Assembly: GCA_029553165.1 (NCBI GenBank)
Contig: JAKPCT010000270.1
Coordinates: 1 to 64,000, forward strand
Direction: 5' to 3'
Length of the DNA: 64,000 bases
From: Bacillota bacterium
Lineage (GTDB): Bacteria > Bacillota > UBA4882 > UBA8346
Part shown: positions 1-64,000 of the stretch, piece by piece
Layout of the letters: each line of letters begins with the position of its first letter
How positions within the stretch are numbered: the stretch's first letter is position 1
Translations under genes and position numbers: made by a program
The notes under the pieces: generated by a model
Seen by the model: the letters and a program-made list of their open reading frames with translations, nothing else
Database searches by the model: none
Told to the model about the DNA's origin: nothing

Positions 1-573
1 ACTCATCAAACCATGCTGATTACAATAAAAATAAAGTTTACCGGCAGCCATCCTGGGGATCCGCAGTTCAGCATTTTGTTCCGGGTAAAGTTTGACCAGA
101 AGCACCCGGTCCCAGGTAACATAAGCAATAAATGAGATATAGTGTGACTTGGTCATCTCATGTTTGATGGTGATATAATAATCCAATTCAACTTCAGCTA
201 TTGTTACCTTGTGCGTTTCATCCTCCGTCCTTACAACCAATGGCTCCATCCTTCTGCCACAACACGAGACTTCCGCTTCACCCGTAGCGGTGATCACATT
301 ATTACAGTTTGAACAGGCATAAAATTTAATTCGTTTCATATTACCTCCGTCAGCATCATTGGGCTCCAAATCACCCAATAGAATTTTTTCAATATTCACT
401 CCTAAGATGCGGGAAAGATCAGTGAGCAAAGAAACATCCGGACAACCCAATCCACGCTCCCATTTCGAAATAGTTTTATCACTTATATTTAAGGAGTCAG
501 CAAGCTCTTTTTGAGTCATCTTCCGCTCTTTGCGCAGATTAAAGATTAATTCACCAACTTTCTTACAATCCAT
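1..573 (-). CDS. XRE-type HTH regulator fused to a superoxide-reductase-like domain (partial)
   Basis: The frame starts at ATG 573 behind a good GAGGTG site and is still open at the window edge, so the extreme C-terminus is missing. Residues 1-65 are a Cro/C1-type HTH (KMTQKELADSLNISDKTISK). A Cys-rich segment follows (ACSNC, then SCCGRRM), resembling the desulfoferrodoxin N-terminal iron site. The C-terminus resembles superoxide reductase: a His in ETHKV, two His in KHEMTKSHYI, and Cys plus His in YCNQHG, which together match the five ligands of the SOR iron centre. The inferred role is an iron- or superoxide-responsive transcription factor. The domain assignment is fairly sure; the sensing role is inference. 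Confidence 0.8.
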   Translation of the reverse strand, partial: MDCKKVGELIFNLRKERKMTQKELADSLNISDKTISKWERGLGCPDVSLLTDLSRILGVNIEKILLGDLEPNDADGGNMKRIKFYACSNCNNVITATGEAEVSCCGRRMEPLVVRTEDETHKVTIAEVELDYYITIKHEMTKSHYISFIAYVTWDRVLLVKLYPEQNAELRIPRMAAGKLYFYCNQHGLMS

Positions 574-661
574 ATACTTCACCTCACATCCTTAGCATAA
601 TTGCTGACAGAGCATTTTTCAATCAATGATCCGTAGAGTTTAAAAACCGCAATTTCTCCAA

Positions 662-940
662 TCACGGAGACAGCTTTCTCCGCTTCTCATTGGCAACTGC
701 CAATATTTCTCCTTTTCTATTAATATATACATTTAATCCGTCTCGAAGCTCCACCCAAGCCACTCCCTCGATGAACCCTTCCCGTATGGAATTAAATTGT
801 GGCGCAATCACAATCTGCCCATCCCGATCAATAAATCCCCACCATCCATTAAGGTTAACTCCTGCCAGTCCGTCCATAAAGTCTGCAGCAGCGTCAAATC
901 GAGGTGGAATAACCATAGCAGCAGTATCATAAATTGTCAA
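662..940 (-). pseudogene. WG-repeat protein fragment
   Basis: This 92-codon frame holds about two WG (KWG) repeats, seen as GWWGFIDRDGQIVIAPQF and a weaker second unit. It opens directly inside repeat sequence with no signal peptide. The only upstream start is TTG 940, which sits too close to its GAGG to be convincing. Full-length relatives, such as the lipoprotein at 15783-16394, have a signal peptide and more repeats. It lies 18 bases downstream of the J-domain gene on the same strand. I read it as the 3' remnant of a WG-repeat gene. A short expressed protein is possible. Confidence 0.5.
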
Positions 941-958
941 ACCTCATTTCTTAAATAT

Positions 959-2161
959 CTATTTATAAACACCATTGCCTGTTACAATAACATTACCCTC
1001 TAACCTTTGGGAGATCGTTTTGCAGTTTAACAATTGCCGGATGGTCCGCTCTAAAGAATCAACATACTCCACAACACTAAAATTAGGTATTATTTGATAA
1101 TATTTATTATTATAAAAAAACTTCTTTATTTTTAAGAGCTTAATTATCTTTCGGGCCGCCTTCATTCCTCCATCCAGATCAGTCTCCGGCAATAAGATGG
1201 CAAAGGTAGAATCATCCCACCGGGCAACTGTATCTAATCTCCGAAAATTTTCAACCAGTAATTTACTCAACCACACAACCGCTTTTTCATAGACCTCTTT
1301 TTCCTTATTAATCTTACAATTCCCAATCTCACACAGCATTAACGAAAACTGATTACCATACCTTTTATACCGCCAAGATTCTTTCTCCGCAAGTTCAAGA
1401 AAGCTTTTCTGGTTGGGGAGCCCGGTAAGCAAATCGGTACCATTATAGTTTTCAACCAATTCGTTGATTACCGCCTTTGCTGATAAGAGATTGGTCAACT
1501 CTTCAAACTTGGAAATAATTGGACTAAGGCCTTGATAGCCCATGTAAACACGCCAGCCGTCTTTCTCTAAGACCACTTTCTTGCTAAAAACATCTCTCCC
1601 ATGTCGGTCCATGATTGCATTATATTCATTAATAACCACAACAAAGTTTACTGCTTCCTGATAAGTATAATCATTGATGGTTATATCTTTCTCATAAGAA
1701 TCGGCCCGACACTCATACGTTTTAAGAGTAAAGATTTTGGCAACGGTACTTTGCCAATGGATAAACTCTTCCAGACCAATCTTCTTCTTATCACTTGCCG
1801 ATATCAGATCGTAAGCACAGTTAAAATTCTTATTTGCAATGTTGGCCAAATATTTGTTTAAAACCATTCGGGCCGGAATTTCAACTTTAGCATCAATTGT
1901 GAGATTTCTCAAGTTAACATTATCATTTGGAGTCCGGTGATGCCACTCCTCCCACTGAAGATGATACATTTTACGCTGATTAGGATCGATCAGGACTTCA
2001 TACGCTTCATTAATCAACTTCATCTTTTGCTCGGCATCAGCGTCCTTACTGACATCAGGATGGTATCGCTTGGCCAGTCGTTTATAAGCGCTCTCAATAA
2101 CATCAGGTTCCGCCAGGTGATGAACTTGTAACACCCGATAATAATCAACCAATTTTTGCAC
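959..2161 (-). CDS. J-domain protein with NTF2-like middle and degenerate GGDEF-like C-terminus
   Basis: The start is GTG 2161 behind AAAGGTGGG. Residues 5-70 form a canonical DnaJ J-domain with HPD at about 34-36, which should stimulate an Hsp70 ATPase. Residues about 95-215 look like an NTF2/SnoaL-type alpha+beta domain. Residues about 240-385 follow a GGDEF fold: the opening TDLLTGLPNQKSF, and LLPETDLDGGMKAARKI after the active-site loop. The loop itself reads ARWDDSTF in place of RYGGDEF, so diguanylate cyclase activity is unlikely and a binding or regulatory role is more plausible. No zinc-finger or DnaJ C-terminal domain is present, so it is not a housekeeping DnaJ. The combination is unusual. 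Confidence 0.72.
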   Translation of the reverse strand: MQKLVDYYRVLQVHHLAEPDVIESAYKRLAKRYHPDVSKDADAEQKMKLINEAYEVLIDPNQRKMYHLQWEEWHHRTPNDNVNLRNLTIDAKVEIPARMVLNKYLANIANKNFNCAYDLISASDKKKIGLEEFIHWQSTVAKIFTLKTYECRADSYEKDITINDYTYQEAVNFVVVINEYNAIMDRHGRDVFSKKVVLEKDGWRVYMGYQGLSPIISKFEELTNLLSAKAVINELVENYNGTDLLTGLPNQKSFLELAEKESWRYKRYGNQFSLMLCEIGNCKINKEKEVYEKAVVWLSKLLVENFRRLDTVARWDDSTFAILLPETDLDGGMKAARKIIKLLKIKKFFYNNKYYQIIPNFSVVEYVDSLERTIRQLLNCKTISQRLEGNVIVTGNGVYK

Positions 2162-2431
2162 GTTAAGCCCACCTTTTAAAACTTTTACCTAATAGTTATC
2201 GACCAACAACAGCTAAGCTAAAGATTAAAATCCTAATTTCTTCAAACATGAAACAGACATCGTCCGCCCTAACGTCTAAACTCCAAAAACGACCAAATAT
2301 TCAAAACTTGGAAAGAATCACTCGAAGCCAAAAGTACAAACGCACCAGCAAAAACGGAAGAATTATTTTATAAAACCTTGATGTAGCGAAAAATAACAAT
2401 CCAAAACTAACAGGATTTTTCATCCACTTGC

Positions 2432-2460
2432 TTGACATCTATTTAAATCTAGATTATAAT
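2432..2460 (+). promoter_or_regulatory. Sigma-A promoter of the GNAT-gntR operon
   Basis: TTGACA at 2432-2437 and TATAAT at 2455-2460 are separated by exactly 17 bases: a perfect consensus. Transcription should start near 2467, just before the palindrome at 2472-2493. That placement fits autoregulation by the GntR protein encoded downstream. Confidence 0.85.
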
Positions 2461-2471
2461 TTAATTAGTTA

Positions 2472-2493
2472 TCTAGTTTACTAGTACTCTAGA
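2472..2493. promoter_or_regulatory. Palindromic operator candidate
   Basis: TCTAG at 2472 and CTAGA at 2489 flank a central perfect ACTAGT, giving a 22-base near-palindrome (18 of 22 positions symmetric). It lies immediately after the predicted transcription start, where a repressor would block initiation. The YtrA-type GntR regulator two genes downstream is the obvious binder; this is inferred from position and symmetry. Confidence 0.5.
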
Positions 2494-2510
2494 TGTTAGG
2501 AGTGGTCACC

Positions 2511-2873
2511 ATGTCCCAGTCCGAGATTATTTTCCGAAAGGCTAAAATTGAAGATGTCCCGCAAATCTGGGAATTACTCCATGCTGCTTCCCAAATGAAA
2601 GATGAGCAATCCATCCAGGAAAACCTTGAACAGTTGTTTGTTTTGACTCAAGGAAAGAGGATTTTAGGAGTGTTGTGCGGAATAACTAAATCTGGTGCGG
2701 CAACCGTCAATTGGATTGTCATCCACCCGTTGCTGGCAGAATCAGTTATCTCCAAAATTATGATTTTAGAATATCAAAATATTTTTTGCAGTAACTATCT
2801 ATTTGATGATTCATCAGCTCAATTATCCGAACAATCTTTACTGAAACAACAGTTACTTCGTTCTGTTCCATAG
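2511..2873 (+). CDS. GNAT-like small protein
   Basis: The start is taken as ATG 2511 (MSQSEIIFRKAK), which sits behind TTAGGAGTGG; ATG 2493 upstream has no ribosome site and lies in the operator. The N-terminus IIFRKAKIEDVPQIWELL matches the first beta strand and helix of GNAT acetyltransferases, especially the ArgA-like C-terminal domain. At 120 residues it is short, and the acetyl-CoA loop (Q/RxxGxG/A) is not obvious; GKRILGVLCG is only a weak match to the central strand. It is probably a degenerate or atypical member. It is co-transcribed with the GntR gene 33 bases downstream. Function unknown. Confidence 0.55.
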   Translation: MSQSEIIFRKAKIEDVPQIWELLHAASQMKDEQSIQENLEQLFVLTQGKRILGVLCGITKSGAATVNWIVIHPLLAESVISKIMILEYQNIFCSNYLFDDSSAQLSEQSLLKQQLLRSVP

Positions 2874-2906
2874 CTCTTTTGTAACTGGCTTTAGGAAGGT
2901 GATCTT

Positions 2907-3881
2907 ATGGAATTTCGGATCAATAAGAAATCAGAGATTCCCATCTATCAACAGTTAAAAGAACAGATCAAATACTTTCTGATAAGTGGCGCTTTACAAC
3001 CTGGAACGAGGGTTCCTCCTCCCAAAGAATTGGGCGAATATCTCCAGGTAAACCGTAATACCGTAATTGCCGCCTATAAAGAATTGGAACAGGAAGGGTT
3101 ACTGATAACTAAACATGGCCAAGGGACATATGTCAGCGAAGATTTATCGTCGCTTCCCGATGTCCAACGGAAACAAAGCCTGATTGAACTAGCCCGCGAA
3201 ACTCTAAAACGCACCAAAGAGCTTGGTTTTCAACCCGAAGACTTATTCACTGTGGTCTTTAACCAAACCGTTTTAGGTTTAGATCTACCAGAACACGAAA
3301 CAACAATCCGCGCCGTTGCAGTCGAATGCAATCAACCGGATGCCACCTATTTTGCAGCTACTTTCCAAAAGAAATTAGGAATCGAAGCTAAAGGATATGT
3401 TCTTGATGAACTACCCGAGCGGTTAAATGAAGATTTCATTAAACAAGCAGATGTCGCAATCACTAACATCTCTCACCTTGAAGATGTTAAAGCGATCTTG
3501 GAACCGGTTGGGCTGAATGTTTTAGCAGTCATGGCCGCACCACAACTCAAATTATTCATGGAAATCAGCGCATTACCGGCCAATACCCGCATCGTTTTAG
3601 TCTGTGCCTGTAAAGAGTGGTCGGAACGGATGCGACAAAACTTAATCAATGCCGGTATTCAACAACTTGAGATTCAAAACACGGGGATTGATAACCACGC
3701 CGAACTAAGTCAGATGATGCAACAGGCAGAATATGTCTATGCTTCCCGGGTGGCAATCGAAACCGTCCGTAAGTTAGCACCGCCTCATATTCAGGTTAAA
3801 GAATACTTTAATGAGATTGACGAAGCCGGGCTCGATATGCTCCGCCGCTATTTTGAAAAACTCAAAAATAATCGTTCCTGA
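2907..3881 (+). CDS. GntR-family (YtrA-like) regulator with C-terminal sensor domain
   Basis: Good ribosome site AGGAAGGTGATC. Residues 1-75 form a GntR winged helix (IPIYQQLKEQIKYFLISG, then NRNTVIAAYKELEQEGLL and HGQGTYV). The remaining 240 residues are not an aminotransferase and not a standard FadR or UTRA domain. They alternate strands and helices and look like a two-lobed periplasmic-binding-type effector domain, ending LRRYFEKLKNN. It probably regulates its own operon through the palindrome upstream of the first gene. The ligand cannot be told from sequence. The GntR call is secure and the sensor-fold call is tentative. Confidence 0.8.
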   Translation: MEFRINKKSEIPIYQQLKEQIKYFLISGALQPGTRVPPPKELGEYLQVNRNTVIAAYKELEQEGLLITKHGQGTYVSEDLSSLPDVQRKQSLIELARETLKRTKELGFQPEDLFTVVFNQTVLGLDLPEHETTIRAVAVECNQPDATYFAATFQKKLGIEAKGYVLDELPERLNEDFIKQADVAITNISHLEDVKAILEPVGLNVLAVMAAPQLKLFMEISALPANTRIVLVCACKEWSERMRQNLINAGIQQLEIQNTGIDNHAELSQMMQQAEYVYASRVAIETVRKLAPPHIQVKEYFNEIDEAGLDMLRRYFEKLKNNRS

Positions 3882-3923
3882 TATTTTGATAAAATTTGAT
3901 CCAAATCTTTAAAGAACTACTTC

Positions 3924-3951
3924 TTGACATGGAATTTCATCCCATGATAAC
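3924..3951 (+). promoter_or_regulatory. Promoter candidate for the rtcB leader
   Basis: TTGACA at 3924-3929 is followed 16 bases later by GATAAC at 3946-3951. The -35 is perfect and the -10 is imperfect. Confidence 0.5.
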
Positions 3952-4008
3952 ATATAAATGTTTTTAAGAATTAAAACTGTTGCGATTACAGTGATTGGAG
4001 TGGTGCAG

Positions 4009-4044
4009 ATGATTAAGCAATATAATGAGGTAATTGATTTATAA
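4009..4044 (+). CDS. 11-residue leader peptide (MIKQYNEVIDL)
   Basis: ATG 4009 follows TTGGAGTGGTGCAG, a strong Shine-Dalgarno with about 6 bases of spacing, and runs 11 codons to TAA 4044. It lies between the promoter candidate and the first hairpins of the leader. The peptide has no run of one amino acid, so classical amino-acid attenuation is unlikely. Ribosome stalling on it could change the folding of the RNA that follows. Expression is not proven; the evidence is the ribosome site and its position. Confidence 0.45.
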   Translation: MIKQYNEVIDL

Positions 4045-4055
4045 TTTAATATCAG

Positions 4056-4187
4056 ACCATGAAAGGACTAATGTAACAAGAGATTAGTCTCGTTGGGTGC
4101 TATCATGGTTAATTCTTGCCAGTAACCGTCACTTAATAGTGCTATAAAAGCCTGTTTAAGCACACGATATGGTTATCGTGTTTTTTT
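4056..4187 (+). ncRNA. Structured leader RNA ending in an intrinsic terminator
   Basis: ACCATGA (4056) pairs with TCATGGT (4103). Inside it GACTAAT (4066) pairs with ATTAGTC (4083). GTGCT and TAAA (4139-4148) pair with TTTA and AGCAC (4155-4163). ACACGATA (4162) pairs with TATCGTGT (4174), followed by seven T residues. The AGCAC stem and the terminator stem share two bases, so they partly compete. A transcript stopping here would be about 230 nt long, either a free small RNA or the attenuated form of the operon mRNA. Confidence 0.55.
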
Positions 4188-4211
4188 ATTGCCTAAATTA
4201 AACAGCCAAAT

Positions 4212-4280
4212 GACTTCGGACAATATCAGTCCCAAGTCAGGAACAACACTAAACCGTGGTTACCAATCACGGTATTTTTA
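4212..4280 (+). terminator. Second hairpin pair before rtcB, possible attenuator
   Basis: GACTT-C-GGAC at 4212-4221 pairs with GTCC-C-AAGTC at 4229-4238, with matched single-base bulges. Then ACCGTG (4253) pairs with CACGGT (4268), followed by ATTTTTAT. The second hairpin could terminate a fraction of transcripts or protect the mRNA 5' end. Confidence 0.45.
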
Positions 4281-4323
4281 TACCCTTTTTTAAAAATTAC
4301 AATTAAGGAGAAACAATTTAAAT

Positions 4324-5433
4324 ATGAGTATTAATTCAAATGTCACTTTAATTTCCACAGCCAAAAACTGGCTTGAGCAAACAGCAATCGACCAACTCAA
4401 TCAGGTTAGTACCCTACCGGGTGTTGTAAAAGTAGTCGGATTACCGGATTTACATCCCGGAAAAACACCCGTCGGAGCTACGGTTATCACCGAAGAGATC
4501 ATTTATCCGCATCTAATTGGCAATGATATTGGCTGTGGTATGAGTATGTTTCTGACCGACCTGGAAACAAGAAAAATCAAAATTGATAAATTGGTTAAAA
4601 AAGCCGAGAACATACTTGATTTGAAAACAATCCCCCTTCCCGAAAGTATCGGTATGGATACCGATCTGCCATTCGCAGAAAGTATCGGGACTATTGGTGG
4701 CGGCAATCATTTTGCTGAACTTCAGACAACCGCTTCGGTGCTTGATAATGAAGTCTTTAAAAAACTTGGATTTGACAAAGATCAAGTCATGCTGCTGGTC
4801 CATAGTGGTTCACGCGGATATGGCCAAATGATCCTTGAAGAAAGCATCCGGCTCCACCACGCCCAAAAGGGATTGCCTCCAGCTTCTGAAGCTTTTAAGT
4901 GGTACCTGGCCCAACATGATGCTGTGACAAACTGGGCCACCCTAAACCGGGAATTAATCGCCTACCGGTTATTAAAAGCCATGGGAGTTAATCCCTTTGC
5001 AACCAAATTAATTGATTGTTTTCATAATATTATCCGGATTCAACAATCAGGGAACAATCCGTTATACTTCCACCACAAAGGTGCTGCCTGCACTATGCAA
5101 GAAGCAGTAATCATCCCTGGTTCACGCGGTTCACTTACCTATTTAGTGATACCAACTGCCAAGATTGAACTATCGGGTTATTCACTCGCGCATGGCGCCG
5201 GCCGCAAATGGGAACGTGGCAAGTGCAAATCACGGCTTGAAACCAGATACAACAAAGAAAGCATTAAAACTACCAAACTAAAAGGGCGGGTTATCTGTAA
5301 CGATCCTAACCTGCTTTTTGAAGAAGCTCCTGAAGCTTACAAAAATATTGATGCGGTAATTCAAAGTCTGGTTGACTTTGAGTTGATCGAAATAATTGCA
5401 ACTTTTAAACCAATCCTTACTTATAAAAATTAG
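4324..5433 (+). CDS. rtcB: RNA-splicing ligase RtcB (PrfH-linked type)
   Basis: RtcB joins RNA 2',3'-cyclic or 3'-phosphate ends to 5'-OH ends using GTP and Mn2+ through a covalent His-GMP. Visible motifs: GNDIGCGM (metal Asp and Cys), GGGNHFAEL, VHSGSRGYG, FHHKGA, and near the C-terminus SLAHGAGRKWERGK, which carries the guanylylated His. At 369 residues it is shorter than housekeeping RtcB (about 400-480), typical of the RtcB2 group paired with PrfH. prfH follows after a 9-base gap, and this pair is reported to repair 16S rRNA cleaved in the decoding centre. All catalytic motifs look intact. Confidence 0.95.
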   Translation: MSINSNVTLISTAKNWLEQTAIDQLNQVSTLPGVVKVVGLPDLHPGKTPVGATVITEEIIYPHLIGNDIGCGMSMFLTDLETRKIKIDKLVKKAENILDLKTIPLPESIGMDTDLPFAESIGTIGGGNHFAELQTTASVLDNEVFKKLGFDKDQVMLLVHSGSRGYGQMILEESIRLHHAQKGLPPASEAFKWYLAQHDAVTNWATLNRELIAYRLLKAMGVNPFATKLIDCFHNIIRIQQSGNNPLYFHHKGAACTMQEAVIIPGSRGSLTYLVIPTAKIELSGYSLAHGAGRKWERGKCKSRLETRYNKESIKTTKLKGRVICNDPNLLFEEAPEAYKNIDAVIQSLVDFELIEIIATFKPILTYKN

Positions 5434-5442
5434 GAGGATCTA

Positions 5443-6072
5443 ATGTGGATTCAAATCAGTTCGGGAAAAGGTCCCGATGAATGCGAATTGGCAGTAAGCC
5501 TGTTCCTCAAATCCTATCAAAATGAATGTCAAGAGCACGCGGTTCAAACCAGGGTCATTGCTGCTATCCCAGGTGGTAAGCCCGGTAACTTAAAATCAGT
5601 CCTGCTGGCCTTGGAATCGCCAACAGAAATTATCTGTAATAAATTAATCAGCGGAACAGTTTTGTGGATCTGCAAAAGTCCTTACCGCCCCCATCACAAA
5701 CGCAAAAACTGGTTCATCAACATCGATGTCTTTGCAGCGGTTAAACAGCTTGACTTCTCCGAACAGGATGTCAAGTTTGAAACACTCAAAAGTTCCGGCC
5801 CGGGAGGGCAAAATGTCAATAAAGTAGAAACTGCAGTAAGAGCAATCCATCTTCCTACCGGACTAACAGTAACCGCCAGCGAAGAACGCTCGCAATTTCT
5901 CAATAAAAAGCTTGCCCTTAGCAGATTGGCAAACCTAATTACTGCTAAAAACAAGCAGGACGTAAGTGACCAACGGAATAAAATGTGGCGACAACATCAA
6001 GGACTTGAACGTGGTAATCCTATCAGAATATACGAAGGAGCCGATTTTAAACTCAAAAGTTCATTGGAATAA
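5443..6072 (+). CDS. prfH: Peptide chain release factor homologue PrfH
   Basis: The 209-residue protein carries the peptidyl-tRNA hydrolysis motif in SSGPGGQNVNKVET at about residues 121-134, and lacks the codon-recognition domains of RF1/RF2. The N-terminal half matches PrfH proteins, which act on ribosomes damaged at the decoding centre. In the published model PrfH releases the nascent peptide and RtcB2 then religates the rRNA. It lies 9 bases after rtcB behind TTAGGAGGATC, so translation is probably coordinated. A bidirectional terminator follows at 6117. Confidence 0.93.
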   Translation: MWIQISSGKGPDECELAVSLFLKSYQNECQEHAVQTRVIAAIPGGKPGNLKSVLLALESPTEIICNKLISGTVLWICKSPYRPHHKRKNWFINIDVFAAVKQLDFSEQDVKFETLKSSGPGGQNVNKVETAVRAIHLPTGLTVTASEERSQFLNKKLALSRLANLITAKNKQDVSDQRNKMWRQHQGLERGNPIRIYEGADFKLKSSLE

Positions 6073-6116
6073 GATAACAAAAACCGGAGCAGAAAATGAT
6101 AGATTCTTAAACAAAC

Positions 6117-6148
6117 AAGCTGTTACAAGTTCGATTTTGTAACAGCTT
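6117..6148. terminator. Bidirectional terminator between prfH and the RlmD-like gene
   Basis: AAGCTGTTACAA at 6117 pairs perfectly with TTGTAACAGCTT at 6137 over 12 bp, followed by a T-rich tail. It serves both convergent genes. The core GCTGTTACAA also occurs in the terminator after the second RlmD-like paralog at 10240. Confidence 0.85.
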
Positions 6149-6169
6149 AATTTACAGTCATTGTTTCTT

Positions 6170-7579
6170 TTAACCTATTAAGTACCCTTCTTCTTTCTTC
6201 TTCTCCAACCGTACGACACATTGTACTTGATAGGTTTGCGGATACATGTCAATCGGCTGAATTTCCATAGTTTGATACCCCAATTCGTCTAACCGCTTCA
6301 GATCCCGCGCCAAGGTACCAGGATTACTACTAACGTAGATGATTTTTCTTACCCCGGCTGCAGCAATCTTTTGCAACACTGCCAACTCACAACCTGGTTT
6401 CGGCGGATCAACAACTGCAATTTCAAACTTGAGATCATGCTCTAATAATTTCGCAATCATTTCATCAGCTTTACCAAGCAATAATTTAACATTATCCACT
6501 CTGTTGGAAGCAGCGTTCTCAGCAGCATCCTGGATTGTTTCAGGACAAACTTCAATACCATAAACCAGCTGTGCTTTTTTGGCTAACGGTAAACTTAAAG
6601 TCCCAACACCACAATAAGCATCAACCACAATCTCATTTCCCTCAAGCGCTGCATACTCAAGTACTTTTTGGGATAATACTTCAGCTTGTCCGGAGTTAAT
6701 CGGGAAGAATGACCGCGCTGAAATCTTATATGTAAATCCACCAATTTCATCTGATATTGAATCGGTTCCGGCTAAAACACGAGAATCTTTTCCAAAGATC
6801 GAACGTCCTTTGTTAGGATTAATATTTTGAACTACACCTTTAATCGCCGGAAAACTGACTATTAACTCTTCGGCAAACCTTTCCCCGAATTCGAATTCAC
6901 TGCCGTTGGTAATTAAAATAACCAGCACTTCTCCGGATTTCAAAGCCATTCTAATCATAACATGACGTAAAAGACCGGTTCCTGTCTGTTCGTCATAAGG
7001 AGTAACTTGATAAATCTCGGATAACTCTTTGATCTTCTGTGTAATCCAATTAACAGACAAAATTTGTAACAAACATTCCTGACAAGTCACAATCTGCCCG
7101 GTATCACGCTGATAAAATCCTATTTTTGGGGTTTTACCTGCTTCCCCACCAACAGGGTATTGGACCATATTTCGATAATACCAAGGTTTTTTCATCCCGT
7201 TCATCCCAATCGTAGGATGAACTAAAACATTGGTAAAATTGGCAATCCGCTCAACCGCATCAATAACCTGTTGCCGTTTCATTGTCAATTGCGCCTGATA
7301 ATCCATGTGTTGCAATTGACATCCCGTACACTCGCCATAGATCGGACATTGGGGTTGAACCCGTTCCGAGGATAAAGTCAAAATTTCACTTAAAACAGCC
7401 TTCGCATGCTTTTTGTTTACTTCAACTATTTTAACTAAAACTTTTTCGCCCTTTAATCCTCCAAACACATGGATTGGAAATCCTTGATAACTTCCAATAC
7501 CTTCCCCTTCATACCCATAATTATCAATCGTCAACTCAATAACATCATTAATCGATACCGGTACAGCTACAGTTTCCAT
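6170..7579 (-). CDS. TrmA/RlmD-family RNA methyltransferase lacking catalytic Cys and Glu
   Basis: The family makes m5U in rRNA or tRNA with SAM. A TRAM domain (about 8-66) precedes the 4Fe-4S ligands C-X5-C-X2-C in QCPIYGECTGCQ, with the fourth Cys in CQECLLQ. The SAM motif VDAYCGVGTLSLPLAKKA is intact and the acceptor motif is VVDPPKPGCE. The motif that normally reads YVSCNPxTLARD is YVSSNPGTLARD, so the nucleophilic Cys is Ser. The general-base Glu of the GHLE/HVE motif is Gln (QTYQVQC). The frame is intact over a family-typical 469 residues. It may bind RNA without methylating, or use different chemistry. See the paralog at 10306. Confidence 0.85.
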   Translation of the reverse strand: METVAVPVSINDVIELTIDNYGYEGEGIGSYQGFPIHVFGGLKGEKVLVKIVEVNKKHAKAVLSEILTLSSERVQPQCPIYGECTGCQLQHMDYQAQLTMKRQQVIDAVERIANFTNVLVHPTIGMNGMKKPWYYRNMVQYPVGGEAGKTPKIGFYQRDTGQIVTCQECLLQILSVNWITQKIKELSEIYQVTPYDEQTGTGLLRHVMIRMALKSGEVLVILITNGSEFEFGERFAEELIVSFPAIKGVVQNINPNKGRSIFGKDSRVLAGTDSISDEIGGFTYKISARSFFPINSGQAEVLSQKVLEYAALEGNEIVVDAYCGVGTLSLPLAKKAQLVYGIEVCPETIQDAAENAASNRVDNVKLLLGKADEMIAKLLEHDLKFEIAVVDPPKPGCELAVLQKIAAAGVRKIIYVSSNPGTLARDLKRLDELGYQTMEIQPIDMYPQTYQVQCVVRLEKKKEEGYLIG

Positions 7580-7943
7580 GTTAACATCCTCTTTTATTTT
7601 TTAGTTTAACATTATTACTGTATTAGTTTTAACATTATACATATCGGTATAATGAAGTCAAAAATTTATAACTAAAATCCCTATATTAATAATTATAATG
7701 CAACTATTGATAATTTTCCAGTTCTTATATCAAGATTTGATGAGTTTTTTTGTATTTCCCTCATTCACTTTTATTTAAATTATTAATTCCTTTGAAAAAG
7801 ATAGCAGCATATCCCTATTACCCAAATAATTCTGAATATTAACAATATTGTAACCAAAATTTAAAGTTGTTTATTTTAAACACCAGGAATCTTATTATAA
7901 AACACAGAAGTAATTATTATTAACCTTATTGGAGTTTGGAATA
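7580..7943. other. Intergenic region between divergent genes
   Basis: A 360-base, very AT-rich gap. TATA-rich stretches near 7635-7660 could be the promoter of the leftward methyltransferase-like gene. No long inverted repeat, leader ORF or known riboswitch is visible. Confidence 0.5.
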
Positions 7944-8444
7944 ATGGCTGTTATCATTGAAAATATTATCAAAAAAATGATCATTTATTTCGGTAATGAT
8001 GTTCGCCGCATCAATCATGCTTTAAAGGTATTTGGTTTTGCTAAAACCATCGCTGCCCTTGAAGGTATCCAGGGTGAACAGTTGTTAACTATTTTAATTG
8101 CAGCAATCCTTCATGATATCGGAATCAAAAAAGCGGAACAACTTCACCACTCAACTGCCGGACACTATCAAGAGTTGTTGGGACCTGACGTTGCACGGGA
8201 TTTACTTCAAGGTCTGGATTTAGCTCCACAGATTGAAAAGCGGATTCTTCATTTAATTGGGCACCACCACTCGTACAATAAAATTGATGCACTTGATTTT
8301 CAGATTTTAGTTGAAGCTGACTTTCTGGTCAATATTTTTGAAGATGAAATGACCCCTGAACAAATTATCAAAATTAAAGATAACTTCTTTAAAACCGGTA
8401 CCGGCCGCGAACTATTAACTGAAATGTATCTTGAGCAACATTAA
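7944..8444 (+). CDS. HD-domain phosphohydrolase-like protein
   Basis: The start is ATG 7944, nine bases after GGAG; a TTG 15 bases upstream overlaps that ribosome site. The 166-residue protein has a compact HD domain: His in RRINHALKVFGFAK, the HD pair in ILHDIGIKKAEQ, a His-rich IGHHHSYNK, and Asp in VEADFLVNIF. These match metal ligands of HD hydrolases that act on nucleotides or nucleotide second messengers. It is a single gene between divergent RlmD-like and convergent hcp. The substrate is unknown; the fold call is firm. Confidence 0.78.
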   Translation: MAVIIENIIKKMIIYFGNDVRRINHALKVFGFAKTIAALEGIQGEQLLTILIAAILHDIGIKKAEQLHHSTAGHYQELLGPDVARDLLQGLDLAPQIEKRILHLIGHHHSYNKIDALDFQILVEADFLVNIFEDEMTPEQIIKIKDNFFKTGTGRELLTEMYLEQH

Positions 8445-8445
8445 A

Positions 8446-8474
8446 AACAGGACAACCTTCATCGTTGCCCTGTT
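8446..8474. terminator. Bidirectional terminator between HD gene and hcp
   Basis: AACAGGaCAAC at 8446 pairs with GTTGcCCTGTT at 8464, closing a 7-base loop. Confidence 0.75.
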
Positions 8475-8500
8475 ATTCTAAGCACAAATCTTCAAAATCT

Positions 8501-10069
8501 TTATCCAAGAATAGTTTGTAAATCAGCTTCAGGAGTACTGATCGGCTTAATACCAAACTTTTCTGCCAATACATTTAATACATTGGATGAAATAAAAGCC
8601 GGTAATGATGGTCCAAGGTAAATGTTTTTGATACCTAACGCCAGCAATGTTAATAAAATACAAACCGCTTTCTGTTCATACCAGGACAATACTAATGTCA
8701 ATGGCAGTCCGTTAACCTCGCAACCAAAAGCATTAGCAAGCGCTATGGCAACTTGAATTGCAGAATAAGCATCATTACATTGACCCATATCCATAATCCG
8801 CGGCAAACCACCTATTTCCCCGATGTCAAGATCATTAAAGCGGTATTTGCCACAGGCCAAAGTCAAGATCACCGTGTCTTTCGGCGCTTTCCGCACAAAC
8901 TCTGTATAATAGTTACGACCAGGTTTTGCGCCATCACATCCACCAACCAAGAAAAAGTGTCTGATCGATCCGGCCTTAACTGCGGCAATAACTTGATCGG
9001 CAACACTAAGGACCGCATTTCGAGCAAATCCAGTCATTAATTCAGTCCCACCATTGATTCCGGTAAAGATTTTATCTTCACGATAACCACCAAGTTCAAG
9101 AGCCTTTTGAATGATTGGTGTAAAATCTTTGGTACCATTCTTCCCTTCCTCAATATGTTGCAACCCCGGATATCCTACAACTGAAGTTGTAAAAACCCGA
9201 TCAGCATAACTTGATTTCGGAGGCATTAAACAGTTAGTAGTAAAGAGAATTGGCGCGGGGATACTATCAAATTCTTTTTGCTGGTTCTGCCAGGCAGTTC
9301 CAAAATTCCCTTTTAAGTTCGAATATTTTTTGAGTTCCGGGTATCCATGGGCAGGTAACATCTCCCCATGAGTATAAATATTAATTCCTTTTCCCGCGGT
9401 TTGTTCAAGAAGCTGTTTCAAGTCCAAAAGATCATGACCCGAGATCACAATAAACGGACCTTTTTCTACCTTCATCGTAACTTTGGCTGGAATCGGATGA
9501 CCGTAGGCCGAAGTATTGGCTTCATCCAATAAACTCATACATTTCAGATTAATCTGACCAAACTCCATCAAGAGATCAAGCCAACCGGCAATACTGTATT
9601 CCTCTCCCAGAGCCTTCATCCCTTTATAAAACCATGCATTAACCTCAGTATCTACTTTGCCAAGCACATACGCATGCCAGGCATAAGCGGCCATTCCACG
9701 TATTCCCAAAAGTAAGATTGAGCGTAATGAAACAATATCGGTATCTCCCTGCCACAACATTTGTGAAGAATAGTTTTCCACTCCGCCCAGTTCTCTGATT
9801 GCTGCTTTAACCTCTCCAATAAGCCGGTCAATCCTGTCCGGATCAAAGTTAACATTGGTTACGGTAGCGAATAAGCTTCGTAGCATCAACTCATCAGTCT
9901 CTTTAGTAACAGCTTTTCCTAAAGCAACAGCTGCGAGATCAATCAACGCTGCCGTCAACTCATCCTGTTTATTTGCAACATCAGGTTTTTTACCGCAAAC
10001 ACCAACATTAGTACAGCCTTTACCACCCGCCGTTTGCTCACATTGAAAACAAAACATATTTGTCATCAT
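8501..10069 (-). CDS. hcp: Hybrid-cluster protein (hydroxylamine/nitric-oxide reductase)
   Basis: Hcp is an anaerobic protein reported to reduce hydroxylamine or NO and to generate S-nitrosothiols. The N-terminus shows C-X2-C-X8-C-X5-C (CFQCEQTAGGKGC, then CGKK), ligating the cubane cluster. Hybrid-cluster ligands are visible later: the SGHDLLDL and HGEMLPAHGYPEL His/Glu residues, FTTNCLMPP, LVGGCDGAKPGR and LACGKYRF. The size (522 aa) matches the class with a short N-terminal domain. Start ATG 10069 follows AGGAGGTTTTATAA. It appears monocistronic, and no hcr reductase is adjacent. It points to nitrosative-stress defence in an anaerobe. Confidence 0.95.
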   Translation of the reverse strand: MMTNMFCFQCEQTAGGKGCTNVGVCGKKPDVANKQDELTAALIDLAAVALGKAVTKETDELMLRSLFATVTNVNFDPDRIDRLIGEVKAAIRELGGVENYSSQMLWQGDTDIVSLRSILLLGIRGMAAYAWHAYVLGKVDTEVNAWFYKGMKALGEEYSIAGWLDLLMEFGQINLKCMSLLDEANTSAYGHPIPAKVTMKVEKGPFIVISGHDLLDLKQLLEQTAGKGINIYTHGEMLPAHGYPELKKYSNLKGNFGTAWQNQQKEFDSIPAPILFTTNCLMPPKSSYADRVFTTSVVGYPGLQHIEEGKNGTKDFTPIIQKALELGGYREDKIFTGINGGTELMTGFARNAVLSVADQVIAAVKAGSIRHFFLVGGCDGAKPGRNYYTEFVRKAPKDTVILTLACGKYRFNDLDIGEIGGLPRIMDMGQCNDAYSAIQVAIALANAFGCEVNGLPLTLVLSWYEQKAVCILLTLLALGIKNIYLGPSLPAFISSNVLNVLAEKFGIKPISTPEADLQTILG

Positions 10070-10239
10070 TTATAAAACCTCCTATAACAATATTTTCTTA
10101 ATTGGAATCTAATCGTTGAGAGCTGTATTATTCAACCCTCCTCTTGTCAGACTAGAAAAGCACTCATCCAATTTTTTTAATTATAAAAAACCAGCAAGCA
10201 AAAATCGGTAACCCAGGTTACGAAATGTCAAAATAAAAA

Positions 10240-10286
10240 AGCTGTTACAAAGATGTACTTTTGTACTTTTGTACATTTGTAACAGC
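10240..10286. terminator. Terminator after the second RlmD-like gene
   Basis: GCTGTTACAA..GATGTAC starting at 10241 pairs with GTACAT..TTGTAACAGC ending at 10286, a long imperfect stem. The distal stem sequence is the same as in the terminator at 6117, which follows the other RlmD-like paralog. Confidence 0.7.
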
Positions 10287-10305
10287 ACCAAAGGTATGAG
10301 CAAGT

Positions 10306-11688
10306 TCAAACCCTTTCCAGTTTAGCAACACACTCGACAAAATGGGTTTGAGGACGTAAATCTACTGGTTGAATCTCAATTATCTTATATCCATACTCGC
10401 TCAACAGCTTCAAATCATGTGCTAAAGTTCCCGGATTATAACTTACATAAACAACCCTCTTAATCATTGCATTAGCAATATTCTTTAATACACTGGGTTC
10501 ACAACCCGAACGGGGCGGATCAAGGACCGCAACATCAAATTTGAATCCTTGATTTATCAACTCTGGTAAAACCTTTTCAGTTCTTCCCAGAATAAACTGC
10601 ACATTATTAATGTTATTCAACGCAACATTTTCCCTGGCATCCTGAAACGCTTCCGGCAGATATTCAATCCCAAAAACAAACCGGGCTTTTCGGGCTAACA
10701 TCAAACTTAGAACCCCAATTCCACAGTAGGCATCAAGCACTGACTCAGTTCCGGTTAAACCTGCATATTTCAGAATTTCCTTGTATAAGACAATCGTCTG
10801 CACCGGACTGCTCCGATAAAACGACTTCAATGAGAAGCAAAATTTAATATCATCCACTTTATCAGTAATTCGGCTCGAACCGGCTAAAACCCGGTTCTCT
10901 TTTCCAAAGATTGTCCTGTCACGCGAAACATTAATATTCTGAATCACACTCTTAACTGCCGGAAAGTTCACCATTAATTCTAACGCAAATCGCTCTCCAT
11001 AAGGAAATTCCGCGCCGTTGGTAACCAAAATAACCATAATCTCATCGGTATAATAACCGATTCTGATCATAATATGCCTTAAAAGACCGGTTCCATCCGC
11101 TTCATTATAAGCCGAAAAACCATAGATCTTAACGATCTCCTTCAGTTTTTGGCTGATCCAATTGGCAATCATTGGTTGAGTCACACATTCTTTGGTTGTT
11201 ACAATTTCTTGGGTGTCTTTATGACCAAAACCCATAATTAACTCGTTATCATCCGATCGACCCACCCAATAATGCAGTCGGTTAAGATAAAACCAGGGTT
11301 TCTTCATTCCAATAGTCGGATGAACCAAAACACCCTTAAATTCCGCTATTCGCTCAATTGCATTAACAATCAGTTGCCATTTCATGATTAATTGAGCTTT
11401 ATATTCCATGTGTTGCAGATTACAACCACCGCATAGTCCATAAATCCGGCAGAAAGGCTTATTACGGTCAACCGATCTGACCAAAACATTGGCTAAAACA
11501 CCCTGTGCCGAATTACCCCTGATCTCTGTTATTTTGGCCTGAATCCTTTCTCCATACAAAGCTCCGGGGACAAACACAGTAAAACCATGATAACGACCGG
11601 CGCCGACTCCTTCATAACCATAGTCATTAATGGTTAAATCAATAATCTGACCAATTTGCAAAGACGAATCTCTATTTTTAGCACTCAT
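10306..11688 (-). CDS. Second TrmA/RlmD-family protein lacking the catalytic Cys
   Basis: A 460-residue paralog of the gene at 6170, with the same layout: TRAM domain (about 11-70), 4Fe-4S ligands in FCRIYGLCGGCNLQ plus the Cys of TKECVTQ, SAM motif LDAYCGIGVLSLMLARKA and acceptor motif VLDPPRSGCE. The catalytic motif reads YVSYNPGTLAHD, so Tyr replaces the nucleophilic Cys, while the general base is kept (THFVEC). Two intact frames that both lost the same residue, with different replacements, argue against a chance mutation. Its RNA target is unknown. The paralog and a shared terminator sequence point to a duplication that included the 3' flank. Confidence 0.85.
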   Translation of the reverse strand: MSAKNRDSSLQIGQIIDLTINDYGYEGVGAGRYHGFTVFVPGALYGERIQAKITEIRGNSAQGVLANVLVRSVDRNKPFCRIYGLCGGCNLQHMEYKAQLIMKWQLIVNAIERIAEFKGVLVHPTIGMKKPWFYLNRLHYWVGRSDDNELIMGFGHKDTQEIVTTKECVTQPMIANWISQKLKEIVKIYGFSAYNEADGTGLLRHIMIRIGYYTDEIMVILVTNGAEFPYGERFALELMVNFPAVKSVIQNINVSRDRTIFGKENRVLAGSSRITDKVDDIKFCFSLKSFYRSSPVQTIVLYKEILKYAGLTGTESVLDAYCGIGVLSLMLARKARFVFGIEYLPEAFQDARENVALNNINNVQFILGRTEKVLPELINQGFKFDVAVLDPPRSGCEPSVLKNIANAMIKRVVYVSYNPGTLAHDLKLLSEYGYKIIEIQPVDLRPQTHFVECVAKLERV

Positions 11689-11776
11689 CCTGATTCCCTT
11701 AAACTAAGTCTTCTTACTAATATTTTAATAATAATATTCCATAAGAGCAATAGAATTTTCAGAAAGAACTGGATGG

Positions 11777-11992
11777 TTACAGCTGCAATTTATAGTAATC
11801 CTCCATCGCCGGATATACTTTCAAAAATATTTCAACCAATTCAGGATCAAATTGTTGACCACTCTGATCAATAATTATTTGACGCGCTTCCTCCGGGGAC
11901 TTGGCATTACGATAATGGCGATAAGATGTAACCGCGTCAAATGTATCAGCAATTGCAATAATTCGCGCAAAAACGATGGGATAACTTGACAA
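11777..11992 (-). pseudogene. C-terminal remnant of an HD-GYP protein
   Basis: The 71 codons read ARIIAIADTFDAVTSYRHYR followed by ARQIIIDQSGQQFDPELV, which is the distal third of an HD-GYP c-di-GMP phosphodiesterase domain. The HD residues, the HHE and the GYP motif that should precede are absent, and upstream sequence is non-coding. The putative start has no ribosome site. It is a truncated gene. An intact HD-GYP gene is at 33929. Confidence 0.8.
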
Positions 11993-12052
11993 ATTATATT
12001 CTACATTTTAAATTATTAAATAATCCACTGCTACTTATAATAATCCACTTAA

Positions 12053-12469
12053 TTAACGATCCTTTTCGGATTTAACAAACATTTGAGTATTATCCCTCAA
12101 ACAATAACCTTCCGGCATTTTTTGGGTTAAATAGAACGATTGAAACACAATTTTGGCATCATTAACGCTTAAAATCTCATTCCGCTTTAACCGGATAATA
12201 CCCCCGCTATAGTTAATTGAGTGCTCTCTTAGGTCATTCGTATTTTTGCCCAGAACATAATGAGTAAATCCTGAACCCTGATACCCCCGGTGTTCAACAA
12301 TCATCCTTAACTTTGATCCGGCGCATTGGACATAACTTTCATCCTGGTTTGAAAGCGTGCAGAAAGATCGGGTTTTAGGATTCATCCTTTCCAAATAAGC
12401 AAGGACAAACTCCAACTCAACATCTTTTTTGATTTTAACAACATTCTCTTCTTCATACTGAAACAACAT
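12053..12469 (-). CDS. Uncharacterised 138-residue protein, possible immunity-like fold
   Basis: Start ATG 12469 follows AAAAGGAGCTTATT. It is a mixed alpha/beta soluble protein with no signal or membrane segment. The pattern ESYVQCAGSKLRMIVEHRGY, then THYVLGK and a late Phe/Tyr-rich strand, recalls small immunity-type proteins of toxin systems, but I cannot place it in a named family. It heads a run of leftward genes of unknown function (12.0-16.4 kb), none of which is a recognisable toxin. Confidence 0.6.
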   Translation of the reverse strand: MLFQYEEENVVKIKKDVELEFVLAYLERMNPKTRSFCTLSNQDESYVQCAGSKLRMIVEHRGYQGSGFTHYVLGKNTNDLREHSINYSGGIIRLKRNEILSVNDAKIVFQSFYLTQKMPEGYCLRDNTQMFVKSEKDR

Positions 12470-12662
12470 AATAAGCTCCTTTTAAGTTAATAATGGTTAC
12501 TGTCCAACTTCTTAGCATCTTACCAAAATATGGCGGTTTTCTATAGAAAATATTACCATAACAATCCATTTGACTCAAAGTTCTTACCCTCACAGCAAGT
12601 AATTTTCGATTCATAATGTTAATCACACCTGAAACCTTGCTCAAGCATCCAAAATGTTAAAA

Positions 12663-12682
12663 AACGAGCCATTGAGCTCGTT
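12663..12682. terminator. Short terminator-like hairpin
   Basis: AACGAGC at 12663 pairs with GCTCGTT at 12676 around a 6-base loop. It lies between two leftward hypothetical genes. Confidence 0.45.
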
Positions 12683-12789
12683 GTTAACTGTTTAAGATAT
12701 GAATAGCATCGAAAATCAGCTTAATAGTCACAACCATTGAAAATTTGGCGGACTTTTGCAGCGACTGCTTTGCCATTAAATCATTCTAT

Positions 12790-13656
12790 CTATTCCCTTT
12801 TCCACAAGAAAAAACCATTCTTCAGAAGAAGTTCAATCAACTCTGCCCGGTCCTTTGATTGTATCGGCCGATAATGCCAGTGATGAAAACCATATTCAAC
12901 ACTGACAAAATTTTCTGCATCAAAATGTTGAAAATTGCTCTTATCTAAAAAATCTTTGATCTCGGCTACCAAATCTTTCGATTGGGTTAAGATATGGATA
13001 ATCTTATGCTCATCCAAATTCAAATTAGTGGCTCCCTCTTCCGAATAGATTGTAGCAGTCAAGAAGCCACTCCGGAAAATATCTTCATAATTATCCATTA
13101 CAAATTGTTTAATCCGGACCAAATCATTTAATGATTCATTCGCATAAATCTCGAGCGTACCATCGACTTCCCAATCATCAGCAAGTCTTAACCAAAAAAC
13201 CCGAATTGATTTGAGCAGCTCCCCAATATCAAAATAGAGATCAAACAACCTTGACTGATCAACCACAATCTCCAGATGTTGAATTTGGTCTTCATCTTCA
13301 TAAACAAGGTATCCTTCAGTAAGAGCTTCGTATTCATAATCACCTTCTTCACTTGATAAAACAACTCCTGAAGGAAGATTGAAGTCTGGATATTCCTCAA
13401 TCGGATAACTATAACCAGCTTCAGTGCAATAAAGCTTATTATGTTCCAACTCAATCACATCTGTCGGCAGATCATTCCGATCAGCCGGATCCACTTCCTC
13501 AATCCGGAACTTAACTAAATCCAATGTGTTCAGATATGCTTCAACAATACCAATGGCTTCACCAATATGTTGTGCAAAAACCCAGAAAACTTTGACAAAT
13601 GCTTCTTCATTTTTTACCGCCTCAATTAAAACCGTGTAAAAATTTTCTTTCATCAT
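12790..13656 (-). CDS. Uncharacterised acidic protein
   Basis: The 288-residue soluble protein is strongly acidic, with clusters such as SSEEGDYEYEALTEG and VYEDEDQIQH. There is no signal peptide or membrane segment. The C-terminus ends FHHWHYRPIQSKDRAEL and then FFLWKRE. An alternating strand/helix pattern suggests a two-lobed alpha/beta fold of the kind seen in immunity or SUFU/SMI1-like proteins, but no diagnostic motif is visible. Start ATG 13656, or the next codon, follows GAGGAGAACCG. Function unknown. Confidence 0.6.
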   Translation of the reverse strand: MMKENFYTVLIEAVKNEEAFVKVFWVFAQHIGEAIGIVEAYLNTLDLVKFRIEEVDPADRNDLPTDVIELEHNKLYCTEAGYSYPIEEYPDFNLPSGVVLSSEEGDYEYEALTEGYLVYEDEDQIQHLEIVVDQSRLFDLYFDIGELLKSIRVFWLRLADDWEVDGTLEIYANESLNDLVRIKQFVMDNYEDIFRSGFLTATIYSEEGATNLNLDEHKIIHILTQSKDLVAEIKDFLDKSNFQHFDAENFVSVEYGFHHWHYRPIQSKDRAELIELLLKNGFFLWKRE

Positions 13657-13731
13657 CGGTTCTCCTCACAGATAATCAGTCCAAAAATGGCCCTGAATAA
13701 TTGCTTTAAATCAATTTTAACTACCTATCCC

Positions 13732-14364
13732 CTATTTCTCTATCTTCAACGTTGAATTTAAAATATCTTGTTGTATATCGTAGATTAACCAACGATCTTT
13801 GACCTTTCGTAAATAAAAAAGTTCTTTCCGGTTAACATCCAGATCCATGATAAAATCTTCATTTGAAAACTCATCAAATTCCTCCTGGGTAAGATTTGAG
13901 ACTTTATAATCTTTAACAATCGTCTCCAAGACAGGATGATAGGTAAGGCTACTGTAACTTTCCTTACTATTAAGCAAAACTGTGCATAAAAAGTTATTCA
14001 ATCCTAATCTTTTAACTTCAACACTTTTAATTGTTATCGCTTCCAAATCTGAGTATAAAATCTGATAATCTTCCGACATAACTGAACAACTTCTGATAGC
14101 CTCTTCAAAACTGTTCAAAATATTACCCGTCATTATCTCCTGATACTTACCGATCAATTCGTCCTGAAAATATTGATCTAACTGCTCAACAGTTATCTCA
14201 GTGGATTCTTTTCTCACTTGCTTTACCAGCGATTTATAGACATTTACTACATCATAATAATTCGAAACCGTTGTCCTAATTGCTTGTCGTCCCTGAAGGT
14301 CAACGATATAGACCAACAAAATTATTATCAATAATGAAATCAATGTTACTATAATTCTTTTCAC
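13732..14364 (-). CDS. Membrane-anchored protein with NTF2-like external domain
   Basis: Residues 1-21 (KRIIVTLISLLIIILLVYIV) form a single N-terminal membrane anchor, leaving about 190 residues outside. The ending YLRKVKDRWLIYDIQQD is the typical last strand of NTF2-like lumenal domains. No catalytic motif is seen. It lies 63 bases downstream of the membrane gene at 14428 on the same strand, so co-transcription is likely. Function unknown. Confidence 0.6.
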   Translation of the reverse strand: MKRIIVTLISLLIIILLVYIVDLQGRQAIRTTVSNYYDVVNVYKSLVKQVRKESTEITVEQLDQYFQDELIGKYQEIMTGNILNSFEEAIRSCSVMSEDYQILYSDLEAITIKSVEVKRLGLNNFLCTVLLNSKESYSSLTYHPVLETIVKDYKVSNLTQEEFDEFSNEDFIMDLDVNRKELFYLRKVKDRWLIYDIQQDILNSTLKIEK

Positions 14365-14427
14365 AAAATCACCTTAAACCTTTCGCACCAAAAATAAGCT
14401 CCATCAAGGAACTCTTCTACTTCGGTA

Positions 14428-15045
14428 CTAATTCCTTTTCTTAAATAAGATCCATGCAGTAAAATATGTTCCAATTGGAATTAGAATAATTAATAGATTA
14501 AATATATTGTTTTTTAAGATAGACAAATCAAAAAAATGTGCAACTCTAACTGCAATCAATATCGGGACTGTTATGTATGCGGTCAATTTGAGAGCACCAA
14601 TAGATCTGAGTTCTTGAAAAGCAAACTCCTTTACGTTTGGACTTTCTGGAATTAAACCGTTCTTCATTTTCTGATTAAGCAATGTAATCAAATCACTTGC
14701 ATTAATCATGTGCGTAAAACCGAGTTTTATTGTAGTAGTTTTTAAATATGTAACTCCAACATATTCAATATCTTCATAATTTAAGATTACCTCTTTAAAA
14801 AAATACCTTTGGATTACTATTCTATCTCCAAAGTTAATACATTTTGCCAGATTTAAAAAAATTCCAGCTAAAATTAATAATAGCAAAAATGCAAATAACA
14901 ATACCTTGAAAGCGGAAAAAATTATTGAGATAACAATCAAAAATAAAATTACAACTATTGTTATAATAATACTAAACCACAGTCTTCTTTCATATTTAGG
15001 AATAAATGTCTCATTAACCCCATTCAATAAGATCAATCTCTCCAA
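14428..15045 (-). CDS. Membrane protein, PH-like domain between membrane helices
   Basis: Two hydrophobic helices at residues about 23-45 and 47-65 form a hairpin. A soluble segment of about 85 residues (RIVIQRYFFKEVILNYEDIE) follows, resembling membrane-associated bacterial PH domains. Two more helices lie near 152-170 and 180-200. The gene overlaps the upstream gene by 13 bases, indicating translational coupling. Function unknown. Confidence 0.55.
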   Translation of the reverse strand: MERLILLNGVNETFIPKYERRLWFSIIITIVVILFLIVISIIFSAFKVLLFAFLLLLILAGIFLNLAKCINFGDRIVIQRYFFKEVILNYEDIEYVGVTYLKTTTIKLGFTHMINASDLITLLNQKMKNGLIPESPNVKEFAFQELRSIGALKLTAYITVPILIAVRVAHFFDLSILKNNIFNLLIILIPIGTYFTAWILFKKRN

Positions 15046-15761
15046 TCAACCAAAAACCAATTCTCACTTTTATGCTCAAATATTGATTTTTTTGATGACA
15101 AATCATGATTATCCGGATTTTGGCCATCTGACCGATATAACATAAACCTATGAGTACCAAACGAACTTCCGCTTAATTTAACACGAATTTTTATAACGCC
15201 ATCCTTAATTTGAACATCAACCGGCCATAACTTGAAATCTTTATCTAATTTATCTGGAAGTGATATTGCATTTAGGACTAGATCGGTTGTCCTTTCAGGA
15301 TATTTATTCTCAATATAGCTTGCTAACTCATTAAGGCTTTTTTCTTTTGCTTTATAAAAATCTGCTGTCGGATAGGTTAATGCTAAAGAAATAACAATTA
15401 TCTGAGCCATAAGTAATAATATCGGAGCTAGCTCAAGCTTCTTTTTTTGTAATAAAAACCTGACTAGATTAATAACACAGAAAATAACACTATAACCCAA
15501 ATAAATCAGGATAGTAAATGTTGAAAAAATATACATTTCTACAATTCTAAAACTATTACCATAATCGAAGAAGAATTGGCGATGGAGCACAATAATGCTA
15601 CAATTAATGAAAAACAGAACGAAACCTAAAATATTGAACCACAATTTCCAATTTAATTTTGCAGTAACATCTCCAGATAAGTCGTTTTTTATTCTTCTCA
15701 AATACAACCCCCCTTTTGGCATTTGTACTTCAAACACTAACATACTCATTTGGTAATTCAA
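15033..15761 (-). CDS. Membrane protein of unknown function
   Basis: Three hydrophobic segments near residues 43-62, 75-100 and 112-132 are followed by a soluble external domain of about 100 residues ending ENWFLVDWRD. A strong AAAGGGGGG ribosome site lies inside the open frame, so translation probably starts at a TTG just after it (near MRRIKNDLSGDV) and not at the first ATG. The stop overlaps the next gene. It could work with the two downstream membrane proteins. No family recognised. Confidence 0.5.
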   Translation of the reverse strand: MNYQMSMLVFEVQMPKGGLYLRRIKNDLSGDVTAKLNWKLWFNILGFVLFFINCSIIVLHRQFFFDYGNSFRIVEMYIFSTFTILIYLGYSVIFCVINLVRFLLQKKKLELAPILLLMAQIIVISLALTYPTADFYKAKEKSLNELASYIENKYPERTTDLVLNAISLPDKLDKDFKLWPVDVQIKDGVIKIRVKLSGSSFGTHRFMLYRSDGQNPDNHDLSSKKSIFEHKSENWFLVDWRD

Positions 15762-15782
15762 TAAAAATAATTCTTTAATCTT

Positions 15783-16394
15783 TTATTGTTCGCCCAGTTC
15801 AATACCTTTCTGATCAATAATTATCTGCCGTCTGTCTTTTTTTACTACAGCCCTTCCTTGTTCATTAAATGGTTCAATGATTGCTTCATACTGATATGGA
15901 ATCACCAATTGACCGTTTTTGTTAATGAACCCCCATTGATTGGAACGAACGAAAGTCAATTCGCCGACTTCTTCAAAACTAACATCTTTGGCAACAGCGG
16001 CGTATCCATTAATAAAAGCAGAACCATATTCAAATTGAGCCTTAATTTGAATTGTTCCTTTTTCATCAAAATAGCCTATTTTACCATTCTCCTCATAGCG
16101 GCATAGCCCGTCACTAAAACGATCACAGCTGTTATTATTAGCAAGATAATATGGTTTAATCACCAATTCCCCTTGACTGTTGATAAACACCCAGCCATCT
16201 TCTAAACTGGCCACCAGGGCCAAACCATATTTCGAAAAGGGTTCGGCAAAAATATATTGGGGCTCAATAACAATATTGCCATTAGCATCCTGATAGCCCC
16301 AAAGATCGTTAACTTGGAATGGAGTAAGAATATTTTCTTGACACCCCATAAGTAATACAAGCGCCAAAATCATCAATAGTAAAAACTGTTTCAA
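15783..16394 (-). CDS. WG-repeat lipoprotein
   Basis: Signal peptide with a lipobox (ALVLLMGC, Cys about 18), so it is probably a lipid-anchored surface protein. Four to five WG repeats follow: LWGYQDANGNIVIEPQY, GWVFINSQGELVIKPYY, KIGYFDEKGTIQIKAQF and QWGFINKNGQLVIPYQY. Each is a small beta unit found in secreted Firmicute proteins of unknown role. It is the first gene of the leftward run down to 12 kb. A shorter WG remnant lies at 662. Confidence 0.8.
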   Translation of the reverse strand: MKQFLLLMILALVLLMGCQENILTPFQVNDLWGYQDANGNIVIEPQYIFAEPFSKYGLALVASLEDGWVFINSQGELVIKPYYLANNNSCDRFSDGLCRYEENGKIGYFDEKGTIQIKAQFEYGSAFINGYAAVAKDVSFEEVGELTFVRSNQWGFINKNGQLVIPYQYEAIIEPFNEQGRAVVKKDRRQIIIDQKGIELGEQ

Positions 16395-16473
16395 ACTTCC
16401 AAACCCCTTTTCAGACTGATAGAGTATAATTTACACATTTCGCCATTTTGATCAAATCTCCTTTAAAATAAAA

Positions 16474-16492
16474 AAGACCCCTGCCAGGTCTT
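16474..16492 (-). terminator. Short hairpin followed by T-rich tract
   Basis: AAGACC/GGTCTT with a 7-base loop is followed on the minus strand by TTTTTTATTTT. It lies 80 bases upstream of the WG lipoprotein start, so it could be a leader terminator. Weak evidence. Confidence 0.35.
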
Positions 16493-16878
16493 ATAAACAT
16501 TAAATATTTTAATTTTACAATAACTGACTATTAAGAACCATTGGAAGACGTTCAATTATTATACAGAAAGCTGTTGGAGCTTCAACTTATTGTAGATAAA
16601 ATTATATATTGTATATCTGTAAACTGAATTGCTTGATTCTTCTTATTCTCTTTACAGTTTATATTAAAAAGTATCAATTTTATCTATTAATCCAAATAAT
16701 TACTTCCTATTTTGATAGTATATTTTATCATATTTGTCATTTTCTGATCTTTAAAGAGCTTATTGTCACAAAATTTTAACATTTTTAATTGTATTAACAA
16801 GGATTTAAGGCAGTTATGAAGAATATTTTAAATCATGAAACAACTATTAGTTTTTTAATTTTATTGTTACAAAATACT

Positions 16879-16905
16879 TAAGCATCATGTAACTATTACC
16901 GATAT
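16879..16905 (+). promoter_or_regulatory. Sigma-D (flagellar/chemotaxis) promoter candidate
   Basis: TAAG at 16879-16882, 15 bases, then ACCGATAT at 16898-16905. This closely matches the Firmicute sigma-D consensus TAAA-N15-GCCGATAT and sits 56 bases before a chemoreceptor start codon. Confidence 0.6.
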
Positions 16906-16960
16906 ACAACTAGTCAAAATGCTTAAGTGATTCGTTCCTTTATTTTTTGGAGGTGCTTGA

Positions 16961-18646
16961 ATGTTTTCTAACCTACTTAACTCTCTAAAAAAAATCCTCT
17001 CCAAAATCAGCGTATTCTATCAAATCCTGTCCATTATTATCATGATGGTTATTTTGATGGTAATCCTAAGTATCAACAGTAACCAAGCTATGAGTGCAAT
17101 CCATCAAAATACTAAAACTATTTATGAAAGTTCATCTTCGATGGGAAAAGAAGATCTATCATCCGTAGCAGTTAATGTTGAAAAGATTCGCACTGTTTAT
17201 GCAGAAGCCTTGATTAATCAAACTGCATTAAAACCTAATACTCAAATCGAAATCCAGGCATTGTTTAATTTGATCCAAACAATGAAAGCTATTGATGACT
17301 CTACAAAAGAAAAGTTAGATCAATCTTTTACAACAATAAAAGCGACTATCTCCCAACCAATCACTTATAATAATTACACGATTCTCAGTAAAGAAGTTGA
17401 TAAGGTACAAGGCTTAGTCCGCTATTTACAAAACACAACTATTAGTAACAATTATAATCTCTATTTGGAAAGTGATAAACTCGCCTCAAGATTGAAGACC
17501 ATGAATTTAATAATTATGATAGTAGGTTCATTTTTTGCAGTCTTAATTGGCTTGCTTATCGCCGGATTTATCTCTCTTCCGTTAACCAAGATGGTTGAAA
17601 GGGTAAAATCATTAGGGACCGGTAATCTAACTACTCATAAAACTGATCCAATTGGTTCACTGGAAGTAACCGAAGCCGTAAAAGGACTCAACAAAGCTAT
17701 TCAGGGACTACGTAGCTTAATAATTGATGTTACAGAAAAGTCACACGCAATTGATACTGCCAGCGCCGAATTGAACATGGTTTCCATGGATACCGGCAGA
17801 TCAGCATTAGAAGTAGCAAAAGCAGCTGACGAACTTGCTACTGCTACTTCCGAACAGACTAAACAAATCACGGAAGTTGTCCACTCAATTCAAAAGTTAT
17901 CTGAGATGGTTATTCAAGTTACCAGAGACTCGCAAACAATTGGTACTTTTTCCAATCAGGTTGCTCACTCAGCAGAACTTGGTTATAAAGTTACCAATGA
18001 TGTTGCAGCAGCAATCAACTCCTTGTATAATGCCACCAAAGAAGCAGCCGATGTTATTAATGTTTTAGTGAGCACTTCAGAGGAGATCAGTTCCATTACT
18101 ACTATCATCGAAGGTATTGCTGAACAGACCAGTCTTTTGGCTCTAAATGCATCGATCGAAGCTGCCCGGGCCGGTGAGCATGGTAAAGGTTTTGCAGTTG
18201 TAGCTAAAGAAACCGGAAAATTAGCCGAACAATCCAAACAATCTGCCCGTTTGATATCTGGCTTGATTAAGAAAATCCAAGACCGGACAAACCAGGCAGG
18301 CGAAGCAATGCATCAGGGAATAGTCTTGGCTGAATCAGGTAAGGATTTAGCAACCGAAGCTACTGTAACATTCCAAGAGATTTATAAAACTTTAATGAAC
18401 ACAATCTCGCAGATTGATCTAATCGTTAAATCGACTAAGCAAATGGCAGCCACAAACGATAAGGCAACCGAAGCAATTAGTGCTATTGCAGCAATCAGTG
18501 AAGAAAACTTAGCCAGCACCCAAGAGGTGTCGGCAATTGCTGAAGAACAAAGCGCTTCAATGCAACAAGTAACTGCCTTAGCTGAAAATCTCCGCCAAAT
18601 TGCCAGTACTTTAAAACAAGCAATTGAGCTCTTCCAAATCAATTAA
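16961..18646 (+). CDS. Methyl-accepting chemotaxis protein
   Basis: Start ATG behind TTGGAGGTGCTTGA. A first membrane helix (about 20-42), a four-helix-bundle-sized extracellular sensor (about 43-183), a second helix (about 184-206, [20 protein letters not shown]), a HAMP domain ([18 protein letters not shown]) and a long cytoplasmic coiled coil are visible. The coiled-coil tip is [19 protein letters not shown]. No C-terminal CheR-binding pentapeptide. It has its own sigma-D-like promoter and converges on mtnA across a shared terminator. The ligand is unknown; position next to the sugar operon is suggestive only. Confidence 0.93.
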
Positions 18647-18673
18647 TTTATTTCCATAACAAATAATAAATTA

Positions 18674-18706
18674 AAACCACCCATTAAATTGATTGGGTGG
18701 TTTTTT
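18674..18706. terminator. Bidirectional terminator between chemoreceptor and mtnA
   Basis: AAACCACCCA at 18674 pairs with TGGGTGGTTT at 18694, followed by a T-run on the plus strand and an A-run on the other side. It overlaps the last mtnA codons. Confidence 0.85.
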
Positions 18707-19763
18707 GCATTAATTCAACTATTTTAGACTCAAACGGCGGTTCGATAATTCCTTTCTCAGTAATAATTGCGGTAATATATTTGGCGGGTGTCACATCAAA
18801 GGCCGGATTGTATACTTTAACATCCAGCGGGGCAGTCCGTTTCCCCAATCCGCAAGTAACTTCATCTGCGTAACGCTCTTCAATCCGAATCTCTTTTCCC
18901 GTGGCAATCGAAATATCAATCGTTGATGTCGGAGCAGCCACATAAAACGGAATACCATGCTCTTTAGCCAAGATTGCCACTCCATAAGTACCGATCTTAT
19001 TTGCAGCATCACCATTTCGGGCCACCCGGTCACACCCAACAAAGACTGCCTGTATTTTGCCTTGCGCCATCACTGCAGCCGCCATATTATCACAGATTAA
19101 TGTCACATCAATTCCTGCTTTCTGTAATTCCCATGTAGTCAGCCTTGAACCTTGGTTTAAAGGCCGTGTTTCATCAGCAAACACCTTTAACCGTAAACCC
19201 TGTTCATGTGCAAGGTAGATTGGCGCCAATGCAGTACCGTATTTGGTTGCTGTTGCAATGGACCCTGCATTACAATGAGTTAAAATCCCCATTCCGTCTT
19301 TGATTAACGGAAGGGCATATTTGGCAATATTGGAACAGATCTCGGTATTTTCTGCTTTAATTAAATGGGCTTCCTCTAATAACAATTCTTTTATTTTATT
19401 GATGGGAAGTCCTTTCGCTCTCTGGGCGCAACTCTCCATTCGCGCCAACGCCCAGAAAAGATTGACCGCTGTTGGCCTCGAAGAAGCGAGATAGTCAGAA
19501 TGCTGCTTGAGTTCGGTCCAGAACTGTTCAAAATTTTCAGCCTCAGAATTCATTACCGCCAGATATAGTCCATAAGCAGCAGTAATACCTATGACCGGTG
19601 CTCCTCTTACTTTCAGTTGCCGGATCGCCTCCCAGACTTGTTCAACAACGGTTAATTCCTCAAAAACAGTCTCGAGAGGCAGTTTAGTCTGTTCCAAAAT
19701 TATTATTCTATCCTGTTCCCATTTGACTGAATCCCAAAAATCGGCTTCATTCAAATTACCCAT
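18684..19763 (-). CDS. mtnA: S-methyl-5-thioribose-1-phosphate isomerase MtnA
   Basis: Converts 5-methylthioribose 1-phosphate to the ribulose 1-phosphate (aldose-ketose isomerisation); homologues also act on 5-deoxyribose 1-phosphate. 359 residues, usual length. Motifs: RGAPVIG (53-59), [19 protein letters not shown] with the catalytic Cys at 164, [18 protein letters not shown], and [17 protein letters not shown] with the catalytic Asp at 245. It is last in a leftward operon with mtnK and a ribose-type importer. The classical downstream genes mtnB, mtnC, mtnD, mtnX and mtnW are not in this window. eIF2B-like relatives are excluded by the intact Cys/Asp pair. Confidence 0.95.
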
Positions 19764-19825
19764 TATATCACCTCGTCACCAATTATTATTATCTTTATTT
19801 AAGAATCTCCCAAAACAAAAGCTAT

Positions 19826-21043
19826 TTAAGCTTTCAATGCCGCATCCTGACACGCTTTGACAATATTCAAGAAGTCAGCGCCTGTCCGGATTTGATTGCG
19901 CTCCAAAATAAAGCGCTTACCGATACTAAGGCATACTCTTTCGGCGGCAGCACGCCGTGATACATCTTGAATGGTTGTAATATCTTTAACATGAGCAATA
20001 CCGATAATCCTGCGGCATAGTTCACAACCAGCCACTGCTGCCGTATCCCGAATAATACTGTCAAGGTAATACTGCGCAAACCCTGGATAAGTAGCAACTC
20101 GCTCCGTGACTTTTTGTTGCCAGAGACTCAAAAACTTACTTTTAAACAGATCGATCGTTTGGACGATTGCTGTCTCTAACCAATTCTGATAGTCACTCTT
20201 CTGCGACCCTTCTTCCATAGTCGCTTCGGCATTTTGATAAGCAAAGATCAGATTGGCGATAACATTTCCGACATCATAACCGGCCGGACCATAAAAAGCA
20301 AATTCCGGATCAATCACTTTAGTCGAGTCCGGTTTGACAAAGATTGAACCGGTATGAAGGTCTCCATGAATCAATGCTTGAGCGTTGGTCATAAATTCGA
20401 ATTTAAGTTTTGCAGTCTCCAACAGTAAGTTTGAGTCGGACCACAACTCTTGCTTCGCAAACTCTTTGGTTACGTCTAAAAGATCATTACGGGGACAATC
20501 AAAAAAGGGTTCGGTATAGACCAAATCTTCGGTGATCTCACATAAATCAGGATTGATAAATTGTTTTACCAGTTCTTTCTTTCGTTTATGATCAACCACT
20601 ACATCAGATGTTAACAGCAAGGTATTGCAGAGAAAAGTGGTAATATGCTCTACGAATAACGGAAACTGTTGATGCTCAATCAGTGCCTGCCGCATGATCT
20701 TATGATCAGATAAATCCTCCATCACACAACAGTTCATCTCCAGATCATATTGATATACTTTGGGTACTAAGCCTGGCGCCAGCTCATACTGTATTTTCAG
20801 GATTTCACTTTCAATCCGGTTTCGATCCGGTGAAACCTTAAACTCATCAGAGATCCTGGCTACCGGGCCAGCCTGTTTGATAATCAGTGATTTAGAGCTG
20901 CGTTGATCGGTAACCTTAAATATATAATTGAGATTGCCATCACCAATCTCAATACAGTTTAATTCCGCATCACTCGGAAACAGATTCTGCTGTTTACAAT
21001 ATTCAATTACATCCTTTTCTTTCATCACAAAATATTTGGACAT
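19826..21043 (-). CDS. mtnK: 5-methylthioribose kinase MtnK
   Basis: Phosphorylates the anomeric carbon of 5-methylthioribose with ATP (5-deoxyribose is also a known substrate of some homologues). A 405-residue protein-kinase-like fold: IGDGNLNYIFKV loop (33-44), catalytic IHGDLHTGSI (225-234) and metal-binding IDPEFAFYGPAGYD (244-257). All match MtnK rather than homoserine or choline kinases. It lies 62 bases upstream of mtnA and 15 bases downstream of the permease. Because MtnK acts on the free sugar, the operon appears built for an imported ribose analogue or one released by a nucleosidase, not for direct phosphorolysis of MTA. Confidence 0.94.
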   Translation of the reverse strand: MSKYFVMKEKDVIEYCKQQNLFPSDAELNCIEIGDGNLNYIFKVTDQRSSKSLIIKQAGPVARISDEFKVSPDRNRIESEILKIQYELAPGLVPKVYQYDLEMNCCVMEDLSDHKIMRQALIEHQQFPLFVEHITTFLCNTLLLTSDVVVDHKRKKELVKQFINPDLCEITEDLVYTEPFFDCPRNDLLDVTKEFAKQELWSDSNLLLETAKLKFEFMTNAQALIHGDLHTGSIFVKPDSTKVIDPEFAFYGPAGYDVGNVIANLIFAYQNAEATMEEGSQKSDYQNWLETAIVQTIDLFKSKFLSLWQQKVTERVATYPGFAQYYLDSIIRDTAAVAGCELCRRIIGIAHVKDITTIQDVSRRAAAERVCLSIGKRFILERNQIRTGADFLNIVKACQDAALKA

Positions 21044-21058
21044 CCTCTTTACCCCTCC

Positions 21059-22081
21059 TTATTTCTTTTTGTAATAAGTTAAAGTAAGTGCAGCTACAAG
21101 CACCAGTCCTTTGGCAATATCCATCGCAAAGTATGGTACTGAAAGCATTACCAGTCCGTTTTGTAAAATTCCGATTAAGATTGCACCTACAAATGTCCCG
21201 ATCGCATTTGGTTTACCTGATCCTCCAAATGAAAGACCAATATAAGCTGCTGCCACCGCATCCATCAGATAAGGTGCTCCGGCATTGATCTCTGCGGTTT
21301 GGATTCTGGAAACCAAAACAATACCGCCAATCGCCGCAAAAATCGCCGATATCAGGTAGGCGATGATCCGGTATTTATTTACATCAACTCCCGAAAGTCT
21401 TGCCGCCTCAATATTGCCTCCCACCATATACATATATCGTCCATGCTTGGTGTAAGTAAGAAAGAAATGGACTACTGCCACAATCACCAGCATGATAATG
21501 ATAATCCAGGGTATTTTACCGAGACTGTTGAAGAAATTAGTTATTTTCCCCACAGCAAATTCCCCGTTAGGCAAGACCATATTTTGGGAGATGGTACTCC
21601 CCTGAGTATATGTTAAAGCAACTCCCTGATAAATAAACATAGTCGCCAATGTCAGTAACATATCCGGAATCTTAATTTTTACAACCAATATGGCATTGAT
21701 AAACCCAAACAACATTGCTACCAAAAGTGCAACTGATATTGCCACAAATGATCCCTGACAATACCAAACAAACATTGACAAAGAGATTGCTCCGGCTACT
21801 GAAGCCACGGAACCTACCGATAAATCAAATCCACCAACCGCCAATGAAACCGTCATTCCAATTGCAATTATTGTTACAATTGAAATCGAACGGAGGATGT
21901 TTAGAATATTGTTAAGTTCTAAAAAACCATCTATTGCTAATCCAAAGACCGCAATCGTTGCAATAATGGTAAACAGAGTACCCCATTTATAGAAAAATTC
22001 ATAGTTGAAAAACCGCGGATGTTGTTTGCCGGGAGTAGTCAATTCAGTGTTGGTACTCACAACTGCCACCTCCTGTTGCAT
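21059..22081 (-). CDS. Ribose-type (CUT2) ABC transporter permease
   Basis: A 340-residue RbsC-like permease with about 8-10 membrane helices and the CUT2 signatures MTVSLAVGGFDLSVGSVASV, GGNIEAARLSGVDV and AYIGLSFGGSGKPNA. Its start overlaps the end of the ATPase gene by 38 bases, implying tight coupling. With the ATPase and binding protein it forms a complete importer whose neighbours mtnK and mtnA suggest an unphosphorylated ribose derivative as cargo. Substrate assignment is by context only. Confidence 0.92.
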   Translation of the reverse strand: MQQEVAVVSTNTELTTPGKQHPRFFNYEFFYKWGTLFTIIATIAVFGLAIDGFLELNNILNILRSISIVTIIAIGMTVSLAVGGFDLSVGSVASVAGAISLSMFVWYCQGSFVAISVALLVAMLFGFINAILVVKIKIPDMLLTLATMFIYQGVALTYTQGSTISQNMVLPNGEFAVGKITNFFNSLGKIPWIIIIMLVIVAVVHFFLTYTKHGRYMYMVGGNIEAARLSGVDVNKYRIIAYLISAIFAAIGGIVLVSRIQTAEINAGAPYLMDAVAAAYIGLSFGGSGKPNAIGTFVGAILIGILQNGLVMLSVPYFAMDIAKGLVLVAALTLTYYKKK

Positions 22082-23579
22082 AAAATAATAATTCCTCTTC
22101 AGTAGTTGATTCGGTTAAGAACTCTTTAATAAATTTACCATCGTACATTACATAAATCCGGTTAGCAATGCTTAAGATCTCCTGAAAGTCACAGGAAGCA
22201 TAAATAATTGCTTTCCCACTTTGGGCCAATTGCTTAATCAACTCAAAGAGATCATTTTTGGCATTAACATCAATTCCTTTGGTTGGTTCATCAAAAATAT
22301 AGATTTGGGCATCAGTGATCAACCACTTACCGATGACCACTTTCTGCTGATTACCCCCTGATAAAAAAGCCACCCGTACTTCTTCACTCGTTGTCTTAAT
22401 TCCAAGCTGGTCAATCATTTCCCTGGCAGTTCTCCGCTCCAGCCGGGAGTCAATAAAATGATCATGTTGGCAATACTTTTCGAGATTAGTTATTGTTATA
22501 TTGGTTTTTACGGATTCATTAATAAAGATTCCTTGATTTCTTCTTTCTTCGGGGATCAATGCTAACCCATATTCGACCGCCTGATGCGGATGATCAAAAT
22601 GGACCGGTTGATTTGCAATCAATCGTTCGCCGGATTTCAGCGGTGATGCTCCAAACAAAGCATTGCATAATTCCGTCTTGCCTGCTCCTACCAATCCGGC
22701 AATCGCCACTATTTCACCCGAATGAACCGCAAAGTTAATATCGCGAACTTTATTACGATCACTTAAGTTTTTGACTTCAAAGATTTTTTTACCAATTTTT
22801 GATTTAAATATGGTTTGCTGCTGCTTAATTTTCCTCCCCATCATTGATTCTACAGCCTCAATTTGGTTAATCTCACCAACTTGCTTCTGTAAGACTATCT
22901 CCCCGTCACGCATGACGGTGATCTGATCCGCTATTGCAAATACTTCCGGTAAACGGTGTGAAATAAAGACAATACCAACATTTTGCTCTTTCAATTCACG
23001 CACCACCCGGAATAACTCTTCAGTTTCAACCTGACTTAGTGCAGCAGTAGGTTCATCAAGGATTAAAAAACGGCATTTTTTACTGATCGCTCTGGCGATC
23101 AGCACCATCTGTTTTTCTGCTAATGTGAGCTCCTTGACTATTTTACGGGTGGCAATTTTGATATTGAGTTTATTCAAGACTTCCTCGGATTCCTCATAGA
23201 GTCTGTTCCAATTGATTAGCTGTTTTTTACCCATATTATTAATATATTGTTCAAGGATCACATTTTCGGCTACAGTCAAATAGGGTATTAGAGCCGTATC
23301 TACTTCCTGGTACACAATCTCAATTCCTAAATCTTTAGCATCTTTGGGCGACTTTATCTTTAATACCTGACCGTTTAGCGCTATTTCACCATTATAATCC
23401 TGATATACTCCCACCAGAGTCTTCATTAGGGTTGATTTCCCAGCCCCGTTGGCTCCGATTAAAGCATGGATAGTCCCGGTTTCGATTTCATAATCAACAT
23501 TATTAAGCGCTTTTACTCCAGGAAACTCCATCGAAATTTTGCTCATAGTGAGCTTATCAACTTTATTACAAGTCATCAC
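22044..23579 (-). CDS. Ribose-type (CUT2) ABC transporter ATPase, tandem domains
   Basis: 511 residues with two fused nucleotide-binding domains, typical of RbsA. The first has Walker A GANGAGKSTLM (about 42) and Walker B FLILDEPTAALS. The second has Walker A-like GLVGAGKTELC, signature LSGGNQQKVVIGKWL and Walker B IYIFDEPTKGID. The first-domain signature is degenerate (LTLAEKQMV), as is usual for the family. Start MMTCNKVDK follows GAAGGTGCAAAG. It sits between the binding-protein and permease genes. Confidence 0.93.
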   Translation of the reverse strand: MMTCNKVDKLTMSKISMEFPGVKALNNVDYEIETGTIHALIGANGAGKSTLMKTLVGVYQDYNGEIALNGQVLKIKSPKDAKDLGIEIVYQEVDTALIPYLTVAENVILEQYINNMGKKQLINWNRLYEESEEVLNKLNIKIATRKIVKELTLAEKQMVLIARAISKKCRFLILDEPTAALSQVETEELFRVVRELKEQNVGIVFISHRLPEVFAIADQITVMRDGEIVLQKQVGEINQIEAVESMMGRKIKQQQTIFKSKIGKKIFEVKNLSDRNKVRDINFAVHSGEIVAIAGLVGAGKTELCNALFGASPLKSGERLIANQPVHFDHPHQAVEYGLALIPEERRNQGIFINESVKTNITITNLEKYCQHDHFIDSRLERRTAREMIDQLGIKTTSEEVRVAFLSGGNQQKVVIGKWLITDAQIYIFDEPTKGIDVNAKNDLFELIKQLAQSGKAIIYASCDFQEILSIANRIYVMYDGKFIKEFLTESTTEEELLFYATGGGSCEYQH

Positions 23580-23683
23580 TTTGCACCTTCAAATTTGCTA
23601 GAGTTTTACATTTTCTTAACATATATCACGGGGAACACAATAATGTGTTCCCCGCTAGATAACAATAATAAAATTAAATTGAA

Positions 23684-24772
23684 TTATTTCTTTTTACTGT
23701 TTTTTGATTTGAGAGTGTTCATCCAGGGTTCAAGGAAGTCATTCGACTTACCCCAACCAGGAATTGTTTGATTGAGAGTTTGCATATTAACTTGTGACTT
23801 AGCATTTCGAAGTGTTTCCTGAGTTATTAATGCAGCATCAAAATCATAAGTTTTCGGAGTTGCTTCTCCGGCAATCTTCTTGGCAAGAATCCTCATATTC
23901 ACTTCACCAATCAACTTCGGATCAACTGCCGCCGTTGCCACCCAAGGACTGCCTTTCTCCTGCATTGCTTGGAGATCAGCGTTTGATACGTCAATACCGT
24001 AGATCTTTATTTCAGTACGTCCTGCTTCTTTTACCGCCCGCGTAGCTCCGATTGCAAAAGCATCCCAGGTTGCCCAGATAGCATCAATTGTACCTTTGGG
24101 ATGTTTGGCCAACATCGCTGCTACTGCATTTTGAGTTTCAACTGATGTATTGGCGCTGGCAACTCCAAAACGGGCAATCTCTTTAATTCCCGGATTATTC
24201 TGGAGAATCTCCCGGTAAACCTTATTCCTTCTTACCATTGGCGGGAATCCGTCAACCCAAAGGTAGATAATATTTGCTTTGCCGTTATAATCCGAAACCA
24301 ATTTACCTAATGAAAGTTTTGCCAATGATTCGTCTGCTTGTGAAGTAAGGGTTGTCCCTTTAATTTCAGTAATCTTATTGTGCGAATCAAATGCAACAAC
24401 CGGAATTCCTTTTTCCACTGCCAGTTTAACATCTTCTACCGTTGCATTATCATCACCATGTGAAATAATAATACCATCATATTTTTTCTGAATTGCCTGT
24501 GCTATTGCATCATGAAACTTAGCGGAATTTCCATTCGCAGTATAAGTATCAACTTTAAAACCTAATGATTCTCCTTCGCTTTTAGCTCCTGCTAAAAATT
24601 GCGCAGTATGGTCATCGCCGCCAATTTTTCTGATAACCATTATTTTAATACCTTTTTTGGCTTTAGCGATCTTTGCCGGAACTTTCTCGTTCGCACCATA
24701 ACATGTCGCCAAAACCAATACAAATACTAACATAAAACTAACTAATAAAGATCCAAACTTTCTGTTCACCAT
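23684..24772 (-). CDS. Sugar-binding protein of the ribose-type importer
   Basis: 362 residues with an N-terminal signal peptide (KFGSLLVSFMLVFVLVLATC); the Cys at about 24 may be lipidated, though Thr at -1 is not ideal. The mature part is a Peripla_BP_4 (RbsB-like) fold with two lobes: IMVIRKIGGDDHTAQFLAGA and DGIIISHGDDNATVEDV, then DAIWATWDAFAIGATRAVKE and IYGIDVSNADLQAM. First gene of the leftward operon; promoter elements lie in the 258-base divergent region. Homology alone does not reveal the ligand, but the operon points to a 5-modified ribose. Confidence 0.9.
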   Translation of the reverse strand: MVNRKFGSLLVSFMLVFVLVLATCYGANEKVPAKIAKAKKGIKIMVIRKIGGDDHTAQFLAGAKSEGESLGFKVDTYTANGNSAKFHDAIAQAIQKKYDGIIISHGDDNATVEDVKLAVEKGIPVVAFDSHNKITEIKGTTLTSQADESLAKLSLGKLVSDYNGKANIIYLWVDGFPPMVRRNKVYREILQNNPGIKEIARFGVASANTSVETQNAVAAMLAKHPKGTIDAIWATWDAFAIGATRAVKEAGRTEIKIYGIDVSNADLQAMQEKGSPWVATAAVDPKLIGEVNMRILAKKIAGEATPKTYDFDAALITQETLRNAKSQVNMQTLNQTIPGWGKSNDFLEPWMNTLKSKNSKKK

Positions 24773-24952
24773 CGCTTCACCTTCTTTTTTATTTTTTTAT
24801 CTCTTAACACTGTCCATTTTCTGTAAAAGCCTAATAAACAGCGAAAGATCCGGTAAAAATTTTAAATGAATATTTTCCATTTTATTCCATGTAAAGAGAT
24901 GGATAGATTAATGAATAAATAATACATCTAATTTGAGAATTATGTCAATAAC

Positions 24953-24981
24953 TTGACAAAATTTAATTTTTCTGCTAACTT
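24953..24981 (+). promoter_or_regulatory. Promoter of the transketolase-RLP operon
   Basis: TTGACA at 24953-24958 and TAACTT at 24976-24981, spaced 17. It lies in the divergent region between the importer and transketolase genes, so a single regulator could control both operons. I see no SAM-I (S-box) riboswitch, a common control of methylthioribose genes in Firmicutes. Confidence 0.55.
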
Positions 24982-25063
24982 CAATTTTAATATTATTGTT
25001 AACAATTTTTTGAATTAATTTGGTTGATTCTTGTTAATATACTCAAAAAGGTGTCTGATAAAA

Positions 25064-25984
25064 ATGAGTCAACATCTCACTGAAACAACCTGGGAAGAAG
25101 AGATCGGACGAGTTGCCCATGGAATTCGTCGCCGGGTATTAGAATATACCATTATTAATAATGGTGGTTATTTAAGTCAGGCCTGCTCTGCTGCAGAAAT
25201 TTTAGCCGCTTTGTATACCAAGATTATGAATTTAGGTCCAAGTGAAGCACCTTTAATTCCGCCTTTGTTCTCCGGAGTTCCCAGTAATCGTAATAAAAAT
25301 TATCAAACCGGCGCAATTTATAACGGTCCCAATGACCCTAACCTCGACCGGTTTTTTCTGTCACCAACTCATTATTCATTGGTTCTCTATGCAACATTAA
25401 TCGAAGTAGGACGTCTGGCACCCGAAGCCTTAAATTATTTCAACAAAGATGGTTATACCATGGAGATGATTGGTGCTGAACATTCTCCAGGAATGGAAGT
25501 TATGACTGGTTCGCTTGCTCAAGGTCTAAGTCAGGCTGCAGGAATCGCATTTGCACGTAAGTTTCGGAAAGACTCCGGGCGGGTCTGTGTAATGATGTCT
25601 GATGGTGAATTCCAGGAAGGACAAACCTGGGAGACATTTCAGACCATGGCCCATTATCAGCTCGATAATATGATTGTCTATGTCGATGTCAACCGGCAGC
25701 AATGTGATGGGTTAGTCACTGAAGTCATGAATATCGAACCATTAGCTGATAAGCTAATCGCCTTTGGAGCCGAAGTCCATCAGGTCGATGGACACAACCC
25801 CAATGCTTTGGTAACTCCGTCACTTAATAAAAAGTCAGACGGACAACCTTTAGTTGTGTTATGTTATACCGATCCTTGTGCCAAGATGGAGTTTTTAAGA
25901 AAAAGGGCACCCAAGTTGCATTATATCCGGTTTACTAACGAGCAGGAACGTGAAGAATATAACTTGGAATTACAAAAATTTTAA
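25064..25984 (+). CDS. Transketolase-like protein, N-terminal (diphosphate-binding) subunit
   Basis: The start is ATG 25064 behind AAAGGTG; a TTG 33 bases upstream has no site. 306 residues. The thiamine-diphosphate motif is SDGEFQEG (179-186) with Asn 210 as metal ligand, and MTGSLAQGLSQAAG (147-160) is intact. The His of the usual LSxGH block is kept (FLSPTHYSL). The conserved GHxGxxLS His near the N-terminus is replaced by GYLSQACS (35-42). It pairs with the next gene, which lies 65 bases downstream. Split transketolases act in several sugar pathways (apulose 4-phosphate, sulfosugars); the neighbours here suggest a C1-modified xylulose 5-phosphate. Substrate unproven. Confidence 0.88.
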   Translation: MSQHLTETTWEEEIGRVAHGIRRRVLEYTIINNGGYLSQACSAAEILAALYTKIMNLGPSEAPLIPPLFSGVPSNRNKNYQTGAIYNGPNDPNLDRFFLSPTHYSLVLYATLIEVGRLAPEALNYFNKDGYTMEMIGAEHSPGMEVMTGSLAQGLSQAAGIAFARKFRKDSGRVCVMMSDGEFQEGQTWETFQTMAHYQLDNMIVYVDVNRQQCDGLVTEVMNIEPLADKLIAFGAEVHQVDGHNPNALVTPSLNKKSDGQPLVVLCYTDPCAKMEFLRKRAPKLHYIRFTNEQEREEYNLELQKF

Positions 25985-26049
25985 CAATAGCTATTGTTGA
26001 CCGTGCTTAAGCTTATTTCAAATCACCCACTTTGAAAAGGAGTCCCTCA

Positions 26050-27057
26050 ATGGAGATACTGAGCAAAGTTTATGCTCAATCATTGGTCAATTGGGCAAAA
26101 GATAGACCTGAAGTATTAGTCTTGTCGGCAGATTTAACCAGTTCTACCGAGATCGACCTCTTCAAAAAAAACTATCCCGAACGTTTTTTATCAATGGGGA
26201 TTGCCGAACAGAATATGATCAGTTTTGCCGGTGGTCTAGCCAGGGAAGGTTTCCAGCCTTTTGTACATACTTTTGCGGTCTTTATCTACCGGCGCGCTTA
26301 TGATCAGGTTGCCATGTCAGTTGCTTACCCTAATTTGCCGGTACGGCTGGTTGGATTCTTGCCCGGTATCACCACACCCGGAGGTGCCACCCATCAAGCA
26401 ATTGAAGATATCGCTATAATGCGGGCACTGCCGAATATGACAATCTTCGAATGCGGCGATGCAACCGATATCGAATCTGTGTTAGCAATAACTGAAACTA
26501 TTCCAGGACCAGTCTATATTAGAATGCTCCGTGGAGAAGTCCCCCGCCTATTTGATCCCGCACATCCGACACAATTTGGAAAATCACGGACGATCAGTAC
26601 TGGCGATGATCTGGTCCTCATAACCAGCGGCATTTGTACTGAAGAAGCGCTTCGCGCTACTCACTGTCTGACCAAACGTGGAGTTTCAATCCATCACTTG
26701 CACGTCACTACTCTCAAACCTTTTAACGACCCTACCATTCTCGAAGCCGCGGCCAAAGCCAAACACGGGGTGATCACCATGGAAAACCATACAGTAATTG
26801 GTGGTTTGGGTAGTGCTGTTGCTGAATTATTAGCCGAATCCGGCATAGGTAAACGATTAATCAGAATCGGTCTCCAGGACACCTTCGCTCATGGTGCCAG
26901 CCGACCTTATCTAATGAAGTATTATCATCTTGATGCAACTGCATTGATCGCTCAAATCGAAGCAATGTTAAACACTAAATTTGATATTTCCGAGAACGAA
27001 CTGGCGGATGTACGTATTGAAGCTGTCCATAGCGCTGCTAAAGCGGAGGCATTGTAA
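26050..27057 (+). CDS. Transketolase-like protein, C-terminal (pyrimidine-binding) subunit
   Basis: The start is ATG 26050 behind AAAAGGAGTCCCTCA; the upstream in-frame TTG overlaps that site. 335 residues. The cofactor-activating Glu is in GIAEQNM (50-56), followed by FAVFIYRRAYDQV and GGATHQAIEDIAIMRALPNM. A C-terminal transketolase domain runs from about 190 (LVLITSGICTEEAL to GVITMENHTVIGGLGSAVAE). Its TAA overlaps the RLP ATG (TAATG), so the two are translationally coupled. With the preceding gene it makes a complete ThDP enzyme resembling both transketolase and DXP-synthase halves. Confidence 0.9.
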   Translation: MEILSKVYAQSLVNWAKDRPEVLVLSADLTSSTEIDLFKKNYPERFLSMGIAEQNMISFAGGLAREGFQPFVHTFAVFIYRRAYDQVAMSVAYPNLPVRLVGFLPGITTPGGATHQAIEDIAIMRALPNMTIFECGDATDIESVLAITETIPGPVYIRMLRGEVPRLFDPAHPTQFGKSRTISTGDDLVLITSGICTEEALRATHCLTKRGVSIHHLHVTTLKPFNDPTILEAAAKAKHGVITMENHTVIGGLGSAVAELLAESGIGKRLIRIGLQDTFAHGASRPYLMKYYHLDATALIAQIEAMLNTKFDISENELADVRIEAVHSAAKAEAL

Positions 27058-28202
27058 TGATTCCTAGTACAACACTGAACTTATCAGGAAACCGTTTTAC
27101 TGTCTGGTATCGTCTAAGCGGCACCAAAGATGAAGCCCAGACCAAAGCAGATAACATCTGTCTGGAGCAGACTGTTGAGTTTCCATATGCGTTAATTCCG
27201 GACGGACCAATCCGCGACCATATCATCGGTAAAATTGAATCATTTGATTCAATTGATGATCATCAACATTTGGTGAAGATCAGCTATGCAATTGAAACAA
27301 CCGCATTCGAACTGACACAGACTTTAAATGTTATCTATGGCAATATTAGTTTAATTCCAGGGATTCGAGTTGAAGGTTTAGAGCTCCCTGGAGAATATCT
27401 CCGTAATTTTCAAGGGCCACGTTTTGGGAGAGACGGATTACGGCAACTTTTAAATATCCCGAAACGTCCGTTGCTGTGTACTGCTTTAAAACCAATGGGG
27501 CTTTCTGCCAAACAATTAGGCGAGATAGCTTACCAGTTAGCACTTGGTGGTCTCGATATCATTAAAGATGATCATGGGTTATCCAATCAACCTTTTGCCC
27601 CTTTTCAGGAACGAGTCCGCTACTGTGTTGAAGGAGTGGAACGGGCAAACCGTCAAACCGGCAAGCAATCGATCTATATGCCGAATATCACCGCTCCAGC
27701 TGAGCGCGTTTTTGAAAATGCACTCTTTGCCAAAGAAAATGGTGCCGGTGGTCTGCTAATAAGTCCCGGACTTACCGGTTTTGACATAATTCGTCAAATA
27801 GCAATTGATCCTAATATTAAATTACCAATTTTCAGTCATCCCACGTTTTTGGGCAGCATGATTAATTCACCGGATAATGGTATCGCTCATAATGTTATTT
27901 TTGGTCAATTAACACGTTTAGCCGGTGCTGATGCCACTATTTTCCCCAATTACGGTGGGCGGTTCTCATTTAGTCTCGAAGAATGTCAGAAGATTGTTAC
28001 CGGAACAACAATACCGATGGGACAAATTAAGACAATCTTTCCTGTACCGGGCGGCGGAATGAGTCTTGCAAGGATCAATGATATGCTGCAGGTTTATGGT
28101 AACGATGTTGTACTCTTAATCGGTGGTGACTTACACCGGCACGGCCCCGATCTGACTGAAAATTGTCGCATTTTTAAGACAACAGTTGAAAGTCTGATCT
28201 AA
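27057..28202 (+). CDS. RuBisCO-like protein (type IV), probable sugar-phosphate isomerase
   Basis: 381 residues with a RuBisCO large-chain fold. The catalytic-Lys region reads CTALKPMGLSAKQLG (Lys 145). The carbamylated-Lys motif, KDDE in true RuBisCO, is KDDH (170-173) in GGLDIIKDDHGLSNQPFAPF. HPTFLGS replaces the HRAMHAA region, and the loop-6 lysine motif is absent (VPGGGMSLAR). It should not fix CO2. KDDHG-type RLPs include, as far as I recall, the Rhodospirillum enzyme that converts 5-methylthioribulose 1-phosphate to 1-methylthioxylulose 5-phosphate; MtnW enolases keep KDDE. With mtnA/mtnK across the promoter region and transketolase upstream, an isomerase role is the leading inference. 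Ribosome site GCGGAGGCATTGTA. Confidence 0.9.
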   Translation: MIPSTTLNLSGNRFTVWYRLSGTKDEAQTKADNICLEQTVEFPYALIPDGPIRDHIIGKIESFDSIDDHQHLVKISYAIETTAFELTQTLNVIYGNISLIPGIRVEGLELPGEYLRNFQGPRFGRDGLRQLLNIPKRPLLCTALKPMGLSAKQLGEIAYQLALGGLDIIKDDHGLSNQPFAPFQERVRYCVEGVERANRQTGKQSIYMPNITAPAERVFENALFAKENGAGGLLISPGLTGFDIIRQIAIDPNIKLPIFSHPTFLGSMINSPDNGIAHNVIFGQLTRLAGADATIFPNYGGRFSFSLEECQKIVTGTTIPMGQIKTIFPVPGGGMSLARINDMLQVYGNDVVLLIGGDLHRHGPDLTENCRIFKTTVESLI

Positions 28203-28333
28203 TTTCAGTCCCAAACACTAAAATGATGATTATAAAGATCCAACTGTTACTCACATATAGAGAGAAACTTATTAGATAAATAAAATAATTATTGATATTT
28301 GTGTTTATTTTGTATTTCAGGAGGATGCCAACG

Positions 28334-30037
28334 ATGCGCTTACCATTGATTAACAAGCTCAACCTCAATAGTGTGACTATAAAAATTGTAATGATCCTCG
28401 TTTTTACCAGCCTAATCACAGTAATAGTAAGTGTTATTGGCATCACTAAAATCCGAGAGATGCATGAAGTCACCAACTCAATCTACAAAGATAATACAAC
28501 CGTGCTGTTTCCAATCACCGATGCCCAGCAAGCGATGTATTCATGCCAAACTTATGCGATTCAAATGATTCAAAACAGTAATTCCAATGCAATCTCTGAA
28601 TTCTATTCCGAACTTAACAATGTTCAAGGTTATCTGGAGGAATTAGAGAGTTACATTCCTGATGAATCACTTACAGAATATCAAACCAACTATAACAATT
28701 ACAAAACGGCAGCAATGAATCTTTATAATAGTTTAATTACGTATGATTCCAACACTTCGGTCTATTACAGACGCTTCAATGAACAGACCAAGATCTTCCT
28801 CGATTACCTCTATGGTATTAACAAACGATTAAGAATTGTTGGAACCGAAACCTATGAAAGAGGAAGTCAAATATTTAATTCCGTTATTCGACTGCAATCT
28901 GTAATAACCATTATTGGTGTCTTATTATCGATTGTCTTGGCTTTATTCATTTCGATGATTGTGATTATCAAACCATTACAAGATTTACGTGACACAACTG
29001 AAAGACTTGCCACCGGAGATCTGCTATCAAAGGTTACAATTACCTCTGCTGATGAGATCGGCGCTGTTGGATTTGCTTATAATAAAGCAATCGATGAATT
29101 AAGAACTCTTTTAATTGGTACTTCACAACATGCTCAAAACATTAATTCTTCAAGTGACGATTTATTTAAAATCGTTGATGAATCGCTTCGTTCCTTAGGT
29201 GAACTCAATAATTTAGTAACCGAGTTAGCAAACAGTGCTAATGAACAGACCAATATTGTCAATTCAGCAGTTACGAAGATTAGAAACTCTGGCGAAGAAA
29301 TATCAAATGTCTTGAATGTCTTAACAACAATCGATGATACCTGTCGGGAAGTTGCGGTTGAGGCTGAACGCGGTGGTTTAGCTAACGAAACCAGTATCAA
29401 TTACATCTCCACTTTTGTGAACAATGTTGATGAGATCCAGACCACCGTTGAGGATCTGGCTCAAGATTTACAACAGATCCAGGAAGTTGTTGATGTCATC
29501 TGGGATATTTCGGAGCAGACCAGCCTTCTCTCTTTAAATGCTTTGATTGAGGCCTCCCGTGCCGGAGAACAGGGTCGCGGATTTGGTGTAGTTGCAGGTA
29601 ACATCAGGTCTCTCGCTTATCAATCGAAAGAATCAGCCGAAAATATCAAAAATCTGGTATTCCGGATTTTCGACAAGACTACTCAAACTGTAAATTCCGT
29701 AGCGAAAAGTACCTCAGAGATCAAAAATACCCAATATACTTTAACCGAAACCATGGGGATCTTTGACCGGTTGATCGAACGCGTCAACCAAATTACCACC
29801 GAGCTAAAGAGTATCTCTACAATTGCCAAAGGGGTCCATAATTTTACCCAAGTGATTGTTTCCGAGATGAATAAATTAGTTGTAACCAGCGAGGACAATC
29901 TTGCTGCTACCGAAGAAGTTGCAGCAACTTTCCAACAACAATATGCCTCGATGGAAACACTTAATAATGCCGCCCATAATTTACGGCAATTAGCTAAAAA
30001 ACTGGAAGAATCATCTAAGAAATTTATCCTGTACTGA
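28334..30037 (+). CDS. Methyl-accepting chemotaxis protein downstream of the RLP gene
   Basis: The AGGAGG at 28319-28324 favours ATG 28334 (MRLPLINKL), giving 567 residues. Layout: first helix about 17-38 ([19 protein letters not shown]), a sensor with Tyr/Asn-rich helices (about 40-190), second helix about 193-220 ([18 protein letters not shown]), HAMP ([19 protein letters not shown]), and a signalling tip [21 protein letters not shown]. No terminator or sigma-D-like promoter is visible in the 131 bases after the RLP stop, so it is probably read from the same transcript. It may guide cells toward the sugar the cluster consumes. Confidence 0.92.
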
Positions 30038-30099
30038 TACTAATTTCCGCAGCAAGTACATAACGTTCCTTGAAGGTTTTTTGAGTGGGTTTTGGCAAC

Positions 30100-30939
30100 T
30101 TACCACATTCTTTCAATCCCGTTGTCAGTGAGCTTAATCGCCCCTTCTTTCAATAACCTTCCAACCGCTCTCTTAAAAGCGGCTTTACTCATCTTCAACT
30201 CAGCCTTGATCTGGTTGGGATGGCTGGAATCGTTAAGTAACAGCGTACCATTGTTTAACGCTAAGTGCTCCATAATCTTGCGCGCATCGATCTCAATTTG
30301 GTTGACAGTATTCTCTCTCAAACTTAACTCCAGTTTTCCATCAGTTCTTACTTTTTTGATCCTTGCAGTGACTCTGTCCCCTTCTTGATAAACACCATAT
30401 AGCTCTTGATTTGGAATTAACCCGTGATACTTATTAGCAACAGCAACAAACGCTCCCAGCTCACGATTAATCTGATAGATAGTCCCTTGAACCCTACTGT
30501 TAACTTTATATGGTGAATCACAGCTTAGCATCTTGTAAATCTTCATTGTTGCTGCCAGTCGGTCACTCTGATCAATATAAAGTCCCACTAAATAAGAATT
30601 ACCTTTTTGCACCCTGCCAAGCTGCTCTTTAAATGGTAAGAAAAGATCCTTCTCCAACCCCCAGTCTAAGAAAGCGCCGATCTTCGTAGTATCTACCACT
30701 GTTAACAGTGCTAATTCACCGACTGTCAGTTTGGGCTGATTTACAGTTGCGATAACTCGATCTTCAGAATCTTTATAAACAAATACTGTTATCTTATCAC
30801 CAATCTCCATCCCTGGTGACACTTGGTTCTTTGGTAACAAAACAGCGGAATCATTTCCACCAGTTCCAATATTCAAATACAGTCCGATTGGAGTCTTTCG
30901 AACGACAATTAATTCTTGAATTTTACCTAAGGCGATCAT
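30100..30939 (-). CDS. cvfB: CvfB-family S1 RNA-binding protein
   Basis: 279 residues with the CvfB/YitL layout: N-terminal S1-like domains (GKIQELIVVRKTPIGLYLNI and LLTVVDTTKIGAFLDWG), a third S1 domain (VQGTIYQINRELGAFVAVANKYHGLIP), and a C-terminal winged helix (NQIKAELKMSKAAFKRAVGRLLKEG) that ends DNGIERMW. CvfB proteins bind RNA and affect virulence-factor and metabolic gene expression in Gram-positive bacteria. It is a single leftward gene convergent with the chemoreceptor. Confidence 0.9.
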   Translation of the reverse strand: MIALGKIQELIVVRKTPIGLYLNIGTGGNDSAVLLPKNQVSPGMEIGDKITVFVYKDSEDRVIATVNQPKLTVGELALLTVVDTTKIGAFLDWGLEKDLFLPFKEQLGRVQKGNSYLVGLYIDQSDRLAATMKIYKMLSCDSPYKVNSRVQGTIYQINRELGAFVAVANKYHGLIPNQELYGVYQEGDRVTARIKKVRTDGKLELSLRENTVNQIEIDARKIMEHLALNNGTLLLNDSSHPNQIKAELKMSKAAFKRAVGRLLKEGAIKLTDNGIERMW

Positions 30940-31056
30940 TTTGAACCTTCTTTGATAATTTATAAAATCTATAACCTTCTCTATTATACCTGATAATTAT
31001 AGCTTGAACAGGAGCAAGTAAAAAACAATCTATATAATCCAATCACTCAATAACGC

Positions 31057-32238
31057 TTAACCATATATTTTCGAACCAGCGACAATCCGATTGAGCCATT
31101 CCGTCATTACTAACATCACAAGGACTAAGAGGCTTAAATAATACGGAAATAAAGTAATTGAGATGTAATTAATTAACCAGCCAAAAAACGGTGGCATCAA
31201 TGTCATACCGGTATAGGCACTGGCCATCTGAATTCCAATGATTGCCTGGGAATTCTCTGCTCCAAAGCTTCGTGGAGTCTCATGGATGACACAGGGATAA
31301 ATTGGTGCACATCCTAGGCCAATCAAGATCAACCCAATGAGAGGCAGCAGGCTGATTGTAACGGGAATAATAACTGTCAAGATACCAACAATGATCAACG
31401 CTGTCCCAATTCGGATCATCTTCCGATTGCCCAAGCGATCCGTGATAAATCCATTCAAAAACCGTCCGCAAGTTATCCCCAAATAAAACAACGAAGCCCA
31501 CTGAGCTGCTGTGTCAGGTTCAATCCCTCGGTTCAGTACCAAATAACTGCTCGCCCATAAACCGGTGGTTGCCTCCAAAGCACAGTAGCCAAAAAAGGCA
31601 ATCAATACCTGCTTAACCCCTTTGATTTTCAATGCCTCAACGAGCCTCAAATGTTTAACGTTATCCATCTGACTTTCCTGTTTGAGCCGGACTTGTCTTT
31701 GCCATACAGGTAGACTCAGGAACAGAACTCCGGTCAATACAATTTGCAGAATACCGATGATCAAATAACCGATTTGCCAATTATTCTTGATTGTTAAACT
31801 ATAACCCATAATATAGGGTCCAAGTGAGGCGCCAATCCCCCAAAAACAGTGCAACCAACTCATATGTTTGGAAGCGTAATGGAGTGCAACAAAATTATTC
31901 AACGCCGCATCGACCGCACCAGCCCCAAGACCATAAGGAATGGCCCACAGACAGAGCAACCAAAAAGAGTATGACGTAGAGAAACCTAGCAGAGCTATGG
32001 CTGTCATCAAGACACTAACTGCAGTAACAAGCCCGGTACCATATTTGTTAACGATCCGGTTAGTATTTAAACTTGAAACAATCGTTCCGCCTGCAATAAT
32101 CATTGCTACAATACCGGCATATGACACCGGTACCTTGAGTAAAGGATACATGGTCGGCCAAGCCGAACCCAAAAGGGCATCTGGTAATCCCAAACTGATA
32201 AAGGCTAAATAGATCAACCCTAATAATAGCGAATACAT
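31057..32238 (-). CDS. MFS transporter
   Basis: The start is ATG 32238 (MYSLLLGLIYLAF) behind TAAGGAGCAGGA. About 393 residues with 12 predicted helices. The loop after helix 2 reads NTNRIVNKYGTG and the matching one in the second half FITDRLGNRKMIR, as in the FucP/YfkF-like sugar or drug MFS group. Helix 4-5 motif WAIPYGLGAGAVDAALNNFV is typical of that group. Substrate unknown. The MATE gene ends 73 bases upstream on the same strand. Confidence 0.85.
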   Translation of the reverse strand: MYSLLLGLIYLAFISLGLPDALLGSAWPTMYPLLKVPVSYAGIVAMIIAGGTIVSSLNTNRIVNKYGTGLVTAVSVLMTAIALLGFSTSYSFWLLCLWAIPYGLGAGAVDAALNNFVALHYASKHMSWLHCFWGIGASLGPYIMGYSLTIKNNWQIGYLIIGILQIVLTGVLFLSLPVWQRQVRLKQESQMDNVKHLRLVEALKIKGVKQVLIAFFGYCALEATTGLWASSYLVLNRGIEPDTAAQWASLFYLGITCGRFLNGFITDRLGNRKMIRIGTALIIVGILTVIIPVTISLLPLIGLILIGLGCAPIYPCVIHETPRSFGAENSQAIIGIQMASAYTGMTLMPPFFGWLINYISITLFPYYLSLLVLVMLVMTEWLNRIVAGSKIYG

Positions 32239-32310
32239 AATATCCTGCTCCTTATCACTCACATTGTTAATCTTGCAAATCCCAATACCACCAAGTACTT
32301 CTATATAACA

Positions 32311-33618
32311 TCATGATAACTTCTTGCTTAATCTCGCTCCCAAAATTATTATCGTCACTATCAATTCCGTTAAGACAAATGCAAGCCAGACGCCGGTCAT
32401 CTTCCAGAAGCTACTTAATAAAAAGACCAGCGGAACAAGGATCACACAGCCGCGTAAAACCGCAATCATCAAGGCCATCTTTGGATATTCGATCGCACTT
32501 AGATACATCGTCATGATTATATTAATACTTGCAAATAAAAAACCAATGAAGTAAATCTCAATCCCTCTTTTTGCCAGATTAGCCACTTCAAAATTTCCCT
32601 GACTATTAAAGATCTTAATAATACCATCAGCGTTCGTAATTAAACTGAGATAAATAACTATTGATACTAATATCGAAGTAAGGAATGCAAACTTTAATAG
32701 CTTTTTTATTACTTGCTTCCTTTTCAAGCCGTAGGCTTCACTGATCAGTGGTTGTGCCCCTTGGGCAATTCCCGTTAACATTGCAATCCCTACCAACGCA
32801 ATATTGGCGATAATTCCATAAGCAGCAACGCCTAAGTTCCCCTTCAGGTTAACAATCACCAGATTGAAAGTTATCAGCACAATCGCCGAAGAAACCTCTA
32901 CAATAAAAGTCGCCGAACCAAGACTGAACATATCCCGGATTAAATTCCATTCAATCCGATAGCTGCGGGTATAGCTAAGTATTGTAGTCGTTTTATTAAA
33001 ATGAATTAACAGCACTCCAATACTGATAATTGGCGCCAGACAGGTTGCAATTGCGGCACCAAACATTCCCATCCGGAGTTGGAACATGAAGAGATAATCC
33101 AAAATAATATTTGAAAAGCTCCCGATCAACATTGCCAACATCGCTAAATTCGGATTATTATCATTACGTACAAACGCAATCAAAACGTTATTGATAATAA
33201 AAAATGGCGCAAAACAAAGGATCGTCCTTAAGTAGATTGTCGTCAATGCCAATGTCGACCGGTCTGATCCCAGAAGCAATGCTAAAAATTCCGCCCCAAC
33301 CATCCCAATGACTGTAATGCAAAATCCAACAACAAGGCCTACTTTAAGAGAATTATTGAATACATTCACAGCTTGCTGATTTTGATTTTGTGATTTTAAG
33401 ATGCAGTACCGCGTAGCACCACCAATCCCGATCATCAGTCCCAGACCATGAATGACACTATAAACCGAGATCGAGAAATTAAGCGCAGCAATGCCCAGCG
33501 CTCCCAGTACTTTCGATATAAAGAAGGTATCAACCAAGATATAACAGGAAAGCCCGATCATCCCCAGGACGTTCAGACTTACATATTTAAGAAAACTTTT
33601 CAAGATCGACCTTTCCAT
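32311..33618 (-). CDS. MATE-family multidrug efflux transporter
   Basis: The start is ATG 33618 (MERSILKSF) behind AGAGGAGACAGCAA. A TTG 33 bases upstream lies in the leader terminator and is rejected. 435 residues, 12 predicted helices, with MATE features in both halves (LGALGIAALNFSISVYSVIHGLGLMIGIGGATR; the halves repeat the GxGGATR and GIAQGAQPLISEAYG positions). It exports drugs or metabolites using Na+ or H+. Expression is probably controlled by the structured leader at 33636-33741. Confidence 0.88.
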   Translation of the reverse strand: MERSILKSFLKYVSLNVLGMIGLSCYILVDTFFISKVLGALGIAALNFSISVYSVIHGLGLMIGIGGATRYCILKSQNQNQQAVNVFNNSLKVGLVVGFCITVIGMVGAEFLALLLGSDRSTLALTTIYLRTILCFAPFFIINNVLIAFVRNDNNPNLAMLAMLIGSFSNIILDYLFMFQLRMGMFGAAIATCLAPIISIGVLLIHFNKTTTILSYTRSYRIEWNLIRDMFSLGSATFIVEVSSAIVLITFNLVIVNLKGNLGVAAYGIIANIALVGIAMLTGIAQGAQPLISEAYGLKRKQVIKKLLKFAFLTSILVSIVIYLSLITNADGIIKIFNSQGNFEVANLAKRGIEIYFIGFLFASINIIMTMYLSAIEYPKMALMIAVLRGCVILVPLVFLLSSFWKMTGVWLAFVLTELIVTIIILGARLSKKLS

Positions 33619-33635
33619 TTGCTGTCTCCTCTCAT

Positions 33636-33741
33636 AAAAAAAAGCGTTCAAACAACATTCCTGCTAAGACCTGACGGAATGTTTTGAACACCGTACATTC
33701 TTTACCCGGTGGCAAAGAATAGGTTCGTCGCGATAAAGACT
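33636..33741 (-). ncRNA. Structured 5' leader with intrinsic terminator upstream of the MATE gene
   Basis: From a predicted start near 33741, the minus-strand RNA has ATTCTTT pairing with AAAGAAT and CACCG pairing with CGGTG in interleaved order. These stems are therefore either a pseudoknot or mutually exclusive. A long hairpin follows (GTTCAAAaCATTCC with GGAATGTtgTTTGAAC, 33646-33689) and then eight U residues. This is the layout of a transcription-terminating riboswitch or attenuator. I do not recognise the class. A 16-codon ORF beginning at the AUG inside the fold offers an alternative, leader-peptide reading. Confidence 0.6.
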
Positions 33742-33746
33742 TATTC

Positions 33747-33775
33747 ATAATAATATAGTTTTACTAAAGCGTCAA
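33747..33775 (-). promoter_or_regulatory. Sigma-A promoter of the MATE gene
   Basis: On the minus strand TTGACG (33775-33770) and TATTAT (33752-33747) are spaced 17. It places the transcript start about 125 bases before the start codon, which creates the structured leader. Confidence 0.7.
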
Positions 33776-33841
33776 TACTAGACTGCATTATCAAACCTGA
33801 TTATTAACAGCTTATTCCATTCCAATTTGAGTCATTTTGAT

Positions 33842-33868
33842 TAAAGCAATTCGAAAATATGCCGAAAA
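33842..33868 (+). promoter_or_regulatory. Sigma-D promoter candidate for the HD-GYP gene
   Basis: TAAA at 33842-33845, 15 bases, GCCGAAAA at 33861-33868. It has nearly the same elements and identical spacing as the promoter at 38489. Confidence 0.65.
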
Positions 33869-33928
33869 TATAAAGGATTAGGCAAAAAGCTTTCCGCCTT
33901 ATTTGTAATCCTAAGGAAGGTGTTATTA

Positions 33929-35212
33929 TTGAAACGCGATTTATCCGTTAACCTTGGTAACCTTCTGTTATCGCTTTCTGAAGTAACTGATATTGCTAAT
34001 CCTTCCATTACTCAACACCAACATCGGACGGCATTTATTGCATTACAAATTGCCGACCATATTAAGATATCCAATCAATTGTTAGAGAATATTTTTACCG
34101 CAGCTCTCTTACACGATATTGGCGCGATCTCCATCGAAGAAAAGACCGAGTTGCAAAACTACCTGGCACCGGATTACGATTTACATTGTATTCGCGGAGA
34201 ACTCTTATTTGAACAGACTCCCTGGCTCAAATCCCTTTCGAAGATCGTCAGAAATCACCATAAAAACTGGTCTGAGTGGAATACTCCGATAAATGATCCT
34301 GAGACTCTAGCTTCACAAGTCATTCTCCTCGCAGACTTTATTGAACGTTCAATCGATAAACAGCAATACATCTTATTTCAGACTGATGATATCATCGCCA
34401 AAATTAATGGACTCAAAGATCATACTGTCAATTCAGAGTTAATCTCTGCTTTTTTGGACCTTTCAAGGAAAGAAGAGTTCTGGCTTGATCTAAGCTCACC
34501 CCGAATTTACTCAATCTTACTCAACCAGGGACCATTCAGAAATAATGAAATCGATCTCAATGGAATCGCAAATATTGCCGAACTGTTTTGTAATATTATT
34601 GACTTCAAGTCCAGATTCACGTCAACCCATACTTCCGGGGTTGCAGCATGTGCCGAAAAAATGGCCGAACTTTTCGGATTAACCGATATTGAAATCTTAT
34701 TGATGCGAATTGCCGGATATTTACATGATATCGGAAAATTGGTCATCCCCAATAGTATTTTAGAAAAACCTGACAAACTAACTCCTGCCGAATTTGCAAT
34801 CATTAAATGCCATACCTATTATACTTATTATGTATTAAACTCAATCGGCGGACTGCAAACCATTGCCAAGTGGGCCGCTTATCATCATGAAAAACTGAAC
34901 GGCAGTGGTTATCCTTTCCATTGTAAATCCAATGAAATTGATACCGGAGCCCGGATCATGGCTGTAGCCGATATCTTTACAGCCGTGGCTGAAGACCGGC
35001 CCTATCGTGCCGGTATGGGTAAAGACGATATCTATCGCGTCTTAACGAGACAAGCTGATGATGGTTGTGTTGATCCCCGCTTTGTCAATCTTCTCTTTGA
35101 CAATTATGATACCATCTATAATTATGTACGAGAAAAACAAAAAGCCGCTCATCGCTTTTACGAGGAACAGTTTACCAGAATTCAGGGTAGTAAAAACGGG
35201 GACGGTTCTTGA
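33929..35212 (+). CDS. HD/HD-GYP c-di-GMP phosphodiesterase-like protein
   Basis: The start is placed at TTG 33929 (MKRDLSVNLG), 9 bases after AAGGAAGG. Two HD modules are present. The N-terminal one (about 15-165) has HRTAFIALQIADH and LLHDIGAISIE. The C-terminal one (about 225-400) is a full HD-GYP: YLHDIGKLVIPNSILEKP, AAYHHEKLNGSGYP and MAVADIFTAVAEDRPYR. HD-GYP enzymes hydrolyse cyclic di-GMP. No membrane or receiver domain. The last codons (NGDGS, stop) are encoded by a 15-base REP-like sequence. The sigma-D-like promoter suggests a motility link. Confidence 0.9.
   Translation: MKRDLSVNLGNLLLSLSEVTDIANPSITQHQHRTAFIALQIADHIKISNQLLENIFTAALLHDIGAISIEEKTELQNYLAPDYDLHCIRGELLFEQTPWLKSLSKIVRNHHKNWSEWNTPINDPETLASQVILLADFIERSIDKQQYILFQTDDIIAKINGLKDHTVNSELISAFLDLSRKEEFWLDLSSPRIYSILLNQGPFRNNEIDLNGIANIAELFCNIIDFKSRFTSTHTSGVAACAEKMAELFGLTDIEILLMRIAGYLHDIGKLVIPNSILEKPDKLTPAEFAIIKCHTYYTYYVLNSIGGLQTIAKWAAYHHEKLNGSGYPFHCKSNEIDTGARIMAVADIFTAVAEDRPYRAGMGKDDIYRVLTRQADDGCVDPRFVNLLFDNYDTIYNYVREKQKAAHRFYEEQFTRIQGSKNGDGS
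35198..35212. repeat. REP-like remnant at the end of the HD-GYP gene
   Basis: GGGGACGGTTCTTGA matches 14 of the first 15 bases of the 18-bp terminal repeat of the RAYT element at 43713 (one T missing). It supplies the stop codon of the HD-GYP gene. Confidence 0.6.
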
Positions 35213-35221
35213 ATTTACTCC

Positions 35222-35992
35222 CTACAATCCCAATAACGCCGCATTCTCTTTAAACAACTCAATTAAAGACGGGGCTTTCACCGACGGAAAATTGATTAAC
35301 TCCACATATCTGCATTTAATAATCTCCATGATCGGCTTGCCTTGTGGATTATGGATATTGTCAATAATGATATCCGGTTTGAGATTGGCATACTCCATCA
35401 CTTTCGCAGGGGATAACTCGTTAGCGCTAAAGACTCCCACAATATCATACCCGAGCCATTTGGCAAACGGGACTTGATGTTGTTGGACAAGCGCCCTCGT
35501 TTTACTTACATTTTTTTGTTCCGCCCTTTTTAAAATTTCTCCGGTAACCCGGTCAAACTGCTCCTCCCAAATCTTCTCCTGCGCTTCAGTACCTAACTTT
35601 TCTGCCAATAATCGCGCTTGTTGTTTTAAATTAGCAGGATCATTGACAGTCATAATCTTGACTATTTTTGACTCCGGGATGCTGGATGCTTCGACCAACT
35701 TTTTTATGAATCCTTCATAGCCGGCATAGACCAATAATGCAGCGTTGATCAACTTGGCAAGATCTGAAGGACGATAATCGTATTCCGGTGGATGTTTCAA
35801 TTCAAACGGGGCTAATACCCGTACTTCATCAGCTCCGGCTGCTTCCGCAATCGCTCCTGTCCAACTTGTCGAAGCCACCACAATCACTTTTGGTTTAGCA
35901 CACCATCCAGGAACCATCGCTACCAACAGTACCACCAAAATTAACGAAAGACACACTAACCATCTTCCAACTTTTTTACTGGACAAAGACAT
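35222..35992 (-). CDS. TroA/ZnuA-like metal ABC transporter binding protein with altered metal site
   Basis: 256 residues with a signal peptide (about 1-31, ending PGWCAK). The fold follows cluster A-I metal-binding proteins: VIVVASTSWTGAIAEAAGADEV, EYDYRPSDLAKLINAALLVYAG, a long backbone helix, and HQVPFAKWLGYDIVGVF. The canonical first ligand block (DPHxYxPxPSD) reads HPPEYDYRPSD, with Pro in place of His. The second block (DPHxWLDP) is missing, leaving NDPANLKQQARLLAE. It is therefore shorter than ZnuA (about 300 aa) and the cargo may not be free zinc. It is in an operon with a permease and an ATPase. Confidence 0.8.
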   Translation of the reverse strand: MSLSSKKVGRWLVCLSLILVVLLVAMVPGWCAKPKVIVVASTSWTGAIAEAAGADEVRVLAPFELKHPPEYDYRPSDLAKLINAALLVYAGYEGFIKKLVEASSIPESKIVKIMTVNDPANLKQQARLLAEKLGTEAQEKIWEEQFDRVTGEILKRAEQKNVSKTRALVQQHQVPFAKWLGYDIVGVFSANELSPAKVMEYANLKPDIIIDNIHNPQGKPIMEIIKCRYVELINFPSVKAPSLIELFKENAALLGL

Positions 35993-35994
35993 TT

Positions 35995-36825
35995 CTACGA
36001 AACTCCTCCCAACTTAGATTTGGTTATTAATTGGACAAAACCGGTAATACATAAGATCAAGACGGCGCTCATTGTTATACTGGCCCCGCTGGGTAAGTCA
36101 AAAATCATCGAAGCCGCCAATCCACCAACCTGCGAGAGCACACCAAAGATGCCTGACATGATCAACGTCCCTTTTAAACTGCGCGAAGTTGTCATTGCGG
36201 CAATCGCCGGCAGTAACACAGCGGCATCAACAAGCAATGCCCCGACGATCCTGATACTAATACCCAATGCTAAACCGGTTAGTAATAATAAGCCATTCCG
36301 GAGCAGCTTTACTGGCACACCCAGACTCTCAGCCAGATCCGGATTATATAAAAGCATCTGAATTTCACGGTAAAATAAGATAAAAACGGTGAAGATCACT
36401 AAAGTAAGCGCAATGATGGTCCAGATGTCAGCATTAGTCAACGCCAACACATTGCCGGTAAATAACGCGAACGCATCCATTGCCGGTACGCCGGCTTTGT
36501 AAAACAGGATGAAGGCCAGTCCCAGTGAACCGGTCATAAAGATAACCCCGGTAATCCCAGTATCCACTTTGATATAATCTCCGGCAGGACCAAGCAACAG
36601 TGAAGCTACGATTATCCCCAGCATCGCACCGATCAACGGGGAAAATCCTAAAACCATCGCGGCTGCTGCTCCCAGTAACGCAATATGCATCAAAGCAAAC
36701 CGAATTGTAGTGAGATTTAAATTTAAGACGACCAATCCCAACAAGGACAATCCTGCCCCGGAAAGCAAACATCCCAAAAAAGCTCTTTGAAATAACGGCA
36801 CCTTCAAAAAATCCAGCAGACTCAT
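35995..36825 (-). CDS. ABC-3 family (Zn/Mn-type) permease
   Basis: 276 residues with about eight hydrophobic helices. ABC-3 hallmarks: LALMHIALLGAAAAM near the N-terminus and RIVGALLVDAAVLLPAIAAMTTSRSLKG, close to the family motif VGxLLVxALLxxPAAxA. It overlaps the ATPase gene by 4 bases and lies 2 bases from the binding-protein gene, so the three form one operon. Metal specificity is uncertain because the binding protein has an altered site. Confidence 0.88.
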   Translation of the reverse strand: MSLLDFLKVPLFQRAFLGCLLSGAGLSLLGLVVLNLNLTTIRFALMHIALLGAAAAMVLGFSPLIGAMLGIIVASLLLGPAGDYIKVDTGITGVIFMTGSLGLAFILFYKAGVPAMDAFALFTGNVLALTNADIWTIIALTLVIFTVFILFYREIQMLLYNPDLAESLGVPVKLLRNGLLLLTGLALGISIRIVGALLVDAAVLLPAIAAMTTSRSLKGTLIMSGIFGVLSQVGGLAASMIFDLPSGASITMSAVLILCITGFVQLITKSKLGGVS

Positions 36826-37520
36826 ATCTTCTCCCTCAGCCGTCCATTCTCCATCTGTAAAACCTCATCGGTAATCTGTTCCAAGTGACTCGGATCATGA
36901 CTGATCGTAATTAAGGAAAGTTTTCGTTCTTCCCTAATCCGGGTAAGCAACTCGACCAGATCCTCTTTGGAACGATGGTCCAAATAAGTTGTGGGTTCAT
37001 CCAGCAGCATAATCGAAGCTCCACGGATCAAGGCCCGGGCAAGAGCTACTTTTTGGAGTTCCCCGCCTGATAAAGCACGGCAGTCAGCCTTCAGCTTATG
37101 TAACAATCCAACTTCCTCCAACGCTTGATGGACTGCTGCTTTATCACTGTTTTGAGGCATCTTTAAAAAACCAAACGTCTTCCCCCAACGCCCCATCAAT
37201 ACAGCATCCCAGACCGATACCGGCAGCTTTCCCCGGACACTCTGTTGCGGTACATAAGCCAACTGTCTGCGGACCCAACTCCGGTCTTTCTCATTTTTGA
37301 GCTCACACTCCAGGACAATGACCCTTCCACGCTGCGGTTTTACCAGCCCGAGAATGACCTTAAACAAGGTCGTCTTCCCCGCGCCATTGGGTCCGGCAAT
37401 CCCCAACGACTGACCCTCTTTTAAATCAATTGAGAGCCCTTGCAATACCGGCTCCCGTCCATAACTTGACCATAAATCCTCAATCCGGATGACTGACATA
37501 TTGTTTCGTGGTCCAATCAT
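36822..37520 (-). CDS. Metal-type ABC transporter ATPase
   Basis: 232 residues: Walker A GPNGAGKTTLFKV, Q-loop AYVPQQ, signature LSGGELQKVALARAL, Walker B IMLLDEPTTYLD and switch His ITISHD. It is closest in style to ZnuC/MntB-type ATPases. Translation may begin at ATG 37499 (MSVIRIEDLW); neither start has a strong ribosome site. First gene of the leftward ATPase-permease-binding protein operon. Confidence 0.88.
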   Translation of the reverse strand: MIGPRNNMSVIRIEDLWSSYGREPVLQGLSIDLKEGQSLGIAGPNGAGKTTLFKVILGLVKPQRGRVIVLECELKNEKDRSWVRRQLAYVPQQSVRGKLPVSVWDAVLMGRWGKTFGFLKMPQNSDKAAVHQALEEVGLLHKLKADCRALSGGELQKVALARALIRGASIMLLDEPTTYLDHRSKEDLVELLTRIREERKLSLITISHDPSHLEQITDEVLQMENGRLREKI

Positions 37521-37929
37521 GACGTCTTAACCACCAGACAGTATTTTAGCGTCCTATCAGCTACAGACCGAAAAAAAAGTGACCATTGTTGGTCAAATCC
37601 TTGCTTTTCCATTACAACTCCTAAGCGATTCTTAGTGCAATTAATATTCTTCCTAATGTGGAATTTTCCTCTAAAAATATCTACGTTATTTTATTCCACT
37701 AAGACATCCTGTCTTTTCAGCATGTCCCAGTAAATACAAAAAGCATGGGCCGGTATTTTCATGAACGCCAGCATTTTGATTGCCGTAAATTTAACCAATT
37801 ACATCTGTTTGATACGAAAAGGATTACACCAAACAAAAGTCTGGTGTTATAATGGATTAAGCTACATTTAGTGCTGTGACGAGGAGCTCTTATTGAAATA
37901 AATGTTTAGTTTTGAGGAGATAAATATTT
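37521..37929. promoter_or_regulatory. Divergent regulatory region with two inverted repeats
   Basis: A 409-base gap. AAGACAtccTGTCTT (37701-37715) is a perfect 6-bp inverted repeat that could be an operator or short hairpin. ACACCA at 37826 and TGGTGT at 37842 flank 10 bases and abut TATAAT at 37848-37853, the likely -10 box of the rightward gene, so the repeat could be an operator. No classical Zur or MntR box is recognised. Confidence 0.45.
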
Positions 37930-38436
37930 ATGACAATAAAAGAAGCTGTTGAAAACTGTAGAAATTCCAAACTTTCCGATTGGGAACTGGTTGAATATGC
38001 CCAACACTTAATTCATAACAACATGGCTTATTCATATAACAATTCATTTGACATGCCGGCTAAGGCATTTGAAAAAGGTAAAGGTTACTGCTGGCAACAA
38101 GCAAAGGTGCTGCAAAAAGTTTTATGTGCTCTTGGTTTCCACTGTTATTTGGTCTATGCAACAAGGAATGCCATACCTGAAAAACAATTTGAAGGTATTA
38201 AGATAAAAGCGCATACATCAGGGCATGTTTGGTGCAGGGTAAATATAAATAGTATTGAAAAGGATGTTTGTCTAGGTAATATCAGTAATAAACCTGGTAA
38301 AATTCATTTTAAACCGTTGTCAAAAGTAAGAAGATGGAATTGGTTTGTTAGCATTTGGTGTTATTGGGGTTCAGCTTACATAAACCATAAACGTTTAAAG
38401 GAGATCAATAGACTAAAGAATAGAAATAACCGATAA
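37930..38436 (+). CDS. Transglutaminase-like cysteine protease-fold protein
   Basis: Start behind TTTGAGGAGATAAAT. 168 residues, no signal peptide. The transglutaminase-like triad is visible: Cys in KGYCWQQAKVLQKVLCALGF, His in TSGHVWCRVN, and Asp in IEKDVCLGNIS. The spacing matches the short domain found in many bacterial proteins of unknown substrate. The basic C-terminus (NHKRLKEINRLKNRNNR) may contact nucleic acid or membrane. Apparently monocistronic. Confidence 0.78.
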   Translation: MTIKEAVENCRNSKLSDWELVEYAQHLIHNNMAYSYNNSFDMPAKAFEKGKGYCWQQAKVLQKVLCALGFHCYLVYATRNAIPEKQFEGIKIKAHTSGHVWCRVNINSIEKDVCLGNISNKPGKIHFKPLSKVRRWNWFVSIWCYWGSAYINHKRLKEINRLKNRNNR

Positions 38437-38488
38437 AATAAGCAAGTCACTTTACTGACTTATAAACCAGGACGACCTTGATAACAAT

Positions 38489-38515
38489 TAAAGAATATTT
38501 AAATTTTGCCGAAAA
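38489..38515 (+). promoter_or_regulatory. Sigma-D promoter candidate for the HDOD gene
   Basis: TAAA at 38489-38492, exactly 15 bases, then GCCGAAAA at 38508-38515, located 61 bases before the start codon. Confidence 0.65.
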
Positions 38516-38576
38516 AGATAGAAAAATTAGACCTAATTAAATCCCCTCATCCTCTTTTCAAAGGAAGGTTTAAATA

Positions 38577-39425
38577 ATGGACCGTCAGGAGATTTTTGCA
38601 AAGCTTAATAGTGCTGACATTCCCGATTTACCTCAAGAAATCAAGGACATCTTTGCTCTGATAAAAAATCCAACCACTTCGGACCTGCAACTGTTGATCT
38701 CAATGATTGCTTCTTATGGTCAACTGGAAGCGCTGCTTCTTAGTAAATTCAATAACGAGTATTTTAGCAGTAGACATCGGATTAACACCCTCCAGGAAGG
38801 AATAAAGTATTTTGGACTGCAGACCATTCAAAATCTCCTGCTCTATCTGGTTATTCGGTCGTTCGCTTCACGGATTCCTGACCAAACCGGTTCCCACCGT
38901 TCAAATTACTGGAAACACTGCTTAGGGACTTCAATAATCGCCCATAAACTGGCTGTAGCAACCGATTTTTGCGATCCTTACCTGATGTTTTCTTATGGTC
39001 TCATTCATGATATTGGGATCTTTGTTATTGAGTACGCTCTGCCTGAAGTACCCGTAAAGGTCCTTGAACTCATAAAACAAGGACACACTCATGTAGCTGC
39101 CGAAAAGAAAGTAATGGATGGGGTAACTCATGAAGAGATCGGAAGTTGGTTATGCCAGAGATGGGCATTGCCTGAGGCAATTGTAAATCTGGTAGCTTTC
39201 CATCATCGCCCCCAGGCAAATCCGGTGAAAAATGATGCAATTATCTTATTTAACAAAGCCGACCTATTAAGTACTATTTTCTATCAGAGTTTGATGGGAA
39301 TTAACTCCTGGGAGAAACAAAGTCAGATTTTAAACTCGTTAAACCTGGACCCGCAACTGATAACAGCGATCAAAGGACAACTCCCGGAGGAAATCCAAAA
39401 AGCCAGAGCGCTCTTCTGTTTTTAA
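38577..39425 (+). CDS. HDOD-domain signalling protein
   Basis: Start behind AAAGGAAGGTTTAAATA. 282 residues, almost all one HDOD domain: IPDLPQEIKDIFALIKNP, INTLQEGIKYFGLQTIQNLL, then YGLIHDIGIFVIEYALP, VTHEEIGSWLCQRWALPEAI and LVAFHHRPQ. HDOD proteins regulate motility, biofilm and c-di-GMP signalling, usually without hydrolase activity, although HD and HH residues are present here. The sigma-D-like promoter links it to the motility regulon. Confidence 0.88.
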   Translation: MDRQEIFAKLNSADIPDLPQEIKDIFALIKNPTTSDLQLLISMIASYGQLEALLLSKFNNEYFSSRHRINTLQEGIKYFGLQTIQNLLLYLVIRSFASRIPDQTGSHRSNYWKHCLGTSIIAHKLAVATDFCDPYLMFSYGLIHDIGIFVIEYALPEVPVKVLELIKQGHTHVAAEKKVMDGVTHEEIGSWLCQRWALPEAIVNLVAFHHRPQANPVKNDAIILFNKADLLSTIFYQSLMGINSWEKQSQILNSLNLDPQLITAIKGQLPEEIQKARALFCF

Positions 39426-39463
39426 GTCCCAACTTGAATAGAATAGTTAATCTTAATTAAAAA

Positions 39464-39487
39464 GGCTGAAGAGTTACCTCTCCAGCC
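39464..39487. terminator. Bidirectional terminator after the HDOD gene
   Basis: GGCTGaAGAG at 39464 pairs with CTCTcCAGCC ending at 39487. Confidence 0.7.
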
Positions 39488-39533
39488 ATGACTGTTCAAA
39501 AACGGTCCACGCATTCTTACTTAAGAAAATTAT

Positions 39534-40187
39534 TTATTTCTTGCCGCCACGCTTCTGGTAATCCTTTTGGATTTCCTCATTCCAATCTTCTGGCATTTCA
39601 GAGCAAGTGCGAAATGTGGCAACTGCCCTACTCATCACTTGGAAATTCAAGTCAACACCTTTTTGATCGGCATGATAATTCTGAGCACGGTCTTTGGAAA
39701 TGCCGAAACGGGCCGCTGTTTCAACCGCATCAATATTGGCACCTAGAAAAACAAACTCCCACCCATGTTTCTTCTTTTGCTGCTCAATTTGCATCTTGAC
39801 CTTCTGCGCCGAATACTCGCGGCTGGCGTTCTCCATACCATCAGTAATAATTACAAACATCACTTTTTCAGCACGGTAAGCTTTAGCAGTATGATTTTGC
39901 GCATTGCTTATTTTGGCGATGGTCTTCCCGATTGCGTCAAGGAGCGCTGTCGATCCGCCAACCTGATAGTCTTCCTCAGTAATTGGGCTAACGGCGCGGA
40001 TGTCAATCCGGTCATGCAATAGTTGATAGTTATCATTAAACAGCACAGTCGTCACATAGCACTCACCGACAACCGCCTTCTGTTTTTTAAGCATCGAGTT
40101 GAACCCGCCGATGGTATCAGACTCCAAACCGCTCATTGAGCCACTCTTGTCCAAGATAAATACCAGTTCTGTTAATCCATGTTTCAT
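39534..40187 (-). CDS. VWA-domain protein
   Basis: 217 residues forming a single von Willebrand A domain with a complete MIDAS: FILDKSGSM (DxSxS), the Thr in VGGSTALLDAIG and the Asp in VIITDGMEN. No signal peptide, so it is cytoplasmic, like TerY-type or chelatase-partner VWA proteins. Start behind TTAAGGGGGATTTCACA. It is the third gene in a leftward set after the macrodomain gene and a small Cys-rich gene, suggesting they act together. Confidence 0.88.
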   Translation of the reverse strand: MKHGLTELVFILDKSGSMSGLESDTIGGFNSMLKKQKAVVGECYVTTVLFNDNYQLLHDRIDIRAVSPITEEDYQVGGSTALLDAIGKTIAKISNAQNHTAKAYRAEKVMFVIITDGMENASREYSAQKVKMQIEQQKKKHGWEFVFLGANIDAVETAARFGISKDRAQNYHADQKGVDLNFQVMSRAVATFRTCSEMPEDWNEEIQKDYQKRGGKK

Positions 40188-40263
40188 TGTGAAATCCCCC
40201 TTAAGATTTTCTATCTTAAGGATAACAATTTCACCAGGTCAATTGGTCACTTATAAAGCGACA

Positions 40264-40437
40264 TTACGGTCTTTTTTCATGGATCCGGCATTTAAATTCA
40301 GCACAATATCCCAAGCCATCACTAAATGCTTCACTGTTACCTTTCGCGCAATACAGCGGGACACCATCTTCATTATGCCCACAAAACCAACAAAAATCGC
40401 AAACAGGGTCACAAACTGGATCATTACAAATATACAC
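40264..40437 (-). CDS. Small Cys-rich protein (57 residues)
   Basis: GTG 40437 lies 2 bases after the macrodomain stop, behind a strong GGGAGGG site, and runs to TAA 40264. The protein begins MYICNDPVCDPVCDFCWFCG. Its eight Cys (C4, C9, C13, C16, C19, C30, C45, C50) and two His (H21, H54) look like a double zinc-binding knuckle. Its position between the macrodomain and VWA genes supports expression. I do not recognise the family. Confidence 0.7.
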   Translation of the reverse strand: MYICNDPVCDPVCDFCWFCGHNEDGVPLYCAKGNSEAFSDGLGYCAEFKCRIHEKRP

Positions 40438-40439
40438 TG

Positions 40440-41444
40440 TTACCCTCCCAACAAGGGCTGGTCGTATTTAAACAACACTTCATTAATTTCAAAAATATTG
40501 TATTTGCCATTAATTATAAAATATTCAATGATCACATCGAACTTCTGACTGCGGGACAACGCATACCCGGCCCGCTTTAAAAGATCGTTAGTTTCGTCAA
40601 TAGTAAGCTCCAAAGCGATCGCCAGCGCAATTGCTGTACGTTTACTTGGCATATATCCTTTACCGGTTCTAATCTTGGAGAACAACTTCCGGTCAAGATT
40701 AGCGCGTTTGTAGACCTCTACATCCGTCATACCTTTAGCATCAATCAACTTTAACAGCATATACGAGAACGACTCATCCAAATTACCGACTAAATCATCA
40801 ATACCTGGTCTTGATGGAGCTGCTACCGGTCCATAACAATCGTAGAGGGCTTCTGTGAAAATCAAACCATCGCCATCTGGCAATTTAGACTTTATTGCCT
40901 CAAAAGATTTCTCGGCATAGTTTGTGTCAAGATAACCATCAACTGCCTCAAGCAGCTTCTCACTAACAACAATTATTGCCTGATCAACCACCGCAAGGTA
41001 GACATCCAGATCATGGTCCGCAAGAAAACCCCTGATCGCTGCGGTAGCTACCTGCAAGGCTTCCGCTTTGGGATAACCATAAATTCCGCTGGAGATCAGC
41101 GGGAAGGCGATACTTTCACACTGATTCGCAACTGCCAGCTGGAGGGAGTTTAAGTAAGCGGAACGTAACAATTGCTCGCTTTGTTCCGCACTGTAACGGC
41201 TATAGACAGGTCCGGCCGCATGGATGACAAACTTGGCCGGCAGGGCAAACCCCGGTGTAATCACTGCCTCCCCTGTCTTGATCGGTGCAAGTTGGTCGCA
41301 AGCAGCCTGAAGCTCCTGTGCACCCGCTGCTCTAAAGATCGCCCCACAAACACCCCCGCCTATCTGCAGTTCGGTGTTGGCAGCATTGACGATCGCGTCA
41401 ACTTTCATTTTTGTAATGTCCTGACGGACGATAGTAAACGGCAT
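40440..41444 (-). CDS. Macrodomain-HTH fusion protein
   Basis: ATG 41444 (MPFTIVRQD) follows GAGGTGATCTCA. Residues 1-170 are a macrodomain with ADP-ribose-binding motifs: DAIVNAANTELQIGGGVCGAIFRAAG, GEAVITPGF and FPLISSGIYGYP. Macrodomains bind or hydrolyse ADP-ribose adducts, including ADP-ribose 1''-phosphate made during tRNA-type end processing. The C-terminus (about 230-330) is an XRE-like helical domain (MTDVEVYKRANLDRKLFSKI, then SKRTAIALAIALELTIDETN). This architecture recurs in Firmicutes. It heads a macrodomain, Cys-rich, VWA operon, with KptA upstream. Confidence 0.88.
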   Translation of the reverse strand: MPFTIVRQDITKMKVDAIVNAANTELQIGGGVCGAIFRAAGAQELQAACDQLAPIKTGEAVITPGFALPAKFVIHAAGPVYSRYSAEQSEQLLRSAYLNSLQLAVANQCESIAFPLISSGIYGYPKAEALQVATAAIRGFLADHDLDVYLAVVDQAIIVVSEKLLEAVDGYLDTNYAEKSFEAIKSKLPDGDGLIFTEALYDCYGPVAAPSRPGIDDLVGNLDESFSYMLLKLIDAKGMTDVEVYKRANLDRKLFSKIRTGKGYMPSKRTAIALAIALELTIDETNDLLKRAGYALSRSQKFDVIIEYFIINGKYNIFEINEVLFKYDQPLLGG

Positions 41445-41590
41445 TGAGATCACCTCGGAATTATCATTTAATGTTTTTAATAATTATACGACAATCCGAC
41501 ACCATCTCCTACAATTAATGAAACATATCCTACCACCATATGGTATAATATTACATAATGTAGCCTAATTAATATTCAGAGGTGTTGTCA

Positions 41591-41875
41591 TGAACACCAA
41601 AACTGCAATTCCAACTACGGCCAACAAAAATCTAGTTGGGGCGGCGGCAATTTTTGTAATACCGTCAGATTGTCGCTGTCTTTCGAATGATTTTAGCCGC
41701 TACTGTCTACGAACTGGGGATGTGAATCTATGATTTAACTGGAGCAATCGGGGCAAAATACGACCTGATAATCATGTTAATGTATGGATTAATCATTGCC
41801 TGCTTTTTCCCAACTGCTGTTGCATTTTATAAAAACAATGGGATCTGTCTGAAAAATGAGTTCTTTATCCAGTAA
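41591..41875 (+). pseudogene. Degenerate membrane-transporter fragment
   Basis: A rightward frame starts MNTKTAIPTTANKNLVGAAA and breaks near 41680. A second frame then reads LTGAIGAKYDLIIMLMYGLI followed by FFPTAVAFYKNN and a stop at 41875. The pieces look like the C-terminal end of an MFS-type carrier joined across frameshifts. The rest of the 510-base gap between the macrodomain gene and kptA shows no ORF with a ribosome site. Confidence 0.5.
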
Positions 41876-41965
41876 TGCTTCAAGAAGAGTACTCATCAAA
41901 GATCCCCTCACTTGACCGAAAGATAGACCACTTCGGTTAATTTGCTCTGCTAAGCCGGAGCTGCA

Positions 41966-42505
41966 CTATACTTCCACTTTCTTTAAATATTTCACCGGTA
42001 CTTTTTTGACAAGCCAGACACCATTCTTCGACAAATAAAACTTATATCCGTCCCGGGCCATTTCTCTACTTTTTACGCAATACAGCACCGGTTTGCCATG
42101 ACGTGCGCCAACTGTAATCGCTGTTTCTTTATCTTTTGATAAATGAACATACAATCTGCTCTTTGGTATTAATCCCTGCGCATCAATAGAGGCAACAAAT
42201 TTCTCCCCTGTTCCATGCCATAATAGCTCCGGTGGAGTCGCTTCATCCAACTCCACATCTACAGGAACGGAATGTCCTTGATTTGCACGGATTAAACTCT
42301 TATCCTCATTAAAAGAATACCGTTGTTTGTTATCTGTTTGGACAATCTCTTCCAGGATTTCCATATTAAATTCCGTACTCTTTGCAATACCGGCAATCAG
42401 CTCATCAACCTTTGCCCATCCATGCTCATCCAATGTTATACCGATTGTCTCCGGCTTATGCCTTAAAATAAGGCTCATAAATTTACTTATCTCTTTTTTA
42501 TTCAT
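41966..42505 (-). CDS. kptA: RNA 2'-phosphotransferase KptA (Tpt1)
   Basis: Transfers an RNA 2'-phosphate to NAD+, giving ADP-ribose 1'',2''-cyclic phosphate. 179 residues, usual for bacteria. The RHRR-type active site is visible: Arg-His in LRHKPETIGI, IRANQGHS, LWHGTGEKF and RLYVHLS. All residues appear intact. Bacterial RNA ligation by RtcB leaves no 2'-phosphate, so its physiological substrate is unclear. The product is exactly the kind of ADP-ribose phosphate that macrodomains process, and a macrodomain gene lies downstream on the same strand. Confidence 0.92.
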   Translation of the reverse strand: MNKKEISKFMSLILRHKPETIGITLDEHGWAKVDELIAGIAKSTEFNMEILEEIVQTDNKQRYSFNEDKSLIRANQGHSVPVDVELDEATPPELLWHGTGEKFVASIDAQGLIPKSRLYVHLSKDKETAITVGARHGKPVLYCVKSREMARDGYKFYLSKNGVWLVKKVPVKYLKKVEV

Positions 42506-43078
42506 AACCCTGAATTACTACCCCCTTGTCATTCACACCATTCACTCCATATGACTCGAGCCGCTCGGGTTGATGCCTTGGGCTATTTTTTGAGCCTTAC
42601 GTTTACAGGAACAATAGTCGCCTTACACCAATCTCTGTATCATATAAATATATCATACAACAATTATGTAAAATGTGTTAGTTGATTTCTTTCTTTTTAA
42701 CCGACAATATTTTATCACGAAAAAACCCCAGACATCTATATCCGGCAAGGAAGCTAGAAACGCGGAATAGAGCCTAGGACGGCTCCTTGACTTCGGCAGC
42801 GAAGATTCCACAAGTAAAGCCTCCACGGATGGAAATTCTCCCAGGAAGGGACCCCGACGGCTGTGAAACTTCCTGTTTCAAAGCCGCGCCGTCGGCCTCC
42901 TGCCTCCTGGTGGTTTTAGATAGACTTTGTTAATATCACGAGCCTGAATCTGACCTTCTTAAGCGAAGGCAAATATCCTCTTTTCGGAAAGATATAATTA
43001 ACTTTGCTCAAAGCTAATTATGTTATATAATATGAACAGAAAAAAATTCCAAACAATGACTTTGCTAGGAGGGTCACA
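42506..43078. other. Intergenic region holding structured repeat copy A
   Basis: A 573-base gap between kptA and the NHL lipoprotein gene. The right half holds GC-rich repeat copy A (42736-42913). From 42913 to 43060 the sequence is AT-rich with promoter-like TATATAATATG near 43024. No ORF is apparent. Confidence 0.6.
42736..42913 (+). repeat. GC-rich structured repeat, copy A (5' half plus a different 3' domain)
   Basis: Shares with copies B and D the block GAAACGCGGAAT..GAGCC through CCTCCACGGATGGAAATTC. Stems: GGAA/TTCC outer, GAGCC/GGCTC, CTTCG/CGAAG. After about 42850 it diverges into an unrelated hairpin, CCGACGGC pairing with GCCGTCGG around an inner GAAAC/GTTTC. The different but still paired bases in the third stem (GACG/CGTC in copy D) look like covariation. 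Confidence 0.75.
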
Positions 43079-43630
43079 ATGAAAAAAGTTCTTTACTTTA
43101 GTTTGATAGCCTTGTTGATTGTTTCGGTTACATTATCCGGCTGCGGTGGTGGTGGCGGGAAAGGTAAAGGAGGCAATGATGGAAGCGTAACAGTCCGGTA
43201 TGTTTTTGAGAAATCATGAGGTTCAGAAGGTAATGGCGATGGTCAGTTTGATTTTCCATGCGAGGTCGCGGTGGACTCTAGCGACAACATTTATGTGGTT
43301 GATTTAAATAATCATCGCATCCAGAAGTTCAACGCTTCCGGTGAATTCCTGACCAAGTGGGGTTCATTTGGTACCGGCGATGGTCAGTTTGATTTTCCAT
43401 ACGGTGTTGCGGTGGACTCCAGCGGCAACGTTTATGTGGCTGATACAGGTAATCATCGTATCCAGAAGTTCAATGCTTCCGGTGAATTCCTGGCCAAATG
43501 GGGGTCAGAGGGTACCGGCGATGGTCAGTTTGATTGTCCATACGGTGTTGCAGTAGACTCTAACGGTAACGTTTATGTTGCTGATATGGGTAATGATCGT
43601 ATCCAGAAGTTTAAACCGGTGGTTGAATAA
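43079..43630 (+). pseudogene. NHL-repeat lipoprotein interrupted by an in-frame TGA
   Basis: ATG 43079 follows TAGGAGGGTCACA and encodes a lipoprotein signal (LIVSVTLSGC) and a Gly-rich linker. The frame meets TGA at 43218-43220 and then continues in frame with three NHL units, such as NRIQKF-type blocks and LTKWGSFGTGDGQF. The TGA stands where the other repeats have the Trp of KWGS (TGG to TGA, one base). The NHL part is short, about three of the six blades of a propeller, so the gene may have been a fragment before the stop arose. Confidence 0.75.
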
Positions 43631-43654
43631 AAAACGGAATTTATGCTGGAACTT

Positions 43655-43703
43655 GCCTCTTTTTCATCCTGATTTAAGGATGGGAAAGAGGCGTATTTTT
43701 TTT
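43655..43703 (+). terminator. Terminator after the NHL gene
   Basis: GCCTCTTT..CATCC at 43655 pairs with GGATG..AAAGAGGC ending at 43692, followed by a long T-run. Confidence 0.85.
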
Positions 43704-43712
43704 CGTGAGCCA

Positions 43713-44600
43713 GGGGACGGTTCTTTGACTTAAAATTCTTCTAATGGTATAATATTCCATGGAAAGAGAGGGGGATAATATGCCACGGACAAGCAGAAAG
43801 CTAAGTGCCAGTAAGATCTATCATGTTATGATCCGGGGCAATGAACGGAAAGCTCTTTTCCATGACGATGAAGACCGAGCGTGGTTTATCAGTATGTTGC
43901 TTTCGAAAAAAAGGAAATTCAAGTTTATCCTCTATGCCTATTGTCTAATGGATAACCATGTTCACCTAGTCATTAATGAAGGAGGAGATCAGATTTCTCG
44001 GATTATGAAAGGGATCCAGGTAAGCTATGCTTATTATTTTAATAAGAAATATGCGCGAGTTGGTCACCTATTTCAAGATCGATTCAGAAGTGAAGTGATC
44101 GAAAATGATCGATATTTACTGGCAACAATTCGTTATGTCCACCAAAATCCGGTTAAAGCTGGAATGATAAAGCACCCGAGCGAATATTTATGGAGCAGTT
44201 ATAATCATTATCTTGGCAATAATAAGCAATACACCAAGGACATGATTGACTTAAAGCCGATTTTATTAATGTTTTCGCAAGAAAAAGGACAGGCTCTGCA
44301 GATTTTTGTGGATTTTTCAAATCAGACCATCGAAGATACATTTATCGAATATCAAGAAGAGCAACAACTTGATAAAGAGATAACGTCAGAAAACCAAGCT
44401 AAACGATACATCGATGATTTTCTCATCACAAGAAATGTTAAACTGGAAGAATTGTCGAGCCAGGCAAATAAGTTAATTCGTAATGAGTTGATACGGGAGT
44501 TAAAGTGCAAGTCAAATTTGTCAAATCGCCAAATAGCAACTATTCTTGGAGTAAATCGGAATGTAGTGCAAAGATTGAAATGAGTCAAAGAACCGTCCCC
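43713..44600 (+). mobile_element. RAYT element with 18-bp terminal inverted repeats
   Basis: GGGGACGGTTCTTTGACT at 43713-43730 is repeated in perfect inverse at 44583-44600, bracketing one transposase gene. The left repeat supplies a TTGACT -35 box that stands 17 bases from TATAAT (43748-43753), so the element carries its own promoter. The right repeat provides the last codons and stop of the convergent exporter gene. An internally shortened copy of the same terminal motif is at 35198. Confidence 0.85.
43780..44583 (+). CDS. REP-associated tyrosine transposase (Y1/HUH, IS200-like)
   Basis: ATG 43780 (MPRTSRKLSASKIYH) follows AGAGAGGGGGATAAT. 267 residues. The HUH metal motif is in CLMDNHVHLVINEGG and the catalytic Tyr in IRYVHQNPVKAGM. 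The N-terminal IYHVMIRGNERKALFHDDED is typical of the RAYT family. The C-terminus adds an HTH-like segment (LSNRQIATILGVNRNVVQRLK), as in many Firmicute members. RAYTs process REP hairpins; here the terminal inverted repeat is the likely target. Confidence 0.93.
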   Translation: MPRTSRKLSASKIYHVMIRGNERKALFHDDEDRAWFISMLLSKKRKFKFILYAYCLMDNHVHLVINEGGDQISRIMKGIQVSYAYYFNKKYARVGHLFQDRFRSEVIENDRYLLATIRYVHQNPVKAGMIKHPSEYLWSSYNHYLGNNKQYTKDMIDLKPILLMFSQEKGQALQIFVDFSNQTIEDTFIEYQEEQQLDKEITSENQAKRYIDDFLITRNVKLEELSSQANKLIRNELIRELKCKSNLSNRQIATILGVNRNVVQRLK

Positions 44601-45691
44601 TTGACTCTGGCCTCGATCTTCGCGGCCAACCCGGCATTCACTTCTCTTACTTGGCTAAGGTATGACTCCACATTCTCAAACTTGCTTAACGGTTGACCAA
44701 GGAGAATCGTCTCCATCTGATCTTTGATGAGGTGCGCATTGGTTAAGCTCTTTTCATCCTGAATTGTGCCAAGCAACCAAAGAGTATCCACCAGACAATC
44801 CACAACTTTCTCTTCCGCGAAGGGCTTTTTCTCATAATTCGCCACAGTTGACTGCTCTTGCCACGCTTGGTCGGCCAAGGCCGACCGGACGATCTCTTTT
44901 GATCCTCCAACCGCGCACCGGTTTCCCTGACAAACACTGCAATCCAAGCAAATTGTATCCAGATCCTCTTTCAGATGGAGGTAATAGTCATGCAACAGTT
45001 TTGCCCTGGTGACTAAGGCCGACTGGACTCCCGCCCGTCTTTGGATAATCAATGAACGGACCATGTAAAATAAGGCTAAAGCTAAAATAATGAGACAGGG
45101 CAGTACAATATTCACCCGTAAAAATCGGGCCGGTATTGTTTGAGACAACTTCTGCAGTCCGAAAAACATGAAGATGGAAGCAGCCAGAAACTTGATGCCC
45201 AGTTCCGGAATCTTACCGCCTAACTTTTTGCCAACAATAATACCCAAAGTACCTGTAGCGATCATCGCAGAAACCGTTCCAGCCAGGACCAGCAACGGAA
45301 ACCTTGCATCCGTCGCTAAAGTAATCGCTGTCAATTGGGTCTTATCCCCAAGTTCACCTAAGAAGAAAGCAAGCGCAACCGTGGCGATTGGCCCCAATTG
45401 CATTTTTGGCTCTTCATCTTCCTCCGCGCCATCAGGCTTGAGAGTCCAAAGGGCAAAGCCAACAAAAGCCACGCCGGCAATGATCTGGATCGTACCGAGT
45501 GGGACCATACGGGACAAATAGCTGCCTAAAGCAACTGCCAGACCATGGTTGAGCAAGATGCCCACTCCCATCCCGAGCAGTACTTTTTTAATCGGAAACT
45601 TGGTGGCAAAGGCCATGGCGAGAATTTGGGTCTTGTCCCCCATTTCGGCAATGAAGATCAATAAAAATGCCCTAATCATCTCTTGGATCAT
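44585..45691 (-). CDS. GDT1/TMEM165-family (UPF0016) cation exporter with C-terminal extension
   Basis: Two copies of the family motif are visible: IFIAEMGDKTQILAMAFATK and FFLGELGDKTQLTAITLATD, in a six-helix membrane core (residues 1-210). Such proteins export Mn2+ or Ca2+. A soluble tail of about 150 residues follows with Cys motifs (CLDCSVCQGNRCAVGG), not part of the standard family. The last residues (VKGTVL, stop) come from the end of the adjacent RAYT element, so the original C-terminus was altered by insertion. A yybP-ykoY leader supports Mn2+ export. Confidence 0.88.
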   Translation of the reverse strand: MIQEMIRAFLLIFIAEMGDKTQILAMAFATKFPIKKVLLGMGVGILLNHGLAVALGSYLSRMVPLGTIQIIAGVAFVGFALWTLKPDGAEEDEEPKMQLGPIATVALAFFLGELGDKTQLTAITLATDARFPLLVLAGTVSAMIATGTLGIIVGKKLGGKIPELGIKFLAASIFMFFGLQKLSQTIPARFLRVNIVLPCLIILALALFYMVRSLIIQRRAGVQSALVTRAKLLHDYYLHLKEDLDTICLDCSVCQGNRCAVGGSKEIVRSALADQAWQEQSTVANYEKKPFAEEKVVDCLVDTLWLLGTIQDEKSLTNAHLIKDQMETILLGQPLSKFENVESYLSQVREVNAGLAAKIEARVKGTVL

Positions 45692-45750
45692 GACAAGTCT
45701 CCCTTTTCATGTATTTTTTCCAATGAGCGAATAAATTAAGCTTCTTCAAT

Positions 45751-45898
45751 AAAAAAGACTTTTAGATTATCAGGCGTGGTCCGATAATCTAAAAGTCTCG
45801 CTATCTTTAATAATGAATATTAAAGCAGATAAGACCAGGATCGCTCCAGTATGTTGATCTTATCTTGGTTTCCCACAGCTACTCCCCTTTAGAATCGA
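45751..45898 (-). promoter_or_regulatory. yybP-ykoY (Mn2+) riboswitch with terminator
   Basis: On the minus strand AAAGGGGAGTAGC near 45890-45878 is the conserved 5' core of the yybP-ykoY class. The GCGAGACT-type 3' portion near 45790 runs into a strong terminator: AGACTTTTAGATTATC (45798-45783) pairs with GATAATCTAAAAGTCT, followed by TTTTTT. Mn2+ binding normally prevents termination and turns on exporter genes, which matches the GDT1-type gene 60 bases downstream. Confidence 0.85.
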
Positions 45899-45980
45899 TG
45901 TTATTTTATCAAGCCATAAAATCTTTGTCAATCTCTTGGTATAGGAAAACACCCTCAAATTGGGATGTTTTTAGTTTCGG

Positions 45981-46628
45981 TTATTTAATGAATCGAACTT
46001 TTTGCTCCATTGGACTTCTGGTGGAACCACCGGTAGTAGTATCAACGGACTTGTCGTTATGGCCGATTAAGAGTACGGCTACATTGCTATATCCTTTAGG
46101 GATTTGCAGTAATTGGTCAAAATCCGCTTTCTTGGCACCGTTTAAGACAATTGTTGGTGACGAAACAATCTTAGTGCCATAACCTAATGAAAGTGCGGCA
46201 ATCGACATTGCTTCCGTTGCCAGACCACAGTCAAAGGAGTCGCTGGGCAGGTTATTGGTACCGTAAACAAAGATCGCTACCGTTGCATCAGCAAGGCCCA
46301 GTTTGCGTGGCGATGCCGGAGCACCTTTAGGCATACCCGCAAGCATTGCTTCATTAATCTGGTTTAAGATTTTTTTGTTCGTAACCACACTAAAATGCCA
46401 CGGTTGGCTGTTTCTGGCACTCGGCGCATTCAGACCGGCCAACAGGATCTGCCTGATGTGGCCTTCGCTGATTGGCTCTGCGGTAAACTTCGTTGCCGTC
46501 TTTGCAGTCGTCAATATTTCCAGGGTACTTTGTTGCTTGGGAGCAGCAGCGATTGGGGATTCATTGTGGAAAATAACATTAAAATGGCCAAAAAGCAAAG
46601 CACAGCAGAAGACAAATAAGTCTAACAA
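45981..46628 (-). CDS. Nitroreductase-family protein with signal peptide, 5' end probably frameshifted
   Basis: The body is a nitroreductase fold: LAGLNAPSARNSQPWHFSVV, FDCGLATEAMSIAALSLGYG and IPKGYSNVAVLLIGHND, an FMN-dependent reductase that appears exported. The strong ribosome site GAGGTGAATTGG precedes ATG 46646, whose frame gives MRRIVRLICLLLCFAF and then stops. Removing one T from the TTTTT run near 46597 joins that signal peptide to the body. As written, translation would have to start at a poor TTG (46628). This is either a recent frameshift or a sequence error. Confidence 0.7.
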   Translation of the reverse strand: MLDLFVFCCALLFGHFNVIFHNESPIAAAPKQQSTLEILTTAKTATKFTAEPISEGHIRQILLAGLNAPSARNSQPWHFSVVTNKKILNQINEAMLAGMPKGAPASPRKLGLADATVAIFVYGTNNLPSDSFDCGLATEAMSIAALSLGYGTKIVSSPTIVLNGAKKADFDQLLQIPKGYSNVAVLLIGHNDKSVDTTTGGSTRSPMEQKVRFIK

Positions 46629-46777
46629 TTCTTCTCATCCAATTCACCTCATATAATTGATTTATAATAAATTTCGGTGATTGCCCTCTCAATCTTAACC
46701 ATTGCAATTTGAATCTTTTGTAAATAAAAACAACACGTTAAAACATAATTAGGCATAATCACTTCTTTTTAATCCGG

Positions 46778-47629
46778 TTAATTGATCATAAATAAAATAC
46801 CAAGCGTATTTGGGCCACAGTGAGAGGAGATGGTGCATCCGGCTCGGGTAACCAAGATTTCTTTAAAATCAGCGATCTCCTCAATAGTTTTTCGGACCAG
46901 GTCAATGTTTTCGGGAGATGTACCCGAATGGGTAATAAAAATCCTGTCACATTTTAAATCAGTTTGCGCAATTAGTTTATCCCGCGTATATTGTTGTAGG
47001 ACCCTGGCCAAAGTACCCCGGTATTTTTTGCCTACCTTCATCTTCCCACTGGAATTGTCAACATCAATACAAGGTTTAATATTTAGTAAATTGGCACCTA
47101 ATGCGGACAATGCGGAACATCGGCCACCTTCATAGAGGTAGGTAAGATTGTCAATTATAAAACTCGTCTGGACTTTTGCCTTTAAAGCGTTGACCTCCTG
47201 ATAGATTTGGGCTGCCGCCATTCCCTTGGCGATCCGTTCAGCGGCTTCGATGACCAGAAGCCCTATTCCTGTAGAGAGATTACCGGAATCAATTGGATAG
47301 ACATTGCCAAGTTCTTCTGCTGCGATACAGCAATTTTGAAATGAAGAAGATATTCCGGAACCAAGGCTAAGATGAATCACTTCAAAGCCCTCATCCGTCC
47401 ACTTTTTAAAATAATTAACATATTCTAAAAAATTAGGTGCTGATGTTTTCGGCAAAATATGTCGCTTTTCATAGATATCATAAATGTCATCTGGTGTAAT
47501 ATCTACCCCATCCTTGTACTGTTTGTCGCCAAAATTGATATGAAGCGGCAGGCAATTAACTGCATACTTTTCCTTTAAAGTATCATCAAGGTCGCAAGTA
47601 CTATCGGCACTTAGAATGATTTTTTTCAA
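46778..47629 (-). CDS. DegV-family fatty-acid-binding protein
   Basis: 283 residues. Start TTG 47629 lies about 10 bases after GGGAGGTAGAA. DegV features: SADSTCDLDDTLKEKY, LPLHINFGDKQYKDGVDIT, KTSAPNFLEY with the Ser region that binds the fatty-acid carboxylate, LSLGSGISSSFQ, and the GGRCSALSALGANLLNIKP loop. DegV/FakB-type proteins hand fatty acids to FakA kinase; no fakA is nearby. Single leftward gene. Confidence 0.92.
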   Translation of the reverse strand: MKKIILSADSTCDLDDTLKEKYAVNCLPLHINFGDKQYKDGVDITPDDIYDIYEKRHILPKTSAPNFLEYVNYFKKWTDEGFEVIHLSLGSGISSSFQNCCIAAEELGNVYPIDSGNLSTGIGLLVIEAAERIAKGMAAAQIYQEVNALKAKVQTSFIIDNLTYLYEGGRCSALSALGANLLNIKPCIDVDNSSGKMKVGKKYRGTLARVLQQYTRDKLIAQTDLKCDRIFITHSGTSPENIDLVRKTIEEIADFKEILVTRAGCTISSHCGPNTLGILFMIN

Positions 47630-47900
47630 TCAATTCTACCTCCCTTTATAAAGATATCCTGGTTGGTGGATATTTTAATAAATTCATAGTAATCATTGCG
47701 TACTGATACAGATACGGGCGTTTTCCAATACTTCATGATAAGCTTTGATATTTCTCCATCTTGCGTTACCTTACTTCAAAATGATAAGCCGGAATGAGGC
47801 GACCACATTCCCATAGTTTTAATCTTCAATACAGTTACATAAAAATCCTATTAGCTATTGTAAATAACCGGATCAAAATCCCGCTAATTTTTTCGTAGTT

Positions 47901-49295
47901 TTATCTTGTATCTTCAGTCTTGTAATCTCCAATTGTGTTGTTCAGGGTAAAAGCCTTCTGTTGTTTCCAAAAAGGGATAAACAGAATAATAGCAATCAAC
48001 ATCGCACCCAAATCGGAAATCGGGGTTGCCCAGGTAATCCCGTTAATACCAATAAACCGGGCCATCAAGATCATTATCGGAACGTCCAGCCCTCCTTTGC
48101 GAAACAGTGATAAAACCATTGGCTGAACCTTCTTGCCGACTGACTGAAAGATCGTGATGATAATCATTGTAATTGAAATGCAGGGACCGGTAATACACAT
48201 AATCCGCTGAAACAGCTGCCCGTAACGGACGGTTTCCGGATCTTTGATAAAAGCCTTGACAATCGGCCCAGCTCCGGTAAACAGCAAGATTGTCCCCACA
48301 CCCGACACCAGCAGGCTGATTCCAAAAGTAGTCTTAATAACCGCCCGCATCCGCTGATAATTCCTGGCAGCATAATTGTAACCAATCAATGGCAAGACTC
48401 CCTGGGAAATACCTATTGCAATGGCAAAGACCAGCACATCGATCTTCTTGGCAATCCCGATTCCGGCCATTGCTTCATTGGAGTAAGAGGCGATCAAGAC
48501 ATTCAGCACAACATTTGAGAGGACGCCCATCAAGTTCATCATCCAACTGGGAAGCCCCACAAAGAAGACTTCCGACGGGATTCGTTGCTTCAACGTAAAA
48601 TACTTGGGGTTAAGCGAGATCACACTGATCTTGCGTCTCCGGTAAATCAGGATCAGAAAGTAAGCCGTAGCGCAGAGATTAGAAAGCATCGTGGCGATCG
48701 CTGCTCCGACAATCTCCAGTTTTAATCCTGAGATAAAGATCGGGTCGAGAATGATGTTTAGGACTCCTCCCAAAATCACTCCAAAACTTGCCTGTCTCGA
48801 ATAGCCCTCCGCCCGGACCAAATGTGCAAATTCAGAATTGAGGACGGTCGGGATGGCACCGATTATTACAGTCCAGAACACATACTGGTAACAATACTCA
48901 TAGGTACCCACATTGGCCCCGATCGCCGGCAGGAGCGCATACCGAAACAACAATAAGAAAATACCATACAGAAATGAAACCATAATCGTCATCCAGATGC
49001 TGAAAGCAGCCGTCTTCCTCGCCTTCTCCCGGTCGCCTGCCCCCAGACTGCGCGAAATCAAACTGGAAGCGCCAATACCAAAAAGATTGGCAATCCCGCC
49101 AAGAAAAATGAGGAGCGGCATCGCCAACGAAGCTGCCGCCACCTGATTGGGGTCGTTCAACTGCCCGATAAAGAAAGTATCAGCCATATTGTAGACAACA
49201 GTGATTAACTGGCTGATGACTGTCGGCACCATTAGGGCAAGCACCGCCTTAACTACCGGCGCAGACAAAAAGAGTTCCTCACGCTCTTCGTTCAT
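47901..49295 (-). CDS. MATE-family efflux transporter
   Basis: ATG 49295 follows TTAGGAGGAAATATT. About 464 residues, 12 predicted helices, with the MATE patterns VYNMADTFFIGQLNDPNQVA, GIGASSLISRSLGAGDREKA and ISQGVLPLIGYNYAARNYQR. It is last in a leftward operon (MarR, two ABC exporter halves, MATE), 14 bases after the second ABC gene. Together they look like a MarR-controlled multidrug resistance unit. Confidence 0.9.
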   Translation of the reverse strand: MNEEREELFLSAPVVKAVLALMVPTVISQLITVVYNMADTFFIGQLNDPNQVAAASLAMPLLIFLGGIANLFGIGASSLISRSLGAGDREKARKTAAFSIWMTIMVSFLYGIFLLLFRYALLPAIGANVGTYEYCYQYVFWTVIIGAIPTVLNSEFAHLVRAEGYSRQASFGVILGGVLNIILDPIFISGLKLEIVGAAIATMLSNLCATAYFLILIYRRRKISVISLNPKYFTLKQRIPSEVFFVGLPSWMMNLMGVLSNVVLNVLIASYSNEAMAGIGIAKKIDVLVFAIAIGISQGVLPLIGYNYAARNYQRMRAVIKTTFGISLLVSGVGTILLFTGAGPIVKAFIKDPETVRYGQLFQRIMCITGPCISITMIIITIFQSVGKKVQPMVLSLFRKGGLDVPIMILMARFIGINGITWATPISDLGAMLIAIILFIPFWKQQKAFTLNNTIGDYKTEDTR

Positions 49296-49308
49296 CAAAT
49301 ATTTCCTC

Positions 49309-51279
49309 CTAATCCAGCTCTACTGCACCGGTATAAAGCTGATAGTATCTTCCTCGCAGCGCTAACAGTTCTTCATGGGTACCCTGCTCGATGATTTCAC
49401 CATGTTCCAAGACGATAATCTGATCCGCATTACGGACTGTTGACAGCCGGTGGGCGATGACAAAAGTCGTCCGGTCCTTCATCAGTTGGTCCATCCCCCG
49501 TTCAATGTGCTTTTCTGTCCGCGTATCAACCGAACTGGTCGCCTCATCAAGGATCAGGATCGGCGCTTTGGAGATCGCTGCCCGTGCAATATTCAACAGC
49601 TGTCGCTCACCCTGGCTCAAATTGGCGCCATCTCCTTCCAGTACCGTATCATATCCCTGCGGTAATCGTTCGATAAAGGAATGTGCCCAAGCCACCTTCG
49701 CGGCAGTTACTACTTCGTCATCGGTCGCATCAAGCCGCCCGTAGCGGATATTCTCCCGGACAGTCCCAGAGAACAGGTGAGTGTCCTGAAGGACCATCGC
49801 GATATTGCCTCGCAGCGAATCCTTCCCGATCTGCTTAATATCGATCCAGTCAATCAGGATCTGTCCCGATTCGACCTCATAAAAGCGGTTGATCAAATTG
49901 GTAATCGTGGTCTTACCGGCACCGGTCGATCCAACAAAGGCAATCTTTTGTCCCGGTTGGGCATGGACATTAATCTTTTTAAGGATGGTCTTCTCAGGTA
50001 TATAACCAAAGGTTACGTCTTTCAGTGTCACTTCTCCTTTTACCATACGTGCTCCAGTGACCGGATTGGTTGCTGCGCTGATCGCAATTACATCGGTCGG
50101 ATCAGCCGTTTCTGGGGTCTCATCCATCACTTCGAAAACACGTTCTGCCCCTGCCAAGGCCGAGAAGATGACATTCATATGCATTGATAATTCCATAATC
50201 GGTCTGGAAAAATGTCGTGAATAATTCGTAAAAATAGTCAGGCCACCAAGATCAAAATTAGCGGTAAGGCAGAGAATCCCACCGATCGCCGCTGATAACG
50301 AATAACTGATCTGGCTTAAATTCCCCATCACCGGCCCCATAATTCCACCAAAAAATTGGGCCTTAATTTGCTTTTGGCGCAAATTATCGCTTAAAAATTG
50401 AAACTCTTCAACCGTCCTCGTTTCATGGCAAAAGACCTTGATTACCTTCTGCCCGGTAACCATCTCTTCAATATAGCCATTGACCGCACCCAAGGCCTGC
50501 TGTTGTGCTTTGTAATATTTCCGGCTTTGTTTGCCAATCAATCCGCCGGCACAAAATAATAGTGGTACCGTAATCACAATCACCATGGCAAGAATCCAAT
50601 TGGTAACAAACATCAGGATGATCGTCCCAACCAGGGTAAGCACGCCAGAAAAAATCTGCGGTAAAGTATTATTGAGCATCTCACCGACGGATTCAAGGTC
50701 ATTGGTAAAACGGCTCATGAGGTCACCATGGGTATGGGTATCATGATACTTCAACGGCAGCTTCTGGATCTTACCGAACAATTCTTCCCTGATTCGGATT
50801 AAGGAATTTTGCGAGACACCGATCATGATTTTTTGCTGCAGATAAGTACAGATGACACCGACTGAATAAATCCCTGCCATCAACAATATCCCCAGCAGCA
50901 GATTGTTCAATTTTACGGTAAGCGAAGCTTCAGCTACCAGATTATTAATGATCGGCCGCAACAGATAGCTACCACCCAAAGACGACAAGGTACTTAGCAA
51001 GACAAAGCCAAAAACAACCGGGAGCTTAACCTTGTCTCGTCCGATATAAGCCAACAACCTGTTAATAGTTGCGCCAGCGTTTTTAGGTTTACCGCCACCA
51101 ATGGCGCCTTGACCTCGCGGCCCACCTGGTCCGCCAAACCCTCCAGGGCCACCAAAACCACCAGGGCGCTTCTTTAGTTTGCCTGCTTTAATCCTCCCAG
51201 GACCACCGAAAGAATTTTCAGGGTCACTTCCATAGCGGCGCAATAATTCTTCCTTACGTCCTTCACTTAACCGACTCAT
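49309..51279 (-). CDS. ABC exporter half-transporter (membrane-ATPase fusion) with Gly-rich N-terminus
   Basis: 656 residues. The first 75 are rich in Gly/Pro/Arg (FGGPGGFGGPGGPRGQG), a cytosolic extension often seen on the second subunit of heterodimeric LmrCD/BmrCD-type exporters. Six membrane helices follow, then a nucleotide-binding domain with Walker A VGSTGAGKTTI, signature LSQGERQLLNIARA (Q at the second position) and Walker B ILILDEATSSVD. The start overlaps the previous gene by 4 bases (ATGA). It likely pairs with the 51276 gene product. Confidence 0.92.
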   Translation of the reverse strand: MSRLSEGRKEELLRRYGSDPENSFGGPGRIKAGKLKKRPGGFGGPGGFGGPGGPRGQGAIGGGKPKNAGATINRLLAYIGRDKVKLPVVFGFVLLSTLSSLGGSYLLRPIINNLVAEASLTVKLNNLLLGILLMAGIYSVGVICTYLQQKIMIGVSQNSLIRIREELFGKIQKLPLKYHDTHTHGDLMSRFTNDLESVGEMLNNTLPQIFSGVLTLVGTIILMFVTNWILAMVIVITVPLLFCAGGLIGKQSRKYYKAQQQALGAVNGYIEEMVTGQKVIKVFCHETRTVEEFQFLSDNLRQKQIKAQFFGGIMGPVMGNLSQISYSLSAAIGGILCLTANFDLGGLTIFTNYSRHFSRPIMELSMHMNVIFSALAGAERVFEVMDETPETADPTDVIAISAATNPVTGARMVKGEVTLKDVTFGYIPEKTILKKINVHAQPGQKIAFVGSTGAGKTTITNLINRFYEVESGQILIDWIDIKQIGKDSLRGNIAMVLQDTHLFSGTVRENIRYGRLDATDDEVVTAAKVAWAHSFIERLPQGYDTVLEGDGANLSQGERQLLNIARAAISKAPILILDEATSSVDTRTEKHIERGMDQLMKDRTTFVIAHRLSTVRNADQIIVLEHGEIIEQGTHEELLALRGRYYQLYTGAVELD

Positions 51280-53015
51280 GATGCTGTCACCTTCTTATCC
51301 ATCTGCGAGTAATAAATCTCGGTATATGCTTCACAGCTTTGCAGTAATTCGCTATGGGAACCGATACCGACAATCTTGCCGTCATCGATGACAACAATCT
51401 TATCCGCATCAATAACCGAAGAGATCCTTTGAGCAATAATGATCTTCGTTGTCCCTGGCAGTTCATTTTTGAAACCTGCCCTGATCTTAGCTTCAGTTGC
51501 CGTATCGACTGCACTGGTACTGTCATCAAGGATCAGGACCTTCGGTCGCTTCAACAAGGTTCTGGCAATACACAAGCGTTGTTTCTGTCCGCCGGAAACA
51601 TTGACTCCGCCCTGGCCAAGTTCAGTCCCATAACCTTCATTAAACGAAGTGATAAAACCATGAGCCTGGGCAATCTCTGCAAACTGATAAACGGTATTGT
51701 CATCTGCAGCTTCATCGCCCCACTTCAGATTCTCAATGATACTTCCTGCGAATAAGACATTCTTCTGCAGCACGATACCAACCCCGCTCCGGAGATTGTA
51801 TAGTGAAAAATCCTTCACATTGACATCATCAACCAGGACCTCGCCCCGGTCAACATCGTATAATCTGGGGATCAACTGTACCAAACTCGACTTTCCGGAA
51901 CCGGTTGATCCGATAATCCCAACTGTTTCTCCCGGCTCAATCACCAGGTTGATATCCTCAAGGACCCACTTTTCATTGTTTTTATAGTATTTAAAGTAGA
52001 CATTGCGAAATTCGACCTTGCCAGCTTGAATCGTCAGATCTTTATTCGCAGCATAAGCGTCCGTCAAGTCAATCTCCGTACACAGGACTTCATCAATCCG
52101 CTTCGCAGAGGCGAACGCCCGGGAACTGTTTAAAATAATCATTGAGACAAACATTAGAGAAATCAGGATCTGTGCAACATAATTGACAAAAGCCGTCAAT
52201 ACCCCGGCAGACATACTACCTACAATCACCTGTTTGCCACCAAACCAGACCACCGCCAAGGTCGTCACATTCATCGCCAACATTACCGCCGGCATGGTAA
52301 AGATAACAACCTTTAAAGCATTAATCGTGCTCTCTTTCAAATCACGGTTGGCTTGGGAAAACTTATCCTGTTCATAGCCCTCCCTGACAAAGGACTTGAC
52401 AACCCTAATGTTAATTAAATTCTCCTGGGTGACAGTATTCAGCGCATCCAGCTTCTGCTGCATCAATTTAAAGCGCGGGAACGCAAGCTTCATAATGAAA
52501 TAGATCGCCAACGCCAAAAGGGGAATAATGTTGAAAATTACCAAAGCCAGCTTCAAGTTTAAGATAAAAGCCATAATCAGCGCCCCAATCAGCATTCCGG
52601 GGGCTCTTAAAGCCAACCTTAACATCATCTGGAGCATATTCTGTACCTGGGTAATATCATTGGTTAAGCGGGTAATCAACGAACCGGTACTGTATTGATC
52701 AATATTCTTAAAGGAAAACTCCTGAATCTTCCGGAACAGATCTTTCCGCAAATCATTGGCAAATCCCGAGGAGGCCTTAACCGCAAAATAAGCTCCTCCC
52801 ACGCCACCGGCCATCATGACCAGCGCTGTAATCACCATCGTGATCCCCATGGTGATAATATAGGAAATACCTCTGCCGCCAATAATACCCTGATCAATGA
52901 TTTCGCTCAATAACAGCGGCATTACCACTTCTCCGATAACCTCGACAATCATCAAAATCGGCCCGATGATAAACGCCGGCAGATATGGTTTGACATATTT
53001 CCAATAACGGTTCAT
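51276..53015 (-). CDS. ABC exporter half-transporter, partner subunit
   Basis: 579 residues: six membrane helices (1-300) and a C-terminal ATPase domain with Walker A IGSTGSGKSSLVQL, signature VSGGQKQRLCIARTLL and Walker B LILDDSTSAVD. The Asp in place of the catalytic Glu after Walker B (LDDSTS) marks it as the degenerate-site partner of a heterodimeric exporter. ATGA overlaps link it to both neighbours. Operon: MarR, this gene, second ABC, MATE. Confidence 0.92.
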   Translation of the reverse strand: MNRYWKYVKPYLPAFIIGPILMIVEVIGEVVMPLLLSEIIDQGIIGGRGISYIITMGITMVITALVMMAGGVGGAYFAVKASSGFANDLRKDLFRKIQEFSFKNIDQYSTGSLITRLTNDITQVQNMLQMMLRLALRAPGMLIGALIMAFILNLKLALVIFNIIPLLALAIYFIMKLAFPRFKLMQQKLDALNTVTQENLINIRVVKSFVREGYEQDKFSQANRDLKESTINALKVVIFTMPAVMLAMNVTTLAVVWFGGKQVIVGSMSAGVLTAFVNYVAQILISLMFVSMIILNSSRAFASAKRIDEVLCTEIDLTDAYAANKDLTIQAGKVEFRNVYFKYYKNNEKWVLEDINLVIEPGETVGIIGSTGSGKSSLVQLIPRLYDVDRGEVLVDDVNVKDFSLYNLRSGVGIVLQKNVLFAGSIIENLKWGDEAADDNTVYQFAEIAQAHGFITSFNEGYGTELGQGGVNVSGGQKQRLCIARTLLKRPKVLILDDSTSAVDTATEAKIRAGFKNELPGTTKIIIAQRISSVIDADKIVVIDDGKIVGIGSHSELLQSCEAYTEIYYSQMDKKVTAS

Positions 53016-53488
53016 TGATTGATGTCCTTTCGTAGTTTGATTTCTTCTTCCATTTTAGAGAGATTGGCATCCAGCTTTTGAATTAACTGCGCCAAAGTAA
53101 CCTTCTCTTCCTCCGTAAACCCCTCAAACAACTCATGTTCGGTTGCCTCAAAGATCCGTTTACTCTGTTCGACAATCTGATTCCCTTTCGCGGTGATCGT
53201 AATCTGATTGAAGCGGTTATCCGCCTCATCCATCACCTTACGGATGTACCCACTCTTCTCCAACTTCTTGAGAGAAACGGCAATCGTTGCCGGAGAGATA
53301 TCCATCAACCGGGCAATATCCCTCTGGGAAGCATTGGGATTACGGGAGATCACCCTCAGCAACCGGAGCTGCGAATGATAAGCACCGGTTTCATCCAGAT
53401 AATACTGCATAATCTTCCGGTGTTTCATCGCAAAACTAATGATCTGATAAATAATTCCCTTACTGGATTTATCATTATTCTCCATCAT
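53012..53488 (-). CDS. MarR-family regulator of the exporter operon
   Basis: 158 residues with a MarR winged helix: LLRVISRNPNASQRDIARLM, ISPATIAVSLKKLEKSGYIR and the wing MDEADNRFNQITITAKGNQI. It overlaps the first ABC gene by 4 bases. Two TTAGC-type inverted repeats sit between its promoter and start codon, fitting autorepression released by a drug ligand. Ligand unknown. Confidence 0.92.
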   Translation of the reverse strand: MMENNDKSSKGIIYQIISFAMKHRKIMQYYLDETGAYHSQLRLLRVISRNPNASQRDIARLMDISPATIAVSLKKLEKSGYIRKVMDEADNRFNQITITAKGNQIVEQSKRIFEATEHELFEGFTEEEKVTLAQLIQKLDANLSKMEEEIKLRKDINQ

Positions 53489-53521
53489 TTTAATCTCTCA
53501 CCACCGGATAAAAAGTCTTTA

Positions 53522-53602
53522 TTAGCTTGCTAATAGTTAGCTTTATAATTGTTAGCTAGTTAACCATTGCCAATTATAACATTTTAACTTTACCAATGTC
53601 AA
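53522..53602 (-). promoter_or_regulatory. MarR operon promoter with two operator candidates
   Basis: On the minus strand TTGACA (53602-53597) and TATAAT (53578-53573), spaced 18. Downstream are two near-palindromes, TTAGCTAGTTAA (53552-53563) and TTAGCttGCTAA (53522-53533), centred 30 bases apart, or about three helical turns. This is a suitable layout for two MarR dimers on one DNA face. Confidence 0.65.
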
Positions 53603-53608
53603 TTGGGG

Positions 53609-54160
53609 TTATGCTTTATACTCTAAAACCATCTGCGCCAAATTTCTGACAGTGTTGGAATTTCTGATGGTGACTTGATGATAAATGGGTTTCTCAACAA
53701 TCCGCGACCAGCGTGTCCGGGAGAAAGTCTTTAACGGGGCTGACCAGAAGATTACCTGACCAAAGCTGCTAACCCTTTCATACTCCGGCTGATATGCCCC
53801 TACTGCTTGCATTACTTCAGCTGCAGTAGTTGGCGGCATTACAAATAGGGCATTATGTTTTGACTCCCGATCACTACCCCACCAGTCCGGGGCATTATTT
53901 ACAGCATCAAGCAACTCTTGAGCAGGCATGACCATCGATGAGATTTCCAACTTAAACTCCTCATAAATTAACGCTTCACAGCTTCTCTTCAATGACTCAA
54001 TATCCAAACATTCACTGGCAAAGATAATGTTTCCACTGTTAATATAAGTAACCACATCAAAAAACCCATTGCGCTCCAGTAATTCCTTTAACTCTCTCAT
54101 CACGACTTTATTTTTACCCCCAACATTAACCCCACGGAGTAAAGCAACATATTTGGTCAT
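53609..54160 (-). CDS. DUF1697-family protein
   Basis: ATG 54160 (MTKYVALLRGVNVGG) follows GAGGTGAAACCG, giving 183 residues, the usual family length. The signature start ALLRGVNVGGKNKVVMRELK and the middle TYINSGNIIFASE are diagnostic. The function of this widespread family is not known. An open frame extends upstream to 54367, but those extra codons come from structured repeat B and a non-coding stretch and are rejected. Single leftward gene. Confidence 0.9.
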   Translation of the reverse strand: MTKYVALLRGVNVGGKNKVVMRELKELLERNGFFDVVTYINSGNIIFASECLDIESLKRSCEALIYEEFKLEISSMVMPAQELLDAVNNAPDWWGSDRESKHNALFVMPPTTAAEVMQAVGAYQPEYERVSSFGQVIFWSAPLKTFSRTRWSRIVEKPIYHQVTIRNSNTVRNLAQMVLEYKA

Positions 54161-54604
54161 CGGTTTCACCTCGTTTTCAAATGGCATATTAAAATGATAA
54201 GTATTTTTCAAATATAACATATTTTCTCTATTATTTATAGCTTGCCATTTTGATGCTGAAAAATTGTGATTATGTATATTCCGGTAAGGAAGCCAGAAAC
54301 GCGGAATGGAGCCACGGATGGCCCCTTGACGTCGACGTGTCGAAGCTTCCACAAGTAAAGCCTCCACGGATGGAAATTCCCCCAGGAAAGGGGCCCGCGA
54401 CCTTGGACGGGAGCGGGATTGGGTTTCCAGAGGGCGCTAGCCCTCGGTGGCGGGGTTTAAGGGGGATTCCACACCCCCTGGGACAAAAAAATTAACCAAC
54501 GATACGAACAGAATGAGAATCAAAACAATTACCATACGATCATAAAAATACCCCGACGTATTCTCTATAAGTCCGGGCATCAAATAAACAGCGACCACTT
54601 CCGG
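54161..54604. other. Intergenic region mostly filled by repeat copy B
   Basis: Between the DUF1697 and XRE genes. Positions 54277-54574 are structured repeat copy B; the remaining bases are AT-rich without features. Confidence 0.65.
54277..54574 (+). repeat. GC-rich structured repeat, copy B (most complete)
   Basis: About 298 bases. Left part: GGAAGC pairing with GCTTCC around a GGAGCCA/TGGCCCC-type stem, then CCCGC/GCGGG (54394-54417). Right part: GAGGGCGCTAGCCCTC hairpin, a GGGGG/CCCCC hairpin, and an AT-rich tail ending TATTCTCTATAAGTC. The right 154 bases (54421-54574) align without gaps to copy C (56101-56254). GC content is far above the surroundings. Folding potential suggests it is transcribed as RNA or moves as a non-coding element. 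Confidence 0.8.
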
Positions 54605-54814
54605 TCAACTATCTTTCTTATATTCCAAAAGATCCTCAAGTGAGCAGTCAAGATAATCACAGATCTTTTCTAAAACTTCATAATCAACCCTTCGGGTTTT
54701 ATCATAATACAAATTTCTTACCGTATCTCTTGCTAAGCCAGTCCCACGGACCACATCAGCCATTTTAAGCCTTTTTACACCAAGAATGGTCGATAATTTG
54801 CAATGAATTCCCAT
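54605..54814 (-). CDS. Small XRE-family (Cro-like) regulator
   Basis: 69 residues, entirely an HTH of the short Cro/HTH_26 type: LKMADVVRGTGLARDTVRNLY, then VLEKICDYLDCSLEDLLEYK. The ribosome site is GGTGTTGGGAG. Its own promoter appears to lie 280 bases upstream (near 55091-55119), leaving a long leader that overlaps the opposing promoter at 54850. Target genes unknown; the adjacent Spo0E-like gene is a candidate. Confidence 0.85.
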   Translation of the reverse strand: MGIHCKLSTILGVKRLKMADVVRGTGLARDTVRNLYYDKTRRVDYEVLEKICDYLDCSLEDLLEYKKDS

Positions 54815-55169
54815 CTCCCAACACCTTTACTAAAAAATTGATAAAACCATTGACAAAATTTACATTTATTTGTATTATGTATATATATACCTACATTATG
54901 TATGTAAATACATTCAAATTAACTATATTATCAACCAATCAAATATCACTTAAGAATTTTCCAGTTTTTCGTGCTATTTGATTGGATACCGAACAAAAAC
55001 GCCAAATCCCCCAAAACACTGACCACACCTATCAAATCCGGATCAGCTTTTTGGTTTAACGTGGCGTTTCGCTACCTATCTCCAGGAATATTATACCATA
55101 TTCCTATCAAAATGCAAAATGGAGCAATCTTAAAAAACCACATCAAATGATCTCAAAAAGAGGAACGCC
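54815..55169. promoter_or_regulatory. Face-to-face promoters between XRE and Spo0E-like genes
   Basis: The plus-strand promoter is TTGACA 54850-54855, 17 bases, TATTAT 54873-54878, reading toward the Spo0E-like gene. The minus-strand promoter is TTTGCA, 17 bases, TATAAT near 55119-55091, reading toward the XRE gene. The two leaders would overlap for about 200 bases in opposite directions. AAACGCCA (54998) and TGGCGTTT (55062) form a distant inverted repeat between them. Confidence 0.5.
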
Positions 55170-55349
55170 ATGACTACAAAACAACAACAATTTCAAATGG
55201 CTAATCTCGAAGCAAAAATTACCGACGCCCGAAAAAACCTTCACTCCCTTTGGGAAACTAAAGGCTATACTGACGATGAAGTATTGGACGCCAGTATTAA
55301 GCTGGACCAATTACTAAACCAATATCAACGTTTGATTTCAAAAAGGTGA
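55170..55349 (+). CDS. Spo0E-like aspartyl-phosphate phosphatase
   Basis: ATG 55170 follows AAAAGAGGAACGCC; the 59-residue product ends at TGA 55347-55349. It matches Spo0E small proteins: NLEAKITDARKNLHSLWETK, then a helix with ASIKLDQLLNQYQRLI, corresponding to the SQELD signature (here SIKLD). Spo0E proteins dephosphorylate Spo0A~P and restrain sporulation; some relatives act on other response regulators. The deviation at the signature may alter specificity. It is the best hint that the organism belongs to a spore-forming lineage. Confidence 0.8.
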   Translation: MTTKQQQFQMANLEAKITDARKNLHSLWETKGYTDDEVLDASIKLDQLLNQYQRLISKR

Positions 55350-55356
55350 CAAACAT

Positions 55357-55926
55357 TTATTTACATAACCGGACCAGTTCATCCACAACCCGTTCCAATT
55401 CATCCACCATTCGCTGCGGACAATACGGTATTTTCCGGTAAACCCTAATTAACTCCTGATAATACCATAAAGTCCCTTCTTTTCCGGTTTTAAACCGGCT
55501 CCACAAGTCTTCGCCGACTTCACGATAATCCGCCAAAATTGTTCGGGCATTATGAAGTTTGTCAGCGACCGATACCTTTAACGCCGAAGGAGAAGCCTCC
55601 GGCAAATGAGCCAGATACTTTCTTTTTCTCTCCCACCATTCTGGTTTCGGGTTTTCGAAGGCATCCGAACACCCTACCACGATAGCTGCCACCTCCGGGC
55701 CGAACTCTTTCTGAATCTCATCCAACCGCTCCTGGCCACCTTGGTCCTCCACTACATCATGGAGCAATGCACCGATAGCCTCCGTTTCACTGCCGTCCGC
55801 CTCCAATACCAAGGCTGCCACCGCCAGGAGGTGAGAAATATAAGGAACTCCGCTACCTTTTCTAACTTGCCCCGCATGAGCACGATGGGCGTAAACCAGG
55901 GCTTTTTCGAAAGAGTTTGTCAACAT
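55357..55926 (-). CDS. SpoT/MESH1-like HD hydrolase
   Basis: ATG 55926 (MLTNSFEKALVYAH) follows AAAAGGAGCATTG. 189 residues with the HD_4 fold of (p)ppGpp hydrolases: YAHRAHAGQVRKGSGVPYISHLLAVA, ALLHDVVEDQGG, and the later Asp in KVSVADKLHNARTI. No synthetase, TGS or ACT domain, so it could be a small alarmone hydrolase, but other nucleotide substrates are possible. Its composition is richer in GC than its neighbours, hinting at transfer. Confidence 0.85.
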   Translation of the reverse strand: MLTNSFEKALVYAHRAHAGQVRKGSGVPYISHLLAVAALVLEADGSETEAIGALLHDVVEDQGGQERLDEIQKEFGPEVAAIVVGCSDAFENPKPEWWERKRKYLAHLPEASPSALKVSVADKLHNARTILADYREVGEDLWSRFKTGKEGTLWYYQELIRVYRKIPYCPQRMVDELERVVDELVRLCK

Positions 55927-56346
55927 GAACAATGCTCCTTTTCAAATAGACAACTTAAGAAACTATCAAACTTGTCCTTGGTCTATTTTTGTTTTCGGTA
56001 TCTAATTGCTGCTTCCTAACTGTTATTTTCGCTTTATTCTACTGTTTAACTATATCAAAAATTTATCCAAAATGCACCTTGATGTTTTTATCTCCGGCTT
56101 GGGTGTCCAGAGGGCGCTAGCCCTCGGTGGCGGGGTTAAAGGGGGTTCCACAACCCCCATTGGACAAAATAATTAACCAACTATACGAACAGAATAGTAA
56201 TCGAAACAATTACCGTACGAGCATAAAAATACTCTGACATATTCTCTATAAGTCAAGTAAGAATATATGAAAAAATTATGCCAATTGATACAACACAAAA
56301 CCCTCACCACGCATACAATGGTATATCAATTGACGGAGGGCAAAAA
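55927..56346. other. Intergenic region holding repeat copy C
   Basis: Divergent gap. Positions 56101-56254 are repeat copy C. Outside it the sequence is AT-rich, and the ribosome site GACGGAGGGC at 56333-56342 belongs to the next gene. Confidence 0.6.
56101..56254 (+). repeat. GC-rich structured repeat, copy C (3' half only)
   Basis: Matches the right 154 bases of copy B without length change: outer GTCCA/TGGAC, hairpin GAGGGCGCTAGCCCTC, hairpin GGGGGTT/AACCCCC, then the tail to TATTCTCTATAAGTC. Existence of a clean half copy suggests the element is built from two modules. Confidence 0.8.
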
Positions 56347-56844
56347 ATGATAATTTTTCAGTCCTTTACCGGTATCATCACCATGATCGGGGATTTAATG
56401 ACGGGAGAAGAAAGAAGTACCGGATGTATTAAAATCATGACTGTTGAGGACGAAACGGGGAATCGGGTCAATTTTATTGTCACACCAACCACTTATTTTG
56501 TAAACCACGCCACAATGGCCGTCGGAGACAGGGTCATCGGGTTTTATGATGCCAATGCTCCCATTCCTTATATTTATCCACCCCAATTACAAGCACTCGT
56601 CATGGCAAAGGTTGACAAAATTCGCAATATCAAAGTAGACTGTTTCGACAGCCAATTAATAAGCAGCGATGGCACATTGCAATTAAATTTAGCTCTATCT
56701 ACTCAAATCATCCTTGAAAACGGACAACGTTTTACCGGAAACCTTGCCAACCGGGATCTGATTGTCCTTTACCGAGCCACAACCCGAAGTATACCTGCCC
56801 AAACAACACCTGACAAAATTATCGTGATGTGTAGAAATATTTAA
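56347..56844 (+). CDS. Conserved Clostridia-type protein of unknown function
   Basis: ATG 56347 (MIIFQSFTGIITMIGD) follows GACGGAGGGC; an upstream ATG at 56278 lacks a site. 165 residues, beta-rich: GCIKIMTVEDETGNRVNFIV, TYFVNHATMAVGDRVIGFYD, PIPYIYPPQLQALVMAK and FTGNLANRDLIVLYRATTRS. The pattern recalls OB-fold or S1-like barrels repeated twice. I recognise it as a recurring hypothetical protein of Clostridia, without known role. Its stop codon touches the left edge of repeat copy D. Confidence 0.7.
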   Translation: MIIFQSFTGIITMIGDLMTGEERSTGCIKIMTVEDETGNRVNFIVTPTTYFVNHATMAVGDRVIGFYDANAPIPYIYPPQLQALVMAKVDKIRNIKVDCFDSQLISSDGTLQLNLALSTQIILENGQRFTGNLANRDLIVLYRATTRSIPAQTTPDKIIVMCRNI

Positions 56845-57041
56845 ACGGAATGGAGCCATGGACGGCTCCTTGACGTCGGCGTCGAAGCTTCCACAAGCAA
56901 AGCCTCCACGGATGGAAATTCCCCCAGAAAAGGGACCCGCGACCTTGGACGGGAGCGGGATTGGGTGTCCAGAGGGTGCTAACCCTCGGTGGCGGGGTTA
57001 AAGGGGGTTCCACAACCCCCCTTGGACAAAGAATTAACCAA
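56845..57041 (+). repeat. GC-rich structured repeat, copy D
   Basis: Lacks the first bases of copy B but keeps stems GGAGCCA/TGGCTCC-like (ATGGACGGCTCC), GACG/CGTC, CCCGC/GCGGG, GTCC/GGAC outer, GAGGG/CCCTC and GGGGGTT/AACCCCC, then ends ATTAACCAAT. The hairpin at 56973-56988 has GAGGGTGCTAACCCTC where copy B has GAGGGCGCTAGCCCTC: a C-to-T and a G-to-A change at paired positions, a compensatory pair. Confidence 0.8.
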
Positions 57042-57116
57042 TTAGTTATATTAATTAGAACAACTATTTGTGCATAAAAAAGACTGTCGAAATTATGCGA
57101 CAGTCACAATTAATCT

Positions 57117-58217
57117 TTAACAAGCTTCCTCAGCTTCTTGAGCCTCTGTTGTAAATAGACCAAGAATTGTAGATTTGTTATGAATTATTAATTCCCCATC
57201 ATTTTGAGAAGCAATCTCTCCAATCGACAAAGCTCCTTCAACCATATATTGTAATTCATTTTGAATATTACTCAGTTCCACCTCAAATTTTTCACCCATA
57301 AACATTGCCCTTGAAATACAATCAAACAACAGAGGCGTGTATTGCGCCGGAGCCTCTTTGGCACAATGTTCTGCAATTCGAATTGAAGACTTCAACAAAG
57401 AGAATAGACTGCCTTTCAGGATATAGAGATTACTACCTTCTGGTATATTAGCCACGCAAATGATTTCATCACGTTCATTGACTAAAATCGGATCACGGAC
57501 AAAAAAGTTCTCATTAACATGTTGTTCAATCCCAAAAGGATGTTCTTTGGCAAAGTTAAAAAAATCCTCTTTACCCAATCTGACATTTTCAATACTCTCG
57601 ATGGCGTCCTTATAAAATTCAAATGCATTCCGATAGTTAATCTCTTTTAAGACGTTCCCTGCAGCACTCGTAATCGTGTATGGTCCGTCTAATTTTTCCC
57701 ATCCGTGTTCAACTGCCACTTCGTGGCAACCTTTAACGATACAGATATATAAAACATCTTTATACAGACCATCATTATCATAGATACAAGGTTTTTGCGC
57801 CAATCCATAAAAACCGGCACCACCACCAATGTACTTTACTTTATCACCTAATTTCTGATAGACAGTATCAGTGAGTGATTTAAACTTGTTTGATAAACCA
57901 TCAACCAAAACAATGGCGGTAGCATCTTCCAACTCATTTGGGTCTATTGGGTCAGGTATCATTTGAGGAAGTACCATTGAAGAAAAAATTGGTTGATATT
58001 TTTGAATGACAAAACCCTCGCGCATAGCTTTATCTCCCACCAGTAACGCCGGATAAATACCACCAAAGAATTTAATACCTTGAGCAGTCAACCATTCAAT
58101 CAGTTTTGGGACTTCATCCGCAGACTTATCCGCAGTAAGTACCATTAACTTTTCCGAGCGACTGATAGTCATTTTTTCAACACAATCAATTAATTCGTCA
58201 AAAGTATTTACGTACAT
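57117..58217 (-). CDS. FIST-domain sensory protein
   Basis: 366 residues, FIST N and FIST C domains in the usual order: IEWLTAQGIKFFGGIYPALLVGDKA, then TAIVLVDGLSNKFKSLTDTVYQKLGDKVKYIGGGAGF, and C-terminal LKGSLFSLLKSSIRIAEHCAKEA followed by LFDCISRAMFMGEKFEVELSN. FIST proteins are thought to bind small ligands, probably amino acids, and feed signal transduction. No kinase or cyclase is attached here. Ribosome site GGGGGATCAAC. The leader carries a three-stem fold and a possible sigma-D-like promoter. Confidence 0.9.
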   Translation of the reverse strand: MYVNTFDELIDCVEKMTISRSEKLMVLTADKSADEVPKLIEWLTAQGIKFFGGIYPALLVGDKAMREGFVIQKYQPIFSSMVLPQMIPDPIDPNELEDATAIVLVDGLSNKFKSLTDTVYQKLGDKVKYIGGGAGFYGLAQKPCIYDNDGLYKDVLYICIVKGCHEVAVEHGWEKLDGPYTITSAAGNVLKEINYRNAFEFYKDAIESIENVRLGKEDFFNFAKEHPFGIEQHVNENFFVRDPILVNERDEIICVANIPEGSNLYILKGSLFSLLKSSIRIAEHCAKEAPAQYTPLLFDCISRAMFMGEKFEVELSNIQNELQYMVEGALSIGEIASQNDGELIIHNKSTILGLFTTEAQEAEEAC

Positions 58218-58347
58218 GTTGATCCCCCATCCTTTCTTCGAGCCAAAACCACCTTCAAAAGAGTGGTCTGTTATAGCCCGATAAAGTTCGGGTATTGGCT
58301 ACGCTGGATAGCTTCTTCTATTTATCGACAATAATTAAATTTTTATA
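58218..58347 (-). promoter_or_regulatory. Structured leader and promoter candidate of the FIST gene
   Basis: On the minus strand AGCCAA (58300-58295) pairs with TTGGCT (58246-58241), enclosing CCCGA/TCGGG and CCAC/GGTGG hairpins: a three-way junction ending about 25 bases before the start codon. Upstream, TATA (58347-58344), 14 bases, GTCGATAA (58329-58322) resembles a sigma-D promoter. I do not recognise a riboswitch class. Confidence 0.4.
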
Positions 58348-58396
58348 AAGTATTTTTGAATTTTCAATCATTTTTATAATTATGCCAAAAAAACAA

Positions 58397-58426
58397 GACT
58401 CTTGATTTAAAACCAAGAGTCTTTCA
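58397..58426. terminator. Terminator after the MerR remnant
   Basis: AAGACTCTTG pairs with CAAGAGTCTT, with TTGTTTTTTT following on the minus strand. Confidence 0.8.
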
Positions 58427-58588
58427 ACAAGGATCTGATTCGCCCGGATGATCTGTCTTTCGCCGTAAAACCGATAGTTACTCATCCGATCAACCTTTTC
58501 GGGCTTAAGCAGACCAAATCTTGTCAGAGTGGCGGAGCATATTAATGCTGATTCCGGTCAACGCTGCAAATTCACCAATTTTTAGCAT
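58427..58588 (-). pseudogene. Frameshifted, truncated MerR-family regulator
   Basis: ATG 58588 opens with MLKIGEFAALTGISINMLRH, a clear MerR DNA-binding helix pair, then SDKI and a frameshift. Removing one T from the TTT at this point gives IGLLKPEKVDRMSNYRFYGE, the standard continuation. Only about the first 50 residues (the DNA-binding domain) survive before the terminator at 58397, so the effector domain is missing. It lies 37 bases after the MFS gene and may once have regulated it. Confidence 0.8.
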
Positions 58589-58624
58589 TATTCATATCCT
58601 AGATTCTGGTTTACTGTTCTATTT

Positions 58625-59905
58625 TCACTCTTCATGGCAATCACCAACATCTTTCTGTGCATAACGATAATAGATAGCGGTTACCATGATCCCTAACAAA
58701 AATATGACTATACAGAGGACAAACGGCAGTACTCTTGAGATATCACTCAATAACCCGCCAATATAGCCGAATGGTACACTCACCAACATTACTATCGTCT
58801 GTAATAAAGCCAAAATTCCTGAACGTTCCTCAGGATCGACATGAATAGCGACCAGCGACTCCCGCAGTGTACCCAATACAGACATCCCCAACGCTTCAAA
58901 GATTAAAGAGAGCGATAGTATCAAATATCCCCACACACTGAGGTCCGAGATGGAAATCAGAAAGAGACAACCGAGAATTGCACTTAAAAATCCTCCATAT
59001 AGTGGCCATTTCAACTTCGTCTGCTGGATCTGGGCAACAACCGTGAAGAAACAAATAATCGAAATGATACTTCGGACCATTGGAAAAATCGGCAATAAGG
59101 TGTCTGGGACACCGATACGGCGAGAAGCGATAATCTGCCAGAAGGTCATTCCAAGCATCGCTGCAATCTCAACAATGATACTAATAATTATCGCAAAGAT
59201 TGTAGCTTTAGAGGTTAATATTTTGTTGATTGCACTTTTGTATCCCGACAGCATCTTGCCCCACGACAGATTACGCGTTGCTTCACGCCTGATCCTGCCT
59301 ACCGCCGTTTCAGTCGAAAACCGGTATAAGAGTAACAGCTTTACTGTCATTATAATAAAAGCATTAATATAGAGGATCCGAATCGCCGGTACCAGTGTCA
59401 GCTTTGCTACCAAAACAGAAGAGATCGGCGCAAAAAGCACCGAGAAATTACTGGAAAGAACCACCCAGGAATAGATCTGCGTAAGCTTATCCTTGGGAGC
59501 ATCCTCCACCAACAGGCAGTCCCAGGATACCGTAGGAATCTTCATCATCCCGTTCAGCAAAGCAGCCACCACAAAGAACCAAAAGCCCTGGCTGAAAGCC
59601 CAGATCAGAGAAGGAAGACTCCAGGCTAAAAAATCAAAGACCGCTGTACTCTTCCGGCGCCCCATTTTATCAACGATCGCCCCAGCTAAGAAGGCAAAAA
59701 TCATTTGCGAAAACATATAAATCGAAGAGACGATCCCCACCTGGACATCATTCATTCCAAAAGTCAGCATATATACGGTTGCATATGGCAGACACAGATT
59801 CATTGAGAGCCCCCACAGAGGCTCAGTATAAACACAGGCGCGAGAATTTCCGCGTAGTTCAATCAGGGTTCGTAAAAAGCGGTTTTTTAACAGTAAGTTT
59901 TTCAT
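58625..59905 (-). CDS. MFS transporter
   Basis: 426 residues, 12 predicted helices. MFS signature after helix 2: AGAIVDKMGRRKSTAVFDFL. N-terminal cytosolic segment KNRFLRTLIELRGNSRACVY precedes helix 1. It falls in a Firmicute MFS group of unknown substrate, often annotated as drug or sugar transporters. Two neighbours downstream are a broken MerR gene and the FIST gene. Confidence 0.85.
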   Translation of the reverse strand: MKNLLLKNRFLRTLIELRGNSRACVYTEPLWGLSMNLCLPYATVYMLTFGMNDVQVGIVSSIYMFSQMIFAFLAGAIVDKMGRRKSTAVFDFLAWSLPSLIWAFSQGFWFFVVAALLNGMMKIPTVSWDCLLVEDAPKDKLTQIYSWVVLSSNFSVLFAPISSVLVAKLTLVPAIRILYINAFIIMTVKLLLLYRFSTETAVGRIRREATRNLSWGKMLSGYKSAINKILTSKATIFAIIISIIVEIAAMLGMTFWQIIASRRIGVPDTLLPIFPMVRSIISIICFFTVVAQIQQTKLKWPLYGGFLSAILGCLFLISISDLSVWGYLILSLSLIFEALGMSVLGTLRESLVAIHVDPEERSGILALLQTIVMLVSVPFGYIGGLLSDISRVLPFVLCIVIFLLGIMVTAIYYRYAQKDVGDCHEE

Positions 59906-60059
59906 TAATATTTTCCTGTCTTGACCAATAAGTCAAAAAATGAAGTACTATTCACGGTTAATAAATACTTATTCTACTTTCACCCAGCTTTTCCTGTCTT
60001 TATGCAGAAACCCATCCGAGCTTGATAATTCTTAAAGCCTTATGTAGGAAAGAATAAAT

Positions 60060-60102
60060 AAAAAAGATCAAGGCACTCTAGTTTAGAGCGCCTGATTTGA
60101 TT
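60060..60102 (-). terminator. Terminator after the PTPS-like gene
   Basis: On the minus strand ATCAgGCGCTCT-type bases pair with AGAGtGCCtTGAT, followed by CTTTTTTATT. Confidence 0.6.
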
Positions 60103-60146
60103 CAGTTCCAGTTAATCAGAGTTGGATTTTTGAATATCCAACTAGA

Positions 60147-60710
60147 TTATTTCTTGTAACCACATTTTGGGCACACGCCATTTTCATTTAACGCAATACC
60201 ACACAACGGACAACGGGCGATATCTTTTTTAGGCTCATATTCTTCCGTAGCGCCATTGACTCCGCTTGTGAATGTTATTTTAACTATATTTAGTTTATCT
60301 TTTAGCAAATCGTAAACTATTTTAATCATGCCTTCAACGGTCATCGTCTCTTTTGTAACAACTAAGCGGCATTCCGGATACGCTGTTGCAAGTTCTGTCT
60401 TGAAAACCGGGCCTTTTTGCTTATTGGTTGGCGCGCCGTCCTTAATACCTTGCGCTTCGTAAACCCCAAGAATTGCAGGTAGCAAAGGATCATCTTCCCT
60501 TAAGACCAGCGCGTGGTCAAAGTTTTGTAATACTTCCCAAGCAATTTTCTTAATTTCATTACATGGAAATACCATATTGACTCCCTCATTGACAGTGTCT
60601 TCAACCTCAATCGTCAACACTCCTGTATGTCCATGCAAATACTGTGCTTCACCTTTGAAGCCATAGAACCTGTGTGCATATTGTAAGTCTAAGGTAGTGA
60701 AACTTCTCAT
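60147..60710 (-). CDS. 6-pyruvoyl-tetrahydropterin synthase/QueD-like protein with C-terminal zinc ribbon
   Basis: Three consecutive ATGs follow GAGGAG; ATG 60710 (MRSFTTLDLQYAHRF) has the best spacing and gives 187 residues. Zinc ligands: His in YAHRFYGF and both in YLHGHTGVL. A Glu of the VTVEGMIKIVYD region follows. The C-terminus adds CPLCGIALNENGVCPKCGYK, a rubredoxin-type zinc ribbon not found in standard QueD. The Cys-containing catalytic loop of PTPS/QueD is not obvious. It may be a QueD-like pterin or deazapurine enzyme or a paralog with another role; no other queuosine genes are nearby. Confidence 0.82.
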   Translation of the reverse strand: MRSFTTLDLQYAHRFYGFKGEAQYLHGHTGVLTIEVEDTVNEGVNMVFPCNEIKKIAWEVLQNFDHALVLREDDPLLPAILGVYEAQGIKDGAPTNKQKGPVFKTELATAYPECRLVVTKETMTVEGMIKIVYDLLKDKLNIVKITFTSGVNGATEEYEPKKDIARCPLCGIALNENGVCPKCGYKK

Positions 60711-61019
60711 CATCATTCTCCTCGAAAATATATTTACGGGTTTTGCTCTGCTCCCGTATGCGCACATAGTTTATTATTACCTAACTGATCATTGTTAATG
60801 ATCTTCATTCCAATATTCATTTCGACTTTTCACTGTCTTTACTTAACAACAGTTTTCCATTCACATCCTATCCAAAAAGCAATAGTTCTTTTAAATTGTA
60901 AGGTTCAGCCAAACAATGATTAAGAAAATAATAAGGTTTCCAGCAATCGTTGATTATTACGAAAGTCTGAAAACCTTTGAATTTAATAATTCAATCATAA
61001 TCCCAGGCAGGAAAAAGAA

Positions 61020-61202
61020 TCATTTATTTTTGTGCTTTTCGCTAGACAATGTCTTCAGCCATCCTTCTCTCAATAGATACCCGCCATTTTCTCCACCTTC
61101 AGGCCCCATCTCGATAATATAATCTGCCTGGCTGATAATCCTGGAATTGTGCTCGATCACCACCACCGTCGCGCCCTTAACTGTTAATTCCCAGATAATC
61201 AC
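61020..61202 (-). pseudogene. C-terminal fragment of UvrA-like excinuclease ATPase
   Basis: 60 codons read GATVVVIEHNSRIISQADYIIEMGPEGGENGGYLL, which is the extreme C-terminal ATPase motif of UvrA family proteins. All other UvrA domains are missing. It opens with GTG overlapping the stop of the membrane gene, so it may be translated, but it cannot be functional alone. It appears to be a remnant of a drug-resistance UvrA-like gene. Confidence 0.8.
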
Positions 61203-61789
61203 GCTTTCCTAAAATGAGCATAAGCTAAGGCACACAGAGGAATAAAATAAGCGCACCAGGACTCTAAAGCGATTACACCGGTCCAATAATCTCCGCCCGA
61301 AAAAACACCAAGCATCGGCATGATCAGACACGGAATAAAGAAAATGCCATGAAGCATCAGTAACCATTTAAGCCACTGGTCCGCCTTGGTATTGGTCTTG
61401 ATCGTCAAGCCGGTAAAAAATGTGGCGAGTGCCATCATTCCATATCCGAGCAGGTCATAATTGAAATACAGACCGAATTTTGAATAGTCCAGAATTTGCA
61501 TGGACTGCTCGTTTAGTCCGTCAAGCCTGACTGAGGTGGTCTGGGCAAAATACACCAATAGAATTATCACACAATACACCGTCGCGCAGATTAACGCGAC
61601 ATCAGCCGCAGCCTTCTTATCAGGTTCACATTCTTCGGCAAACGAGCTTACCATCATAATAAAACCAAGCGCCAAAAATATGCAGACAAAGAAACTGCCG
61701 AAATTAAATCTCATCATCATAAAAACGGCAAATAAAGCTACTGATACAAGACTTATTAATGAACCAACCATACCGATTTTCTGATTCAT
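61199..61789 (-). CDS. Six-helix membrane protein
   Basis: ATG 61789 (MNQKIGMVGSLISLVS) follows GGGGAGCTTTGAT. 196 residues with about six hydrophobic helices and few charges, except EECEPDKKAAADV between helices 2 and 3. No transport or enzyme motif is seen. It is downstream of the AraC-GyrI regulator gene in the same direction, separated by about 85 bases, and could be its target. Family not recognised with confidence. Confidence 0.65.
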   Translation of the reverse strand: MNQKIGMVGSLISLVSVALFAVFMMMRFNFGSFFVCIFLALGFIMMVSSFAEECEPDKKAAADVALICATVYCVIILLVYFAQTTSVRLDGLNEQSMQILDYSKFGLYFNYDLLGYGMMALATFFTGLTIKTNTKADQWLKWLLMLHGIFFIPCLIMPMLGVFSGGDYWTGVIALESWCAYFIPLCALAYAHFRKA

Positions 61790-61874
61790 ATCAAAGCTCC
61801 CCATCAATTGATCAATTTAGATACACAAAATAAATGCCCCTTTTCAAAGGGCATTTGACATACTGTTGATTTGA

Positions 61875-62715
61875 CTAAATCTTCTCTACAGGTACCCAGA
61901 TTTCACAATAATAATCATCCGGATTCCCTTGGGGTGGGGTATACATTTCAATGTTATAGTTACCTGCAAGTTTATATTCCTTACAATTTGGCAACCACTC
62001 ACTCCAGATCCTGGTGTTCACATCCTGCAATGCTTTCGGGAGAGAGCCTCGACATGAAAATACTGCCCAGGTTCCGGCAGGGATTACTCTGGTTTCATAA
62101 CCATCAGGAACCTCATTCCACGGCAGATAATTATCTGCAATCAGATAATCAAATCTCTTCCCATTACCAGCCATACAGATTCCATACATTCCACAGACAA
62201 TTTGATTCGCTCCGCTCTGCATATGTTCCTGCCAAAACTTCGGAATCTCCTCATAAGAAGTGTCCATGTCAAAGCTTCTCACTTTACCCATAACCGTAAA
62301 CTGTGCCTTTTCAACAATTTTATACTCCAGCATTGTCCCGCCCTCCAATATTAATTTTATTTTGAGTGGTGCAAAGGACTTTAGATTTGCACCCTTCAGT
62401 TTAGCCGCCGAAGGGGCAATACCATGAAATTTGGCGAAGGCGCGGGTAAAACTGTCAGGAGAATCATAGCCATACTTAAGCGCAACATCAATTACCCTGG
62501 CATCTGCGGTGGAAAGTTCCTGGGCTGCAACACTAAGCCTGCGATTCCGGATATACTCTCCTACAGTGAACCCACTCAGTACATTGAAGATTCTTTGAAA
62601 GCGAAACACCGAAACACACGCTTTTGCGAGCAATCTCCTGAATATCCAGTTCCTCCGTCAGATGCTCCTCAATATACTCAATTGCATTTTGAATCCCCTC
62701 GACCCAACCAATCAC
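61875..62715 (-). pseudogene. AraC-family regulator with GyrI-like domain, frameshifted
   Basis: The N-terminal frame begins at 62715 with MIGWVEGIQNAIEYIEEHLT and ELDIQEIARK. The protein then continues in another frame from about 62610 (LAKACVSVFRFQRIFNVLSG), completing the AraC double HTH (TVGEYIRNRRLSVAAQELST, YGYDSPDSFTRAFAKFHGI). A full GyrI-like effector domain follows (about 110-275, IVEKAQFTVMGKVRSF; AGNYNIEMYTPPQG). Deleting one base near the junction restores a complete regulator, so this is either a recent frameshift or a sequence error. GyrI-type domains bind hydrophobic drugs. Confidence 0.85.
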
Positions 62716-63009
62716 ACTGTAGACTCCCTTCTGGCTTCGATTTCATTTTAACATTCATCAAAGAGCTCTTCCCGACTTTTTATGTCATCCGTTACAGGTT
62801 TGATATCCAAAACCGGTCCTAATATTTACCATCAAACTATTCCATAATTCAGAATCTTTGAATCATTAGTTAACCTAATAATATCATAAACAATCTTGGA
62901 ATATAATGTCAAACATCTTAGCACCTCCCTGAACACATAAAAAAGCTTATTGCAAAATGATAACAATCCCTCCGGATTAGTTTCATTTAACAAAAAGCCT
63001 TAATTTTAA
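62716..63009. promoter_or_regulatory. Upstream region of the AraC-type gene
   Basis: A minus-strand promoter candidate: TTGACA (62912-62907), 18 bases, TATGAT (62888-62883). The rest is AT-rich without visible ORFs. Confidence 0.5.
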
Positions 63010-63468
63010 TCATTCTGCTTTGCTCCTGATTATATCCACCATCTCCCGAAGCCGTTTGTCTTTATGTAACCATTCAAATTTAGTTAAAACATCAACCACA
63101 TGCAAAATATCATACCAAAGCAATGGGGCTTTTTAGCTTCTGGAATCCGCTTCCCATTGCAAACATATATGGCTTTCGCTCTTTTCTTTGCTCCCATAAT
63201 GAAAGCAACACTTCTGCGCTATTGATAGTTTGCGGCAAATCATGATACTCATCAAATAATGTTAACAACTTCAACATTCGACAGCTTCAGCAATCTCAGG
63301 CGTATTTACATCAAATCCAATGTCAGCAATAAAACAAAGCTTGTGTATCAATTGACTGGAATCATTATGTGATTTTAATACTTCGCCCGGCCAATTTTTT
63401 ACCTGAAATAATAAATTATTTACTTGTTCAACCGACAAGCCTACTTTTTCATATTCTATAGCACTCAT
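63010..63468 (-). pseudogene. Conserved protein decayed by two frameshifts
   Basis: Starting at 63468 (MSAIEYEKVGLSVEQVNNLL) the frame breaks after AEAVEC. It resumes as LKLLTLFDEYHDLPQTINSA and LLSLWEQRKERKPYMFAMGS, breaks again at an AAAAA run near 63135, and ends as WYDILHVVDVLTKFEWLHKD with a stop at 63010. Joining the three frames gives about 150 residues of a family I have seen annotated as hypothetical or terpene-cyclase-like, of unknown function. The N-terminal part also looks incomplete. Confidence 0.75.
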
Positions 63469-63550
63469 TATAAATATGACCCCTCTTTTTATTCTGTATT
63501 AAAATGTATTACCCGAAGGGTCAAGCACATAAAATCATTAAATCAAACTA

Positions 63551-64000
63551 TTATACATGCTCCAATTTTAGCATGATTACCTTATCATTTTCTAAAACCA
63601 ACGTATCTCCAGTCGGAACAACAACATCACTGCCTTCACGTTGTAACATCACGACAAGGTGATCTTGATGCAGATCCAAGTTTTTAATTCGTTTATTGGA
63701 CCATTGATGGCCTTTTGGAATGGTAAATTCAATAAGTTCTTGGCCGCTCTCATCAAAATGTATATGACCACCTAAGACAATCAGGTCATCTTCTTCGATG
63801 ATTACATGTCCTCTGGGCACAATCATTTCACCATTTCGTTCAATCTTAGCAACAATCAAGTCAAACGGGAGGTTCAAATCTTTTACCCGGCTCCCAACTA
63901 TATTACTGTCGGGACGGACTCTGGTCTCTAAGAAACCAATCTCTGCTTTATTTTGGTAGTAGTTGAAAGTCTTTAAGACCGTATCATTTGGGTCCAGCAT
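63551..64000 (-). CDS. C-terminal part of a transporter with TrkA_C domains (partial)
   Basis: The frame is open at the window edge. The 149 residues seen contain two TrkA_C (RCK-C) units: SRVKDLNLPFDLIVAKIERN through EEDDLIVLGG, and NKRIKNLDLHQDHLVVMLQR through ENDKVIMLKL. These regulate K+ or other cation channels and antiporters by binding a nucleotide or ion. The N-terminal part, outside the window, is probably a chloride channel, K+/H+ antiporter or Trk-type protein. Confidence 0.8.
   Translation of the reverse strand: MLDPNDTVLKTFNYYQNKAEIGFLETRVRPDSNIVGSRVKDLNLPFDLIVAKIERNGEMIVPRGHVIIEEDDLIVLGGHIHFDESGQELIEFTIPKGHQWSNKRIKNLDLHQDHLVVMLQREGSDVVVPTGDTLVLENDKVIMLKLEHV

Follow-up and report, generated by a model that had tools for sequence, protein, structure and literature searches.

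In the window, by which we mean the whole 64,000-nucleotide stretch of DNA analyzed, an RNA ligase gene of the release-factor-associated RtcB family (416 bits against NCBIfam model TIGR03073, cut-off 271.8) is directly followed by prfH (240.5 bits against TIGR03072, cut-off 166.65), the layout of an RtcB-PrfH operon, and both scores bear out the gene assignments made in the first-pass annotation. A leader (3924-4323) with its own short ORF and a series of possible RNA pairings precedes the pair, and its features are collected in Table 1. Two side observations concern the surroundings. The 13 nt between the rtcB Shine-Dalgarno (SD) sequence AAGGAG (within 4305-4326) and the ATG make an unusually long spacing, which is seen again in the relatives L062 and L135 introduced below. 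Further downstream, two similar, paralogue-like RlmD/RumA-like methyltransferase genes (6170-7579 and 10306-11688) lie on either side of a hydroxylamine-reductase-like gene.

Table 1. Features of the rtcB-prfH leader and operon in the window.
Feature	Position	Strand	Remarks
Sigma-A type promoter, TTGACA-18-TAACAT	3924..3953	+	TTGACA promoters 5' of the ORF in 9/9 leaders
P1 5' arm AGUGA, immediately 5' of leader SD	3990..3994	+	Pairs with 4129-4133; read from sequence
Leader-ORF SD, GGAG	3997..4000	+	SD present in 9/9 leaders
Leader ORF ATGATTAAGCAATATAATGAGGTAATTGATTTATAA, 11 codons plus stop, MIKQYNEVIDL	4009..4044	+	11-12-codon ORF in nine homologous leaders
Internal SD-like GAGG, last G 8 nt before last sense codon	4027..4030	+	Same register in 13/13 leaders, many of them related
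P2 hairpin (4055-4062 with 4103-4110), type I leaders only	4055..4110	+	Stem at the same place with different sequence in L062 and L135
Switch strand S, GTAACCGTCAC	4122..4132	+	Invariant in type I; complement of T2 apex; compensatory changes in type II
P1 3' arm UCACU, directly 3' of S core	4129..4133	+	Read from sequence; position common to nine leaders
Terminator T1, CACGAT..ATCGTG, U7	4162..4187	+	Stem sequence nearly constant in nine leaders; TTGCC next in most
Terminator T2, apex complementary to S	4253..4281	+	Stem covaries across nine leaders
rtcB, release-factor-associated RNA ligase family TIGR03073	4324..5433	+	Above cut-off
prfH, peptide chain release factor H, TIGR03072	5443..6072	+	Above cut-off; starts 9 nt after rtcB end

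The first-pass annotation had described a promoter candidate, a short ORF with a strong ribosome site and two terminator-like hairpins ahead of rtcB. Taken alone, the promoter match is within chance (1 found versus 2.4 expected). The two hairpins compare with a shuffle expectation of 0.2, the folding of the whole leader beats 100 of 100 dinucleotide shuffles (z = -2.9), and the window GGAG is positioned 8 nt before the leader ATG. A scan of GTDB genomes for PrfH yielded one close relative (L062; 67% identity, with other neighbor genes) whose leader shows the same arrangement and has GAGGTAATT..TTTATAATTTAATATCAGACCA, GTAACCGTCAC, T1 and T2 in common with the window, and family searches added L126 and L127, then L135, L136 and L139, and L144 and L145. 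All eight lie before rtcB in other Bacillota genomes. Together with the window they form nine homologous leaders, every one placed before rtcB-prfH and every one carrying a promoter of the sigma-A type, a good SD followed by an ORF of 11-12 codons, T1 and a covarying T2. Promoter and short ORF are thus conserved elements, as are the two terminators. Type I leaders (window, L062, L135 and L136) contain the P2 hairpin and the switch strand GTAACCGTCAC, and type II leaders (L126, L127, L139, L144 and L145) use ACAACC as the switch strand and have no P2. Given that a covariance model trained on type II alone detects both L062 (E 1e-5) and the window (E 0.002), the two types are homologous. The comparison among relatives that had been suggested for this locus finds the ORF, the terminators and the switch pairings kept in nine operons, an outcome in favor of the first-pass reading. 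On a wider scale, leader ORFs of other kinds stand before rtcB-prfH in a further Bacillota genus, in E. coli and in Proteus.

The leader appears specific to this operon. Across 301 genomes of the class, the type II model found rtcB leaders only, bar one weak match of 33 bits in G665, which was rejected as a leader copy, since it adjoins an enolase gene and has none of the leader parts. The T1 pattern occurred in 1 of 399 genomes of the phylum, and that one occurrence is before rtcB. Given that the leader is present as a single copy in its own genome and that scanning class and phylum genomes by pattern and by covariance model found no true copy away from rtcB-prfH, a mobile or multi-copy element was rejected. 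Ten pattern matches in IMG/VR look like chance matches in coding DNA. Comparison with Rfam, including riboswitches, T-boxes and other known leaders, gave sub-threshold chance matches and none at gathering score, so that identity with a known RNA was also rejected. It could be argued that there is nothing special here, with a chance short ORF and two terminators merely insulating rtcB from upstream transcription, as each element is common alone and the promoter match is within chance. We consider this very improbable, because the promoter lies upstream of T1 and T2 and inside the same unit, and because conservation of the architecture in nine operons contradicts it.

The nine leader peptides (MIKQYNEVIDL, MTVTINYEVISL, MTIRISFEVNGL, MIIRISFEVNGL, MLVMNHFKVNRI, MFAIFIFKVNRI, MLVIVNFAVNEI, MLVCNNEVTEN and MLGTETLKVNLI) vary in sequence, although ORF length is fixed at 11 or 12 codons. 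Rather than the peptide, the constant feature is a GG whose second G precedes the last sense codon by exactly 8 nt, in a region with a local pairing energy of -7.0 to -11.3 kcal/mol toward the 3' end of 16S rRNA. This internal-SD register is a point newly added to the earlier observation. It is also found in four leaders of another Bacillota genus (L091, L092, L094 and L128), in which 17-18-codon ORFs ending in (S/T)EELLI before the stop codon carry GGAGG at the same register and RtcB is only about 26% identical to that of the window. T1 and T2 are absent from these four leaders, and the ORF is nonetheless kept. In the same four, the ORF is located about 25 nt before the apparent rtcB start and no intrinsic terminator was seen, an arrangement that would point to translational coupling. 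The register is thereby present in 13/13 leaders, including the four with different peptides from an unrelated rtcB-prfH subtype; many of the 13 being related, this count amounts to a handful of independent cases. As background, 17 of 401 ordinary long-ORF 3' ends (4%) pass the same test, and so do 0.1-4.4% of codon shuffles of the leaders themselves.

Several familiar uses of a short ORF were considered. The internal SD as the start signal of a second ORF was rejected, with no conserved start codon following the motif among the leaders. The leader peptides contain no run of codons for a single amino acid, as an amino-acid attenuator would have, and no conserved stalling motif of the kind found in arrest-peptide leaders (erm or SecM type); the sole residue constant among the nine is a Val whose codon overlaps the GG motif, and the other Bacillota genus lacks it. 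For a prfB-type frameshift, a CTTTGA slippery site was looked for and is missing, the ORFs ending in TTA TAA, ATT TAA, AAC TAA or ATA TAG, and rtcB is an ORF separate from the leader ORF rather than its +1 continuation. Frameshifting or read-through at the leader stop into T1 or T2 was rejected, because the other frames close soon in several leaders.

Downstream of the ORF, the T2 stems covary (ACCGUG, CCGUGG, GCCGCAGC and CUACGGCA with their complements). The complementarity between S and the T2 apex is maintained by compensatory changes, namely GUAACC:GGUUAC in type I, ACAACC:GGUUGU in L144 and CAACCA:UGGUUG in L126, L127 and L139, with one mismatch in L145. The ORF, its SD, the internal-SD register, T1, T2 and the S:T2 complementarity are accordingly all conserved. 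A further pairing, P1, connects the nucleotides immediately 5' of the leader SD with those that immediately follow S. It reads AGUGA:UCACU in the window, UCAGGUGA:UCACCUGA for L062, GGUGA:UCACC for L135 and AUAUUAGGC:GCCUAAUAU for most of the type II leaders. Within type II, formal covariation of P1 is weak, as there are too few independent changes to count. Two other ideas were discarded: that of S with the T1 loop, which is lost in L062, L135, L136 and L145, and mimicry of the 16S 3' end by GUAACCGU and UCACC, a resemblance not kept in type II leaders.

T1 behaves differently from the other stems. Its stem and the TTGC(C/T) after the U run (4162-4197 in the window, with equivalents in the other eight) hardly vary while the other stems do, and this block with its TTGCC is conserved far beyond the needs of an ordinary terminator. 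No conserved anti-T1 pairing was found in the leaders. Pairing of the TTGCC with the internal GGTRA motif is possible on sequence, and would be rich in G-U pairs. Such constancy would be expected if a protein or a second RNA bound the block CACGAT..ATCGTG-U7-TTGCC and thereby controlled the operon, with the ORF secondary. We find this improbable, given that it leaves the constant ORF length and the internal-SD register unexplained and that the ORF is kept in the other Bacillota genus, whose leaders have no T1.

How a ribosome on the ORF could act on these pairings was modeled by folding. Equilibrium folding with ribosome-masked leaders was rejected as proof of a switch, because both T1 and T2 form irrespective of the masked region. 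Nascent-RNA folding considers the leader as it exists before the 3' arm of T2, and the figures given here are for the type II leaders L126, L127, L139 and L144, in a nested model that makes P1 and S:T2 exclusive by construction. The predicted probability of S:T2-apex pairing in the free leader was 0.00 for L126, L139 and L144 and 0.66 for L127. With a ribosome at the stop codon it was 0.00-0.01, with a ribosome at the AUG 0.17-1.00, and with both positions occupied 1.00 in all four. In most type II leaders P1 was still intact with a ribosome three codons into the ORF. Type I leaders, the window included, showed no clean ribosome effect in nascent folding. In these models the anti-T2 function of S appears well motivated, and we infer that ribosomes control S; folding alone does not prove the switch, nor does it by itself yield on/off behavior in the models.

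That S:T2 formation in type II is complete only when ribosomes sit at both the start and the stop would also fit a termination sensor with PrfH feedback resembling prfB. In such a scheme the internal SD pins a ribosome with the leader stop codon in the A-site; RF1 or RF2 releases intact ribosomes, a damaged one waits, and the queue behind it opens P1, keeping the operon on until PrfH clears the stop. The constant GG register points the same way, being shared by the unrelated subtype and rare in the 4% background. However, cleaved ribosomes are expected to halt before codon 11 (PMC2615495), there is no slippery site as in prfB (PMC12421855), and action of PrfH on the leader is putative. We regard this scheme as possible but rather doubtful, and it is compatible in part with the translation-attenuator explanation. 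Polarity could also be the opposite of that proposed below. If no ribosome were loaded, P1 would form, stack on S:T2-apex as a pseudoknot and block T2, so that normal leader translation would keep the operon off and the leader would sense loss of initiation-competent ribosomes. The 3' arm of P1 lies 0-3 nt from S in 9/9 leaders as read from the sequence, as in coaxially stacked pseudoknots, and a pseudoknot containing both P1 and S:T2 is sterically possible because the arms are adjacent. Nevertheless, opposite polarity requires this hypothetical pseudoknot, and E3-cleaved ribosomes still initiate (PMC2615495), making it unlikely.

Between a conserved ORF with start, SD and stop and the rtcB gene stand intrinsic terminators, which are the parts of an attenuator. 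We consider that the leader could be a transcription attenuator governed by translation of its 11-12-codon ORF in the manner of vmlR. We give this about even chances, and a translation-sensing attenuator of some kind would seem well supported by the anatomy. Ribosomes cleaved by colicin E3 initiate at about 75% of control and can form a few peptide bonds, with essentially no peptide expected beyond about 8 residues (PMC2615495), and RtcB2-PrfH protects E. coli from colicin E3 (PMC9223846). Because initiation persists while peptides end at about 8 residues, a strong-SD ORF of 11-12 codons should load cleaved ribosomes and not let them finish. Intact ribosomes would translate the whole leader ORF and may then be held at the stop codon by the internal SD. 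The leader start being unoccupied, P1 could form, S would not be engaged with T2, and T2, along with T1, would end transcription. By contrast, ribosomes cut at the decoding center would initiate on the ORF without being able to complete it; waiting at its start, or in line behind a ribosome that is blocked, they would keep P1 open. S would then pair with the T2 apex ahead of synthesis of the T2 3' arm and, with T1 presumably passed, rtcB-prfH would be transcribed. That start-held ribosomes open P1, free S and block T2 is taken by analogy with vmlR and toiL. As for the internal SD, it may retain intact ribosomes at the stop (off) or pin uncleared ones there (on, with PrfH feedback).

A more specific, and more tentative, proposal is a ribosome-integrity sensor, in which the SD-like element, placed at one initiation-type spacing from the final sense codon in an ORF of fixed length, tells intact ribosomes from those cut at the decoding center, turning the operon on directly and off via PrfH, with separate rtcB-prfH lineages having converged on it. 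The first-pass annotation had already suggested the leader ORF as a sensor of damaged ribosomes. The attenuator anatomy of that suggestion stands as conserved, and the damaged-ribosome signal we still infer, with help from published kinetics (PMC2615495), which leaves the sensing of damaged ribosomes in particular as a plausible hypothesis. In the literature searched, neither the sensing of ribosomes broken at the decoding center nor the timing of RtcB-PrfH is described. A conserved leader in which ORF length, internal SD register and terminator pairings are each constrained represents a concrete candidate for a cis-acting sensor. If true, damage to rRNA would be linked directly to transcription of the repair genes, and the SD-before-stop arrangement would gain a regulatory role outside prfB.

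Leader ORFs before rtcB-prfH are common, not universal. No leader was seen in G377 (L093) or in Kordia (L065 read), where rtcB is immediately preceded by another gene. The pair is tightly spaced elsewhere, but in Kordia (L063-L067) roughly 0.8-1.2 kb separates the end of the RtcB match from prfH, with something between the two genes. The E. coli RtcB2-PrfH operon has the same gene pair (PMC9223846, PMC1586002) and a short strong-SD ORF just upstream of rtcB; a search of these published descriptions found no mention of a leader ORF. The E. coli and Proteus leaders (L131:1726-1860 and L134:1735-1860) differ from the Bacillota ones in their ORFs, which follow a near-perfect SD (AAGGAGGT) and encode MTNPLSMTLCRPFQD and MTTTNMNTLCGQSQK, each ended by a stop codon, and they lack T1, T2 and an internal SD at the Bacillota register. 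Their SD can pair with its own ORF (CUGCAAGGAG:CUCUUUGC(A/G)G), a pairing excluded by a second hairpin whose base covaries (GCAGAC:GUCUGC and GCGGAC:GUCCGC), and a ribosome modeled at the AUG shifts both leaders, in folding, from the SD:ORF pairing to the second hairpin.

Among described regulators, the autoregulatory frameshift of prfB (RF2) resembles the rtcB leader in placing an internal SD-like sequence shortly before an early stop in the transcript of a release factor (PMC12421855), whereas the rtcB leader has no CTTTGA, another spacing, a separate ORF and transcriptional terminators. The toiL uORF of E. coli topAI-yjhQ is also short; it senses ribosome trouble of several kinds, and stalling at different positions induces (PMC12121999). 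However, toiL unmasks a ribosome-binding site with Rho termination and is without tandem intrinsic terminators. In Bacillus subtilis, the vmlR leader likewise combines a uORF, an intrinsic terminator and alternative structures before a gene countering translation trouble, and a ribosome stalled on its uORF keeps an anti-antiterminator from forming (PMC9226507). Gene and sequence are different there, and the rtcB leader is distinguished by two terminators, a strand pairing with the T2 apex and an internal SD before the uORF stop.

Follow-up and report, generated by a model that had tools for sequence, protein, structure and literature searches.

A locus in a 64,000-nucleotide stretch of Bacillota DNA (the window, meaning the whole stretch that was analysed) probably encodes, with a likelihood of about 0.65, a module for the import and salvage of 5-methylthioribose (MTR), in which the sugar would pass through a RuBisCO-like protein (RLP) and then through a two-chain thiamine pyrophosphate (TPP) enzyme derived from transketolase (TkN and TkC, together TkNC). 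The gene set is apparently undescribed. A link between RLPs and transketolases was not found in the searchable open literature, and an earlier mention in Erb 2012 or Warlick 2012 is possible. All the genes named in an earlier note on this DNA are present where it had placed them, as judged by profile matches:

18684..19763, minus strand: mtnA, 5-methylthioribose-1-phosphate isomerase (TIGR00512, 449.9 bits against a cut-off of 279)
19826..21043, minus strand: mtnK, 5-methylthioribose kinase (TIGR01767, 466.7 against a cut-off of 275)
21059..22081, minus strand: ABC importer permease, CUT2/ribose type (PF02653)
22044..23579, minus strand: ABC importer two-domain ATPase, RbsA/XylG type
23684..24772, minus strand: substrate-binding protein (Peripla_BP_4), probably for 5-methylthioribose by its relation to 4ry8 and 5ulb
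24773..25063: divergent intergenic region between the importer operon and TkN, without an Rfam element
25064..25984, plus strand: TkN, N-terminal chain (binds the pyrophosphate of TPP) of the split transketolase-like enzyme linked to the RLP (PF00456, Transketolase_N)
26050..27057, plus strand: TkC, C-terminal chain (binds the pyrimidine) of that enzyme (PF02779 and PF02780, Transket_pyr and Transketolase_C)
27057..28202, plus strand: RLP of the DeepYkr type, predicted 5-methylthioribulose-1-phosphate 1,3-isomerase (RuBisCO_large; best PDB match 3qfw)
28334..30037, plus strand: methyl-accepting chemotaxis protein (MCP), 3′ of the RLP gene, a sporadic neighbour

For the substrates, the carbon–carbon cut and the products, we infer the following route. 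The ABC importer would take up MTR, MtnK would phosphorylate it to MTR-1-phosphate, and MtnA would isomerise this to 5-methylthioribulose-1-phosphate (MTRu1P), which the RLP would convert to 1-methylthioxylulose-5-phosphate (MTXu5P). TkNC would then attack the C2 ketone of MTXu5P and cut between C2 and C3, freeing glyceraldehyde-3-phosphate while the methylthio-bearing two-carbon unit stays on TPP.

Organisation of the locus

The permease, the two-domain ATPase and the Peripla_BP_4 binding protein form an importer of the CUT2/ribose type by their profile matches, and the run of mtnA, mtnK and importer genes is divergent from that of TkN-TkC-RLP. Read from the sequence, the likely start of TkN is the ATG at 25064, and that of TkC is the ATG at 26050, preceded by AAAAGGAG. 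The RLP start (ATG 27057) and the stop codon of TkC share one base (TAATG), and the MCP starts at about ATG 28334 behind AGGAGG, some 130 bp past the RLP gene. No Rfam element was found in the 14–32 kb portion of the window. Neither an MtnB/Ald2-type class II aldolase nor a cupin was found near the locus, in agreement with the earlier note, which had reported that a fuculose-type aldolase, mtnB and a cupin are absent nearby.

The RuBisCO-like protein

The RLP is closest to the DeepYkr RLPs, not to MtnW, Photo RLP or RuBisCO, and scores far under the MtnW and RuBisCO equivalog cut-offs. Its best PDB match, ahead of every other PDB entry, is 3qfw (E 8e-75), which is taken here to be Rhodopseudomonas palustris RLP1 because RLP2 is 2qyg. 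The two proteins have 67 of 81 family-invariant positions in common, including all the catalytic positions compared; K145, K170, D171, D172, H173, H261, N298, GGRF and the Gly motifs are the same in both. RLP1-type enzymes are proven MTRu1P 1,3-isomerases (PMC5893883), and this is the activity predicted from sequence for the window RLP. What RLPs do in acetogens, spirochaetes and related groups has been described as unknown (PMC7325909). No RLP relative was found in the viral contigs searched.

Distribution of the gene set

The association of TkN, TkC and RLP is far beyond chance. Both TkN and TkC lie near the RLP gene in 54 of the 85 loci with an RLP orthologue, from about ten phyla, and where TkC is present it overlaps the RLP gene or lies within 60 bp of it (49 of 58 loci). 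The gene set occurs in bacteria of many phyla and in at least one archaeon. All eight genes are found again in Clostridium ljungdahlii and C. drakei, in which mtnK/mtnA, the importer and TkN-TkC-RLP form a single run, and on Rhizobiaceae plasmids, in which mtnK/mtnA and the importer are divergent from TkN-TkC-RLP. The co-occurrence of RLP, split transketolase and mtnK/mtnA, for which the earlier note had proposed a genome search, thus recurs across phyla, is complete in Clostridium and Rhizobiaceae, and is decisively not unique to this genome. MtnA was found in all 54 RLP genomes tested, and the window MtnK is 64–71% identical to the MtnK in four RLP clusters (L056, L071, L105 and L113). The linked chemoreceptor proposed as part of the route is only a sporadic neighbour among relatives (directly downstream in an Alkaliphilus locus, L054, and nearby in L094) and probably does not belong to the conserved module.

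Exchange of TkNC with the cupin of the MTA-isoprenoid shunt

The cupin methylsulfurylase of the MTA-isoprenoid shunt removes the methylthio group and yields 1-deoxyxylulose-5-phosphate (DXP; PMC4958253). Genomes with an RLP have TkNC or this cupin, almost never both; the genome-wide counts for TkC/cupin exclusivity across 54 RLP genomes are 18/23 versus 1/31. One genome (G443, locus L096) has both, and four RLP genomes that lack the transketolase are without a clear cupin. The RLPs of the two types are intermingled in the tree and have a common active site, and a search for residues separating them found no diagnostic position. Because TkNC interchanges with the cupin, which consumes the RLP product in Rhodospirillum-type shunts, TkNC would act on the RLP product as well. 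This interchange backs the placing of the transketolase after the RLP in the route as first proposed, and we consider use of that product by the TPP enzyme quite likely.

An altered transketolase active site

The active sites of 61 RLP-linked transketolases were compared with those of 17 ordinary split transketolases as contrast, with residues numbered as in the E. coli transketolase (EcTK). The TPP-binding residues D155, N185, E411, F437 and H473 are kept in TkNC (N185 in 54 of 55). His26Tyr, His100Met and Asp469Gly are found in 61/61 RLP-linked enzymes, as is the change of His461 to Leu, by which a phosphate-side contact is lost; His26 and His100 are kept in 17/17 ordinary split transketolases. 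TkNC thus lacks the substrate residues of transketolase (EC 2.2.1.1), namely His26, His100, His461 and Asp469. PGG in place of EDG at EcTK468–470 is a signature of TkC. Arg520 and Ser385 are retained, and a Lys or Arg is found at or beside EcTK358. The active-site pattern of DXS (His26, Phe100, Ala381, Tyr434, Asp469) is also not found in TkNC, which resembles transketolases at EcTK381, 385 and 434. DXS is a related TPP enzyme that likewise lacks His100, but it is a single chain and keeps His26 and Asp469.

The TkN model (pLDDT 86.7) has the split transketolase 6yak as its best structural match. TkNC resembles the split transketolase of Carboxydothermus hydrogenoformans (6yaj/6yak; PMC7661550) in two-gene architecture, fold and TPP-binding residues, and differs from it in the four replaced residues, in an extra TkN segment (residues ~74–99) and in its linkage to an RLP. 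The RLP-linked TkC proteins form a separate family, with 58–73% identity to the window TkC against at most 42% for paralogues. Judged by these residues, TkNC is not an ordinary transketolase, since the donor- and acceptor-binding residues are swapped in every member, and the plain transketolase of the earlier note is not borne out. It is plainly homologous to transketolases, the characterised C. hydrogenoformans enzyme among them, which would suit an ordinary pentose-phosphate transketolase that works on downstream sugars and adjoins the RLP incidentally or for regulation. The invariant replacements, the separate TkC family, the mutual exclusivity with the cupin and the ordinary split transketolase already in the source genome make this the least probable of the readings weighed here.

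Instead, TkNC is probably a thiamine enzyme dedicated to MTXu5P. Because His26Tyr and Asp469Gly change contacts to C3–C4, which are identical in MTXu5P and xylulose-5-phosphate, either the placing of the substrate or the substrate itself may be different. The remodelled C3–C4 contacts and the lost His461 contact would also suit an enzyme that acts directly on MTRu1P or another sugar phosphate, with the RLP carrying out a different step. A Vibrio plasmid, on which TkNC of this kind accompanies a diverged RLP and an FGGY kinase, fits such a scheme, and its gene combination implies that TkNC is not bound to MTR in every organism. However, the retained Arg520 and Ser385 and the Lys or Arg at or next to EcTK358 speak against direct use of MTRu1P, which would also leave the cupin exchange and the identical RLP active sites unexplained; we regard it as very unlikely.

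A role in isoprenoid synthesis, with RLP and TkNC supplying or tapping the DXP pool in place of the MTA-isoprenoid shunt, would accord with the DXP made by the cupin version (PMC4958253), with the automatic annotation of one plasmid TkN as a DXS N-terminal protein, and with the gain of pyruvate use by transketolase variants at His100 (PMC7661550). Nevertheless, several TkNC genomes, among them a Lokiarchaeota MAG and Alkalispirochaeta, gave no match for DXP reductoisomerase, and the presence of this enzyme follows lineage and does not tell transketolase genomes from cupin genomes. The source genome has its own DXS, and TkNC has no DXS-type residues at EcTK381, 385 and 434. The isoprenoid role is accordingly given little credence, marginally less than direct use of MTRu1P.

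Substrate of the module

The binding protein is closest to an uncharacterised Yersinia protein (5ulb, 54% identity). Next is Tlet_1677 (4ry8), titled a 5-methylthioribose transporter solute binding protein, which has the same fold, full-length homology and 33% identity in the fold alignment. Homologues of the binding protein flank other TkNC-RLP loci. A 4ry8-like binding protein clustered with mtnK and mtnA is what an MTR importer would have, and the window protein probably binds MTR.

We consider MTR the likely main substrate of the module. The other sugar raised in the earlier note, 5-deoxyribose, which derives from radical-SAM by-products, would lead to DXP at the RLP step, and the TPP enzyme would cleave DXP into glyceraldehyde-3-phosphate plus either acetaldehyde or an acetyl unit. 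Enzymes of the MtnK type take 5-deoxyribose as well, and one MtnK-like kinase is similarly efficient on both sugars (PMC6079011); Met100 and the DXS-like loss of His100 would suit a donor without a C1 hydroxyl. Against this, the closest binding protein with a ligand names MTR in its title, and the cupin that TkNC replaces removes a methylthio group (PMC4958253). Operon neighbours in relatives point to sulfur: MetX/CGS and CysK, and a BisC-family S-oxide reductase, the last together with an MTA/SAH-deaminase-like enzyme and a phosphorylase. MTR is thus backed by the kinship to 4ry8, and the 5-deoxyribose version, with its acetaldehyde product, is less favoured and improbable as the physiological case.

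Fate of the two-carbon unit

Phosphoketolase and sulfoacetaldehyde acetyltransferase are TPP enzymes that expel a beta leaving group to give acetyl-TPP and then acetyl-phosphate. By analogy with these enzymes, which are likened to TkNC in mechanism alone, the TPP-bound unit would most likely shed methanethiol to leave an acetyl unit (acetyl-phosphate or acetate), at somewhat less than even odds; release as methylthioacetaldehyde would be the next most likely fate, and is rather unlikely. A bolder proposal, put forward tentatively and with doubt, is that TkNC is a previously undescribed TPP enzyme converting MTXu5P to glyceraldehyde-3-phosphate, methanethiol and acetyl-phosphate, which would be an oxygen-independent, energy-conserving step of methionine salvage in bacteria and an archaeon. 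The core of the pathway first proposed (the gene set, MTR import, TkNC acting on the RLP product) is supported; its ordinary transketolase and the role of the chemoreceptor are not.

Methylthioadenosine or deoxyadenosine arises in cells that synthesise polyamines or rely on radical-SAM enzymes, and to our knowledge the recycling of these compounds by strict anaerobes is only partly understood. The route, if confirmed, would be a further means by which cells recycle a universal by-product of S-adenosylmethionine. It would provide a group of RLPs with a partner enzyme along with a probable substrate and a defined intermediate, and it points to a TPP enzyme whose active site is unusual. Organisms that can be cultured, C. 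ljungdahlii and Ensifer among them, carry the set, so that the prediction can be put to a direct test.

Relation to known shunts and the source genome

The MTA-isoprenoid shunt of Rhodospirillum rubrum and R. palustris, which uses an RLP and the cupin methylsulfurylase, has MtnA, a DeepYkr RLP and the predicted MTXu5P in common with the window locus, and its RLP active site is identical at the positions compared. The window has a two-chain TPP enzyme with an expected C–C cleavage in place of the cupin, and a kinase and importer instead of an MTA phosphorylase. The source genome carries a separate ordinary split transketolase in addition to its DXS. It gave no cupin match genome-wide in a search in which 23 other genomes served as positive controls, and no credible match to PF00596, the family of MtnB from the universal methionine salvage pathway. 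Its sole class II aldolase and a second MtnA share a 3.8-kb contig that also carries a GSCFA-like gene and is probable Bacteroidota contamination; assembly contamination is 7.27%. A parallel DHAP shunt built on these two genes was dropped, as both are on this contig.

The DHAP shunt and 5-deoxyribose salvage (MtnK/DrdK, MtnA/DrdI, Ald2/DrdA) have like kinase and isomerase steps, and some of their clusters include sugar transporters (PMC6079011). The window locus, by contrast, lacks the class II aldolase that accompanies MtnK and MtnA there, and its expected cut product is glyceraldehyde-3-phosphate, not DHAP. The distinctness from the DHAP shunt claimed earlier therefore holds at the window locus but less cleanly among relatives, some of which have a class II aldolase, an LsrF-like thiolase or Rpe inside the TkNC-RLP cluster; the aldolase and LsrF-like genes suggest branches.

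Gene organization of the locus

The genes named in the earlier note are present where it had placed them, as two divergent operons, for which start codons were adjusted by reading the sequence:

Importer operon, minus strand: binding protein, ATPase, permease, mtnK and mtnA, in that order
Transketolase/RLP operon, plus strand: TkN and TkC (N- and C-terminal chains of a split transketolase-like, thiamine diphosphate (TPP)-dependent enzyme) and the RuBisCO-like protein (RLP, DeepYkr type), in that order

The TkC stop and RLP start codons overlap (TAATG), and the assembly contains a single RLP. The same genome encodes an ordinary split transketolase (contig C52) and a 1-deoxyxylulose-5-phosphate synthase (DXS; contig C274), and TkN/TkC is therefore an extra, dedicated enzyme. 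A chemoreceptor gene lies approximately 130 bp past RLP. Its proposed link to the route is weak: only a small number of loci have a chemoreceptor near RLP, and the sensor domains of receptors near other RLPs gave no match to that of the window receptor. Methyl-accepting chemotaxis proteins are encoded on each side of the cluster (16961–18646 and 28334–30037), and a hybrid-cluster (prismane) protein gene (8501–10069) fits an anaerobic host. A second MtnA gene, with a class II aldolase gene adjoining a GSCFA-like gene, is found on contig C95 (3,775 bp), which probably represents contamination of the assembly by Bacteroidota DNA.

Distribution of the module

The locus sample comprised the best 80 of 302 relatives that a single RLP query gave among candidate stretches of the genome collection, plus five loci from whole genomes, all scanned for the window's genes. 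Co-occurrence of RLP with the split transketolase and mtnK/mtnA, suggested earlier as a check, proved widespread. TkN and TkC are both near RLP in 54 of these 85 loci (best 80 of 302 relatives plus five) and a single chain in four more, with TkC overlapping RLP or within 60 bp of it in 49/58. Hosts include Bacillota, Chloroflexota, Spirochaetota, Nitrospirota, Calditrichota, Elusimicrobiota, Planctomycetota, gammaproteobacteria, and one Lokiarchaeota MAG. Clostridium ljungdahlii and C. drakei each have all eight genes in a single run, and the set is also found on annotated Rhizobium, Ensifer, and Shinella plasmids, where the importer is divergent from mtnK-mtnA-TkN-TkC-RLP; Mariluticola has at least seven. 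The gene content and conservation of the module are near certain. The plasmid annotations describe TkN, TkC, and RLP only as transketolase or DXS-like and RuBisCO C-terminal-like.

Among the open papers searched, no description of the RLP-transketolase pair was found. The function of related RLPs was called unknown in 2020 (PMC7325909). We rate the module as methylthioribose salvage through RLP, a known kind, in which the enzyme at the decisive step is new.

The predicted RLP product and probable exchange with a cupin

Among solved structures, 3qfw is the best match to the window RLP, with MtnW and true RuBisCO behind it. We take 3qfw to come from R. palustris and, since the same match table has a separate entry for RLP2 (2qyg), to be RLP1 of that species. 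All catalytic residues compared are present in the window RLP. From 5-methylthioribulose-1-phosphate, R. palustris RLP1 and R. rubrum RLP produce 1-methylthioxylulose-5-phosphate and the ribulose epimer, 3:1 (PMC5893883).

At loci without TkN/TkC, a small cupin often adjoins RLP. This is also the arrangement in R. rubrum and R. palustris, whose cupin is a methylsulfurylase that takes the RLP product as its substrate (PMC4958253, PMC5893883). From their position and size, we infer that the former cupins are the same methylsulfurylase. Genome-wide (E up to 2e-15), a cupin occurs in 18/23 RLP genomes without an RLP-type TkC versus 1/31 with one (Fisher p 6e-9, which is indicative since local context played a part in the choice of the 54 genomes); stricter cupins (at least 43% identity, E < 1e-36) give 12/23 versus 1/31. 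Transketolase-kind and cupin-kind RLPs are intermingled in a maximum-likelihood tree, on which the transketolase label changes 12 times, at least four of them forced by well-supported branches, and no alignment column was found to separate the two kinds. The most parsimonious interpretation is that two unrelated enzymes consuming the same RLP product have repeatedly replaced one another, and we put the probability that the TPP enzyme uses this product as its substrate at roughly 0.8.

Active site of TkN/TkC

The best fold match of the TkN model (pLDDT 86.7) is the N chain of the C. hydrogenoformans split transketolase. The TPP-binding residues are conserved across 55 TkN+TkC pairs and another six from plasmids, while His26, His100, and Asp469 (E. 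coli transketolase positions) are replaced without exception by Tyr, Met, and Gly; His461 is replaced by Leu in RLP-linked pairs. In 17 ordinary split transketolases from the same and related genomes, His26, His66, and His100 are kept in all and Asp469 in 16. The "split transketolase" of the earlier note thus holds as to the two-chain family and TPP residues, but not as an ordinary transketolase. Donor-site residues of transketolase are His66, His100, Gly114, and His473, and DXS, which also lacks His100, has Phe there (PMC7661550). Loss of His100 fits a donor without a hydroxyl on C1, which leaves the loss of His26 and Asp469 unaccounted for. A Pro/Gly-rich segment of RLP-linked TkN (residues ~74–99; 25250–25327 in the window), missing from ordinary split transketolases, is possibly part of a remodelled active site.

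Substrate and neighbouring genes

Among solved structures, the binding protein is closest to an uncharacterised Yersinia protein and to 4ry8. A fold search with the model of the binding protein gives 4ry8, at 33% identity, under the title '5-methylthioribose transporter solute binding protein TLET_1677'. Anaerolineae loci L078, L084, L104, and L110 also have relatives of the binding protein close to the module. 5-Methylthioribose is probably the main substrate.

Neighbouring genes favour a methylthio sugar and sulfur recovery, in which methanethiol may be released. At locus L060, the genes after RLP encode MetX, a cystathionine gamma-synthase-like enzyme, and cysteine synthase, single genes of which kinds occur at L120 and L123. 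A Ponticoccus alexandrii plasmid operon (L192, 1–8131) has purine-nucleoside phosphorylase, an MTA/SAH-deaminase-like amidohydrolase, mtnA, and a BisC-family S/N-oxide reductase ahead of TkN-TkC-RLP, as expected for a thioether substrate; it may be a route from methylthioadenosine or its sulfoxide. At L075, a ribulose-phosphate 3-epimerase gene overlapping RLP could rescue the wrong epimer.

Counting against this simple picture, some clusters hold class II aldolase, SDR, or LsrF-like genes. At L104 and L110 (Anaerolineales), L075, and L098, an LsrF-like thiolase, a split RhaD-type aldolase/SDR pair, an RpiR regulator, or Rpe clusters with MtnA and TkN-TkC-RLP, suggesting branching pathways. 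Also against it, a Vibrio nigripulchritudo plasmid (L191, 5019–9638) couples an FGGY (xylulokinase-like) kinase to TkN-TkC with the same Tyr/Met/Gly signature and an adjoining diverged RLP, which differs at His173, Asn298, Gly300, and other sites. This stretch has no mtnK or mtnA, and perhaps represents the same chemistry on another sugar.
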